A stretch of DNA of 64,000 nt from Zanthoxylum bungeanum (lineage: Eukaryota > Streptophyta > Magnoliopsida > Sapindales > Rutaceae), in assembly GCA_019454045.1 (NCBI GenBank), contig SKCR01038121.1, positions 62,001-126,000 on the forward strand, read 5' to 3'. Made by a program: the position numbers and the translations under genes. This document shows positions 1-64,000 of the stretch, piece after piece (position 1 is the stretch's first letter; each line of letters opens with the position of its first letter). The notes below the pieces were generated by a model, which saw only the letters and a list, made by a program, of their open reading frames with translations, did not search any database and was not told the origin of the DNA.

Positions 1-232
1 ATTTATATTTTATATAATAAATATATTTTTTATTTTTTATTTTTTATTTTTTTTTATTGGGCAGGGAGCCAAACGGCTCCCTGCCCCCCAACGGCTACTA
101 GCCGTTGGGGGCGTACGGTTCCTGTTGGAACCGTCCGAACCGGTTCGAGTTGGGGTGGAACCCCAACCGAACCGGTCCCCTTCCGGTTCGGTTCCAGAAC
201 GGTTGGAACCGGAATCTTGGCCGGGTCTACGT
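1..232. mobile_element. hAT-like element fragment with two hairpins
   Basis: This GC-rich island in AT-rich DNA is full of GGAACCGG-type motifs and ends in GGGTCTA, the mirror of the TAGACC-type end seen in plant hAT-like elements. It shares the block CAACGGCTACTAGC with the region at 10571-11035, so the two are members of one family. Two adjacent perfect inverted repeats lie at 59-86 and 85-111. The left end is outside the window. The family assignment is inference from the end motif; no transposase is present. Confidence 0.5.
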
Positions 233-404
233 GTAAGAACTAATAATTAGAGTCTGCATCATGAAACGCAATAACTAATAAAAAAATTCATGAAAAAACT
301 TATAAAAATAATTCAAAGTAAAATAACAAATAAAAATAAATCCAAAAACTAAAAATTTGATAGTTTTTGTGGATGATTGTTATTTATATTACTTTTTTTA
401 GTAT

Positions 405-1735
405 GAGATTATGTTTTAATATTGTAATAGGTTTTTTATTTTAATTTTATAAGTTACTAATAAAAAATTAATTGTAGAGATTAGATGTCACCAATGTTTT
501 TTTATTTTAATACAATATTATAATATTTCTTTTTTATTATAATAGGTAATAAAAAATTGAATTGTAGAGATTATGTATCACATATTTTTTTTAATGGGAA
601 TTATTTTTATAATTTATTAATAAGAAATTACATTATTAATTAATTAAATTAAAGTGTTTCTATTTTAATAGGAGAATATATTTTTATATTTTAATAGGTT
701 TCCTATTTTAATTTTATAATTTAATAATAAAACAATTATAGAGATATTTTAATTTTATAATTTAATAATAAATAGAAGATTTTTTTTTTGTATTGTAATA
801 TGTTTCTTATTTTAATTTTATAATTTAATAATAAAAAATTATATAGATATTTTAATTTTATAATTTAATAATAAAAAATTAATTATAGAGATTATGTGTC
901 ATGTATTAAATTAATAGGTTTCTTATTTAATAAGAGATTACTTTTTATTTTATAATATGTTTCTTATTGATTAATTAATTAAATTAATAGATTTTTTTTT
1001 TTAATCTGAGATTATATTTTATATTGTAATAAGTTTCTTATTTTAATTACACAATTAATAATAAAAAATTATAAAGATATTTTAATATAATAATTTAATA
1101 ATAAATAAGATATCTATTTTTATATTGCAATAAATTTCTTATTTTAATTTTATAATTTAATAATAAAAAATTATATAGATATTTTAATTTTATAATTTAA
1201 TAATAAAAAATTAATTATAGAGATTATGTGTCATGTATTAAATTAATAGGTTTCTTATTTAATAAGAGATTACTTTTTATTTTATAATATGTTTCTTATT
1301 GATTAATTAATTAAATTAATAGATTTTTTTTATTTTAATCTGAGATTATATTTTTATATTGTAATAAGTTCTTATTTTAATTACACATTAATAATAAAAA
1401 ATTATAAAGATATTTTAATATAATAATTTAATAATAAATAAGATATCTATTTTTATATTGCAATAAATTCTTATTTTAATTTTACAATTTTAAAATAAAA
1501 AATTTAATTTGAGAGATATTTTGATTTTATAATTTAATAATATAAAATTATTGTGGAAATTATGTGGCACGTATTAAATTAATAGGTTCCTTATTTTAAT
1601 AAGAGATTATGTTTTTATTTTATAATTGGTTTCTATTTTTAATTTTTAATAATAAAACTAATTTTAGAGATATTTTAATTTGATAATTTAATGTATTGTT
1701 ATTATAATAAGTTTCTTAATTAATATAATTTAATA
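405..1735. repeat. AT-rich tandem repeat, about 332 bp period
   Basis: Two almost identical copies of about 332 bp occupy roughly 800-1465. For example, ATTATGTGTCATGTATTAAA recurs at about 891 and 1223. More diverged copies extend on both sides, at about 405-790 and 1490-1735. Within the unit the phrase TTTTATAATTTAATAATAAA recurs, so the unit itself grew from shorter repeats. No coding potential is visible. Confidence 0.75.
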
Positions 1736-2085
1736 GTGAACTGACATGTGGCGCGATAGGGAAACTTAAAAATATTTAACATATATATATTTGAAAACTA
1801 TCAAATAAATTAAAGAATAAAATCATTTATTAATGAAAAATGAAAACTACCAAATAAATTAAAGAATAAAATCATTTAATTAAAAAAATAAAATCATTTC
1901 ATTATAGAATATCTCTAAAAATTAACAAACAGATTAAATAACAGAATCTTAATCTCTGTATATGCCTACTTCTCCTTTTATTTATTCTTTACTATAAATA
2001 TAACAAATCCCACGAGTACTTTTAAGCAATAGATATAAATTATTAATTTTCTCTTAATCTTTTTATAGGAGTAAATATACTAATT

Positions 2086-2451
2086 CGACGCGTTGAAATT
2101 TAAATTCGACATTAAAGAATGAACCATTTAGTGTCAAACAGTTATTTCGATGCTAAAAGATTCATCATTTAGCGTCAATTTTGACGCTAAAAGGTCAACC
2201 ATTTATCGTCGAAAATTTATTGGACGCTAAAGGGTTACCTTTTAGCGTCGAAATTTAAATTCGGTCGAAATATTTTTTTGCGTCCAATATCAATTTCGAC
2301 GTTAAAAGATCCACCCTTTAGCGTCGAAATTTTTTTGGACGCTAAAAGGTCCACCCTTTAGCATCGAAAATTTGTTGGATGCTAAAAGATTACCTTAAAT
2401 TTAAATTCGACGCTAAATGTTTGGACGGCAAAGGTCCCTTTTGTACTAGTG
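2086..2451. mobile_element. CACTA (En/Spm) transposon terminus
   Basis: The right edge reads CCCTTTTGTACTAGTG, the reverse complement of the classic CACTA terminal inverted repeat CACTAGTACAAAAGGG. The preceding 360 bp holds many inverted copies of GACGCTAAA and TTTAGCGTC, as expected for the subterminal transposase-binding array of this superfamily. I could not place the other terminus, so this is probably a truncated or nonautonomous copy. It contains no transposase. Confidence 0.75.
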
Positions 2452-3319
2452 ACATGTGACGGCGTGTGAAGGCAACATGTGGCCATTCTTCGGACAAGTT
2501 ATGGTCTATGAAGTATCTGACGTGCTGGGCCGATCATTTTACATGGTAATGAACTAGAACTATGACTTTTCTTGTATTTAACTGTATTATTAAGTTTTTA
2601 CACATTTTAAATTGTCGATTCCAGATAATTAAATTATATTAGATGTTAGTTTGTATAGTTGGATATGAATTATTGATATTGATGATTATTGTAGGCATCA
2701 TATGAATATTTGTATGGAATTATATTGTAAACAAGAAGTCTATAATTTTGTAACGAAATCATGCCAAATTTTCGTAAGAATATAGAATGATAATTAGAAA
2801 ATTATTTGGTATCTTAAATTCGATGTGTTACTTTAAGATGGCCATTGGAGGTCACCGATCAGCTGGACCTGTTTTCAAAGCAGGCCCCACGTGGCTCGTA
2901 AGACGTGTTGGGTAGATCTGATGAAAGTTCAATAGCATTATATTTAAGGATTGGTTTCTCGGTTTGAACATCGGGTTGAGGTAGAGGTTCAGTTTCTCAT
3001 CTTAATTTATGCATATAAAAATGATATGAAATGTGATTTAATATTAGTAATGTTTTATGAAATGTGTGATAATACATCGGGTGGCATGGCGTGATCATCA
3101 TGATTTTTTTTTTTTGGGAAAATTACAAAGATTTTTTTTCCAGTTAGATACTCATTTGAAAAAGCTAAAATTTAAACTTTTTATACAATTTTTCTTTAAT
3201 TACTATTAATTAACTTACTGAGTCTTAATATGACCCCTCGATTTATATGGGAATGTGGACATCATAATCTATTTTTGGACCCACAATTAGCCATTTTTAT
3301 CGTTGATAGTGAAAGAAGA
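2452..3319. other. Intergenic, no gene seen
   Basis: Ordinary AT-rich intergenic sequence between the CACTA end and the FLA promoter. I see no convincing ORF, RNA gene or repeat. Confidence 0.5.
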
Positions 3320-3763
3320 TAATTTTCATGAAGATAGAGGATAGCATTCGTGAAGTTGGGACTTGGGGCTAGAAGTATACAACGAAAGAAACTCTGTTTC
3401 CCTATGAATCCTACAAGCAACTCAAATTGCGTCCTATTTTTATTAACAGAGAAGCACCAATTTATTAAAATCCTTTTGTATTTTCCTGCATTTTCAAGCA
3501 AACAAGCTGCTGCAACACTATCATATATATACATCACTCTCTCCCACTGATTCACTTCATGCACCTTATTATATATATATAACCTATATATCTAACAAAG
3601 ACAAGAGTTGCTAACTAATTAAAGCTTCACACTTCACCTAAATTATCCACTCTCTTCCCATCATAATACTAATATAAAAACCCCCCCTCATTCCTCTCCA
3701 ATTTCATCAAACACCTTCTGCAAATTACATCAATCTCCATTCTTGCAAAGTACATCTGCAAAT
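3320..3763 (+). promoter_or_regulatory. Promoter and leader of the first FLA gene
   Basis: A TATA box (TATAAAAA) lies at 3673-3680, about 90 bp before the start codon. An ACCTAA element, similar to the AC-type sites bound by secondary-wall MYB factors, lies at 3636-3642. The leader phrase ATCAAACACCTTCTGC recurs in the other two cluster members. The block from about 3326 (TTTCATGAAGATA) on is duplicated upstream of the third FLA gene at about 11588, so the duplication carried at least 400 bp of promoter. Confidence 0.6.
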
Positions 3764-4606
3764 ATGATGATGAAGCAAACATTCATCTCCTTTTCACTTG
3801 CCCTACTCTTTCTCTTCCATTGCACCCAAACCCTAGCTCAGCCAGCAGCAGCTCCAGCTCAACCTGCAGGCCCCATTGCAGCTCCGGCTCCACCTACTCC
3901 TCCGGTTCCTCTAGTCCAACCTGGTCCAGCTGCAGGTCCAGCGCCATCCGGCCCCACCAACGTCACCAAAATCCTCGAAAAAGCGGGCCATTTTTCACTC
4001 TTTATCCGGCTGCTTAAGGCCACCTCAGTCACTGACCAGATTGAGCACCTGCTCAATGACTCAAGCAGTGGCATGACCATCTTTGCACCAACTGACGACG
4101 CCTTTTCTAGCCTCAGCTCAGGCACTCTCAACTCCCTAAACGATGGGCAAAAAGAATCTCTAATGCAGTTTCATGTGATCTCTACATACATTCCACTATC
4201 TCAGTTCCAAACTGTGAGTAATCCTCTGAGAACAAATGCTGGAGACAGTAGCAAATACGCGTTTCCGCTTAATGTGACATCTTATCCCAATTCAGTGAAC
4301 ATTTCAACTGCCATTACCAATACTAGCTTGTCTGGTACTGTGTACACTGATGGCCAGCTTGCTATTTATCAAGTAAATAAGGTGCTGCTTCCCACGAGCC
4401 TCTTTGGTCCTAAGCCTCCGGCACCGGCTCGTGCGCCGGGAAAATCTGACAAGCAGGATGCTGCTGCAGCTTCTCTTGATGAAGATGATAGTCCTGATGA
4501 TGATGATGATGATAAAGTGAATGTCTCTGGTGCAGTGAGTCTCATGGCCATGCAACATGTGGGTTTCTTTGTGGTAGCTATGGTTGCAGCATTATTTTCT
4601 TTGTGA
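3764..4606 (+). CDS. Fasciclin-like arabinogalactan protein (FLA11/12-type), copy 1
   Basis: Intronless gene for a 280-residue secreted cell-wall glycoprotein. Residues 1-26 are a signal peptide ending near TLAQ. Residues 27-64 are rich in AP, AGP and PAP modules that would be hydroxylated and carry arabinogalactan. One fasciclin domain spans about 65-210, with an H1 motif (GMTIFAPTDDAFSSL, 104-118) and an H2 motif (VYTDGQLAIYQVNKVLL, 193-209). N-glycosylation sequons include NVT, NIST and NTS. An acidic Asp run (246-250) precedes a hydrophobic C-terminus that fits a GPI-anchor signal. The first ATG of the frame is at 3764. Single-fasciclin, GPI-anchored group A FLAs are linked to secondary-wall and stem mechanics in other plants. 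Assignment to the FLA11/12 subgroup is by architecture only. Confidence 0.93.
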   Translation: MMMKQTFISFSLALLFLFHCTQTLAQPAAAPAQPAGPIAAPAPPTPPVPLVQPGPAAGPAPSGPTNVTKILEKAGHFSLFIRLLKATSVTDQIEHLLNDSSSGMTIFAPTDDAFSSLSSGTLNSLNDGQKESLMQFHVISTYIPLSQFQTVSNPLRTNAGDSSKYAFPLNVTSYPNSVNISTAITNTSLSGTVYTDGQLAIYQVNKVLLPTSLFGPKPPAPARAPGKSDKQDAAAASLDEDDSPDDDDDDKVNVSGAVSLMAMQHVGFFVVAMVAALFSL

Positions 4607-5034
4607 TTTTGGCAAGTTATGAATTTGAATATTGGTGATCGATAATTAATCTCACCATATGGCGAGTGCTCTCCAATAATTGTGTAATTTTTTCTATTTC
4701 CATATCCATTTGTATGATCTTGCACTTTGTTTGTGTTTGAATTTTTTTTTTTTTTTTATAGCACAAGTGTATAAAATCATGTAATTATACATGAATGAGA
4801 TTTCGGGGTATCATCTCTCTTTTTGACAGGCCCATGGTGAAATCTGATACAATCCTGTGAGAATTTTCAGATTTTTTTTATTTTTTTTTGGTGGCAAAAT
4901 TCGAGGAGTTCAGGGCCCTATGTCCAAATTGGGGCAAGTTTGAGGCACAAAACATGCAAAAAGTGAGCTTAGAGTCCAACCCAAAATTAGGATTTGAACT
5001 ATCTATCAAAGATAACCAAAAAAATGTGTAATAC
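4607..5034. other. 3' flank of FLA copy 1
   Basis: Probable 3' untranslated region followed by AT-rich intergenic sequence. Nothing else is recognised. Confidence 0.4.
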
Positions 5035-5640
5035 TGTTCCAAACTATTGAGGAAAATATATCTCATAAGTAATATTCGTCTTTAAACGTAATATAAAACA
5101 ACTCTCCCATCCATACCTAACTTTTAGGTTGAGTTAGGTCTATGAAATTCAACATGATATCAGAGTCAATCTTATGTACGAGTGTACTCACACTACTTAT
5201 TCATGTGACATAAATCAAAAAAAAGACCGGCCTGCACGTGGAGGAGAGTATTGAGAAAATATCCTAAATTGGCTGAAAAGTGATCTTGGTACTTAAATAT
5301 AAGATAATCTTCAACTCCAAAACTAGCTTGTTGGTTGTGTTATATATGCCCGTGAAATTCAACATAAACTATGTCTTAGTGGCTTCCTCACTTTCAAAAG
5401 ATTATCAATCTCATATACGAGTGGACCCACACTACCTAACCACGTAATATAAATCAGGCAAAAGACACGCGAGGGAGAGTATTGAGGAAAATATCTCACA
5501 TTGGCTGAGAAATGATATTGACCTTTAAATATAAGTATAAAATAACCTTCAAATCTAAAATTGACTTTTGGGTTGATTTAGGCGCACAAAATTCAACACT
5601 ATATGTTAGTGGCTTCCTCAATTTCAAAAGATGGGCACAC
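5035..5640. repeat. Tandem repeat, three diverged units of about 205-231 bp
   Basis: The phrase TATTGAGRAAAATATC recurs at about 5045, 5249 and 5480, each time followed by a similar TTGGCTGARAAATGAT-like stretch and a later GAAATTCAACA or AAATTCAACA block. The phrase 'interval ending in AGAGTATTGAGAAAATATC' is common at edges of plant retroelements, so this may be a degraded element. No ORF is present. Confidence 0.55.
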
Positions 5641-5691
5641 TTTTTATTCATAGTTTAGGCTTTTCCATAATCTAATTTGGCCTTAAAAAAT

Positions 5692-6654
5692 GTTGATTTT
5701 ACACATGAATTTAAAAATAAAAATAAAACTTGTCTGTTAAAGCTCGGAGGAATCTCTCAACTAAAAAACCCTAGATCTAGCAGCCATTCCTCTAGCCGCC
5801 GGCCACACCATGATTAGTGGTCGGCGGCTAGTTCTTCTCAACTCTCCCCTCTTCCCCTTACGCCCCCACACCCTCTCATACAGCCCCTTCTCTGTGTGCC
5901 CTTCTCCCTCCATCTCCCTCATTTTCATACAGCCCTCTTTTGCTTTAATAAATGATACCTCTCTTCTTTTTTCCTTCTTTTTTTCGTTTTTTTTGTTGTT
6001 GCTTATCATTTTCTTCTTCCCCTCCTTTTCCTTCCATGTGTTTTTCCTCTGTCTCTGTCTCTCTCTGCTTTTCCAGGTGTTTGGTTTTTTTATTTTTTCT
6101 GATTTCCACCCTATGTGTGGTGGTTGGTGTTTCCAATTAGATTTTATCTATATTGGCATTTTTTTTCTTGTTTGGTTCTTGTCTTGTGCAGGTTTTAATA
6201 ATCTTTTCATCAACATATATAAGATTTGGTGTAGTTTAATGGTGTAGATCAGATGGTGAATGATGAAGTTTTTCTCGAGATATTTACTCTCCCATAGATC
6301 TATTAGTTTTTCTGTATTAGATTGGATGTATGTTGTTGTAAAAGTTTATGTTCAAAGTATGTATTGTATTGTTTCACTTCTAATTAAGAATATGTAGTCA
6401 CCGACTTTGCACTGAGGCTAAGGTGGAGAGACCAGGCCGGACCCGTAATTCCTCATGTTCTTAAGCAGTTTTTAAGCATGGATATGTATTTTTATTAGTT
6501 ACGGGAAACACATAATACATATTTTGCCTTATATTATTAGGTGTTATCCTAATTAGCTTGAGTTTTAGGATATCTTAAGTTTATTTTCGAGTTATTATTT
6601 GGCCTGATGTTTTTATGAATGAATTTCATTTTCAAAAAAAAAAAAAAAAAAAAA
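5692..6654 (+). mobile_element. Poly(A)-tailed retroposon (LINE-like or retrocopy) with 15-bp target duplication
   Basis: The insertion is bounded by a perfect 15-bp direct repeat TTGGCCTTAAAAAAT at 5677-5691 and 6655-6669 and ends in a run of about 20 A. Both are hallmarks of LINE-driven target-primed reverse transcription. The interior is pyrimidine-rich and includes a 145-codon open frame (5810-6247) of low-complexity Phe/Ser/Leu composition that I do not believe is a gene. No reverse transcriptase remains, so it is a 5'-truncated LINE or a retrocopy of another transcript. Confidence 0.75.
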
Positions 6655-7080
6655 TTGGCCTTAAAAAATATATAACAACTAAAATGTGCCTTAGCATTAG
6701 AACACACTTCAAACACACGTTTCAATGCCAGCTCTCTAGACAATGTGGTTGAACTCCATTCAAACACTTCAAACGCAGAAGTTCTGAGGCTGTCCAATTT
6801 TTTTCAAAAATATCTTGAAACCATTACAATCCAATTAGACAAATTTTGATATAGAATTTGCAAACACTTAATACTCTTGATTCAATCGATGCTTCTTTTA
6901 TTTATTTATATATATAACAAATAAAAGACAAAACTAATAAATAATTAAGTTTATTATATACTTAAGAAGGAAAAGTATTTCCTATAAAGATATATATATG
7001 GAACATATAAGATGTACATAAGCATTTCTCTATATTACAAGAGAGATTAAATTGATAAATCTCCTCATTAGCGCCATAAG

Positions 7081-7340
7081 GAAGAATTTTTTTTTTTTTT
7101 GAGAGTAATATGAAATTCATTCATAATAAAATATCACAAATGATGTAAATACACTGTCATATCAGCTCGAATGTAATATTTAGGAAAAACCTAAGACTCA
7201 ATTCTAATCAGGATATAACCTGACAATGTAAACTTTATGCATTATGTAATCTTTATAACTAGATAAAATTCAAATGCACACCTAATTCTAATAAGCCGTG
7301 GTAATGGAAAATCTCTTAATTTAAAAAGGTCAAATATATC
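7081..7340 (-). mobile_element. LINE-like 3' end, minus strand
   Basis: Read on the minus strand, the sequence ends GAATGAATTTCATATTACTC followed by a run of A. This closely resembles the 3' end of the 5692-6654 retroposon (ATGAATGAATTTCATTTTC plus A run). It is probably a second, shorter copy of a related retroposon in the opposite orientation. No target duplication was identified. Confidence 0.4.
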
Positions 7341-7619
7341 GGTTTTAAGATACATAAACTCTTTATTTTGACATATCTTGAGGTACATGTATCACTTAAA
7401 TATGTTTGTGTGATCATTTATGAAAATATGATATTTTTGAAACACTCTCCCCAAATTTTATCTAAAAAGATGGTGTGTGTCCAAAAGGGGGTATGCGTGG
7501 CCCTTTTTTAAAAGAAGGAGGTATCCATGATTATTTAACCAAAATATGGGTCTAAATGTCCTTTTACATTTTAAAAAAATGATACAAAATATTCCTATTA
7601 TTTTTCTTTGGTTTACTTA

Positions 7620-8010
7620 GATATGGAAAAATACGAATTCGGATCAAGATGCATGTATTATCCGTACATATTTCCAGATATCTGGATCCGTCAAAAAATT
7701 CATATTTTATTTTAAATACTTAAAATAAAATAAAATTACATCCTTAACTAAAAAATAACAGTTTGATATTTAAAACAATATTTACAATTCAAATTCCATC
7801 CAAATTAATCTAAACTAAGTATAAAATTATAATATAATCATAAATAAAAAGAATTTTTAATAATTTTTTCTTATTTTAATTTTTGGATCCTGATCCATGT
7901 GGATCCTTAAAACGCAAATCCAGATCCACATTTTATTAATGTTGATCGGAATCTTTTTTAAATCCGGGTCTGATCGGAATAACATTATCCTTAGTATACT
8001 TGGTTGAATT
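7620..8010. repeat. GGATC/ATCCG-rich degenerate foldback
   Basis: Clusters of GGATCC, ATCCG and CGGATC motifs occur at both ends of an AT-rich core. This pattern recurs at 16236-16676 and 30059-30531 in this window. It is probably a decayed nonautonomous DNA transposon. The rest up to about 8570 is plain AT-rich intergenic sequence. Confidence 0.35.
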
Positions 8011-8574
8011 GGATTGGATAGAATTTGATAGAATAGAATTGGATTCGACTAGATAAGATTATATTTAGTGCTATATGATTTATAATTAATAGTTACTAAC
8101 TAAATGTTTAGGTATTAATTTAAACTTAACATTAAAATATATAAATATTTTTAATAAGAATTTAAATTTAACTGTAAAATATATAAAACAATTTAATAAA
8201 ATTATACATAGAAGATTAAAGTAATATTATAATTGAAGTAAAAAATAGTAATATATAATGTTTTACAATTAACTAATTAAAATAGTAATAATGAATAAAT
8301 AATAAAATTAAATTAAGTGTAATTTGTTGATTGTTTTTTAATAATAGATCACTTCTTCTTTTTTGTATTGAGCTAATTATATGTAATGTTTATAACAACT
8401 GTATAATTATAAATATTTGAGTTATAATATTAATCTCAATCCCAACAAACCTTCATCAATCTTTATGAATAATATGCCCTTGCAAGAACTGTAGAACAAA
8501 ATAAGAACTCAGTAATTTATTTAATTTCAATAATAAACAACTCAAAAGCTATTATGTCCATCTCTATTATAACT

Positions 8575-8975
8575 TTATTGAAATAATCCTTCTGTATTTC
8601 CTGCATTTTGAAGCAAACTAGTTGCTATCTCCATTGATTCACTTCACCTTATCATATCCTATCAAACAAATATGGAGTTGCTAATATCAACTAATGCTTA
8701 TGCATGCATGCTATCTAAAACTTCACACTTTACCTAAATTCACCTTCTTCCCCTCAATATATATAAACCCCTTCATTGCTCTCCAAATTTATCAAACACT
8801 TTTTTTTTGGAATCGTTCGCAATCCCGTCGCCAAACCATCCATTCCGAGCTTAATCGGAGTAGGTAAAATATACGGCTGTCTGAGCCCTAAACCACCAAG
8901 TCACGCCTCTTGAGAGTATCAAACACTTATTGCAAGTTAAACACATAAACCCCCTTTATTAATTTTTGCATTTTG
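8575..8975 (+). promoter_or_regulatory. Promoter and leader of the FLA pseudogene, split by a SINE
   Basis: It shares with the two intact FLA genes the order TTTCCTGCATTTT-like block, ACCTAAA (8732-8738), TATATAAA (about 8759-8766) and leader phrase TATCAAACACTT. The leader phrase is duplicated by the SINE insertion at 8802-8917. Confidence 0.6.
8802..8917 (-). mobile_element. SINE copy in the FLA pseudogene leader
   Basis: A 116-bp insertion beginning with a T run (the poly(A) tail on the minus strand) and flanked by the 11-12 bp direct repeat (T)ATCAAACACTT at 8791-8801 and 8918-8928. Its interior (CGGAGTAGGTAAAATATACG, then ACCAAGTCACGCC) matches the copies at about 14755, 23375 and 49765. 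It lies between TATA box and start codon, so it would be transcribed in the 5' leader. Confidence 0.8.
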
Positions 8976-9164
8976 ATGATGAAGTACTCTTTCTACTCAC
9001 TTTGTCTCATCCTACCCTTTATTCTCCTCCATTGCTCCAAAACCCTAGCTCAGCCAGCAACAGCTCCATCTCAACTTGCAGGCCCCATTTCAGCTCCAGC
9101 TCTCCCCAGCCCACCTCTAGTCCTACATCTCAACCTGAGGCTACTTTGGTACATTTACATTTAG
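8976..9164 (+). pseudogene. Truncated FLA pseudogene, copy 2
   Basis: An open frame of 62 codons starts like the intact copies: signal peptide ending HCSKTLAQ, then a Pro/Ala-rich segment (PATAPSQLAGPISAPALPSP). Around 9140 the similarity to the paralogues stops, the frame runs into unrelated sequence and ends at 9164. The whole fasciclin domain, acidic linker and GPI tail are absent, and I find no remnant of them downstream. It is a duplicate that lost its 3' part; a secreted short peptide is possible in principle. Confidence 0.85.
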
Positions 9165-10570
9165 CTGACATATCCTTCGCATGCCTGAGCTAATTTTGAT
9201 GCGTCTTCATCTATGGTCGGCCAATAGTATCCTTGCCTTAGTGCTTTGAAGGCTACATATTGTAAATTTTTTTACCAAATTATGAGTTTGATCTGGGTTA
9301 CAACAAGATAAGAGTCACTTATTATTTGCCCATTCTCTATATCCAGAGCTTATAGAGAGTTGACATAAGCGGTCTCCAAATTTAACTTAAAGTTAATGTT
9401 CGAAATTTAAAAAATAATTTTTAGTATATATATATATTTTTATCGGGAGAGACACATTTTAATAAATCAACTAAGGCCTTATAAAATTCAAGATAATTCA
9501 GAGTCTCCCTTATCTATCCTGAGCTCTTTGCATATTTTATGAAAAGTGTTCTTATAATACCATCCAATCATGCATGTGCATTATATGTGTCGAAGTTATT
9601 TTTCTCTCCTCATTTTGATTAATCATTCTCTACATAAATATATACAAATCATGCATTTATTAAGAGGGCATATGAATGATGTGACGTGACTATCCCATAA
9701 AAGTTTTTCTCCAAATTCTTTGACAAATTCACCAAAACTTGTCCTTCAATAACTGTCATCGAATGGTATCGGATGTAAAACTCACCAAACTCTACCGACC
9801 ATTTTACTAATCTTACAACGAAGATGGGGTTATACAAGATCGTAACTTTCTCGCCGATGTCACCAATGCTAAAGACTGCTTGGCTTGCCCTGATACCAAG
9901 AAGTAAGTGTAATGATAAACACATAAAATCATATAAAAATACTAAAAATAAACAAAATATTTCATTACAAGATAAAAAAAATTTCATTACGGGACAAAAA
10001 TATACTTTTGTCTTTAATAATTTTATGCCTTTTTAGTTTGACAAAAATCATATCTATCCTAATTCACATTTGTAATTTTTTTTTGTTTGACAGGTTTAAG
10101 ATATCGGTCAACTGCCAAATGGTGAGAAATTATTTTGGTGTTAGCATCACAAATATTAGGTAATTGTTTTTGCCAAAATTTTGTTGTCTTTGCGTTTTCG
10201 TGATGATTGTTGATATATAAGTTGCTATAATTTGCTAGAAAATAGGTAAAATCGATGTGAGCATTTGTTTGCTTTGCGATAGCTTAGCCATCACAAGGCA
10301 TCGCAAAAAACACAGAGACTGTTGTTTCTATGGCACTTTACGATGATCATAATATTGTAAAGTCTCTCCAACACAACATACTGTGTTATCTGCGACACTT
10401 TCCTATAGTTTGGCCATCGTATAACATCGCAAATAACACGAAGACTGTTGTGTTTGCAACGTTTTGTGATAGTGGGATATGGTGTTCCCTCAAAATGCAC
10501 ACTTTCGTGGTCGTATGATAATTTTAAATCAATGTGTGCAAGTTATCATCCCAACATTAACCACGTGATC
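9165..10570. other. Intergenic, possible unclassified transposon body
   Basis: No gene seen. At about 10270-10510 a diverged direct repeat of about 125 bp (ACACAGAGACTGTTGT at about 10309, ACACGAAGACTGTTGT at about 10436), with GCCATC...CATCGCAAA motifs, suggests part of an unidentified DNA transposon. Confidence 0.35.
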
Positions 10571-11035
10571 TGAACCGGAATCGTATTTGACTGGTTTGAT
10601 TAGGGTTCATATCCTAATCGAACCAGTTAACGTTGGAATCGCTGGAACCGGGTTCCAACCCCCCAACGGCTACTAGCTGTTGGGGCCAGCCGTTGTAAAA
10701 AAATGGAGAAATATCTTTAAAATGTAATGGAACTACGTGAGCTTTGATTCTTCTCACCCCTGGAGGATACGTAGGCAACTTAAGTTTTTAAAAATTTAAG
10801 TTCAAGCTCTTTAATTTAATAAATTTATTTTTAATTTTTTTAGATAAGAATTTTATTTGTAATTTAATATAATTATGTAAGTTTATTATATATATTCAAA
10901 TTCATAATTTTAAATTAAATTAATTTTTCAGTCTCAATTTTTTATTAAAAAAAAAACTAATAGAACCAGAACCGAAACCAAACCGTTCGGTTCTGGTTCC
11001 ATACTCGTGGAACCGGACCGCCGATCAGGTCTAGG
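10571..11035. mobile_element. hAT-like nonautonomous element
   Basis: GGAACCGG-rich ends surround an AT-rich middle. The right end (GATCAGGTCTA, mirror TAGACCTGATC) resembles plant hAT-type ends, and the CAACGGCTACTAGC block is shared with the element at the window start. There is no transposase and no convincing 8-bp duplication. Confidence 0.5.
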
Positions 11036-11040
11036 TGTTA

Positions 11041-11584
11041 TGAGTATACCAAAGGTATCATTAGGCTACAACAGTTTGATAGGTACACTTGATAAATTAT
11101 AAGAACCCACATAGCTTCAAGTGTTAGATATAAACTTTGAACTTGGCACTTTATAAGGGAAGGCTTCCTACATTAAAATTGGGAAACAAAATCGTGCAGG
11201 GAAATTGAGCTTAAGCTCCTATTAGTACCCAAAGCAGAAAATAAGACCTCAATTAGGGTTAGGGATGTCAAAATGGAGCACCTTCATTGACGAAAATAGA
11301 ATTTTGAACACTATGTATCGTAAATGAAACTTTGAGTAGGGGATGATATACTGTCAATGGCTTGGTTGATTTGATTGCATTATTATAAATTCATGCACGT
11401 CTTCCAAATATAATCATGTTGTCAATGGCAATGGGTAATGGATTTGGAGGTTCTGTTGCCAGCCTCACATGACTTTTAATCAATACTCTACGGAGATTCC
11501 ATAGCAAATAAACTTGTGTAGTCCAATATTGACCCTACAAATGAGCCATGAGAGTTGACATTGTCATGTCACTTGTTAGACAGT
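11041..11584. other. Intergenic, nothing recognised
   Basis: No ORF, RNA gene or repeat that I can support. Confidence 0.4.
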
Positions 11585-12131
11585 AATTTTCATGAAGATA
11601 CAGGATAGCATTCATGAGGTTTGGTCACTGGTCCCATTTCACAAAATTGCATTGAATTGCTCTTTTGCTAGAAGTATAATCAAAGAAACTTCTTTCTTAG
11701 GGTTGTGGCAATAAGCAAGCATTAGGCAGCTAGCAATAGCCCCTTGTGTAATATATTTAAAATCTCTTTGGGATGATCCGGGCATCTTAGAAGGATCTCG
11801 ACCACGAACATTCTAGGGACTTAAGTTATATACTCACTCGCTCTTAATTGACTTCATTAATGAAATGCTATTTATTATATCCATCTTTATTTACCTACAC
11901 AACCACTTTGAAATCCTTCCTGCTTTTCCTGCCTTTTAAAGCAAGCTAGTTGCTTTAAAAGTATCATACTCCATTATTGATTTGCTAACAACTAATAAGG
12001 TTTTGCTAACTGGATCTGGAACTGCACATTTTACCTAACTTTATTCTCTTCACAACCTTAATAAAAACCCTACCTCTCCTCTCCATTTTCATCAAACACC
12101 TTGTTCAAAGTCCCGTACTTGCATTGTGATC
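11585..12131 (+). promoter_or_regulatory. Promoter and leader of FLA copy 3
   Basis: It is homologous to the promoter of copy 1 from the TTTCATGAAGATA block (about 11588) to the leader phrase ATCAAACACCTTGTTC. ACCTAAC (12033-12039) fits the secondary-wall MYB consensus ACC[A/T]A[A/C][T/C]. A TAATAAAAA TATA-like box is at 12059-12067. Confidence 0.6.
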
Positions 12132-12896
12132 ATGAAACACCATTTATTCTCATTGTCACTTGCCCTGCTCTTTCTCCTCCTCCATTGCACCAAACCTCTA
12201 GTAGTAGCCCAGCCAGCAGCAGCGCCGGCACCCGGTCCACCGGGCCCCACCAACGTTACCAAAATCCTTGAAAAAGCCGGCCAATTCACCCTCCTTATCC
12301 GGCTACTAAAAGCCACCTCAGTGGCTGATCAAATTGATCACCAGCTCAATGACACAAACAATGGCATGACCCTCTTTGCTCCGACCGATAACGCCTTCTC
12401 TAGCCTCAGTTCCGGCACCCTCAACTCCCTAAACGACCAACAAAAGGTTGCCCTAATCCAGTTTCATGTAATCCCCACTTACATTCCATTATCCCAGTTC
12501 CAAACTGTGAGCAATCCCTTAAGAACAAATGCTGGTGACAGTAGCAAGTTCAAGTATCCACTCAATGTGACAACTTTTGGCAATTCAGTGAACATATCAA
12601 GTGGCATTACTAATACAAGTGTGTCCGGTAATGTATACACTGATGGGCAGCTTGCTGTTTATCAAGTGGATCAAGTGTTACTTCCTTGGGATCTTTTTGG
12701 TGCTAAGCCTCCGGCACCGGCGCCAGCTCCGGCAAAACCAAAGAAGAAGAAGGCTGATGCTGTTGCTGATGGTCCTGATGATGATGCTAAAGTTGATGAC
12801 TCTAGTGCAATGAGTCCCATGACCACCAATATGAAAAATGTGCTGATCTTTGGGCTTGCACATGCTATAGTTGTTGCAGCAGCGTTTCCTTTGTGA
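12132..12896 (+). CDS. Fasciclin-like arabinogalactan protein (FLA11/12-type), copy 3
   Basis: Intronless gene for a 254-residue GPI-anchored cell-wall proteoglycan, the shorter paralogue of the gene at 3764. Signal peptide 1-27 (ending VVAQ). The first AGP module is reduced to PAAAPAPGPPGP (28-39), so it carries far fewer glycan sites than copy 1. Fasciclin domain about 40-186 with H1 (GMTLFAPTDNAFSSL, 78-92) and H2 (VYTDGQLAVYQVDQVLL, 168-184). A second AP-rich stretch (PPAPAPAPAKP), then a basic KKKK run and an acidic patch precede the hydrophobic GPI signal (about 234-254). Sequons NVT, NDT, NIS and NTS are retained. The ATG at 12132 is the first in frame. Confidence 0.93.
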   Translation: MKHHLFSLSLALLFLLLHCTKPLVVAQPAAAPAPGPPGPTNVTKILEKAGQFTLLIRLLKATSVADQIDHQLNDTNNGMTLFAPTDNAFSSLSSGTLNSLNDQQKVALIQFHVIPTYIPLSQFQTVSNPLRTNAGDSSKFKYPLNVTTFGNSVNISSGITNTSVSGNVYTDGQLAVYQVDQVLLPWDLFGAKPPAPAPAPAKPKKKKADAVADGPDDDAKVDDSSAMSPMTTNMKNVLIFGLAHAIVVAAAFPL

Positions 12897-13576
12897 CAGT
12901 GAAATAAAATGGACGGTGATCGTATGATTTTTTTAAGATGAGTTAGATTGAATGGCAGTGATCGACAATCGATAAGCGACCATGATCCATTTCTCTGCTC
13001 TGCCATTTGTATGATAATTTCTCTTTGTTTTGTGATCTGCTATTAAGATTGAATTTTGAGGGTTTCTTTTTCTTTTCTTTATTTTTCCGAATTTTATGTA
13101 ATTTGTGAATTTTGCAAGTCTTTCAAAATCGATTATGTCATTGGACTTAATTGGTCACACACTTTTTGTTTTCCCATAAATTGATCTCTTATTTATGTTT
13201 AAGGTAGTTTATCGGCTATGTAGTTTAAGCGTCAATTAATCGTTAGATTACATATAGTTATTTGAGCGATTTTATTCGACCGATAATGACTACTTTAAAC
13301 CAGTACCAAAATTTGGACAATTTTAACCAATTAATCAGCTGAGATGGCCCGATTTCATGTCTCATAAGTTATGAGACATGTGATACATATACACTAGACG
13401 AAATGATATAGGCTTCTTCAGCCTCAAGCAAAACAATGATGTACAATCAGATGGGCACAGGTGATGCAAAAGACCAAGTTCATATCATCTTAAACAAGTG
13501 ATAATCAACATTTATATGACAAAAATTATATGAATAATAACTCTAAAGAGGTTCTAATATGATTTATTATTTTGAC
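12897..13576. other. 3' flank and intergenic sequence
   Basis: Probable 3' untranslated region to about 13130, then intergenic sequence with no recognised feature. Confidence 0.4.
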
Positions 13577-13579
13577 TTA

Positions 13580-14374
13580 GGGTCTGTTTGGTTCAACGGA
13601 GGGGATGGGAGGGGAGGGGAGGGGAAAGATTTTAATTAAATATATGTTTGGTTCAAAGGAGGAGAGGGGAGGAGATGAGAGAGTTTTTAATTAAATATAT
13701 GTTTGGTTAAAGAAGAGAGGAGAGAAATTTTAAAACTAATTTACTATTTTATCCTTATAGCATTTTATAAATAAATTTAAAACAATATAGGCTTATATTA
13801 TCTTTGAATTAAACAAATAATAAAATTAAAATTAAAAGCTCTACATAATACATGTTATTAAAAATAAAATTAAAACAAATATAAGATAAGAGAATAAAAA
13901 GAATTGAATGGTGAAGCAAATATAAGAGAGATTTGTAATTAAGATAATTTTGGATTTTAATGTATAAGTAGGGATAATTTAGTCAATGCATTAATATTTA
14001 ATTGCTCACTTTCTCTCCCCTCCAAAACCCCCCACTTTTGGGAGAAATTCTTCTATGCAACGGTGGTACCACGTCACCCATGCAACAAACCAATTATCAA
14101 CTGCCACGCGTGCTAAAAATTAAAAAACAACTAAAAAATAGGTGAAGAAACTCCATATGTAATTTTTTAATTGGCTTGTGGTACCACGTCATCCATACCA
14201 CTGTTGCACCAAAGAATCATACCACTTTTGGAGGGGAGCAAAAATTGGCTTAGGAGGGATTTTGCTCCCCTCCCCTCTCCTCCAAAAAATTGAACCAAAC
14301 AACCATTATTTAAAATAATCCCTCCCCTCCCCTCCCATCCCCTCCACTCCAAAACCCCACAACCAAACAGAGCC
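13580..14374. mobile_element. Tourist-like (PIF/Harbinger) MITE, copy A
   Basis: Terminal inverted repeats GGGTCTGTTTGGTT and (mirror) GGCTCTGTTTGGTT, flanked by TTA direct repeats at 13577-13579 and 14375-14377, the typical 3-bp target of PIF/Harbinger elements. Subterminal GGGGAGGGGA tracts and the AT-rich core match copy B (22240-22868) in opposite orientation. About 180 bp at 14042-14221 are a nested element. No ORF of note. Confidence 0.85.
14042..14221. mobile_element. Mutator-like MITE nested in the Tourist-like MITE
   Basis: A 180-bp insertion flanked by the perfect 10-bp direct repeat CCACTTTTGG (14032-14041 and 14222-14231). Imperfect terminal inverted repeats read ATTCTTCTATGCAACGGTGG and ATTCTTTGGTGCAACAGTGG. 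A 9-10 bp duplication points to the Mutator superfamily. Copy B of the host MITE has the uninterrupted sequence at this spot. Confidence 0.75.
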
Positions 14375-14379
14375 TTAAT

Positions 14380-15740
14380 TTCAATGTGGGTTGCCTGACA
14401 CACTTAAGGTGTGTTTGATGTGTAGTATTGGACTGGATTAGACTGTATTATAATAATATTAAATTATTTTGTTAAATAATTTAATAATATTTTATCAATT
14501 TAAATAATTTAAAATATTTATAAAAGGAAATTAAATATTATTTTATTTATATAATAATTCAAAGAAAAAAGTTTAAAATATAAAGCTCAGACTCGAGGGG
14601 AGTGGGTCTGATTTTCTTGGTCAAAGATGGTCTATAAAAGTTATTTGGGGTTGTGATTAAAAAAAAATTTAATAAATAAACGATGATTTATAAATAATAT
14701 TATGTAATTTTATTTTATTTTTAAAAAATAAATATAATGTGTTTTTTTAATTTCTTTTTGGAAATTTTGGAAACCCGCCGTCAAATCACCGGACCCGAGT
14801 TTAAGCGGAGTAAGTAAAACCTCCGGCTATCCTAGGGTTTTACAATAAATACACATTCTGGACTCGAACACAGAACCTGACAACCAAATCATAATATCTT
14901 TGTCATCAAACCACACCCATTGGAGGCCTTTTTTAATATTTTGATGACAAGTAAAAATAAAAAAATTTAATTTTTACAAAACTCAAATTTTTAAAAGAAA
15001 TTACTATTAATAATTATAATTTTTATCAAACCACAATATCAAATTAAGAGACAAGTGGATGACTCTAAAATCTTCTTCCAACCCAAAGTCACGAACTAAA
15101 CCAGTGTCATTAGAAATCATGGGTAACAAACAAAGATAGATATTTTCCTGAGCAGTAAAAACTCCAAATTCTAGAAGCACATGGTTTCATTTCTTTCTAA
15201 CCAAAAAGATCATTTATCCCGGAAAAAATCTATAATATTACGGAAATATCACGTCATTCATATAATAATTTAATAATTTATTATCACATATTTTAAAATA
15301 TTAAAATTTAACTAAAAATATAGATATTAAATAATATATATTAATTATTAATTTATTAATGATACTTCGTCATTCATACTTCAGTAGCAACGTAAACCTT
15401 TCAAAAACTTAATTTTTTTTTAAATAATAAATAACAATTAGAGATAAAAATGAGATTTATAATTATTTTAGTAGATAATTTTAATTTCTCTAATTAAAAT
15501 GGAAAATATCAATTGAAAATCAAATTTAACTAACAATATCCCAACTACGCGACTCATTAATCACAACAAAAGCTCATTAATTTTTTCCATGATTATCAAG
15601 TAAAACCCAAGGCCAAAAAAAAAAAAAAAAAAGTTCAGATATTTAGATATTTACAGAGCAAAAACCGAAAAAAAAAACACTTTAATTTAAAAATAAAATA
15701 GAATGAAGGAAAGTTGAGGTACCATCAATCAACGATCGTG
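14380..15740. other. AT-rich intergenic region with one SINE copy
   Basis: Mostly AT-rich sequence without genes. A SINE-like copy lies at about 14755-14930. The last 100 bp before 15745 would be the 3' untranslated region of SEC61 beta. Confidence 0.4.
14755..14930 (-). mobile_element. SINE copy
   Basis: It has the same order of blocks as the other three copies: GGAAACCCGCCGTCAAATCAC, then GCGGAGTAAGTAAAACCTCC, then GGACTCGAACACAGAACC and AACCAAATCATAA. On the minus strand GTTCGAGTCC forms a pol III B box and TTTGATGACAAAG lies where the A box is expected. Ends are approximate. Confidence 0.6.
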
Positions 15741-15744
15741 AACC

Positions 15745-16047
15745 TCAGTTAGCGGCTTTGTGGCGGTAGAGCTTGCCGAAGACGTGGAGAGCGGTGACGA
15801 AGCCGATGAAGCAGACGCTCATGAGGAGGACGACGGTAGGCGAGATCTTCAGTCCGGGAGCATCATCGGTGTAGAATCGGAGCATGTTGGAGCTGGATCC
15901 AGAGCCACCAGCCGACACGTTTCCGGATGATCCAGTGACGCGGCGGCGGCGCATCCCGGCAGTGGCGGCGGCTGAGCCGCGAGGAGCCGTGACGCCGGGA
16001 CGGGAGGTGGCGGATGAGGTGGACGATTGCGACGAGCCTCGAGCCAT
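15745..16047 (-). CDS. SEC61B: Protein transport protein Sec61 subunit beta
   Basis: Intronless gene for a 100-residue tail-anchored subunit of the ER Sec61 translocon, which threads nascent secretory proteins into the ER. The N-terminal half (1-60) is Ser/Ala/Gly/Arg-rich and cytosolic, including [10 protein letters not shown]. It is followed by the family hallmark [20 protein letters not shown] and a single C-terminal membrane segment (about 70-92) with the short tail LYRHKAAN. The frame is open upstream, but the ATG at 16047 gives the family-typical MARG start. Plant homologues are 80-110 residues, so this is full length. Confidence 0.95.
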
Positions 16048-16235
16048 TTTGTTTGGTGTGATGATGAGAGTGAAGGAATTGAAAGATAGTGCTTTTGTTT
16101 TTGTTGAGAGAGTGATCAAGAGAAGAGTGTTGAAAGTTTGGGGGTGGAAGTATGAATAAAAAAGAGTTGAGGGGTGCTTCTGGCTTCTGGAGCGGGGATA
16201 TTGAGCGTTGTTTTGAAGTAGTTGAAGGTTCAAAT

Positions 16236-16676
16236 TTTCGGATTAATCCGCGATCCGGTCCGATTCGTGTGGGTTTTAAAAATATTTAATAATTTTTCGG
16301 ATTAATCCGATCCGACTCAAAATTTACGGGTGGGATCACGAGTTTGATATTAAAACTCGATCCGATCCGACACTATAATATTTTTATTATTTTTCTAAAA
16401 ATTTTATTTTATTTTTTAAAATTTTTACTATTATTTCATTTATTTATTATTTTTATTGTCTTGAAATTTTATATATATGATAATTTTCGAGACATAAAAT
16501 AACTAATATTATATTTCAAATTAATTAATTCATTAAAAAAATTTATTTTTTTGGCGGATCAGATCCGATCGGATTTCGCCTCTCAAATTTCGGGTTCGGA
16601 TTTTTCGATCCGATCGAGTCTCACAAAATTCAAAAAAATCTTACATGGCCTGACTCGTCCCATCAACATCTAAAAT
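16236..16676. mobile_element. GGATTAATCCG-rich foldback element
   Basis: Both flanks of an AT-rich core carry GATCCGATC, CGGATTAATCCG and related motifs in inverted order. The right end reads CCCATCAACATCTA. It lies just upstream of SEC61 beta, within the likely promoter. It resembles decayed nonautonomous hAT-type elements; ends are approximate. Confidence 0.45.
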
Positions 16677-17054
16677 TACGTAATTATAACAATTATAAAA
16701 AAAAAAATTAGGGATCATAGATGGCCATCATGCTTATCTTAGCACAAGATCGATCTCGTATATTCATTACCTAAAATTTTATTTAGTATAACCATCGGAC
16801 ATAATTTAATGACGGCTTATATATTCCTTGTATGAAGACCTAAAGTCCATTTCAATATTTTCTAGGACTTGTCTAAACTCTCAATGTATCATAATTAAAA
16901 AGTACATTTTATATGACACATGTCTCTTTAGTGATCGCTAATTATACATTCTCTATATATATGTTCATTAGTTGAATTGGTTAAGTATGGGTATTGACAT
17001 CCCGTTCGAATATAAACAGAATTCTTATATGAACGGGAATCCACATGGATCTAC

Positions 17055-18983
17055 TGTTGAGATTTTAACATCTCAAAAATGTATCAAGTAACAGTAAAAG
17101 GAAAGAACAACCGAATATAACAATGCGACAAAGAATTTATAGTGATTCACCTCGTCAATTAGACCTAACAAACTACGTCCACAGTGGTTACTGACAGTGG
17201 CGGAGCCACTGTGACCAGTGGGGGCAGTTGCCCCCACTGGACCCACTGGTTTTTTTTATATATATATATATATATGTATATATTAGAAAATATAAATAAT
17301 TAAATAATACTCATAAATACATTAATTATTACTTTTTTGAGTTGTATTTTTTTTTTAATATAATATGTAGGCATAAGCCTGTGGATGCTGGAATTCGGCC
17401 GAGGTCCACAATCAGAATTTGTAGGTTGGGGGCATCAGCGATCCTGCAAGACAAAGGTAGAGTGAGCGGGAGTAGACTACCCACCGGTGTGGTGGGTGCC
17501 GGGGGCACTCCGACGCTCAAGTCAGTAGTATGAAATGAGCAGTAAATGTGTAAAATGTGAAAGCAAAGCTTACTATTACCATGACCTTCTTTGGGTGGCC
17601 GTGAGGGCGGAATGAAGTGTTTAAGAAATGTGAAGCTCTGAGAGCTTGTGTCAGAGAGCAGAAGCTGTAAGAGAGAAGTCAGGCTTGCTCCCCCCTTTGT
17701 TTCTCGAATTGTGTTGTAATTTATAGATGAAGATGGATGACTTTTGTAGCTGGCATAAGTCCATTATATGCTAAGATATATTTATTTAATGATCAGAAGT
17801 GGAGTAGGATAATCATGTTTAGGGAAAGTGGGAATCGGTTGGTAAAGGTTTGGCTTTATGCGTGAATCAAGTGGAATAAGATTTTTATTGGGCTTTCATC
17901 TATGTCTATGGGCTTAGTCTTTATTTTCGGGCTTTGTATACTATTTGGGTTTTAAGGTAAAAGACGGTTTTATCCTTGACCCAATTTTGGTCCAAACAAA
18001 GCCCAAGTTAGTTAAAAAAATTCCAATACACTTTTGCATCAATCTTATTTCTTAAACATATCTAAAATAATTATATTTAATTTATATGTGTATAGATAAT
18101 TGACTATTTTTCATTTTAAATCCACTAATTTATGTGTTTTTCCATTTGCAAAAGAATGAAGATTTCATTACATTTAAATAAAAATAAAAATAACTATGTT
18201 TATACTTAGGTTTGGTTTTAGTATATAATATACTGCACAAACTTAATATACATAATTTTGAAAATAAATTTTTACTTAAATTTTTAGGGTAATTGGTATT
18301 TTTAGAAATTATGGATAAAAATATAATTTTGAAAATTTTGAGTTAATTTATAAGTTTAGAAATTATGGGCTATTCATAATTTTCAAAAGTATAGGGATCA
18401 TCTTATAATTTCAAAAAATATATATGAATTCATTGTATATTATTTTGGTAAGAAAAAAATTTAGCCCCCGCTGACTGAAATTTCTGGATACGCCACTGGT
18501 TACTGAGTTTCACTATAATTGAATAACAATAGGAAAAAATCCTCAATTACAAGAGCACACAAGTGTTTAACTCACACTCACTCTTAATGATTACAAGATA
18601 AAAATAAAAAAAAATTCTACAGAATTTGTCTCTTCTTTCTATTTTTTTCTCTTTCTTTCAATCACATGCTCTCACAAGATTTTCTTGCACACACAATCTC
18701 ACCTTAATAAACTTAATTCTCAAATCACTCTAGAAATTTTCTATTTTCAAATCACTCTAGAAATTTTTTTTTCTTTATAATGAAAGAAGCTCACAAATTT
18801 TGAGATGTTTTAAGATCTCACCAATGAAATTATTTATATGCAAGATTTTGCACTACTCCAACCAATTGCATTTAATGCAAACATTTAATGTCAACCAATT
18901 GCATTAATTACTTACCAAAATAGATTTGTTGAAATCTTTTTCCATGTGAACAAAGAATTGACTTCACCAAAATTTTATCAACA
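17055..18983 (-). repeat. 3' LTR of the copia element, interrupted by a hAT
   Basis: Without the 1304-bp hAT and its 8-bp duplication the LTR is 617 bp, against 620 bp for the other LTR. The sequence just right of it (minus strand GTGAGAGATTG) sits at the polypurine-tract position. Confidence 0.88.
17195..18498. mobile_element. Nonautonomous hAT transposon inside the copia LTR
   Basis: Starts CAGTGGCGGAGCC and ends GGATACGCCACTG, flanked by the exact 8-bp duplication GTTACTGA (17187-17194 and 18499-18506), diagnostic of hAT. The other LTR (around 20815) is the empty site. There is no transposase. The middle (about 17367-18030) contains TTGAGCGTCGGAGTG on the minus strand, a phrase common in Ty3/gypsy LTRs, so it may hold a nested LTR fragment. 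Confidence 0.9.
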
Positions 18984-19081
18984 ATCTCTCACTTGTAGAC
19001 AATTCAACCATTATGCCGTAAAAAACTATCTTCTAGCTCTTCAAGCATAGAAACTCATTAGCAACCACTATCTCCATTTTC

Positions 19082-19861
19082 TCAGTTTCGGAGACCAAAT
19101 GAAGTTATACAAAGCTTCAGTTTACCAAGTGATACAACTTTGGTGGACATATCAGCTGGATTCTTGCTTCCAACGATCTTATGTAATTTCAATGCTTCGT
19201 CATCCAAAAGCGAACGTATGAAATGATATCGCAAACGAATATGCTTGGTTCTTGAATGAAATGCAGGATTATTTGCTAAGTGAATAGAACTCTGACTGTC
19301 ACTGTACAGAATATCATTAACTTGCACTTTATCCAATTGTGTTAAGAAATCATTTAACAATACCATCTATTTTCCGCCCTCTATAATAGCCACATAATAT
19401 GCCTATGTTATTGAAAGAGCAATTATCTTCTGTAACTTAGAAGCCCAGCTCACAATAGTACCACTCACAGTAAATACATAACATGTGGTACTCTTGCTTG
19501 TATCTCTATCACCACCTTAGTCTGCATCCACATAACCTTGCAGATCCATACAACTACCGCCAAAACATAAGGCCATATTAGTAGTTCCTCGAAGATACCT
19601 TAAAATCCAGTAAACTACCTCCCAATGTTGTTTGTCATGATTGTTCATATATCGGCTCACAACTCCCACCGCATGAGCAATGTCGGGTCTAGTACATACC
19701 ATGACATACATAAGACTCCCAACAGCTGAAGCATAAGACAACTTCTTCATATATTTCATCTCTTGCTTATTTTTAGGTGAAAGCAATTTGGACAACTTAA
19801 AATGAGCCGTCAAATATGTGCTAACCGTTTTAGCATCTTGCATGTTGAATCTCTCAAACAC
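19082..19861 (-). pseudogene. Copia reverse transcriptase/RNase H remnant
   Basis: Two open fragments on the minus strand. 19517-19861 encodes the end of the copia reverse transcriptase region (SYASAVGSLMYVMVCTRPDI, HWEVVYWILRYLRG). 19082-19366 encodes the RNase H core (ILYSDSQSSIHLANNPAFHS, TKHIRLRYHFIR). Stops and frameshifts separate the parts, so it is not functional. Confidence 0.88.
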
Positions 19862-20669
19862 CTTCTTGACATACTTCTATTGTGAGAGTTTCAAAATACC
19901 TCTCTATTTGTCCCATACTATCCTCATTCCAAGGATTGTTTGATTTCACATAAATCCTTCATAAAGAACTTGTTTGACAATTATTTCTTTAATTGGTTAA
20001 TCTCACTTAAATTTACCCCAACAACCAATATATCATCTACATAAAATAATAAAATGATATAGGAATTTTCAAACCTCTTGTAGTGACAACAGTGATCAGC
20101 ATGTCATCTGGTGTAGCCATTTTCACACATGAAAGAATCAAACTTCTTGTACCACTATCTTGGGGCTTGCTTCAGACCATAAAGACTTATGTTCAGCTTG
20201 CATACCAAGCCCTCCTTGTTGTGTGCTATAAAACCTTATGGCTGCTTCATATAAATGTCCTCCTTCAAATCCTCATTGAGGAAGGAAGTCTCAACGTCTA
20301 GCTGCTTTAAATATAAATTCTCAGCCGCCACCATACTAAGCACCAACCGAATTGTAGTGAGTTTCACAACCGATGAAAATATTTATGTATAGTCTATGCC
20401 CTCATTTTGTTGAAAACCATTTACTACCAGTCTTGTCTTTTATCGCTTGATATCATCACCTTCATCTTCTCCTAATCTGTTCGACTCATGACTGCTTGAA
20501 TCATGTCTTCCAATGGTACTTCTAGCTTTGTTGTATAAAAATAATCTGTAATTTGCATTCTCCAATGATGAAAGTCAGTTTCATCAAATTTGTCAATATT
20601 TTTGGCACTCTCTCCACCCATTGCTCCCACTTAATACAGATATCTAATAACCTGCTCTCTGATACAAGT

Positions 20670-21289
20670 TGTTGAGATTTTAACATCTCAAAAATTTACC
20701 AAGTGACCGCAACAGGAAAGAATAACCAAATATTACAATGCGATATAAAATTTATAGTGGTTAACTTGGTCAATTATACCTAATAAGCTACGTCCACTGT
20801 GAATATTGAGTTTCACTATAGTTGAATAACAAGAGGAAAAAAATCCTCAATTATAATAGTATATAAGTGTTAAACTCACACTCACTCTCAAAGATTATAA
20901 GAGAAAAATAAAAGAAACACACAAGAAAAAATTTACAAATTTTTTTTCTCTTTTTATTTTCTCTCTTTCTTTTAATCACTCACTCTCACACACTTCTTTT
21001 GCACAAACACAATCTCACCCCAATACACTCAATTCTCAAATCACTCTAAAAAATCTTTCTATCTAATGAAATAAACTAACAAATTTTAGGATGCTTTAAG
21101 CTCTCACCAATAGAGCTATTTATAAGCAAGATTTTACATTACTCCAACTAATTGCATTTAATGTCAACTAATTTTATGTAATGCAAACCGTTAATGTCAA
21201 CAAATTACAATAATTACTTACCGAAATATATTTGTTGAAATCTCTTTACATGTGAGCATAGAATTGGCTCCACAAAGACTTTATCAACA
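20670..21289 (-). repeat. 5' LTR of the copia element
   Basis: This 620-bp LTR carries the uninterrupted version of the hAT target. It adjoins the tRNA-Met-type primer-binding site on its left, which sets the element's orientation. Confidence 0.88.
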
Positions 21290-21584
21290 TCTAAAAGGGT
21301 CTGCTATGTTAAGAGCGGATAAGCAGACAAACCCATTGATTGAAAATGAAAAATACGTCTATTAACATCCCGCATCACATTATATCCGATCTGTCACGAT
21401 CCCTAATCACAACTGTGAAACTTTGTCAACTCCTTCGGTACTCGTAATGGAAGACAAGACACCAAATAAAGAGAAGCCAATCAAGCCATCCATGTTTAAA
21501 CTAGCAAAAGCGTTATTGTTATTTTGTTAAATTAATACTCTACAAGAAAGCAAAATTAATTATACAGACAAGAGAACAAATTAA

Positions 21585-21780
21585 TTAAACAACTCTCTCT
21601 AGTAACTGATCGAGTGAAACCGCAAGCTCTGGTGAGTGATAAATGGTTGTTTCAGCTGCAGAATCCTGATCAGTATCAATATAGTGAGCGATCGCCACCG
21701 AAACAAGAATCACACCCCAAGCAAAAAACAGCATAGCACTGCCTCCCTATCTTCCCCATCAATCCCTGCACTGTCTCCAT
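21585..21780 (-). CDS. Possible small membrane-protein gene with overlapping short frames
   Basis: Two overlapping minus-strand frames. The first ATG (21780) opens 34 codons (METVQGLMGKIGRQC..., stop at 21676). A second ATG (21734), in another frame, opens 49 codons (21585-21734) starting MLFFAWGVILVSVAIAHY, a clear single membrane segment, followed by an acidic/polar tail. A leader with TATAAGG lies upstream at about 21940. This could be a real small protein controlled by an overlapping upstream frame, or one gene with a frameshift. I do not recognise it. Confidence 0.35.
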
Positions 21781-22239
21781 TACTTTATTTGCTTCCTTTT
21801 ATTTTTATTCAATAAAGAGGATGTGTGTATTTAGAGAAAGATAGCAAATGGTTTTTGGGGTAATGGAGAGGAAAGTGAACAAAAACTGAAGGCGAGGAGG
21901 ATTGTCGTTTTGTTGCAGAGAAACTGATGATGGACGTCCTTATAAGTTTCTATTCCTAGAACTATAAAAGCTGTGATTTCTGAAATTGATGATGAAACTG
22001 TACAAGATTAACTTGACCCCTGTTTTGACATCCCCTATTTTCAAATTTGTCACTACAAAATTTATCATCTAACCCCCAATTTTTCTTTTAAGATTACAAT
22101 TCTCATTAGTTTATAATTTTTATATTATGGCGCCCAATAATAAGGGATGACAGAAAATTCTGAACCATTTCGTCAAGGATTTGAGATGATTTTTTGTCCC
22201 GATGTCAATATTTTTAAGTGCGTTTTTAAGCCTATTTCA

Positions 22240-22868
22240 GGCTCTGTTTGGTTGGGGGGTTTTGGAGGGGAGGGGAGGGGAGGGGAGGGATTATTTTAAA
22301 TAATAGTTGTTTGGTTCAATTTTTTGGAGGGGAGGGGAGGGGAGCAAAATCCCTCCTAAGCCAATTTTGATCCCCTCCAAAAGTGGGGGGTTTTGGAGGG
22401 GAGAGAAGTGAGCAATTAAATATTAAATGCATTGACTAAATTATCCCTACTTATACATTAAAATCCAAAATTATCTTAATTACAAATCTCTCTTATATTG
22501 CTTCACCATTCAATTCTTTTTATTCTCTTATCTTATATTTGTTTTAATTTTATTTTTAATAACATGTATTATGTAGAGCTTTTAATTTTAATTTTATTAT
22601 TTGTTTAATTCAAAGATAAATAAGCCTATATTGTTTTAATTTATTTATAAAATGCTTTAAGGATAAAATAGTAAATTAGTTTTAAAATCTCCCACCTCTC
22701 TTCTTTAACCAAACATATATTTAATTAAAAACTCTCACATCCCCTCCTCTCCCCTCCTTTGAACCAAACATATATTTAATTAAAATCCCTCCCCTCCCCT
22801 CCCCTCCCCTTCCCTCCCCTCCATTAAAATCCCTCCCCTCCCCTCCCTCCGTTGAACCAAACAGACCC
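22240..22868. mobile_element. Tourist-like (PIF/Harbinger) MITE, copy B
   Basis: Inverted relative to copy A. Ends GGCTCTGTTTGGTT and (mirror) GGGTCTGTTTGGTT, flanked by TCA direct repeats at 22237-22239 and 22869-22871. GGGGAGGGGA subterminal tracts are present at both ends. It lacks the nested MITE, giving the empty site for that insertion. Confidence 0.85.
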
Positions 22869-22871
22869 TCA

Positions 22872-23936
22872 GAGTTGGGAAACCCTAACTTATATAAACC
22901 AACCTTAGCCACTTTAATCTCATGTTTTCTTTCTATTGGTGAGTTTCTCCATTGATAACCATCAACACAACTAAACTTTACCCAAACCCTAACCTTCAAA
23001 ATTTTAAAGTGGAGATTGATAATTAGAGTTCCAACATCGCGAGTTCGCGGATTTGAGAGTTTCTTGTTAAAAATATGGCATTTCCTTTATTTCAGTACTA
23101 TTAACAGCAGAGACCCTCTCAAGAGCTTATTGCCTAGGACCTACATGTAGTGGAATGGAGATTTCGATATATTTATAGAGGTAACCTTGGGGATCCTCTG
23201 GAAAGATTTGTCTGTTGGCTGTTGCTTATCAAATAAAATGTAAAAAAATTAAAGGAGAAATTGAACTAGTTCAATGGTTATTATCTTGTAGGTCAGCCAA
23301 GGCGGCATCTGCTTACTATAGGATGGAGTATAGTTTAGATCCCTGACTGGAAAAGTGGATCTCAAATCTAGGCATTTTGGGGAAAACCCAATTTGGGCTG
23401 CAATTCAATTAATATGTATCGAGTTTAAACGAAGCAGGTAAAACACCCAACTGTCGCAGACTCTTATAAGAAATGTCTCATGAACTCGAACCTAAGACTT
23501 GGCAACCAAATCGTAAGCTTTTTGACACCATACCACATCGATCGGGGATAATATATTTTTTTTTCTTGTGCTGACATGAACAAAACTAGCCAACATCACA
23601 CAATGCGCCCTTATGTTACTAATTAACATCCCAAGAGAAAATGTTCAACTCAACTCATCTTCTATCCAGACATCGATGATTGGAGATGAAGTTAAAAAAG
23701 CAAATGTAGTGAATGACCATAACCCTATGGAAATTATTCCCTCTACACCTACTTTTAAGAAAATATAGTCGCTCAAATCATTTTTAGAGTGAATTATTTC
23801 CTAATTATTTTCAACTTGTGTCCAACAATACATATGGTGCTTCTGTAGGTCAGGGATTAATAAAAAAATAATAAGGAAAACTAAAGTTGACATTTCATAT
23901 TATTGAAAATAAAAATTTCAAAAGATCTATCAATAT
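22872..23936. other. Intergenic region with SINE-like sequence
   Basis: No gene seen. A SINE copy lies at about 23370-23560. Just left of it (about 23268-23350) TAGTTCAATGGTTATTA and AGTTTAGATCCC have the spacing of tRNA-type A and B boxes on the plus strand and may be another SINE head. Confidence 0.4.
23370..23560 (-). mobile_element. SINE copy
   Basis: Matches the family blocks: GAAGCAGGTAAAACACCCAA, CTCTTATAAGAAATG, GAACTCGAACCTAAGACTTG and GCAACCAAATCGTAAGC. On the minus strand GGTTCGAGTTC is a B-box-like motif. Ends are approximate. Confidence 0.6.
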
Positions 23937-24245
23937 CTAGGCTTGGCCAACGTTTCGGTTTACGGTTCCAAGAAATTGGAACCGTAACCAAACCGGTTCA
24001 AAATCGATTTTGTTATGATTACAATTTTTTTGGAACCGTAGAATCGGTTTTTTTCGATTTAGTCCTTTAAAGAAAAAAATGTGATTTGATTCCGAATTTG
24101 AACCGAATCTTAAGATTACGGTTCCGCATAATGTAGAACCATAACAAAATCGAAATGGATTTCGATTCGGTTCCGGCTTTGGAACCGTAACCTTACGGTT
24201 CAATTTCAGTTCCAAACCGGAACTTTGACCGAATCTATCAATATC
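23937..24245. mobile_element. GGAACCGTAACC-rich hAT-like remnant
   Basis: Starts TAGGCTTGGCCAACG and ends GACCGAATCTA, with AACCGTAACC/GGTTACGGTT motifs in inverted order. A short nonautonomous DNA element of the type seen at 1-232. The open minus-strand frame across it is a composition artefact. Confidence 0.5.
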
Positions 24246-24690
24246 CACTAAAAATCATTTATCGATGAAAAAGGACTCAACAATCATAAAATTAAGAGAG
24301 ATTGTCAATATATTCAAAGAAAAAGATAGTCCTTTTTTAAAATCGGACGATTTTGGAAAATCGAAAATCGTGGATTAATCACAGATTTATAAAATCGGAT
24401 CAATCCGATAGCAATAGATGAATTTCTCACGGATTAACTTGAACTGCACAGATATGGAGACAAATTTATCACCTTTCCTCCTACGCAGGGCCTAAATGTG
24501 TGACGTGATGAAGATTTATTAAAATATTTTAGAAAACTAGAACAAGTTTCTATACAGTTGAACCTGTAAAATTTTAAAATTCAGCACTTATTTCATACAC
24601 TCCCTTCTTTAAACTGATGGAATTTCAAATTTTCAAATGAGTAAAAAAAAAAAAAAACTGTGGAATAAATCCTACAAACTGACCCGTCTC
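24246..24690. other. 3' flank of IVD
   Basis: Holds the likely 3' untranslated region of the IVD gene. Nothing else is supported. Confidence 0.4.
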
Positions 24691-27600
24691 TCACTGCTGT
24701 TTAAAAAGCTCACGGCCTATAATCATTCTTCGTATCTCACTGGTGCCTGCCCCAATTTCATACAATTTGGCATCTCGAAGGAGGCGTCCAGTCGCATACT
24801 CGTTTACATAACCATTACCACCTAAACATTGTATAGCCTGGAAAGTAGAATATGATGAATTCATCAATAATTTGACAAAACTATCGTGCAAAAATGACTA
24901 CATATAGAAGCTGCATAATAAAGCGCCATATTTGGCCATTGAGCTAACAGAAATATAAGAGCTAAGACTAGGCAGAGCTGTCGGTTCACCTGCAAAGCAA
25001 CTTGGGTGGCTCTTTCAGCTGCACAAAGTATCACTCCAGCACAGTCCTGAATATTGTAGCAACGGTCAGTTACAATATGCTTCAGTTTAACAGTCTTACG
25101 CTATTAGACAGAAATTATGCATTTTCTTTTTTCCCTTCCACTAATTAAAGAATTCAGATTTGCGACTATACCTTAGGGTCAACTTTTCCATTGTCACAGT
25201 CCCTTGCAAAAGAATAAACATATGACCTGAAATAATGGCAATTGTTAACTGCTGCCATGAGAAAAACCAAAGTTTTTGACGTATCAATGTGTTACGAAAT
25301 CATAATTTCCTGTACCTTGAAGATTGTAAAGCAGTATACATGTCGGCAATTTTACCCTGTAATGCAATTGCAGGTTAAATAATGGCATAAGGCCTGAGAT
25401 TCATTCAAAAGCACCAGCTACAAAACATCGGAACAATTATTATCACCAATTGCAAGTGCAAACCTGTATAAACTGAAATTCCCCAATTGGACGACCAAAC
25501 TGCTCCCGCTGACGAACATATGGAAGAACAACGTCAATGCATGCCTGCATAATACCAAGGGGCCCAGCTGCCAAAACAAGCCTCTCCAAATCTAGTCCTG
25601 ACATCATAACATAAACTCCTGAAAGAAGGGACAATCTTGGATCAGAATATTATGCAAGTATAACATGATCGAACTGGTTTTTAAATAACTATAAGACAAT
25701 AAACATATGGGTACTGATAATTAAAATAGATAATAAAAAACAGGCAGAAATATGGAATGGTTCTTCCAGTTCTCCGATAAACATGCAGCAATGTTCTGTA
25801 TATAATTAAAATTTTAAGTTTGTAGTACAAAACACAACCTTTTCCTTCCTTGCCAAGAATATTTTCATCTGGAACAAAGCAATTCTCAAATACAAGCTCA
25901 CATCTGCATAGACCATTAGCATTATGAGTAACAGAGTAAGTAGCTAAGAGGGAAAGAGTTGGGGTGGACTTTGAAAACAAAAAAGTTCAATTAAAAGCAT
26001 TTCAGACGTACGTATCGCTTCCTCGCATCCCGAGCTTGTCTAACTTCTGGGCGGTGCTGAATCTGCAGAACCAAAAAGAACTTGCTGATCAATAATCATC
26101 ATTGCAAGCAGATCTCATAAACTTATTCAAAATATTTTAGGAACTTATGGACAAAGATCAATAAATGTAAGGAATCTGTTCCATCTTGACGAAAACCCAG
26201 TTTTAAAGGAAAATTTTTCGGAGAACTTTATTCTTATAGAAGTGTTTTCTACCTACATATGCTATTAAAAGAGAAAAGGGGGGAAAAATGAATGCTTTCA
26301 TCCCTATGTGTTGTCTAGAATCCACCTCTTTTCTTCATCAATTATGTTGTCATTCTCGTGTAAACTCTCATTAGTTATTATTAAGCTCCCGTTGTGTTTG
26401 AGTGCATATCATTCTACCATTTCAATATTTCATCAGCATGCAATTATATGGGGCCCTTCAGCACAAAGCCTTCAATGAACGTGAGCTAGTGATAGTAGTG
26501 GTTCAACAGATTGAACATGTCACAAGAGTTAGTTGCTTGATCATTGATACAGCCATTGATCAAAAGTTTTGATTCAAAACTATCCTATACGCCAAGATAG
26601 CAAATCCCAGGACTGACTATAATCTAAAGTTGACTCTTCAGTAAATTTTCTAAAGCTTTCCTAAAAAGGTTTTATGACTTGCGAATTCTGAATAGTCAAA
26701 GAACTAAAAAGCTATTGTGGACATACCCGGGCATTCCTTTCTCTATGATAAATGCTGTGATTCCTTTTGAGCCAGCAATCATGTCTGTTTTTGCATAAAC
26801 AACCTGTAACAAATTGATGATGACTAAAGACAAATGACAGAAAATTTTAAGGAAAAAAATACCGAAAAGAGTAAAGTCAATAAAAAAAATATAATAAACA
26901 GAGTAAAGTCAATAATTGTAAAAGGCAACTTATTTTCAGACTGAAATAAAAATATACAGACATGGATAACAAAAGAAAAGTAGTTTTCAAAATACCAACA
27001 TCTGAGCAACTGGACCGTTAGTGCACCACATCTTGTTCCCATTTATGATAAAACCCCCATCTACGCGATCAGCTTTGCATTTCATGCTAACAACATCAGA
27101 GCCAGCTGCATAGGACACAAAACATCAGCCAGACTGCCTTACAAAAAGCTAGACTGCTGTAGAAGAAGTTTGAGCAAGTTACCATTGGGTTCACTCATGG
27201 CAAGAGCTCCTACATGTTCTCCACTAATAAGCTTCACAACCACAGACCACAGGTTAGATAAAATGTTGTCAAAAGGCGTGACATTAACATATTTTCATGA
27301 ATATAAATAGCAGAAAAAGAGGGAAATCGGAGGGAAGCCCCTTAAATGTAACAATACCATGACATTAAGAACTAAATTACAAAATAAATTCAGCTAGACA
27401 ATGAAGTATCATAAAAGACCTCCATAGGATCAGTGACTACTACAGATCACAGAAAAGATTATCAATGCTGCTACTAAAGCATGACCATTTTAGACAAACA
27501 ATGAAACAATTTATAGCAGAATCAGACTCAACAACAATATGTCACATGCTGTGGAGCATCTCTACAGATGTTAGCCTTATAAAATACACAACGAAAACAA

Positions 27601-29157
27601 ATGGAAATCACACCTTTGGCAGGTACTTCTCTTTCTGAGCAGGGCTCCCATTCCTCACCTGGAAAACCATAAAAGAACATATATGTCTTAAGATCCGTTT
27701 CCAATTCACCATTCAAGTACTATTACAAGTTGAACCACAATTTTCTTATTTACCAATTGATTGATGCACAAATTAGAATGAGCACCATAAGAGAGACCAA
27801 CAGATCCTGAAGCACGGCTAATTTCTTCTAGTGCTATACAGTGATACAAGTATCCAAGCCCAAGTCCTCCATATTCCTCTACAAAACAATACGAGAAATG
27901 GTGAGCCAGGACTCCAAAACTCAAATTCCATCAAGGAAATTAAAATTAGCTCAACGAAAAAAATTATGATCAATCCATTAAAAATTATAAATATAGGATT
28001 AAACTCTAATACTAGGCAAGGAAGTGGTAATCGAAAACGGAAGAATTCAATTCATTATTTGTTTCTTCTAAGACACACTAAAAGTACAAATAACTTGTCA
28101 ATTCCTGCATTTAACATCCTTTTCAGGATAAGTTTGAGATTGAAGTGTCATGGCTTTTAATCACTAGTTGTCAAGTAAAAATAGGTGTTTGCCAATGTGT
28201 GCTTTAAAATCAAGCCGTCGTTGGTTTGAAGTTGAACACAGACTAATAAATTCATCAAATGCTTTCGATTAGATCGAAGTGATGATCAAGCGTCTTAATA
28301 AAATTTGTCACCTGGGTTTGAGCCTTGGGGAGGTAAGTGGGGAGGTAAGAGTTTAAAATATATTTAGGCTTGCCCACCTTTTTACCTTTTATAGAAAAAG
28401 AAAAATAAATAATGAGATTCTCACTCAATAAAGTCTTCCCCATTTATTACATAATAGGATGAACTTGCACCGAAAGGTATAACGTGTAGGTTTATTGGAT
28501 ATACTAAGCATTCAATGGGATATCAATTCTACGATCCAGAAGAATCAAGTGTGTTCGTTTTCATTTCTCGTAACACCACCATTCTGGTAAGATAATTTGT
28601 GTTAGAAAGTGGGGATTGTAGAAAGATTACAAACAAAACATATGAACTCTCCAAAAGCTCATCAAAAACTCCATAGCAGACTATCTTAAGAACAAAAAAA
28701 ATAAAGGCTTTTGTGATGGTTCAATACCTGGTGCAGTTATTCCATGGAGATTAAAATCTCCCATGAGTTTCCATAAGTTAACATCCTGTAGCACAATCCA
28801 TGAGATTAAATCAAAAATTGAATTCACAAAACAACAAGAATCAAAATGACAAAAAATGATTTGACATAAAATACAACCTTTGGAAAATAATTAGATTGGT
28901 CAATATTGGCCGCATGAGGAGCAATGTTTTCTTGCGCAAATTGCCCTACACTTTCTTTAAACTACAATCATTTTTCAAATTAAAAATAAATAAATAAATA
29001 AATACATGAGAGAACAAAAAACAAAGATACAGGGGGTGAGAGAGACCTGCAATTGAGATTCATCGAAGAGCAGAGAAGTGGATAAAGCAGCTGAGTGTTT
29101 GTGCTTCGTTTTAAGAAACGAAGCACAAAGAGACCGTACAGCAAAGAGCCTCTGCAT
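24691..29157 (-). CDS. IVD: Isovaleryl-CoA dehydrogenase, mitochondrial (15 exons)
   Basis: FAD enzyme that oxidises isovaleryl-CoA to 3-methylcrotonyl-CoA in leucine breakdown and passes electrons to ETF. Exons: 29047-29157, 28878-28961, 28728-28785, 27754-27878, 27614-27658, 27183-27231, 26996-27105, 26727-26803, 26012-26062, 25839-25903, 25464-25618, 25316-25356, 25172-25226, 24990-25046, 24691-24837. All introns are GT-AG, phases join without gaps, and the product is 409 residues, the usual plant length. A Ser/Arg/Lys-rich presequence (about 1-25) targets mitochondria. Acyl-CoA dehydrogenase signature 1 ([12 protein letters not shown]) is near 150-161. The catalytic base is Glu270 in [11 protein letters not shown]. 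Signature 2 starts at [14 protein letters not shown] (about 295), and the C-terminal [19 protein letters not shown] follows at 367. No defect seen. Confidence 0.95.
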
Positions 29158-30058
29158 TCTTCGTTTTAGTTTTAGAAACTGAATAACAGATTATTCATCT
29201 CTTTCTCACTGTGTATATATATATATATATATATATAATCGGACCGAATCCGGTCCACGTAAAGTTCACATTCAACTAAAAGACATGAGATTTTTCTATC
29301 TTTATCTACTTTTATAATCCACATAAACCTTACTTAAGTGTCATCATATATATAATAGTTGAGGTTTATCAACAGAGTAAGCTTGACACGGTGTATCTTT
29401 CAATAGTGATCTAAAAGTTGAATGAACTATTTGATCGACCGGTTGAAATGTTTCAGTTGAATCGGCAGGATCAGTAATGTGATAAATAATTTTATTTAAT
29501 TAAAAATTTAAAAAATAATAATATAAAATTACAAAATATATATGATTAATACAATCATTAATCATGATCTAAAAGTTTATAAATAAAAAAATACAATCAT
29601 TAATTCTAATAATTTCTAACATCAATTAAAATAAAGTGATTTGAACTAAAAAAACGATTTAGAATCCTCTTAATTTAAAACAAAAATAGTCCAAAACTGT
29701 GTCGATTCACTCATTTTGATCGATTTTTAGGTTTTTCGGACTAGACTTGTGGTCAATTCCCAGTTCGATCAGTTCAACCATCAAATCTGATCTGATTTTG
29801 AAAACAGTGATGATGACTAAAACTATTCACAAAATATTGATACTTTGTAACTAAAATTACAAAATAGTAATGCTACGTTTGGTTGGGGTGAATAGAAGGT
29901 GAATCGATGGAATGAGTTTAGGTGATGTCCATTCCTTCATCTGATTGAATTTTAAAGATGTTCATGAGCGTGAACTTCAACTCCTTATTCTCCCTATGTG
30001 ACAATAAGCAATTCTCCTCATATATGTGGTATTGATATTACCACTTTATGGAAAATAA
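29158..30058. promoter_or_regulatory. Upstream region of IVD
   Basis: Short leader, then a (TA)n run at 29213-29236 that could serve as a TATA region, followed by AT-rich intergenic sequence. No other feature is supported. Confidence 0.35.
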
Positions 30059-30531
30059 TAGAGGTGGGCATCGGATCGGATCGGATCGGATTTGGCTATC
30101 GAACCCAATCGAATCATGTTTGGTTCATTTGTCGAATTTCGGATCGGATCGGATAAATTTGATAACTATCGGATCGAATTGGATTTTATCCGATTTGATA
30201 ACAAATCCGATAAGGAATCCGATTTGATAACGGATTTGAAATCCGATAGAGAATCCGATTTGATAATAAATCTGATAGTAGATTCGATTTGATAACAAAT
30301 CTGATTTGATAACGGATCCGATTCGAAAAATTTATTTGAAAATTTGTAAATTCATAACAATTTTATCGAATCGGATCGGATAACTTAAAATTCAAATCAA
30401 TTTTATCAAATCGGATCCGTTATCAAATCGAATCCACTATCGGATTCATTATCAAATCGGATTCTCTATCGGATTCGAATCCGTTATCAAATCGGATTAG
30501 AATCCGTTATCAAATCGGATGAGCCACACGT
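30059..30531. repeat. ATCGGAT/ATCCGAT inverted array
   Basis: The left half repeats GGATCGGATCGGATC, then units such as AATCCGATTTGATAACGGAT; the right half repeats the complementary ATCAAATCGGATTC. Edges GAGGTGGGCATCGGATC and GGATGAGCCACAC are roughly inverted. It can fold into a long hairpin and looks like a nonautonomous hAT-type element. The LTR retrotransposon inserted 10 bp to its right. Confidence 0.6.
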
Positions 30532-30545
30532 CTGAGTTTTACTAA

Positions 30546-32615
30546 TGACCGGCGTAAACACACACGTATAACGCAAGCGCACGTATCGTTTAAGTAGTAT
30601 AAAATAATCGATCCCACGAGGACTTATTTCCTACTGTTTTATTAATTGTTGAATCTATTTAATTACAAATATCTAATTAAATGGATAAGAGAGAGATTGT
30701 TTGTTTGTTTGGTTGAGTGTGGATTTGCAAAATAAATAAATAAAAAGATAAAAGAAAATACTAAGGAAAATAACAAAAGACACAAAATTCTAGGGTTGTG
30801 ATTTATTCCAATATCATTATAAAGATGAAGTGATTATTTTATAGTTAGGAAATACAATGATTTATTAACCTGGAACACGAAATTATGCGAAAGCATCTGT
30901 CGATGGTCAGACACAAATACCCAGTAAACCCAATTGAACCATATTCCTATGTCAACCACATTATCTGGATTCATTAAGATTAAGTTCCAATTTATGGCTA
31001 CCCTCGCCTGACAGGTATATTCCTATCCTGTAAGGAAATCTATTAAAGGGTTATCTATCCTCAAGGAAGATCGTGGGCTATTGAGTCTAAGGTTTTAAAC
31101 TTAAAATCTCTATGTCTAGTTCATTTTAAGTTTACCTAATCAATTTTATTAGTGATCAGTTAATAAAAAGCATTAAGATTAAGACTCAATAAATAATCAT
31201 TATATTACCCAAACTATAATCTAACCCTTATAAACCGGTGATATTGAAATTCATCACAACCTTAGAAAAACTTACACATAATTATAACTAGTAAAAACAT
31301 AAAATTAAAAGACATAAAATAAAATGCTAAAAAGTAATTACAATAAAATAAAATGCTAAGGTAAAAGGAATTACTTTTACTACTACTAATTTAGATATCT
31401 CCCATAAAATAATATATAAACTTGTGATATTATTTACCAACCGACCAATCTGGCGGTATCCGTGATTAGTCAGGTTTAAACCAGATTAAAATTAAATTAC
31501 CAACCGACCAATATAGCGGTATTCCTTATTAAGTCAATATTTAAAATAGTTAATATATTATTTTTAAGGGAGATTAATCTAAATAGCAATAGTAGAAGAA
31601 TTACCTTTCACCCTAGCTGAAAAAGTTACTTCAACATGGTGAATAGTAAAAACTGTAAAAAGTAAAAAGTAAAAATTAAATTACTATTATTACAACAAGT
31701 AATTAAAATTATTTACAAAACTAAAAATTAAAAAAACTAAAAATAAAAATAAAAATTCTAGAGAGAGAAATTAAGAGAGAGAGAAGTGTTAGGTATTTAA
31801 AATCTGAAAATTCGCCATCTATTTATAGCAAAAGTTTTCACTGTTTGGTCACTGTTCGCGCGTCGCGACGCTGGATTTTTCACTATTTGGTCGACGTGGC
31901 ACGCTGAGAAGGCGACACGTGCATGGCGGCTGACTGTTCACGCGACACGTGTCAAGGCGGCTAAGACTCAATTATTGTGATGACGTCATTGATGACGTCA
32001 TGCTGATGTGGCGATGACTTGGCGCTGGCGTGTGGTGGCATGTGTTGCAATTGTCGGCACAATAGGATTGCGACACGTGGCGACACGTGTCACGTGGTGA
32101 TTGGCTGATGCTGAGGTGTCAAGTTGACTTGGTTGACCTTGTGACGTGGCTGATGACGTGGCGTGACACATGGCGAGTTGACTCGTTGACCGCTGACATG
32201 GCTGATGACAAGGCGACACGTGTCAAGTCAAAGTGTCGGCAGCATATGATGTTGACACGTGGCACGGCGCACGTTAGCAGATTCGTTGTGATGGTGACAC
32301 GTGTCACGGCGCACGTTAGCAAAGTCAACTTTTCTCAGATTCTGATTTTGTGGACCCGGCGCATGTTAGCAGATTCGGCGCACGCTGGGCGTCGCGACTC
32401 TGAAGGTCTGGGCGGCGCGACGCTGGAAATTACCAAAATGCCCTTTTTTCCACCAATTTTCACTGTTTTATATTCCAAATCACCTCCAGAATGTCCTGAA
32501 ACTTTATTTATCTACAAAATAACACAAAACACATCAAAACATTCACAAAACTCAAGAAACTATACAAAATATTAGATTAAATGAGTGGAAATAGTGATAT
32601 AAATACCACTCATCA
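30546..32615 (-). repeat. 3' LTR of the LOG-bearing element
   Basis: 2070 bp. Positions 31890-32330 form a GC-richer block with about 15 ACGT cores (GACACGTGTC, TGACGTCA, GACACGTGGC) and several TTGACC/TTGACT motifs. The palindrome CGTCGCGACG is at 31861-31870. Two ACCGACCAATNTNGCGGTAT boxes lie near 31441 and 31503. It differs from the other LTR by only scattered small changes. Confidence 0.93.
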
Positions 32616-33194
32616 CACCCCCAAACCTAACATTTTGCTAGTCCTCGAGCAAAATACAAAATGGAATAACATAATAAAATTTAACTAAACCATTTTCGTA
32701 GGGATCACGGTTGCATTTAGCATATGCAACAAGCCTTAAACCCCTAGGTGTCCCTAGTGGACGAGTTGTAGTCTCGTGAGGGCTTACACAGCAATGATAC
32801 CCACAAACATTTTACAAAAGTAAAAAGGTATTAAAACTAATGCACACAAAAGCAAAAGACAAGCGAAAAGAGAATAAAAAAGTTAGTAACTAATCAGGTG
32901 AAACTTCTACTACAAGTTACTAGTTGTTTTGTTTCTTTCTAAATTACCGAATAAGTAAATTCTCCGATTATTTTCATCTTTCTTCATATACACAGTCAAC
33001 ATAATATTAAACAACTCATTTTTGCCCATAACAGTCATAAGTGCAGTTGATAAGAGAGTAATATTTTTGTCCTAAAGTTCTATCAGATTTCACACCTTTT
33101 TGTAGTAATGGAATAATTTTCTGATTTTTCTGATTTTTTTCTTTGCTTTTTCTGAATTTTGACTTTTTATTTATATACAATACCTTCTGTCTAT

Positions 33195-33425
33195 GTAGCG
33201 AGCTTTGGGTCGGTGGCTCCCAAACCAGTTGGCTTTAGGGCACCAGGTGTTAAGACACCCCTACGAACTTAATTACTCAGACTTCAGATATGAATATATT
33301 TTTGCGCAGTATCTTCGATCCATGTAGCGAGCTTTGGGCCAATGACTCCCAAACCAGTTGGTTTTAGGGCACTAGGTGTTAAAACCCTTACAGACTTAAT
33401 AACCCGGATCTTAGATACTTTATTT
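33195..33425. repeat. Tandem duplication, about 129 bp, inside the retrotransposon
   Basis: GTAGCGAGCTTTGGG at 33195 and 33324, each followed by a CTCCCAAACCAGTTGG and AGGTGTTAA block. Two diverged units near the 3' LTR. Confidence 0.7.
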
Positions 33426-33974
33426 TTGTACATCAATTTTTTTTTTTTTTTTTTTTTTTTATTCCATAACTATGTATAGATGCTTCCTCCAATTAAACTA
33501 TAGCACGGAATATTACAAACTTTTCAATTACAGCTCATGTCTGTATGTTTCCATATAAGTTCATAATACCTGTCAACTGAACATATGAAGATCCATTTTA
33601 GTCAGTGTTAAGGAGAATTCACAAATTAAATAATTCAAAAGGAAATAAACAAAAATTAACTTATTTCGAAATAAATGGTTTGAAATACGTCTCAAGAGTG
33701 GAAATTCCTTACTCGGCTATCTCTTACCAATTTCGCCTTTTTAGTCAAAATAAAAACACAAAAAAAGCAAAATTTTTTTGTAATTTTTGAAAATTTTCAT
33801 TTTTTTTTTGTATTTTTCGAAAAATTTTGGACTAAAAATAAAAACACAATACAAACAAATACTATTAACTATACCTCACCCCCAAACCTAAATGAGACAT
33901 TGTCCCCAATGTCTTAAATAGTAGAAGAAGAGTTTAGAAAATAATACCTGGTTAGTTGAAATTCTACAGGAAAT

Positions 33975-34627
33975 TTACAGGTTAAGATCCAGATTAATTC
34001 TACGCCTCTTACCACGATCGTCTTCGGACCAATTTATCTTTGAAATGATAGGGTCAACTTTCGGTTCATAGGCTATGAGTTGGTCAATTAGATCTGGAGC
34101 AGTTCTGGCAGTGAAGAGAGTTCTTTTAAAGGTTTTGACACGAACCCATTTCTTCGAGCATCATCAAGAAACACACAAAGAAAATCATAAAATCCATCAA
34201 CGTTGTACAGTCCAATTGGTTTCTGGTGTATGTTCAGGTTCGCCCAAGATAGTACTATAAAAATTTCCTCCAATGTGCCCAAGCCACCTGGCAAAGCAAT
34301 AAAAGCATCAGCACGGTTAATCATTTCTACCAATCGTTCCGACATACCTGGCACGATCAGTTCCTCTCCGTTTGTTTGTTCAATAAGATTTGCCTCTGCC
34401 AAGGGTTTTGGGATGATTCCCAAAACATGACTGCCTCCTTCCTGTACGGCCTTTGAAACAATCCCCATTAGTCCAAGATTACCTCCGCCATATATTAAGT
34501 GTATATTCCTTGCGGCTAAGACTCGACCCAATTCCTGTGCTGCTTCTATGTATTGTGGTTTAGTTCCAACAGTACTACCGCAAAACACACAGATGTTCTC
34601 AACTCATCTTCTTGAAGTGGCTTCCAT
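33975..34627 (-). pseudogene. LOG: LONELY GUY (LOG) cytokinin-activating enzyme, captured retro-copy
   Basis: LOG enzymes split cytokinin riboside 5'-monophosphates to free active cytokinin. From the ATG at 34627 the frame has a TGA at codon 8 (34604-34606) and then runs open to 34088. It shows ICVFCGSTVG, the YGGGNLGLMG motif and the catalytic/nucleotide motif PGGLGTLEE, followed by LSWANLNIHQKPIGLYNVDGF. Near 34120 the homologous frame shifts; the typical tail (DLIDQLIAYEPK... KRRRINLDLNL) continues in another frame to a TAA at 33975. Total length of about 217 codons equals a complete plant LOG. Plant LOG genes have introns but none is present here, so an mRNA copy was captured. As it stands it cannot make the full enzyme. 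Confidence 0.88.
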
Positions 34628-34689
34628 TTTTTATGTATTTCTTTTTTTTTTTCAAATCAGGATGCCTTCAAAAGTGCAATGACGAGTTG

Positions 34690-36253
34690 AATTTATAATA
34701 CCTGAAAAGGGTGAATAAAAATAGCACTAATATCTTCCAAAGGACGATTGTTAGCTAAACACAACAATGAATCGTGAAAGGTCAAAAAGGCTGGATCCTG
34801 TCTACGAAAATAAAGATAATTACAACGGAAAAGCAAATCAAAGCAATAATTAAGGCAACGGAATTGTGTATGCAATACGCCACTCGCATAGTATAAATTC
34901 ATTAGGATGTGTCTCAAGATTTTATTCCTTATTCAGCCATCGCTAAATGAATTGTTTCTCATCATTGATTGTCAAACACAATTCATTCTGTATTAAAATG
35001 CTTCGTTTGTGCTTTTCCCTACAAAATAACACACAAAATTAAAAAATTCACACTATGTATACACAAAAGAGTTTAGAAGATAATACCTAGTCAGCTGAAA
35101 TTTTACAGGAAAAATTACCGATAGGAAAAATTTATGTCCAATTGATACTTGACGATTTTTTTAGTGAAAATTTCGACAGAGTCTCCTCTAAAAATTTAAA
35201 ATCTCCCCAAATTCATCCTAAAAATTATCACCAATCAAATCCCAACTTCGGTATTTTTTAGAAAAATCCGACAGAGTCTCCCCTGAATTTTTGATTATCC
35301 AACACAGCCTAAATCTATCAAATGCCACAAACACTCCAATTCAATTTCGCCCCCACAACTACTAATCAAACTACCAACAATCCAACACTTCGCAATTCAA
35401 TCCACAGTCATAATCAACCAAATCACAATTCAATTTTTCTCAGTTTACCCAATTACCAAATCAATTTTTTTTATCGAATCATTAATGTTAATCTCAAATT
35501 CTGATTTTGGCAGTGGTGGGTTCTCTCGGCTCTGTTGGATTTCGCTTGGGTTTCTGGTCGGCCGGCTTGGTGACAGAGAGACACAGCAGTGGCTTGGTGG
35601 ATTCGGTGACTGTGACAGTGAGGAAGGTGTCGGCAAAGATGAAAATGACTCGGTTTTGACTCGGCAAAAGAATGGCTCGGTCACGGCAAGGGTCTCGGTT
35701 GTAGGTGGTCTCGGCGATTGGGTTGCTGGGGCAGGTTTGCTTCTCGGTTTTGGTTTGTGGTTGAAGTGGCTGTGATGGATCTTGGTGGGTTCGGCGAAGC
35801 TTGGTTCTCGGTGATGAGATGGTTTCAGTTTCGACGGTGGTGGTTCTCACGGTGGTGGATCTCGGCTTGCGAAGGCTTGGTTTGGTTGGCTTTCGGCTAG
35901 GGTGAGTCTCGGTTGGTGGATCTTTCGGTGAGTGGTGGGGCTATGGTGGATCTCGGTTTTGAGGTGAGTGATGTCAGTTTCGGTCTCGGTGAGGTGGCTG
36001 AACGGCAGTGAGTGATGGCTGGTTCGGTTGATGCTGGTGGTGCGGTTGTGGTTGGCTGGATCGTGCGTGGTGGGTGGTGGGTTGCGGTGATGGTCTGATT
36101 TCGGTTGGATTTGGCTTCTGGTTGAGAGAAAATGGTGAGATCTGTGAAGAGGATGAGTGATCTGTGCGTGGTGGCTGCTGGTTTTAGGCTTTAAACAAAC
36201 CAGTGTCGCGACGCTGAAATTGGCCGTGCGTCGCGACGCTGGGTAATTTTTAG

Positions 36254-36288
<35 letters not shown>

Positions 36289-36300
36289 GCAAAACCATGT
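34690..36300 (-). other. Retrotransposon interior of unknown origin, GC-richer at 35490-36240
   Basis: Between the LOG copy and the gag-like ORF. 35490-36240 is markedly GC-rich, full of CCAACCGA-type motifs on the minus strand, with CGTCGCGACG at 36229-36238 and a 34-nt A run (minus) at about 36256-36289. Frames across it are repetitive Thr/His/Pro or Gly/Trp translations without recognisable domains. It may be a captured promoter/leader or internal regulatory DNA. Confidence 0.4.
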
Positions 36301-36604
36301 CTTGCGACAGATAAATCCATAGGGACGCCTCTTAAGAAGTGTCTTTTTACTTGGCCGTCTCCCGAATCAACTTTGTATCTTCGTGATTTTGTCAAATTTT
36401 TATTTTGTAAAAATCCCGCTTGCACTGGCTTGCTTTGTCCTGATAAATTCCATTTTAAATTTTTCCTGCAAAACTCACACACAATTAAAAAGTTCACACA
36501 CAAAAATAAATAAATAATTAAATAAATTACAACAAATTGCATGGGTTGCCTCCCTGCTAGCGCTAATTTTTCGTCTTCAGCCAGACGTGACTGAAATTCA
36601 TCTG

Positions 36605-37738
36605 TTAAGGAGGTTTCAGTGTCGTTTTGGATGTCCGATTAAAGACAATCCCGTGAGCGTTGCTTTTGAAGGGTCTCTTCCAACGGTAAAGTGGTAAAAA
36701 GAATTTTGTCTTATTCAATGCTCGTGCCACTTTTTTTATCTTTGTTGCTCCAGTGATTCCTGCAAAGAAAGAAATAAAATTAGGAGGTCTCGTATGGTGC
36801 TTGACTTGGAATGGAAATTCCATTTTGTCAAGCTTCTGAGTGGTTTCTTTGATTTGTACTCCCCAAAACAGCGATGTTTCTCCTGAATGCTCTGGATCTT
36901 TAATAAGGTCAGATATTTGCTCTTCTATTTGCTCTGCTTCTTGCTCCACCTTTTCTTCACAGATGTATTTGAAAATTTCTGCATTCAGCTCTTCATCTGT
37001 CATCTGTGAAATACATGTTTCAAAATTTTCAACCTGAAAAGAAATGTTAGATTTTAGGTCTTCATCCTCTGATCTGGTTGAAATGATTGGCTCAGGTATT
37101 TCTTCATCAAACATTTGTGCAATGGAATCTCCAAGATCTTCATTTTGAGGATACAGAATTCCATCCTCAATTTTTGATGCAGTTGGCACAAATATTTCAG
37201 CTTCATCCTCGTCAGAATCTGAATAATAGAAATCAAATCGAGACTTTGTCGGTTCGGGTTCCTGAACTGATACCTCTGGTTGTTGATACTGCTCAGCCTC
37301 CTCCTCTGTTAAGGTGTCATCGTGGATTTCTGGGTACTCGAAGGCTTCATCAGTGTCATCTGAAACTGGTTCTTGAGGTATGATGTTCTGGTTTTCTATT
37401 AATTGTCTGATCTGATCTGTCATTCTCTGTATGGATTCTGCGTTACTATGAATTTGTGCATCAAATCGAGCTCCTTGTTCTTTGAACATGTGAATTAATT
37501 GATCTTCCTCGGATGGTTCTGGTTCTTGATAAGGATCGAAGGAAGATGGTGGATAAGATGGAAAATGTGATGGTTCTGTGAAATATGTTGGCTCATCATA
37601 CCATGAAGGATTCTGATAGTTCTGCCACCCTGAATTGTAGTTGTACTCGCAATAATCGCTTGGGTGGTTACCATTACATATGTCACATCTCCACATTGAG
37701 TTCTGTTGAACAAAAGTAGTATTATTTGGTTCTGACAT
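36605..37738 (-). CDS. Gag-like ORF of the retrotransposon
   Basis: 377 residues. Near the N-terminus lies a zinc-knuckle-like motif CDICNGNHPSDYC (residues 18-30, C-x2-C-x3-H-x4-C, one residue shorter than the classic knuckle). Then a Tyr/Pro-rich stretch, a helical segment (MFKEQGARFDAQIHSN...), a long acidic Glu/Asp region (about 120-290) and a basic C-terminus. A related frame with its own ATG (37856, MEHYWKLRNHELYKK) lies just upstream and would join after one frameshift, so the original protein was probably longer. No protease, RT or integrase follows. Role inferred: RNA binding or particle assembly. Confidence 0.7.
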   Translation of the reverse strand: MSEPNNTTFVQQNSMWRCDICNGNHPSDYCEYNYNSGWQNYQNPSWYDEPTYFTEPSHFPSYPPSSFDPYQEPEPSEEDQLIHMFKEQGARFDAQIHSNAESIQRMTDQIRQLIENQNIIPQEPVSDDTDEAFEYPEIHDDTLTEEEAEQYQQPEVSVQEPEPTKSRFDFYYSDSDEDEAEIFVPTASKIEDGILYPQNEDLGDSIAQMFDEEIPEPIISTRSEDEDLKSNISFQVENFETCISQMTDEELNAEIFKYICEEKVEQEAEQIEEQISDLIKDPEHSGETSLFWGVQIKETTQKLDKMEFPFQVKHHTRPPNFISFFAGITGATKIKKVARALNKTKFFLPLYRWKRPFKSNAHGIVFNRTSKTTLKPP

Positions 37739-37965
37739 CCAGTGATAGTCATTGGGCTCAACAACAGGCCTCAGAAAACTGGACTGTGTTGCTCCCAGAT
37801 TTGGGGTGTATCTTCTTGTAAAGTTCGTGATTTCTCAATTTCCAGTAGTGTTCCATTTTTAATCACTTGAAAACAAAAGAAATAAAAATTACAAAATAAA
37901 AGAAAGAAAATTAGATATAAGTAAATTTGATAGTTTCAAAATTAACAACTCAAGAAATATAAGTC

Positions 37966-37987
37966 CCCGGCAACGGCGCCAAAAACT
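37966..37987 (-). promoter_or_regulatory. Primer-binding site
   Basis: On the minus strand TGGCGCCGTTGCCGGGGA lies directly inside the 5' LTR. This is the common plant Ty3/gypsy primer site, usually assigned to tRNA-Asp. It fixes the element's orientation. Confidence 0.88.
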
Positions 37988-40061
37988 TGACCGGCGTAAA
38001 CACACACGTATAACGCAAGCGCACGTATCGTTTAAGTAGTATAAAAATATCGATCCCACGAGGACTTATTTCCTACTGTTGTTATTAATTGTTGAATCTA
38101 TTTAATTACAAATATCTAATTAAATGGATAAGAGAGAGATTGTTTGTTTGTTTGGTTGAGTGTGGCTTTGCAAAATAAATAAATAAAAAGATAAAAGAAA
38201 ATACTAAGGAAAATAACAAAAGACACAAAATTCTAGGGTTGTGATTTATTCCAATATCATTATAAAGATGAAGTGATTATTTTATAGTTAGGAAATACAA
38301 TGATTTATTAACCTGGAACACGAAATTATGCGAAAGCATCTGTCGATGGTCAGACACAAATACCCAGTATAACCCAATTGAACCATATTCCTATGTCAAC
38401 CACATTATCTGGATTCATTAAGATTAAGTTCCAATTTATGGCTACCCTCGCCTGACAGGTATATTCCTATCCTGTAAGGAAATCTATTAAAGGGTTATCT
38501 ATCCTCAAGGAAGATCGTGGGCTATTGAGTCTAAGGTTTTAAACTTAAAATCTCTATGTCTAGTTCATTTTAAGTTTACCTAATCAATTTTATTAGTGAT
38601 CAGTTAAAAAAAGCATTAAGATTAAGACTCAATAAATAAATCATTATATACCCAAACTATAATCTAACCCTTATAAACCGGTGATATTGAAATTCATCAC
38701 AACCTTAGAAAAACTAACACATAATTATAACTAGTAAAAACATAAAATTAAAAGACATAAAATAAAATGCTAAAAAGTAAATTACAATAAAATAAAATGC
38801 TAAGGTAAAAGGAATTACTTTTACTACTACTAATTTAGATATCTCCCATAAAATAATATATAAACTTGTGATATTATTTAACCAACCGACCAATCTGGCG
38901 GTATCCGTGATTAGTCAGGTTTAACCAGATTAAAATTAAATTACCAACCGACCAATATAGCGGTATTCCTTATTAAGTCAATATTTAAAATAGTTAATAT
39001 ATTATTTTTAAGGGAGATTAATCTAAATAGCAATAGTAGAAGAATTACCTTTCACCCTAGCTGTGAAAAGTTACTTCAACATGGTGAATAGTAAAAACTG
39101 TAAAAAGTAAAAAGTAAAAATTAAATTACTATTATTACAACAAGTAATTAAAATTATTTACAAAACTAAAATTAAAAAAACTACTAAAATAAAAATAAAA
39201 ATTCTAGAGAGAGAAATTAAGAGAGAGAGAAGTGTTAGGTATTTAAAATCTGAAATTCGCCATCTATTTATAGCAAAAGTTTTCACTGTTTGGTCACTGT
39301 TCGCGCGTCGCGACGCTGGATTTTTCACTATTTGGTCGACGTGGCACGCTGAGAAGGCGACACGTGGCATGGCGGCTGACTGTTCACGCGACACGTGTCA
39401 AGGCGGCTAAGACTCAATTATTGTGATGACGTCATTGATGACGTCATGCTGATGTGGCGATGACGTGGCGCTGGCGTGTGGTGGCATGTGTTGCAATTGT
39501 CGGCACAATAGGATTGCGACACGTGGCGACACGTGTCACGTGGTGATTGGCTGATGCTGAGGTGTCAAGTTGACTTGGTTGACCTTGTGACGTGGCTGAT
39601 GACGTGGCGTGACACATGGCGAGTTGACTCGTTGACCGCTGACATGGCTGATGACAAGGCGACACGTGTCAAGTCAAAGTGTCGGCAGCATATGATGTGT
39701 TGACACGTGGCACGGCGCACGTTAGCAGATTCGTTGTGATGGTGACACGTGTCACGGCGCACGTTAGCAAAGTCAACTTTTCTCAGATTCTGATTTTGTG
39801 GACCCGGCGCATGTTAGCAGATTCGGCGCACGCTGGGCGTCGCGACTCTGAAGGTCTGGGCGGCGCGACGCTGGAAATTACCAAAATGCCCTTTTTTCAC
39901 CAATTTTCACTGTTTTATTCCAAATCACCTCCAGAATGTCCTGAAACTTTATTTATCTACAAAATAACACAAAACACATCAAAACATTCACAAAACTCAA
40001 GAAACTATACAAAATATTAGATTAAATGAGTGGGAAATAGTGATATAAATACCACTCATCA
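37988..40061 (-). repeat. 5' LTR of the LOG-bearing element
   Basis: 2074 bp. Same features as the 3' LTR, including the ACGT-core array at about 39335-39775 and CGTCGCGACG at 39306-39315. Open frames here are products of the GC-rich motif array, not genes. Confidence 0.93.
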
Positions 40062-40909
40062 ACTAAAAATGATAATTTTCTCCGAAGTAGACTTCGGAAA
40101 ATCCAAATTCTCTGAAGTTTACACCAAAGTTCTTTTTTTTTTAAATATTTTATTCTAAACTTCGGATATCCGAAGTTATGACTACGGATCTCCGAAGTTC
40201 GTTTGGCTAGTTTTTTTATATTATATTTCTTATATATATATTAATAAAATAAATTTTATTTAGTTATAATTTATTTTTGGACTAATTTTGCTTCTTTTTT
40301 TTTTTTTTTTTTTTTTTTGCTTTTGAGACATATATATATATATATATAATACATATCATCAAAATCAATGTAAGCCAATACATCATCAAACTGTAGTATG
40401 CAGTCTAGCAATATGATGTCTAAAATATTGACCTCATCTGTGTGACTGATACACAGCACGATGATCAACTGAATGATATCATTAATAAGCTGAATGCCTA
40501 GTTTGATGTGTCTCTGTCACAAAGCGTGCAATCGGTCATCATAAAACAAGGCATGTTCACTCTCCGTAAGTCTCGGTCCCAGTACACTACCAGCTCTCTA
40601 AACAAGCCATGCTTTATACCGTTAGTCATCATTGGGACCAAACTGCATACCCTCCACAACCAGACACCATAATACCTCACATATCAAGTTAGAGGTAATA
40701 TTATAATCCAACCTCCTCCCGAACAACCAAGTAGAAAATTGAAAAAGGTGCTTCTGAATCGTTTATGGATCGATGTTATTGATGAACATCAGACATAATC
40801 GAGCATACATTATGACGTCTAAAGTATAAAGGTTGTCTCATCATATATCGCGCAGTAGATCAATCTGTCAATATCCAGTAATATTTTCTATATCTATTGC
40901 ATATGTCCC

Positions 40910-42834
40910 TGACCGGTATTGTCACACGCGTATAACGCAAGCGCACGTATCGTTCAAGTAGTATAAAAAGTATCGATCCCACGAGAACTTAATACCTAGC
41001 AATTAATTTTATGAGGTCAAATGATTACTAGTATCTAACAGATTTATTGATTGACTGTGTGGTGACTTAAAACTTAAAAACAAGTAAATGAAATTGCGAA
41101 AATAAGTTTAGGAAAATTCAAATTTATAAAACTATCTAGGGTTGTGAATTCTTCCAATATATTTTAAAAGATGAAGTGGTTATTTCACGTTTGTGCAATA
41201 TATTGGTTTATTACCTGGAACACGAAAATATGTAAAAGCCTCTTCCGATGGTCAGATACAAATACCCAGTGTAACATAATTAATCATATTCATATGTCAA
41301 CCAAGTTACCTGAATTCATTAAAATTAAGTTCCAATTATGGTTACCCCCGCCCGACAGGTATATTCCTATCATGTAAGGAAATCTATTAAAGGGTTATAT
41401 ATCCTAAAGGAAGCTCGTGGGTTATTAAGTCTAGGGTCTTAAACATAAAATCTATTTTCCAAGTTCATTTTAAGTTTACCAGTTCAATCTTATTAATGGT
41501 CAGTTAACAAGAAGCATTAAGACTAAGGCTCAATAAATAAACTTTTATATTACCCAAACCGTAAAACAACCCCTTATTAACCAGTGATATTGGGATTCAT
41601 CACAACCCCAGATAACGGGCTTAGCTACGACACAGATCTAAGGCTAATAAAAGCTTAAATAAAATAAAAGACATAAAGTAAATTCTGGAAATTAAATAAA
41701 GTAAATGTTGGAAATTAAAAATGTAAAAGTACAATAAAAGAAAATGTTGGGGGGGGGGGGGTTAGAGGATCCACTTTTAATATTTCAAAATTAGAAATCT
41801 CTTTTATTCTCAATGTTTACCGATTAATTAATCAGGCCATAAATGCGATAATTTCATTTGTCTCAATTAAATCAAACCGACCATATAGGCGGTAACAAGG
41901 TTATAATATAAACCGACCATATAGGCGGTAACTACGTCTGAAATGAAAAACCGACCATATAGGCGGTAAATAAGGTTGTCACTTAAACCGACCATATATG
42001 CGGTAACTAATTAATCCAAATTTTAATTAAAATAAGGGAGATTAATCTAATTCATTATATTAAAAATCTCACATTTTCACCCCAGCAGAATGAGATTACC
42101 TGCTCATGCTGTAAAAGAAAACACACAAAATTTTATTAAATAAATAAAAAGAAAATACAAGAAAACTTAAATAATATACAAGACACTTTCCTTTAGATTT
42201 TCATGGAGAAACTCCTCCAAAGAAAGCATGAAAATTTTACAAAGTTAAGCTTGGTATTTATAGGAAAATCTAAAGGCTTCCACCAATTTCTCCACCAATT
42301 GCTCCACTAAACATGACACCAAACATGACACCAAACATGACATCAAACATGGCACCAAATATGCAAGCATGTTTGGTTGAAGTTTGACAATTTTTACTTT
42401 TTTTATTTTATTAATTTTATTTTATATTTTGAAAATGACTATAGTAATTACACAAAATACACTAGATTATTCATCAATTTCGGCCTTCCAAACTTCAGAA
42501 TTCGAAAATATTTAAATCTTCAAAGTTGTAGATCTTTGTGTCTTCTTTAATCTGGCACTTGAATCAGCTCAATCGGATATCAGATGGCAAAGTTATGGCC
42601 AAAATACCAAACTTGCACAAAACTGGAATTTAGGACTACATTTCGTGACGTGTATAGTAAATTTTCGTTTTCACCATTTTTTGCTCCGGATTTCATCGTT
42701 TTACCCCCGAGTTGATTTCATTAAGTCTCAATACTTTATTTATCTACAAAATACATAAAAATACATCAAACCGAGAAACTAAACAAAACATTAGGTAAAA
42801 AGACGGTAAATATTAATATATTTTCCGCTCATCA
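40910..42834. mobile_element. Solo LTR related to the LOG-bearing element
   Basis: Starts TGACCGG and ends CGCTCATCA like the neighbouring LTRs, with the perfect duplication GTCCC at 40905-40909 and 42835-42839. Much of the first 700 bp aligns (ACGCAAGCGCACGTATCG, CACGAAAATATG, CGACAGGTATATTCCTATC), but it lacks the ACGT-core array and instead has four copies of ACCGACCATATAGGCGGTA. It was formed by LTR-LTR recombination of a related family. Confidence 0.9.
41876..42004. repeat. Four-copy ACCGACCATATAGGCGGTA array
   Basis: Near-perfect 19-bp, quasi-palindromic boxes spaced 35-45 bp apart within the solo LTR. The neighbouring retrotransposon LTR has only two diverged versions. Confidence 0.85.
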
Positions 42835-43010
42835 GTCCCAACAATAGGCCGTGTATACTAGACATTCTAGTATCGAGTGAACAACTCATTATCTGGGCAG
42901 TAATAACGAACAACACCATCTATAACTTCGAAGACAAATTCGAAGTTCAGAGACAAGTTCAGAAATCTTAAGTAACTTCGGAGCCAAGTTCGGATTTCTT
43001 AATTCTTGAT

Positions 43011-45420
43011 GGATAATTCATATATTTTTATCGTATTATGTTCACTTTGTAATGAATTGATAAAAAACCACCCTTATAATTTATTTTTTATTTTAAAAAA
43101 TAATTACAATAAATTTTTTTTTTTTTTACTAGTAGTGGACCACTACTAGTAAAAAAATAATAATACTAATAGTTTATAGAATTTATGTTTAAGAGCATTG
43201 CTATTTTACCCGAATTCGGTATCCGAATAAACCAAATCAAAATGACGTCGTTTTGGATCAATATCATAAATAACAATATCTGACTATCAAGACGATTCGA
43301 TGTCTAAAATTCGGGCAAGGTAAGCTTTTACGTATGTCCAAACTTACAATTATCAGAACATAAGATTCATAGTACAAACTAAAAAGCTTCGAACTGAACC
43401 TCTTTTTAGTTTCTGCCACATTACATTATATAAACAGAGAGACACAGAGACCCACCTAAAACTATATGCAATATTTGGATTCAATTTTGTCATTCGAGTT
43501 GTAATTACCGAGTGATTTTCAAATAGCTATATTTGGTTCATCGGGTGAGTGGATAAAAAATGAATTTGTGCTTTAGCCAAAGAATGCAAAAAATAAAATC
43601 GTAATTACAGGTGCTTTTACTGTGAATGTTAAATTTTGAAAAGCTGTAGGGGGTAAAGTTTGAAGCTTTATTGCAAAGTTTGAAGCTTCACAATAAATTG
43701 ATCAGTTCAAAATTTGAATTTTTAACAGTAGGTTGATTGCTGAAGGGTAAAGGTTCGGTTTTCGCATTTGCTTGGGCTTTTTGGTTACTGCAATTTCTTT
43801 TTTTCTCTCGTTTTATTGTAAAGAGTTGATGATTCACTTTTGCTTTTAGTGGATTTGCATGCAGTTTCAGAAAAAAAAAATGTGTAAGATTCTTTGGAGA
43901 ACTAGAACGTTTTAACCAGAAATTTGTAACCTACCAACTTATTAAGCTTCAAAATGATTCCGGCATGTAGGTTAAAAAATGCAACTGTCTGTGCTGACGC
44001 TTTGTTTGAACCCAGCTGCTGAAGAGAATAACTTCATTGGCTTTCTGTGATTTCTTCTTCACAAGGTTTGAACTTGTTAGGCTTTCAATCACAGGCACCT
44101 TCCAAACTTACAGAAGCCAGGCAGCCAGCCAATTGGACTCATTCAGCCGGCTGTTGGACAGATGAACGGCCGCCTATAGGGTGGTGCCGCTCAGATGCGG
44201 CAAATCTTCCTAACTGCACACAGGCTGAACATGGGCTGTACGAGTTACCTCCAGAACAGAGTACCGGAGGTGGGAAAGTAAGTTCCGTAAGTCATGTGAA
44301 AGAGCGAGTTGGTTCTTTTCCTATTACGCTCTCACTCTCGCTTACCAAAGAAACGGCTTATCAAATTTCTGGGACATCGAGAGCACGAATATCGTGCATA
44401 AAGTAAAAATCACTTAACAATCATTTTGTCAAGTTGCAAAGCAGTTCACCAACCGAACAAAGATGGGAAAACAACAGAACTCAAATTGAACCAACTGCGA
44501 ATCTTCTGCACTTGTCTTGGCCGATAGTCTACACTTCTTCCGCAATATCTGAACATCTAAGCAAAGCATGAGAAAACAGGATCGTATAAATGCACGTAAT
44601 TGACAAATACCTTTCCCAGGTTTCAGATATTCAAACATTTTTCTTTTCAAATCTTCCAAGGTCAGAACAGCCAGAAGGTGATTATAACAAAAATACTATG
44701 ATTACTCATTGGTTTTGGTACTAAACCTGCCAAATAGAGACACCAAAAAGTTAAATGCTACCCAACATGCAAGGGTAAACTTCATAACTTGATAACCAAA
44801 AGATATGTTAAGAAAAGATCTATATAAATAAATATCCACAGAGGCTTGTAATAATATCATACACCAAGAAGTCGAATATTAACAAAAGATTATGCTCATG
44901 GCTTAATTATTCACTGGGAAAATTTCTCTCTTACATAAATAATTCAATGAGAAAATTTACAAGCTATTTGATCTCATAATTAAAATGAGATTAAAAAAGG
45001 CAGATCCTTGCACTGCCTGCCTAAGGGGGCTCCCCAACTAAATCCAAAGGTTTGCCAATGAATCAGTTACAACTTTAAGATTAAATGGCCATCTCTTCTG
45101 TACAATTTACCAGCACCGGGACTGCAGATCTCTTATAAAAGGGAGAATATCTAACAGAACTTACAGAAGTCAGGAGGGTATAATGAACGTATAGCTCTGG
45201 TTTGGGGAAAAACTCTGCAGGTGCTGGCACGATCTTTTAATAGGACACCCTTTTTCCTCAAACTGGGAACTGCTGTGTATTTCTCACGCCACATTGAACA
45301 TTTCACGAGGTACAAACTATGTCTACTTTCTTCCACTTCAAGAGTCTGAGAAAGCTTTCTATCTCCAAAACAGTCAACCAGGACCTCCAGTAATTTCATA
45401 ATTATATGGTCTAAAATTTC
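43011..45420. other. Region downstream of SIZ1
   Basis: A TATATAAA (about 43431) on the plus strand is followed by GTGAGT (43544) and an acceptor-like TTCTTCACAAG (about 44065), so a plus-strand transcript is possible. The open frame at 44047-44406 has no ATG. On the minus strand, exon-like pieces (44429-44659) with GT and AG borders could belong to a long SIZ1 3' untranslated region. Nothing can be named. Confidence 0.3.
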
Positions 45421-48400
45421 CTATTCAGAACCTGAATCAATAGACAGATACAATCGCGGCCTTACAGAGCGCTTTTGGCGAGGAAATGAGAATGGACTAT
45501 CTGAACTTTGCCTGCTTGCCTTCTCAGATTTTCTATCGTTCATACCAAGAAGCAAAGAAGCTGCAGAAGATAAAACATTCCAGACATCTTTTAAAAAAAT
45601 TAAAGAATTTTCTTTTAATACAAAATTAAAGAATTTGCAATGCAGAAATATAGTTATTCGGCAGCCATAACACTTAAATCTTTGATACATGTGAACAATT
45701 CTTGCCACAAGGTTGGCAAGAATCCATACTGAATCCCCAATCCAATATGAGGAATTATGATTATAATTAGAGAAAACATTGAAACTTGAGAACTTCATAC
45801 ACCACTAAACATATTTATTCCTAACCAATTTTTCCATCATTTCTATATATGTAACACCGGATCTAAATAATTACAAGCATGCTTCTAAAAAGCAACTAGC
45901 AAGAAACTTCCTTCACTAAATCTGTCATGATTTTATATCTTTAAATTTAAACAATTTTATCTCTTCAAAGAATAAGGGAACGAACCAGTGTCAGCTAAAG
46001 AATCCATGGCACTTTCTCTGGAATGTACCGGCAGTTTTGAATTTAATCCATTTGCAGCTGCTAACTCATTGTGACCGCCAGTGCCGGTGGCACCACCACC
46101 AAGCCTTAGGGATATCCAATCCTCAGTACGAATACCGTTGGCCATATCAGCTCGATCTCTCAAATCAGACTGCACTGATGTATCTGAAGGCCTTGTTGGA
46201 AGAAAAATCTGAAAAGAGGGATTATCAACTACGCTATCATTCTTGTCAGTCGGAGCCCCAACATTAGAACCTGGGACTAAAGATGCAGACCCCATTGCAG
46301 TATCTGGAGCCAATGTATAACAATTCATTGGTGTAGGAGAGTTGATAGAGCCATGCTGCAAATCCACTAAACCATCTGGGACGTCAGCATCTGAACTAAA
46401 TAGCTGAAAACCTGGCCCTCCTTGAGTTCCAGGTGGTAAATGCCAAAGAGGCATCCCAAAATCATTGTCATTGGCAGCAAGAAAACCCAAGCACAAGTCC
46501 CCACCAGCACCAATAGCAGGATCTTCAGGGAAGGAATTGGCAATTCCTGCAGAGGGCAGAGGAAAAGAAACCCCACCAGCAGCATTTTGATTGTTGCTGT
46601 ATATATTTTCAGAAGATAATAGGAGGTCAGTCTCATCTTCTGAATCACTAAGAACAATAACTTCTGCATTGCCAACTGGTGCAGATGGATTTCCGTCAGC
46701 AAATCCATATGCCGGGTCAACATTCAAGGTCATAGAATCCTGCTCTATTCCATTGTTGGTGAGATCGAAAGTCCCACCACCATCTCGATTTACGCTTGAA
46801 TCTTCTCCATCCCAACCACTTCCAGTAGCACTGCTGCTCATTGGGATAACTTTCGGATCATGATTTACAAACTTTTCATGTAATCTATTACTAGAAGAGC
46901 CATTCATTTCTTCAGGTTTGCTAACTTCCCACAACCCGTTGCGGTTCTTCCTGATTCCAAGTTTCAAACCAATATGACCTTCTGAAACACCTTCCTGCTT
47001 AACATGCTTCAACATTTCCACTTTTGCTTTATCCTCCCCACCAGCAGGAGCACAGAGAGAACCATCAGGAAAGTGCCAGAATGCCAGATCCCCAACTTCC
47101 TGACGGTCACTTTCGCTTCCAGTTTTCACACGCCAAGAACCATCAGGCTTCACCTCAATTTCTGTAATCTCTTCCCCACAATTTCTCATCTACACACAAA
47201 TGTAAACCATATAGTATATATATGTTTGTAGACTTTCTAACAAATAAACTTTCAATAGGTCAAGAAAAGAACACTACCTTAGATGTGATGCGATTGAAAT
47301 ATGGATCAACAATTACATTCTCCAGTGAGTAGTTCCTAAGACAAATAGGGCACTGCCACTGCAGACAGAGACCAATAGCAATGCTTGTCAGAAATAACAA
47401 ATGACAAGAAGAGGACAAAAAGGGAAAAGGAAGAAGAAGAAAACAAGCATATATCGTTTAATTGAATTGCCTTTCTAGAACGTTGGTTGAGCTCCACAAA
47501 AACTTCGAGATCGAAACAGCCCATGTGAACACAGGGCTTAAATCTTCCTGCAACCTTCATCCTTGAACCACTCATCTAAGAACCAGAAAAAACAAGAATA
47601 TCAATATACACTGCAAAAAAACAATTGCAGCAGCTTAGCAATCGAAGTACCTACAACTGTGCTGTTACCAGAATCTAATCCCAACTGAAACAGTATTATT
47701 AACATGGAAATTTTAAGAATTACATTACAACAATTTCCCATGTTACAAAAAGTTACTATTAGGGTAAAGAGAAGGTAATTAAACAAGTGAACAACTCAAC
47801 ATGAGAATAATATTCTTCATTATCCACATACCGAAGTCAACTGCATGTTAATTTTTTTGGTCATATTACCACTGCGTACAAAATCTTCAAGGGTAAAGTT
47901 AAAAACACACTACTAATATCATTTTTTTTTTTAAAAAGACCATGGACGAACACTGTATATGCTAAAAATATACACATAGTACTCTATATGTTATTCATGT
48001 AAGTAACAAAGAGGATCAAGAATACAAAACTGTGGTTCTCCGAATCTCTTAAATTGAGGATGTCTCAAGCATGGACCTATATTAAAACCCTTCAACCCTA
48101 TATGCCGAAACATCAAATCAACCCATTTGGCGTAAACCAGACCCTCTATAAATATTATGATATATTATTCACTGGTAGTGGTAGTACTAGTGTCATTATT
48201 CAACAAATTCAGTACCATGAATATTAGGACTTAGAAACAGCCAACTTGTCCTAGAAATTGGACCTCTTTTCAAGAAAGCTGATGATGCCAGAACTTCATG
48301 AAACTCTTCGATGTATTAGAGTCACTAACAGTGAAAATAGCATGTCCGTACTAAATGTGTGCTGTGGGAGCAGTTTACATCTTTGAGAGCCCCAAGGAAA

Positions 48401-51400
48401 GCATAAAAATGTTTTTGAAACAGAAAGCATAAAAATGTTGGGAAGCTAATATTGCACATGTGACACGAGGAATTAGATTTTATACAAGCATAGAACTTGC
48501 TAAAAAGGTCACCTCACAAACTGTTGCTAAGCATCATTGTCATAAACAATGAACTATGTCATTTGTAGGAATTAGAGGTCTAAGTTAAAGGAAAAATTAG
48601 CCGAGGCTTTCTCCAAATGCTCAAATCAGCATTAAAAAAAAGCTGGATAAAACACTTCCAAATATAACACCAAGAATGCATAGACAGAATGCCAAATCAA
48701 GCAGTGTCTAATCATCTGCCCAACAAGCAACATCATGATTGTAATCAACAGATTCAATCATCTATATAAAAGGGAGCGCTTAGGTGGGTTTTTCAAGCAG
48801 CCGCTTAGGCAGCTATAGGCACGCGTTTTAGGTAAGACCCTAGACAGTAGACACTTTGACTGGTCAAAGGCAGCGCTTGGGCAGTGCTTGGGCAGGTTGA
48901 ACTACCAAAAAGCCTTGCCCCGCCAACCACATTTGACAGCATAGGTTATCATTGATTAGGAAAAATTTTGGAAGCACTCAAAGACCAATGCTAGGTTTCA
49001 AGCATCTTGTAAATCAGCCATTGCTTTAAGCTGGCATCTCAAGCATTGTTAAACAGTTTATGTGGCGTTTAATACAGATCCTAGGTGCAACTTTTTTCCC
49101 CTGTTTTTCTGATTCTACTTTTGACAGTCTTGCAATTACGCCACAATTATTAATCCTTCTCTGGTTATCCGGAACAACTAATAAGTATAAATTAGATACG
49201 GTATATCCATTTACTAAATCTCCAACATTTCCATGTAGAGAAGGATGAACAAAGGGGTTGTTTTTGGCTCTTGTCCTTGATGGATCCTCCATCAACATAG
49301 ACATAAGAGAGCAGCAACAATTGCTGCACATCAAGCCAAAAAATTGGGGAAAGGTGAAGCTACAGTGACAACAGTAACAGAGGAAAACTGTTCATTCATT
49401 CGCTTAAAGCACCACTTCACTGTTCCCACTTCAAATTATACAAGGCCACTGTGTTGATCTCCCAGCAACAACAATTGCTGCAAACCACACAAAAGTGTAT
49501 ATATGATGAAGCTACAGTGCACTCTGAGAATAAAACTATTTTGCTTCTTGGCTGTGAACAAGATGCAACACTTGCACCAACACTATCCAACTTCATCATC
49601 TCACGCAAAGCCAGTGTTATGATTTCCAAGCAACAACAATAGCTGCAAATCACAGCAAAAGGGTGAAGAAGATGAGGGTACAGTAAAAGCCATTTGCTCT
49701 CTCAATTCACACGTTTGTGATAAATCATGCATTATTATTATTTTTTGGTAATCCTGTGGACACTTTTTTTTTTTTGGAAACCCTGCCACCAAATCACTCA
49801 ACCCGGGCTTAAGCAGAGCAGGTAAAACCCCCGGTTGCCCCAGGCTCTTACAAGAAATGCACCCCTTGGACTCAAACTCAAGACCTAACAACCAAGTCAT
49901 AAGCCCTTTGCCACCAAGCAACACCCCTTGGGGACCCGTAACCATTTTGTCAATTAATTAGCAACAATTGCTGCAAATCACAAGCACAAGGGTACAGTAA
50001 AAGCCATTTGCTCTCTCAATTCACACGGTTGTGATTCATCGTTGCATTATTTTTTTTTTTGGTAATCCCATAGCCACTTTGTCAATTAATTAAGCCAACT
50101 CTTATAAATTGAACACATAAATTTACACAAATGTAGAGAGGCCACTTGCGTTTACAAACACCTGCATGTAAGTTTACAAACACCTGCATGTAAGTCACAG
50201 GGCAACATAGATTGACACCAAAAGAATCTTTAACTAGTATATGTAAGTCACAGGGCAACATAGATTGACACCAAAAGAATCTTTAACTTGAATATACAAA
50301 TGTAAAGAAACCACTTGCATTTCACAAACATGTCCGAGTAACTTACCGGACAGCGTAGATTGACACCAAAAGAATCTGCAACTACTTCCAGATCACTATC
50401 ACTATCAGCATTATCAGGAGCATTTCCACCCCCAACACAACGACAAACACGTGCAAGAGCATCTTCCAAACACTCACCATCGGACTCCTTAGGAATCAAG
50501 TTGAGAATCTGACATTACCATGAAACCAGAAGATCACAGAAACATTAAATGTCAAATCTCAAAAACAAAAATAAAAATAAAAGGAATAAATCTTGTAATG
50601 ATAAATCAGAAAGTGCAGCAGCAACACTAATTGTTGTCAGAGTAAGGAAACAAAATTTAGAAAGGTCAGCCATTCAGAAAAATGGATTACCTGTTGAACA
50701 GTTCGCCGCTTAACAATTCTAACTCCTAAGCAGAAGATGCGCGCATCACAACCAGTTAATAAAATTTTATTAATTCCGTCTTTTGTGCATGATGTGATCT
50801 GACAAAACAATAGAAGACAAGCTCAGAAAATGCAAAAAAAAAAAAAAAAAAGCAACAAACCACCTGATACACCTTATTGCAAACTTGTGGCGCCTGCTCA
50901 CCCACCTGCAAATGTGTTATCACGTGCACAAACAGAGAAAGACAGATAGAAAGCCAACAAATACATGCTTGCTTGTGCACGTGAGTGCACACAAACACGC
51001 ATGTGTGCACACAAAAACAGAGCTAACAAATAAGATAGGAAGATGAAAAAAATATTAGAGGCACAAACTTGTTGTGCCTTTACAGAAATAAAACTCACTA
51101 TTGGACCATCATCACGACCATTAGCCCCCAGTAGTTGTGAACCAGGTCTATTAATAGCACGCACGGGTACACCTGTACAAACAATCATAAAAAAGAAAAT
51201 CACAAGTCCTTAACAGCAAAAGATAATGATCACATTTTATTATTACGAACCAAAGGATCTCACTAGATATTACATACTAACATAATCTTTTAATTGCGTA
51301 AAACTGAATTATTATTTTTTTGAAAAGGAAAGAGCATAAAACTGAATATGATATACAAAATGTTGGGATATGATTCACAGAAATAAAATATTTAATTATA

Positions 51401-54400
51401 TGAGAACTATTTATATATCTCACAAATCATCTCAAACATCTCCAATCAGAATAAGAAACAATTCTGGTTCTGGCAAAGTTTATGTAAGAAAAAAATCCAT
51501 AAATCAGTCAAAGCAAATTCTATGACTGTACCATTGACCTGTAGATCCGCATACTGCGGCCACTGCATCCTAAATGGGACTTTGTCATTCAAAAGCATAC
51601 ACCATGCCTGAATAATAACATCATAAACAGGACATGAACATGTTTAATTACTGGAATACTGGTCAAATATAATGAATTATTTAATTTTCCAAACAACCTG
51701 AACGTCGTAGTCTTGCTTTGACAGTAAGTCCTTATCTGCCCTTGTTATTTGAAATGTTCTCTCCACACTCTGTACAGGGTTTGTGCTGAAAAATATTCAA
51801 TTTGAGATTAAAAAAATAATAATAAATTACATTAAACTGTGAATAATACTTGGAAACACAGACATATATATACAACCCCAGGATCAATTACTTTAACGCC
51901 CGAAATAAAAGGAAAAATATCTATATAGTGCATACAAATTATTTAGAAGAATAACCATACATGAGATAAAAATTAAAATACAGTGAAGGATGCATGTTTT
52001 ACTGAGATCATCCCGAGTCAGCGAGGTCATCCCAAGTCCACATGAAAACAACCAATAAGTTAGTTTGTATCGCAAGGTCCATACATGACAAGATCATCAA
52101 CGGACTACAGTTGCTAATTTGTTATAAACCCATTGTAATTCATCTAAGATGATTTAAAGCATAGTCCACACCTTATAATCTTAAGTAATAAGTACTAATT
52201 GTTAGCAATTCTATGACTAAAAATTTGAAGGAAATTTACTACGGCTGCATGAAACAGACAACACATTGTAATTTGCAACATAAACCATAGTAAGAACCAT
52301 ATTTTACCTCTGAAATAAGATAAAAATAATAAACCCAAATATTTGTAAACCTGATTCCTTCAAAAACATATGGAATATATAAAAGACCAGCATGCTGAAT
52401 TAACTTCAAAATTACCAAATGTTTCTTTATGCTAATTACCTCCAATTCAACTTTACCCATAGCATAAGAAAAAACTGTTAACCCAACTACGAGCTTGTCA
52501 AATTTTGTTAGAAAAACCACCCTACAATATTCATTTCAGAAGTGCCAGTGAAAAGTCTATGTTAACTGCCTTCATCTTAAATAAAGATTATGCAATTTCA
52601 CTACAAAGACGCAAAAAGGAGGAAAATACAGACCCTGCGTGATTCACATATCAAAAACGTCAACATAACTATAATCAACTCACCCATCGGTTGGAATACT
52701 AGTAGTAGTCAACTTCACAGGGTATAAAGGATGTGCAACTGTAACCCAGAAACTGCGTGCAAATAAAAGAACCATGAGCCCAAAATTCAACAATACGCAA
52801 AAAACTAGCTTAATAGGAAACAACAAGTGATCACTGGATCAAATAAGCCTGTCAAGATTAATGCAATGACTAATCAAGAATTAAAGGTCCATCAAACTCA
52901 TAAAACTCCATATTTAAACTGAATTTTACTTTTTCCCATACAAACTGCAGAGTTCACAAAAATTAAAAGTTAAAACATATTCGACAGCATACTCCAAAGA
53001 AAACCTGCCAGCCAAACACTTCAACCGAGTTCAAGCAAGCCAGCTTCAGGCAGGCTTGCTGTCCCGTTCAAATCATAGTCATGTATGATCATATATTAAT
53101 ATAACATATGTGCACCTCTTACAATCATACATATTTGTTAATTGTTGATATACCCTTACATCACGGTCAAATAATTTCTCTTAGAAATACTGTATGTCTG
53201 TATCTGCCTGTCTAAAATATTATCATGGCATCTCCTATACATGTATCAACTTCAAAGAAAATTCTAGTCATAATAGTCCTTAGGATCACAGAAGTAATTA
53301 TCCAAGCTTGCAAGGGTAAGTGCATATTGTTCAGTAGTTTTACAATTACAATCTCCACTATGGTGTCTGTCTAATTGTATTTGAGACCAAGGGAATATCA
53401 TGAATTAGGTTAAAAAAACAGCATAACTTTGAAAACAACTGTAGAAATAAATAGTGAAAAGAAAAGGCCAATCACGAAATAATTTGACAGCTAATTATAT
53501 AGATTTGACGGGATTAAAGGATATTTTTCCCACTCTTGCCATGATGTATAAATCACACAAAACTAACAACTCTACAATTGAAATTATGTGAAAATAAAGG
53601 ACTGTGAATTGTGATACGTACGGGTCAGCTCGGCTAAGTCGACAGATCTCACAATAAAATAATTCAGGAACTGGTGGATTTCCCTCTGTAGGTCTCTCTG
53701 GGATTATAACACAACTCATGTGTTGCCACACATCACATCTAGGATCCTCACACTGCCAATCATCAAAAAAGGGGACAGAACAAAAAGAATCAGTAATTCA
53801 TTGAGATAAAGGATTGAACTCCAAATTCAATAGCTACATGCTCCAATACATATCAGATGCAATTTTTTCTACATTAAAAAAGTTATCTGCAGGTGAGATC
53901 ATAAATATAACTTAAAAATTATCCAAAATTATGAAAGAGCATACAAAATACAATTTATACAACATAATAATACAACCTTGATCGTTGACTCAATTTCCAG
54001 TGAACTTCCACAAGGACAGCGAACTTTTGTATCTGATTGGGTGTAGTCATCCATTTCCCCTTTTGTTTTAATGTTACTGCTATTTGAAACATCCTGTCCT
54101 CCCTTTGATGCCAAATCAATGGCCTCAGAGACCTGCAATTTTCTGGGAATAAGAACACCCAATTTATGCATGTCAGAGGCGGGACTAAAGCATGACATCA
54201 AGCCCTATAGAGGGGCACAACAAAGCTTATAAGTTTTGTAACCATAGACTAAACATATGAAAAATGGAGAACAACATCTGTACGAAAAGGTATTTGTAAT
54301 TAGCTATCAAGATGATAAGGAAACTAATAAACCCATGATGGGTGCTATAAACTGAATCATAGAATAGAGGTGCGATAATTAAGAAAACAACCTGTATGTA

Positions 54401-57400
54401 TCATCTATCAGTTTTGCCACCTCTTCTTTACTAACAGCACTCTTCTTTGTCGACATCTTCATAACTGGAAAAAAAAAATATATGGGAAAATAATGCATAA
54501 GCTACAAGGTTCCATAATTTCCACCACATCAGTTTTCAAAGACAGAAATCACGTAAACAAAGGTTTCACTGGGGGTGAAGATTCTCATCAGCAGCATCCA
54601 AACCACCATGAATACCACAGTTAGACATACAGATGTTTAGTGTTAAACAACCCCCCACCCAACACCAAAAAAAAAAAAACGAATTAAAATGGAACCTGCC
54701 ACTTCTTAACTTCAATATGCAGTAACGCCTTTTGTGCACATGTAAACAAGCAATTAGGTTGCCTATGATATACATCCTAAGACTAAACATTATCATTCAA
54801 AGTCCTGATCTTTCTCATTAAATAGAAAGTCTAGATCAGGAGAATTCATTTCTTTATTTCTTTTTCTTCAATAAGAAACAAGAACATTATTCATATAATA
54901 ATGAATGTTCTCCCTCCTCCTCTCCCTCTGCGTAACACACATATAACACACCTCTCATTCTCTTCCACTCTTTGCTCTCACCTCCTTTACCTCTCATTTC
55001 TCTCCCTCACCCTCTCCCTCCTCTCTTCCTTTGACACATACACAAAAAAACACCCCTCTCCTCTCACCCTCCCCTCTCCAAAAGAAAAATTATTGACTTG
55101 CAAATACACAAGGCGTGTAAAAAAGAGCCACATACATAGAATTGAAATGAGATAGAAATAAAATTAAAAAGCAATAATGGCTCGACATCAAATAAAAGCA
55201 CTACAGTTAGTATGTACTGCACCTGGAAAATGATTTTACAACAATATATCAAAACATTGAGAAAAAATGGCAGACAATAAAAATGGAACTGTACAAAGTA
55301 CAAACATCTTTAGTTTCCGACAATATACTAAAGATAGAATGATCAATAATTAGCGGCAAAACAACATTTTTTTCATATTTAGGAGAATGGAAATGGAAAA
55401 GAAATTACCTTGATCATCAGATAAAATGGCTAATATCCGATCGACGAGATCCTACACATATAATATAATAATAAGAACATAATCAGTCAATGACATCCAA
55501 CAAAAACCAAGAAAGATAACTTCAAACAAGAAGAAATAATTTTTAAAAATGTGAGCTCAGCAAAAACCCCAATCATTAGAAGCATAGATAACTAACAGGC
55601 TGAGGTTATAAATCTAATTTCTACCGTTATTCTAACTAGTACATTCAAAAAGATTCATTAGCAATAAAAGAACTGAAAATTTTAAACTTAAAAGATAGGA
55701 TCATGAACAAACACGCGCACACGATAATGTCATGGCAAACAAACTGAGAGTTAAAACTTAAAAGCACTAATTATCATCAAGATTCAATAGCACTTGATAA
55801 CTTGACCACGAATACCAATGTTTTAAAACCCAGCCTGGCCCCTCAACCCGATATGGGGAGAGAGTTAAGGGTCAGAGGTTAGACTGGGGGCCAATCCGTG
55901 GTCAATAATAAATTATTATTTTACTATGTGTTTTTATAAAAACACTAAAAAAGAATTAAAATAGTCTTTAAAATACATATTATATACTCATTCCATAATA
56001 TATGAAAACTACTTTAAGAGGAAATGTTTTTAAAATACTTGATAGGAAATGTTAATTTTTGGTAAAAACTAATCATATGAATAATCAATTTTTGGTATAC
56101 TAATCGCTTTGATAAAAAAAATATAATTATAATGCCATGTGGCATTACAATATAATATATTTGATAGGAAATGTTAGTTTTATTATCATACATATGCAAA
56201 CAATATAATATCGATGCATATATGTTCATCATTTCGCCAACAATCCCTAAACAAAAAAGATCTCTAAAGTGAATTCCAAACCAGTCTTTGTTTCCATTCC
56301 CTCACGCTCTCTTTTGCTCCGTTTCTTTAGTGGCTAGTGGTTACCTACCACCTTACTTAATTAAAGTGAGGCATCTTCTTGTTGGTTTTTAGATCCGCAT
56401 ATCAAGGAAAGGCAGTAGCCCCATTTTGAAGTGGTTACTGCACATTGAAGATCCTTCTATAGTTGAGTTGCAGATAGAGATGAATATGATACCTCATATC
56501 CTGAATTCGTCAACCTTTAATCGGTCAGCCATGTCCAGTGTTCACTCAACGGCCTACCTATACCCAGTGTTTTAAAATACGTATTGAGGTGCCGCCTCGA
56601 GGCGCCGAATCGCCGCCTCGAGGCGTCGGCGCGTCGAGGCGGCCGCCTTATATGTCTTCCACCATGCGGCCGCCTTTCACCAATGAGGCGGGCGCCTCAG
56701 CCCGCCTCTCGCCGAATCGCCGAGAGGCGGGCTGAGGCGCCCGCCTCATTGGTGAGCCTTTTTTGTTCCTTATCACACTAAAACGACGACATTTTGGTGC
56801 CAAAACGTCGTCGTTTTGGCATCGTTATATAAAAAAAAGGAATACCTCTGCTTTGCTTTGGGGTTTGTCTCTGCTTTGTTTCTCTCTTCGTCGCTGCTCT
56901 GCCTCTTCTGCATCGTCTCTCGTCGTCATCTCTCTCAGCTCGGTTCCTGCTTTGCGTCTCTCGGCGTCGTCGTCTCTCAGCGTCGTCTGCTTTGCGTCTC
57001 TCCTCGTCGTCTCTCGGCGTCATCATCTCTCGGTTTGCTTCTCTTCTTAATGAATTGTTTTATTTGTTTTAAACAATCATTTATGTTATTTGCTTCTCTC
57101 GGCGTTGTCATTTATGAATTAAGTGATTGTTTTATTTGCTTTGCGTCTCTCGGCGTCGTCGTCCCTCTCATAATTGTTTTATTTAGGGATTAGTTATCAA
57201 TAATTTCTTAAACATACTATGAATTATGAAGAAATTAATGTATTTTGGATTAGTTATCAATTGTTTTTTGAACATACTATGAATTATGAAAAAATGAATG
57301 TATTTTGGATTATTTTTCCGATTTTCAGCTCGAGGCGCCCGCCTCACCGCCTCGAGGAGGTCCGCCTCGCGCCTCAATGGCCGGCCGCCTCGAGGCGCCT

Positions 57401-58831
57401 TCACGTATTTTAAAACATTGCCTATACCCAAATCGTTGGGTCTAGGCAGTGCATCGAAATGGCAGGCGTTTTCTGTCCATTTTGTGGCAATTTCGTCGCC
57501 AAAAGCCTCCGTTGATCGCCGCCGATTTTCATACCCTAACCCTATTTTTATAAATCTATCTCATAAATTTCAAAAAACCCCAATTTTTCAGGACATAAAC
57601 TCTAATTTCTAAAAAACGACTAAATTTGAATTCTCTGCCGGCCGAGAATTGTCTAGGCCCGCCTAGGCATTGGGCTATCTCCTGACTAGCGCTTAGCGCG
57701 TTTTAGAACATTGGCCACATCGCCATCCTCTCGTTGTCGTCGTTCTCGCTGTTTGAGTTTTGTTATTGAATCTTTTTGTGATTGTTTTAGATTGTTAAGT
57801 TTAGTGGGGCAAGTGAGGAATCTCATTTTGTTTTAAAGGGTAATTTATGTCTGAAGCTTTTCATTGATATTTGATGCTCATTTGTTCTCTTCTTCCCTAA
57901 CCAATCGAAATTTCAGTTTGAGAGTAAGGAAGAAGAAGATTGAAACCAGCTGGACCTAGACCAAGTCAGCAGTTCATCGGTTGAACCAGCCGGGGCGGCA
58001 AGTTCTTTTATGGATTAATTGAAAGCCAAGTTATTGGGATAACCCAGACTTGAACTTAGATCAGTTCCCGGGTTTAGCAGTCGGCCTGGACAGTCCAGGT
58101 TTTAAATCATTGAAAAAAACTACTATAGTACTATTTCATGCAAGAGAATAAGGTAGCGGCAAATTTGAAGAGAGAGGATCGTGAACATACATGTGTATAT
58201 CCTTATATGCCATAGAAAACATATTGAGGCTTAAAAGCACCAACCTGTAACATAGTACTTAATAAATTGACAATAACTACTACCATTTCATCCAAGAGAA
58301 CACAGACACGACAATATAGGTACTATTGGGCATCTAACCTGTTTTTTTCCCTGCTTTGAAAGACTTAATTGAGAGAGTACATCCTTCAGCTCCTTTATTC
58401 GAAAATATGCCAATTTTTCCTGCGAGAGAAGATGCAAGGTGTCAAAAATTTTGCATACCAGCACGAGATAGAGCAGAGGGGAAAAAACCCCTTTAAAAAT
58501 TTGTTTGCGCGCTTAACAAAAACTTAAAAAATGGTGTGCAATATAAATTTCATCCCAAAAAGAGTACTCATGACTCAACTTCCAGTTTTTTCATCTCAAT
58601 GGCATTCAATTAATTTACCGAATACATCGCATACTCCATAACTTCACATCATTTTAATTTTTAAATTCCTCAAACTCTTCCTTCGCCATCTTCCAATTGA
58701 CATCTCCGAAAGAAAAAACTAAACCACACTAACAAAACCACTTATTTATCACAAGAAATTAACAACTAATCAACGTGAGCAAACAAAAAACAAATACTTC
58801 TAATTACCTTGCAGCTAGGTATCAAATCCAT
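45421..58831 (-). CDS. SIZ1: E3 SUMO-protein ligase SIZ1 (16 exons)
   Basis: Nuclear SUMO E3 ligase. Exons: 58808-58831, 58339-58419, 55409-55451, 54392-54464, 53977-54142, 53622-53752, 52684-52752, 51698-51785, 51532-51607, 51099-51172, 50691-50798, 50347-50508, 47471-47575, 47278-47358, 45986-47189, 45421-45560. Phases join cleanly to 874 residues. SAP domain about 10-45. PHD finger C116, C118, C130, C135, H140, C143, C163, C166. PINIT region about 190-310. SP-RING with C380, H382, C385, C403 and C406. SUMO-interacting motif [10 protein letters not shown] at about 604, and a sumoylation-type VKQE near 490. Plant SIZ1 acts in phosphate, cold, heat, ABA and salicylate responses. Intron 13 begins with GC; introns 2 and 12 are large and carry insertions. 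Confidence 0.95.
49763..49936 (-). mobile_element. SINE copy in SIZ1 intron 12
   Basis: The best preserved family member: T run at the left, AACCCGGGCTTAAGCAGAGC, CTCTTACAAGAAATGCACC, GGACTCAAACTCAAGACC and AACCAAGTCATAAGCCC. On the minus strand it has a tRNA-like head (GGGTGTTGCTTGGTGGCAAA, then GAGTTTGAGTCC as B box) and a 3' A run. It lies in the same transcriptional sense as SIZ1. Confidence 0.75.
50120..50335 (-). repeat. Duplicated copies of the SIZ1 exon 12 end in intron 12
   Basis: The block ATAGATTGACACCAAAAGAATCTTTAACT occurs as two near-identical copies (ending about 50233 and 50286) and matches the 3' end of exon 12 (AGATTGACACCAAAAGAATC at 50358-50377). The shared sequence includes the exon/intron border and about 50 bp of following intron. 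A smaller duplication (TTTACAAACACCTGCATGTAAG) lies at about 50150-50195. Confidence 0.85.
56536..57713. mobile_element. Middle hAT-like element
   Basis: Ends CAGTGTTC and (mirror) CAATGTTCTAAAACGCGC, flanked by GCCATGTC (56528-56535) and GCCACATC (57714-57721), an 8-bp duplication with two changes. It is interrupted by the inner element. Confidence 0.55.
56565..57420. mobile_element. Inner hAT nonautonomous element
   Basis: Terminal inverted repeats CAGTGTTTTAAAATACGT and CAATGTTTTAAAATACGT, flanked by the exact 8-bp duplication CCTATACC (56557-56564 and 57421-57428). Subterminal GCCTCGAGGCG copies are dense at both ends. The middle (about 56785-57060) has AAACGACGAC...GTCGTCGTTTTGG, TTATATAAAAA and CTCTCGGCGTCGTC repeats, like a promoter/leader. 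Confidence 0.88.
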
Positions 58832-59290
58832 ATTTACTTTTTCTTTGTCAACAGAAACGCAGCCTCAGTCAGTATTTAGTCAAAGCTGCAAATTCCGATA
58901 ACCAATCAACAATCAGCCCATACAGTATCCACACAGCTATCGATATAACCAAACAAATTAGAAAATTTGATCCAATTAATTTCGAATCAAAACCGAATTA
59001 CAGCCGAAAAAACTGACGTTAATTTAAACATGAAAAGAATCGTAATTAATCGGAGAACTTACAGTGTGAGTAATCAAATTAAGCTTAATCGGCGAATTAG
59101 GATTCGCGATGAAGCTTTCGAACGTATCACCGACCTGCTTTATTGACCAAATGAAAAGAATGAACCAATCAGAAGAAGAAAAACGAGTAGCATAACCATC
59201 AAATTTCTGAAGAAGTCCCGGACGTATCGCCGATTATCAAATCCGGTTTTTTCAACGGCATAAGTCCGGGTTTAGTTTCAGTGCAAATGC
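58832..59290 (-). promoter_or_regulatory. SIZ1 5' leader, probably with a leader intron
   Basis: On the minus strand a consensus donor (CACT|GTAAGT, about 59062) and acceptor (TTTGCAG|C, about 58890) flank a plausible leader intron ending 60 bp before the ATG at 58831. Similar leader introns occur in many plant genes; this one is inferred from motifs only. Confidence 0.45.
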
Positions 59291-61039
59291 GGCTTGGATA
59301 TTGTGACGTACGCCCTTACGATTTTATTTTTTATTTTTGGAAAAATATTACTTATATCCCTATAGTTTACTTCAATTTCCTAACACATCCTTATAATTTG
59401 AAACATATTCCAAAACACCTTTCCTTCAAAAAATTTGCTCAAGATAATTTTACCCTTTATAAATTTAAAAAACTACAAAAAATTGAAAAATAAAAATTAT
59501 TTATAATAAAAATTCAAAATAATTTAAATTAAAAATGATTAAAGAAAAACAAAATTATTTATTTTATTATTCAAATTAGTATTGTAATTGTTATTCATGT
59601 AAATATATTTTATATGAGAGGAAATAATTAAATATTAATAGAAAATAAATTTTTATTTAGAAATTAATATCATTTTAAATTTTCTAATTTAATTAGAGAA
59701 ATGGTTCTCAGATTTTTATTTATTAAAATTTAGTGGTGATTGTATATAAACATACAAAAAAATTAATATGGAAGAAATACAAAAATTTAACAATTTTGAC
59801 TGTAATAAAAAGTTAATATATGTTAAAAAGTTATGTAATTCACTTTATATGTTTTTATAATTAATGTTAATTGTCTAAATTGAATAAGCGTGAAATTATA
59901 AAATTATGTTAATATTTAAGTAAGGGTGTTGAGGTAATTTAGAAAATATATGGGTGTTGATGGATATTTAATTATTTTTTGGCCTTTGGGTGAGAACGTT
60001 TAGGATGTGGCAATTTTTATTTGACGGTTATTATGTGTTAAATCGGGGTCGTTGATCCGATGGAATTCGAATGTGCGCTTTCTTGAATCTTGAGTTCTTG
60101 ATTAATCGTGCCAAGATCTACGATCAAGATCACGGACCACAAGAGATTGGAAACATTTCGCTTATCTTAAGTAGTTGGGTGGCAATGCATGGGTTTGGGT
60201 CTCCATAAAACAGTGGGGACTCAAACATTCATCTTTAGGAGGAAGAAGTTATTATATATGGGAGTTGATTCTCAAGTTGTATTTTGGTTGATTTAGAATT
60301 TGTAAGTCTCGAGCTTACGTCTTGGTTGATTTCTGGGCAGTGCTATAATTGTATGTATCTAGAATCCCAGTTGATAGCATATTGTAATATATGTAGTTTG
60401 TAATAATTCAAAAAAAAAAATAGTTGGGTTAATTACGAACCGCCCCCTATATTTTGAAGAAATACTAAAATATATCTCTCGAAACTTAATTTTCCTTCTT
60501 TATGTCCAATAAATTCAAATAAAAATAGATGTTCTAGATAAACACACTCGCCTTCTTATTGAATTAGTATTTGGTACATAGTAAAATCCACCTAACGAAG
60601 CTTAAAACACACCTTCACAATGTAACACAGGAGACGTCAATTTTTAAAAGGTTGGCCAACGACTTACCCTAATATGTGTTGGGAAATTTCTAAAGATACA
60701 AAATATAAATCCCGAAATTAATTGAGGTGTGCGTAAATTGGCCCGCATATCCTAATTATAAAAAATATATATATTTAAAAAATGTGAATATATATTATTT
60801 TCATCTGTCCACATTGTGTTATGGCATCAACCACTAGAAAATGCTACCAAAATAGAGATCATAACAAATACACAAAGAAGCTTAAATGAACAACTTTTAT
60901 ATTTTTTTCAGAGTGTTACCACCGAGTTATTTATTTAATTGTATTATTTGTAATCAAAATCAAGTAGTATTATTATTGATGTATTTTCTTTTTTGGGTAA
61001 TCAAAATAAATTTTTAGCAAATTATATAAATACTCAGTT

Positions 61040-61093
<54 letters not shown>

Positions 61094-61254
61094 TTGTTAC
61101 TTTTTAATTTATTATTAATTAATATTTTATTATTTTATTAAGGGTAAAAATATAATTACTCTTGATAATGAGATTCTCATTTCCTATTGTCAAATACACG
61201 GGCTTCACTCATTTTTTGTTCTCATTTACATTCTCAATCTCACTCTAATATATA
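59291..61254. other. AT-rich intergenic region
   Basis: No gene seen. It contains a small retroposon-like insertion (60181-60420) and a (TA)n microsatellite at about 61045-61089. Confidence 0.45.
60181..60420 (+). mobile_element. Short poly(A)-tailed retroposon
   Basis: 240 bp ending in 11 A, flanked by the exact 9-bp repeat TAGTTGGGT (60172-60180 and 60421-60429). No tRNA-type promoter boxes are convincing; it may be a SINE of another class or a short retrocopy. Confidence 0.5.
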
Positions 61255-61572
61255 AGGGTGCCAAAATAGCCCAGGCCCGACCCGGGGTGAAAAAAATCAG
61301 GGTCGAACTTCAAAAAGGGGTTCGGCTTAGGCCTGGGCCCGGGCCTGAGCTGGGCTCAACCAAAAAATCTCTGGTCCGACCCGGCCCGGGCTTAAAATAA
61401 ATAATTATATATTTATATTTATAAAATATATATTTATATAATGAATTTTTTATATTTATAATTTTTTATATTACCTAAAATCGAACCCGGCCCGAGCCGG
61501 ACGGGACTTTTCTCGGATCCGGACCAAAATTCAAACCCGGCCCGAACCCAACCTGTTACCATCTGTATTAAT
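61255..61572. mobile_element. CCCGGCCCGA-rich foldback element
   Basis: GC-rich arms (AGGGTGCCAAAATAGCCC...GGCCCGACCCGG and CCGGCCCGAACCCAACCTG) in inverted order around an AT core, in otherwise AT-rich DNA. It resembles nonautonomous hAT-type elements; no clear duplication. Confidence 0.45.
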
Positions 61573-63008
61573 GGAAATCATTTTCATTCCCTATTCACAT
61601 TCTCAATTAGTAATCATACCATCATATATATATCTTTTTCAACATATATAAATATATAATTAAGTTATCATTTGACGATATACCTCTCATTCGATTTTGC
61701 AATTGAATCTGTTGACGGCTGATTTTGGTCTCAGGGGCAATATGAGAATATTACTCCCGAGACAATCCTCCCTCAATAGTGAATTTGTTTGGTTATGGGG
61801 GACCAAAAGCAAACTTAGAAAAATACAGATAAATACGCCAATCGACAAGGAGATTTAACGTGGTTCGGCGGATTTTGGTCCGACCTACGTCCACGGGCAC
61901 AAAAAGGATGATACTTTTATTACTCAAACACGCTTCTCGACTCTGCTTCTGGTTTTTTACAAGTCTGATGGTAATGATTCTGATGATGATTCTTAATGCT
62001 CTCCCTTTGTTCCTCCTTTTTTTCTTAATCATACTCTACCCTCCTATTTATAATAGTGCAGAAATCAGATTCCTTCTTTTACAAGGGTTTCCTAGTTGAA
62101 ACAATTTCCCTTTCCCATAAGGATTCCTAGTCAAAAACTACATTTACTTCATTTATCATACTAGGACATTGACTTACTAGTTTACCCCATTAAAGTAGGA
62201 TAACTTATTATCTTATCTTGTATGGATAGAATGTCTTATCTTCCCGAACATGTCTTGCCCTATGCTCGGTTTTCACGAGGTCGGTCTTCATGTGGTCGGT
62301 CATAATAGTCTTTTATACTGAGAATGCTGCTGTCGACCTGATAATTGCCCGGTCATCTTGAACTCAAGTGCTCGGTCACTAACCGTAAAGTTCCCAGCCC
62401 CTTACTGTTGACTCTTTAGTGGTCGGGTCGGCATTAATAATCTTGACTGAGAAGTGAATTACCTTTTTTACCCTTGTCGTGCTGCTTAAATAACATAGTG
62501 CCTGAAAACACCATCAACATGTCCCATAGTTCTCGGTTCCAACGAGTATGCAAGTTGGTGCCGGGAACTATATAAAGATGGTGTGCTGATCGCCTTGCTG
62601 GTGGTCGCTCCAGAAATCACAGAGAAATTGCATTCGCCATCAATTAAGTCTTCTGTTTCTATCTTCATATCGTGGTTATTGGAGATGCTGACCCTATTCA
62701 GAATGATTCTCCCCCTCAAAGCAAATTGCTTACTTGGGTCGTTCCATAAGGAGATGAAGTTCCTCTTGTTGTCCAAACTAAAAATGACTAATCCTCTGTA
62801 ATATCTGTACCAGAGATTTAGAGGTCTTGACCCCTGACTGATCCAATCTTGATTGTGAGGAGAAAATTTTGCCTCTGAGCTAACGATGATGTGCTCGGTG
62901 GCATGTGATCCTGTCTCGAGCTGTGAGAGATGCTCGGACCTGGGGGAATGTTACGTCCCCAGTCCGAAGAACTGACTCGATGGGACGCAACCCGACCCCG
63001 AGCTGGGC

Positions 63009-63370
63009 GATTGCTTACTCCAGTGTTACCGAACATAAGGAGGAACATGCCCTTAATGTGTCGAGCACTCTTTTGATCCTCACTTACCCGATGTAATGGA
63101 TCCGTGGGAAAGCATAGCACGAGGGATGATGATGCCCCTGTGACGATTGCTAACTCCAGTGATGCCGGACCTAAGAAGGAATATACCCTTAATATCCCGG
63201 ACACTCTTTGATCCATTCATCATTTGGATCCAAGAGAGGCGCAGCACGGGGATGCGTTACGTCCCTGTAGCGTGTGCCTGCTCCAGCGTGGTAAGGAGGA
63301 GCCCTCGTACAATACAAAGGCTCCACAGTGACCCGACGTATAGAGGATGTGCCCTTACCATTCAAACGCT
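63009..63370. repeat. Tandem repeat, about 135 bp period
   Basis: Three diverged units begin TTGCTTACTCCAGTG (63009), TTGCTAACTCCAGTG (63147) and GTGCCTGCTCCAGCG (about 63275), each with a ...GGAGGAACATGCCCTTA-like block and a GATCC(A/T) end. Confidence 0.65.
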
Positions 63371-63644
63371 CTCCTTATCCAAATCCTGGTTCGTTGAGAC
63401 ACTGAATTGAAAGATTCAGAATTGTGTTTTGGAGACCTCGAGCAGGACGCTGTGTTTGAGGCATCCGTGTTGTTGTTTATACTTGCGAAACGTTTTATTT
63501 TGGGACAAGCGCTAAGTCGCCCCCACCCTTTAATTTTATTTTTCAAGTTTTGTTTTCGTTTTCCACTGGTCGGGTAGGGGGACGCCAGTGCCGGACTCAG
63601 TAGGGCTTCAAAAGGTTGATTCATTTCCCTTCTGAATAAGTCCA

Positions 63645-64000
63645 ACCTGATTAATCTGTTCGAGGCTGGATTCATTCCGCCGAGGCCACTTGATTAATCG
63701 GCTCGGGGTTGGATTCGTTCCGCCGAGGCCACTTGACTAATCGACTCGGGGCTGGATTTTGTTCCGCCGAGGCCACTTTGTTTTTCTCACTCGGGGTCGG
63801 GTTACGTCCCACCGAGTCTACCTCTTTGGACTGGGGACGTAACATTCCCCCAGTTCCAAGTGCCTTTCTCAGCTCGGGGTCGAGGTACGTCCCACCAAGT
63901 CAGCCATTCGGACTGAGGACGTAACATTCCCTCATGTCCAAGTGCCTTTCTCAGCTCGGGGTCGGGGTACGTCCCACCGAGTCAGCCCTTCGGACTGGGG
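63645..64000. repeat. Two adjacent tandem arrays with GACGTAAC/GTTACGTC motifs
   Basis: 63645-63790: units of about 55-60 bp with GATTAATCGGCTCGGGG and CCGCCGAGGCCACTT. 63790-64000: units of about 80 bp with CTCGGGGTCG, TACGTCCCACC, TTCGGACTG and GGGACGTAACATTCCC. The array continues past the window edge. Confidence 0.8.

Follow-up and report, generated by a model that had tools for sequence, protein, structure and literature searches.

A broken LOG gene within an LTR retrotransposon of Zanthoxylum bungeanum and a related clade of tail-bearing LOG proteins

The element and its LOG gene

The window (the whole stretch of 64,000 nucleotides of Zanthoxylum bungeanum DNA analysed here) is plant nuclear DNA, since a fasciclin-domain gene and a Sec61-beta gene were recognised in it with Pfam. 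Two similar fasciclin-like frames lie on the same strand, at positions 3623–4606 and 12039–12896 (Pfam on the first only), and are apparently a local gene duplication; a snoRNA, snoZ101 (RF00358), was found at 57804–57882, just over the gathering score. The minus strand carries an LTR retrotransposon at 30546–40061, with the following features:

30541–30545, no strand: target-site duplication ACTAA, left copy
30546–32615, minus strand: 3' LTR, by BLAST against the 5' LTR
32616–32630, minus strand: polypurine tract TTAGGTTTGGGGGTG, abutting the 3' LTR
33928–33973, plus strand: direct repeat of 46 bp next to the stop codon of LOG, 89% to its counterpart
33975–34627, minus strand: LOG (TIGR00730/YgdH) gene, 217 codons, intron-free, broken
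33975–34013, minus strand: C-terminal tail GKRRRINLDLNL-stop, undamaged within its own frame, with a basic stretch and an LxLxL (EAR-type) motif
34110–34136, minus strand: frameshift (–1 base net) following KPLKEL
34604–34606, minus strand: in-frame TGA at codon 8, where the intact relatives P0001–P0003 have arginine
35067–35112, plus strand: second member of the 46-bp direct repeat pair, about 440 bp ahead of the LOG start, 89% to its counterpart
36605–37834, minus strand: gag-like open frame, 409 codons, with a CX2CX3HX4C zinc-knuckle-like motif
37964–37981, minus strand: primer-binding site TGGCGCCGTTGCCGGGGA, 18 bases, beside the 5' LTR
37988–40061, minus strand: 5' LTR, TG...CA ends, 98.75% identity to the 3' LTR (BLAST)
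40062–40066, no strand: target-site duplication ACTAA, right copy

The BLAST alignment of the two LTRs contained 6 mismatches and 17 gap openings over 2,082 columns, and a MAFFT alignment contained 14 mismatches, many of them in a single run around a shifted gap. At substitution rates of 0.7–1.3e-8 per site per year, the LTR differences correspond to an insertion age of about 0.1–0.5 million years. The pair of LTRs and the perfect ACTAA duplication had been described in the original prediction and were found as described. Because both lie outside the LOG gene, this gene moved along with the element, as had also been proposed.

The internal region of the element, of 5,372 bases, holds the gag-like frame and the LOG gene. 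The gag-like frame had six relatives (rows P0121–P0126 of our protein comparisons, 56–70% identity) and no Pfam match at E 0.001. Among the 17 internal open stretches of at least 70 codons, 16 had no Pfam match at the curated cut-off, the 17th being LOG, and no pol domain was matched even at E 1. The element therefore looks non-autonomous. Its LTRs, primer-binding site and polypurine tract are present and pol was not found, as in LARD-like non-autonomous elements, and, because pol is absent, it would have moved with proteins from elsewhere. It would be a derivative of a Ty3/gypsy-type lineage, probably Athila/OTA, on the basis of its zinc knuckle, its target-site duplication (5 bp, a length common to most LTR lineages) and its primer-binding site, which would fit the 3' terminus of the tRNA-Asp of plants. 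The primers of non-chromovirus elements are tRNAs other than Met, with tRNA-Asp among them (PMC6317226). As a sense frame between gag and the 3' LTR, the LOG gene fits the position known as eORF-3'F (sense 3' extra ORF), and its 217 codons fall under the cut-off of 250 codons used for extra ORFs in the same study (PMC6317226).

The LOG frame, read from 34627 to 33975, consists of MEATSRR and a stop, and is then open via ICVFCGS to SKPLKEL, beyond which it continues in the -3 frame and ends with the tail given above. It contains YGGGNLGLMG and PGGLGTLEE, and thus has the LOG-family motif PGGxGTxxE. The open piece of 171 aa matched Pfam PF03641 (E 3.3e-35) and PF18306 (E 4.5e-18), Arabidopsis LOG, PDB 2a33 (E 8.8e-54), and the intact 217-aa protein P0001 (89% identity over 95% of the query), and these matches place its LOG identity far beyond chance. 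PDB 2a33 corresponds to LOG3 of Arabidopsis (PMC4979012). The NCBIfam cytokinin-specific model NF058542 was without discriminating power, the canonical LOG P0107 missing its cut-off as well. Translation and Pfam therefore agree with the original prediction of an intron-free LOG of about 217 codons on the sense strand of the element, with the PGGLGTLEE and GGG.LGLMG-type motifs, a TGA at codon 8 and a frameshift near the C-terminus, which proved to be a net loss of one base.

From the LTR differences, about 1–2 substitutions (the lower value from BLAST) and 2.4 indels would be expected in 653 nt. As the stop and the frameshift are close to this expectation, the LOG gene may have been intact on landing. 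It was probably broken after insertion, and some indels in the window could be assembly errors. The window copy has no working function now, the gene being broken and pol not found. On the sense strand, A-runs were found downstream of LOG (10 A at about 165 nt and 24 A at about 515 nt) and upstream of it (11 A just before the start and 32 A farther up), with no A-run directly at the LOG stop. Since they occur on both sides, these runs are not diagnostic of a processed (LINE-type) copy. The ancestral capture may have involved template switching or such a processed copy. The 46-bp repeats flank the LOG cassette on both sides, and are a possible footprint of its insertion.

Other repeats were observed in and around the element. 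Its 3' internal region contains a tandem-like pair of 89-bp repeats (33168–33256 and 33297–33385, 82%). The stretch between gag and LOG (35448–36638) is GC-richer, with repeated CTCGGTT-like words and overlapping open frames on both strands, for which no Pfam match above the cut-off was obtained. Just past the element, a diverged stretch of the same LTR family (40910–41705, 76% over about 800 bp) is probably what remains of an older related insertion. Just left of the target site, 30188–30475 belongs to a ATCCGATTTGATAAC-type repeat family with a 73-nt inverted repeat.

A clade of LOG proteins with a modified tail and pocket

The window LOG protein was searched against 5.8 billion proteins, and the best 120 of 7,954 matches were used. 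Among the closest of these 120 were intact 217-aa proteins with 85–89% identity, located on short contigs; partial rows reached up to 91% identity over 59–75% of the query, and proteins from Populus, Xanthoceras, Diplodiscus and Reevesia had 52–64%. The comparison set consisted of the best 120 of 7,995 matches to P0107 from Diospyros, which are ordinary LOG7-type proteins from many angiosperms. This set is LOG7-like, Arabidopsis PDB stretches being added in the trees, and the tail comparison covers 117 clade rows and 121 such LOG7-like canonical rows.

In a carefully built 49-row tree, the window LOG fell into one clade with the tail-bearing proteins (100/99, 100% of 200 bootstraps), and the ordinary plant LOGs formed a single group in only 68% of the bootstraps. 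Quick trees with 107 and 57 rows yielded the same separation of the tail clade from ordinary LOGs. Nine rows are basal in the clade (the Xanthoceras rows and P0033/34/43); they were joined in one group in the 57- and 49-row trees, but not in the 107-row quick tree. The four bacterial LOGs in the 49-row tree formed a group of their own (100/100), which attaches on the canonical side; their identity to the Populus protein P0040 is 42–48%, and a bacterial origin of the clade is therefore disfavoured, in a test that is weak with four rows. The search of a collection of genome contigs returned four bacterial LOGs only, and scans of viral contigs using the window LOG, P0040 or a 22-base pattern next to the polypurine tract as query yielded no relative.

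The C-terminal tail distinguishes the clade from the canonical rows. A basic cluster within the last 22 aa was present in 90 of the 117 clade rows versus 1 of 121 canonical rows, and LxLxL within the last 14 residues in 70 of 117 versus 0 of 121. For full-length rows (at least 200 aa), LxLxL was found in 64 of 89, or 64 of 80 when the nine basal rows are set aside; the strict motif is missing from the other 16 non-basal rows, in some by truncation. It was also present in 24 of 36 representatives below 80% identity. We rejected chance as the source of the motif, since 69 of the 90 basic-tailed rows contain it and shuffled tails never reached this count (mean 10.3, maximum 21 in 2,000 shuffles). 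The C-terminus of the window LOG has LDLNL, which is an EAR-type pattern. Motifs of this type are short and need not be functional where they occur. The patterns described for plant repressors are LxLxL or DLNxxP (PMC6283911, PMC9956375). In the AlphaFold2 model of P0001 (29 aligned clade sequences), the body of the protein is confident (mean pLDDT 85, pTM 0.82), and the tail, residues 204–217, has a pLDDT below 50. A role of the tail in entry into the nucleus and in the binding of corepressors is predicted.

Residue roles and numbering were taken from CgLOG and AtLOG3 (PMC4979012). The catalytic residues are Arg99 and Glu122 (CgLOG numbering), and the prenyl-group site in CgLOG, AtLOG3 and CpLOG comprises Met96, His97, Lys100, Glu125 and Trp129, with Lys100 helping to hold both the adenine and the prenyl group (PMC4979012). 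Arg99 and Glu122 are both kept in the window and in 106 of the 116 clade rows (117 in total) that cover them; the remaining ten have Gln for Arg99 (eight rows, including seven relatives of P0012) or Asp for Glu122 (two rows). At the prenyl site, the window LOG has Met, Ser, Leu, Ile and Trp, with three of the five residues changed (Ser97, Leu100 and Ile125), and His97, Lys100 and Glu125 are all kept in 121 of 121 canonical LOGs. Lys100 is present in all 121 canonical rows and in 9 of 9 basal rows, but in only 1 of the 108 other clade rows, and the same counts were obtained for Glu125 (two of the 108 being gaps). At position 97, these 108 non-basal rows have His in 20 cases and Ser in 76, with replacement in 88, and all three residues are changed in 86 of them.

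The kept catalytic core suggests that some nucleotide monophosphate is still bound or split, and the alteration of the pocket speaks against a simple role of the derived members in activating cytokinin. The original prediction had called the product cytokinin-activating, its known plant counterparts releasing active cytokinin; with three altered pocket residues and a broken copy in the window, this is open to doubt. From its residues, the window type of LOG may have ceased to function as a hormone enzyme, and a cytokinin-making accessory enzyme is possible mainly for the basal members.

Origin of the LOG frame

The reading that we favour, and consider probable, is that LOG is an inherited extra ORF of a non-autonomous Ty3/gypsy-type (probably Athila/OTA) element, which would now encode an accessory protein and would not be a new passenger. 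The genomic context is that of the window copy, and we infer from it that the whole clade is retrotransposon-borne, with further support from the reports on Citrus and Populus and from 13 uninterrupted frames, both considered below.

The catalytic and glycine-motif columns are near invariant across the deep divergence of the clade (column entropy in 89 full-length rows: 0.00 for E122 and 0.36 for R99, with a median of 0.86), and the tail motif is retained. Both observations argue against LOG being a functionless selfish passenger in a clade kept by chance, via the copying of a few master elements. Such a passenger would fit the dead copy in the window and the several rows that are shortened or have lost catalytic residues, and we regard this explanation as unlikely.

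Next in probability, and also rather improbable, is a subfamily of EAR-tailed host LOGs, made up of ordinary multi-exon genes and captured by elements one or more times. Some rows of the clade are indeed annotated as genes, in Populus, Xanthoceras, Diplodiscus and Reevesia, in entries that are silent on exons. Several exons are the rule for ordinary LOG genes of plants. In 13 of the 120 listed rows, a LOG frame of 200 aa or more runs without interruption in a cluster with a longest contig of 3–9.6 kb, suggesting intron-free DNA or a long retroelement-like transcript. Furthermore, identity to P0001 is 47–88% for 28 chosen clade rows, versus 74–88% for LOG7 proteins to P0107 (best 120 of 7,995), although this contrast is weak, and LOG domains have been reported inside LTR consensus sequences of Citrus and Populus (PMC9289625).

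The original prediction that an element in this host had taken up a host LOG mRNA by template switching shortly before insertion, which the intron-free sense frame inside young LTRs would fit, is rejected as very unlikely because the window LOG is only about 55–57% identical to the ordinary LOGs of Diospyros, Asparagus and Orobanche (P0107, P0112 and P0113), versus up to 89% to intact, same-tailed clade members, and lies several nodes inside the tail clade in the 49-row careful tree and in the 107- and 57-row quick trees. This position inside a separate clade indicates that LOG was inherited within an old lineage. Small RNAs against the parental LOG gene had also been envisaged; with a protein identity of about 55%, perfect siRNA matches to the host LOG look unlikely.

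Order of gain, proposed role and related elements

The basal rows have a basic tail, no LxLxL and the old pocket, and the other rows mostly have LxLxL and the new pocket. P0054 branches between the basal rows and all the others, with 99/91 on both sides in the 49-row tree; the 57-row tree agrees (91 and 89), and the 107-row tree puts P0054 first among the non-basal rows. This protein has the tail KRRRLDLTLHL, yet His97, Lys100 and Glu125 are retained. The simplest series to be read from these sequences would run from the basic tail to the EAR-type motif and then to the loss of the cytokinin pocket, with one intermediate row (P0054). For the first two steps, the basal rows may instead have lost LxLxL secondarily.

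We propose a single, ancient uptake of a plant LOG mRNA by a retroelement, after which the captured LOG would first have gained the basic C-terminal tail, to which LxLxL would have been added, the residues holding the adenine and the prenyl side chain being lost last. The product would be an accessory protein, its sense frame lying between gag(-pol) and the 3' LTR. When intact, it would be made from the RNA of the element as a dimer with the LOG fold, and its disordered tail could direct it into the nucleus and attach to TOPLESS-type corepressors. It would then act on the expression of host genes, or on a different nucleotide, and not mainly in cytokinin production. In its fullest form, this proposal would have the lineage turn a captured cytokinin enzyme into a nuclear recruiter of TOPLESS-type corepressors through its basic and LxLxL tail, with the tail gained first and the pocket given up second, and steer host expression or silencing to its own benefit; we put this forward tentatively, as a possibility that does not reach an even chance by a good distance.

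The presence of LOG in plant LTR elements is already known. Extra ORFs similar to a LOGL4 gene were reportedly found in the 3' part of Athila-like elements by Steinbauerova et al. 2011, Genetica 139:1543, and would share with the window ORF both a cellular LOG-like character and a 3' position in the element. A YgdH/LOG domain was reported in LTR-retrotransposon consensus sequences of Citrus sinensis, C. clementina and Populus trichocarpa, in a survey that cites Steinbauerova et al. 2011; the P. trichocarpa domain appears only without the filter of that survey, and all 15 extra domains passing the filter sit in Gypsy-type elements (PMC9289625). The likeness is that of a LOG-family extra domain in a plant LTR retrotransposon, and there are two differences: the consensus sequences were built from reverse-transcriptase-bearing regions, of which there is no trace in the window, and no LOG tail, pocket change or phylogeny is described in the available part of that survey (PMC9289625). 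The original view that the transduction of a hormone enzyme by an LTR element is unusual thus stands in part, such LOG domains having been reported earlier in Citrus and Populus (PMC9289625).

Compared with canonical plant LOGs (AtLOG3, PDB 2a33, and AtLOG8, PDB 1ydh), the clade shares PGGxGTxxE, the catalytic Arg and Glu and, as far as the sequence match to 2a33 and the confident model indicate, the fold. It differs from them in its tail (of the 121 canonical rows, 0 with LxLxL and 1 with a basic cluster) and in its pocket, H97, K100 and E125 being kept in all 121. The accessory gene of Grande is said to encode a nuclear protein (Gomez-Orte et al. 2013); it likewise lies in the 3' internal region, a nuclear location being only predicted for the clade LOG, and its protein is not known to be related to LOG. 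Gypsy elements of Phalaenopsis have an AlkB-like m6A RNA demethylase ORF, which is similarly a host-type enzyme kept over many copies, but this enzyme is active in vitro (PMC9289625), whereas the window type of LOG has an altered pocket and is known here from its sequence.

According to reviews, the origin of most antisense extra ORFs in plant LTR retrotransposons is unknown (PMC7264820), and whether extra ORFs function at all has been questioned (PMC6317226). For the window ORF, the origin is plain: a plant LOG. The putative stepwise series, with a basic tail, an EAR-type motif, pocket loss and a kept core, together with the small size of the protein, makes a role for an extra ORF testable. 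The tail and the order of gain seem new, and the function is predicted from sequence. Among the titles and abstracts listed from the open-licence literature, we found no description of the tail, the pocket changes or the clade (weak evidence, subscription papers being largely absent from it), and none of the matches listed there joins LOG or retroelement ORFs with EAR motifs. Pathogen effectors have been reported to bind TOPLESS (PMC8126959, PMC7446885); if the tail works, the clade LOG would stand beside these effectors as a retroelement product that recruits a plant corepressor.

Two further groups of rows were observed within the clade. Eight rows (P0072, P0074, P0082, P0087, P0095, P0098, P0099 and P0116) end within four residues of each other, at 165–168 aa, and these near-identical ends could reflect deamination in methylated copies or shared shortened subfamilies. 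In a subclade near that of the window (P0009, P0012, P0016, P0019, P0021, P0023 and P0037), Gln replaces the catalytic Arg99, and these proteins are probably non-catalytic LOGs, judging from this replacement; five of the seven rows end in an EAR-like KLDIDLNR or RLDIDLNR tail.
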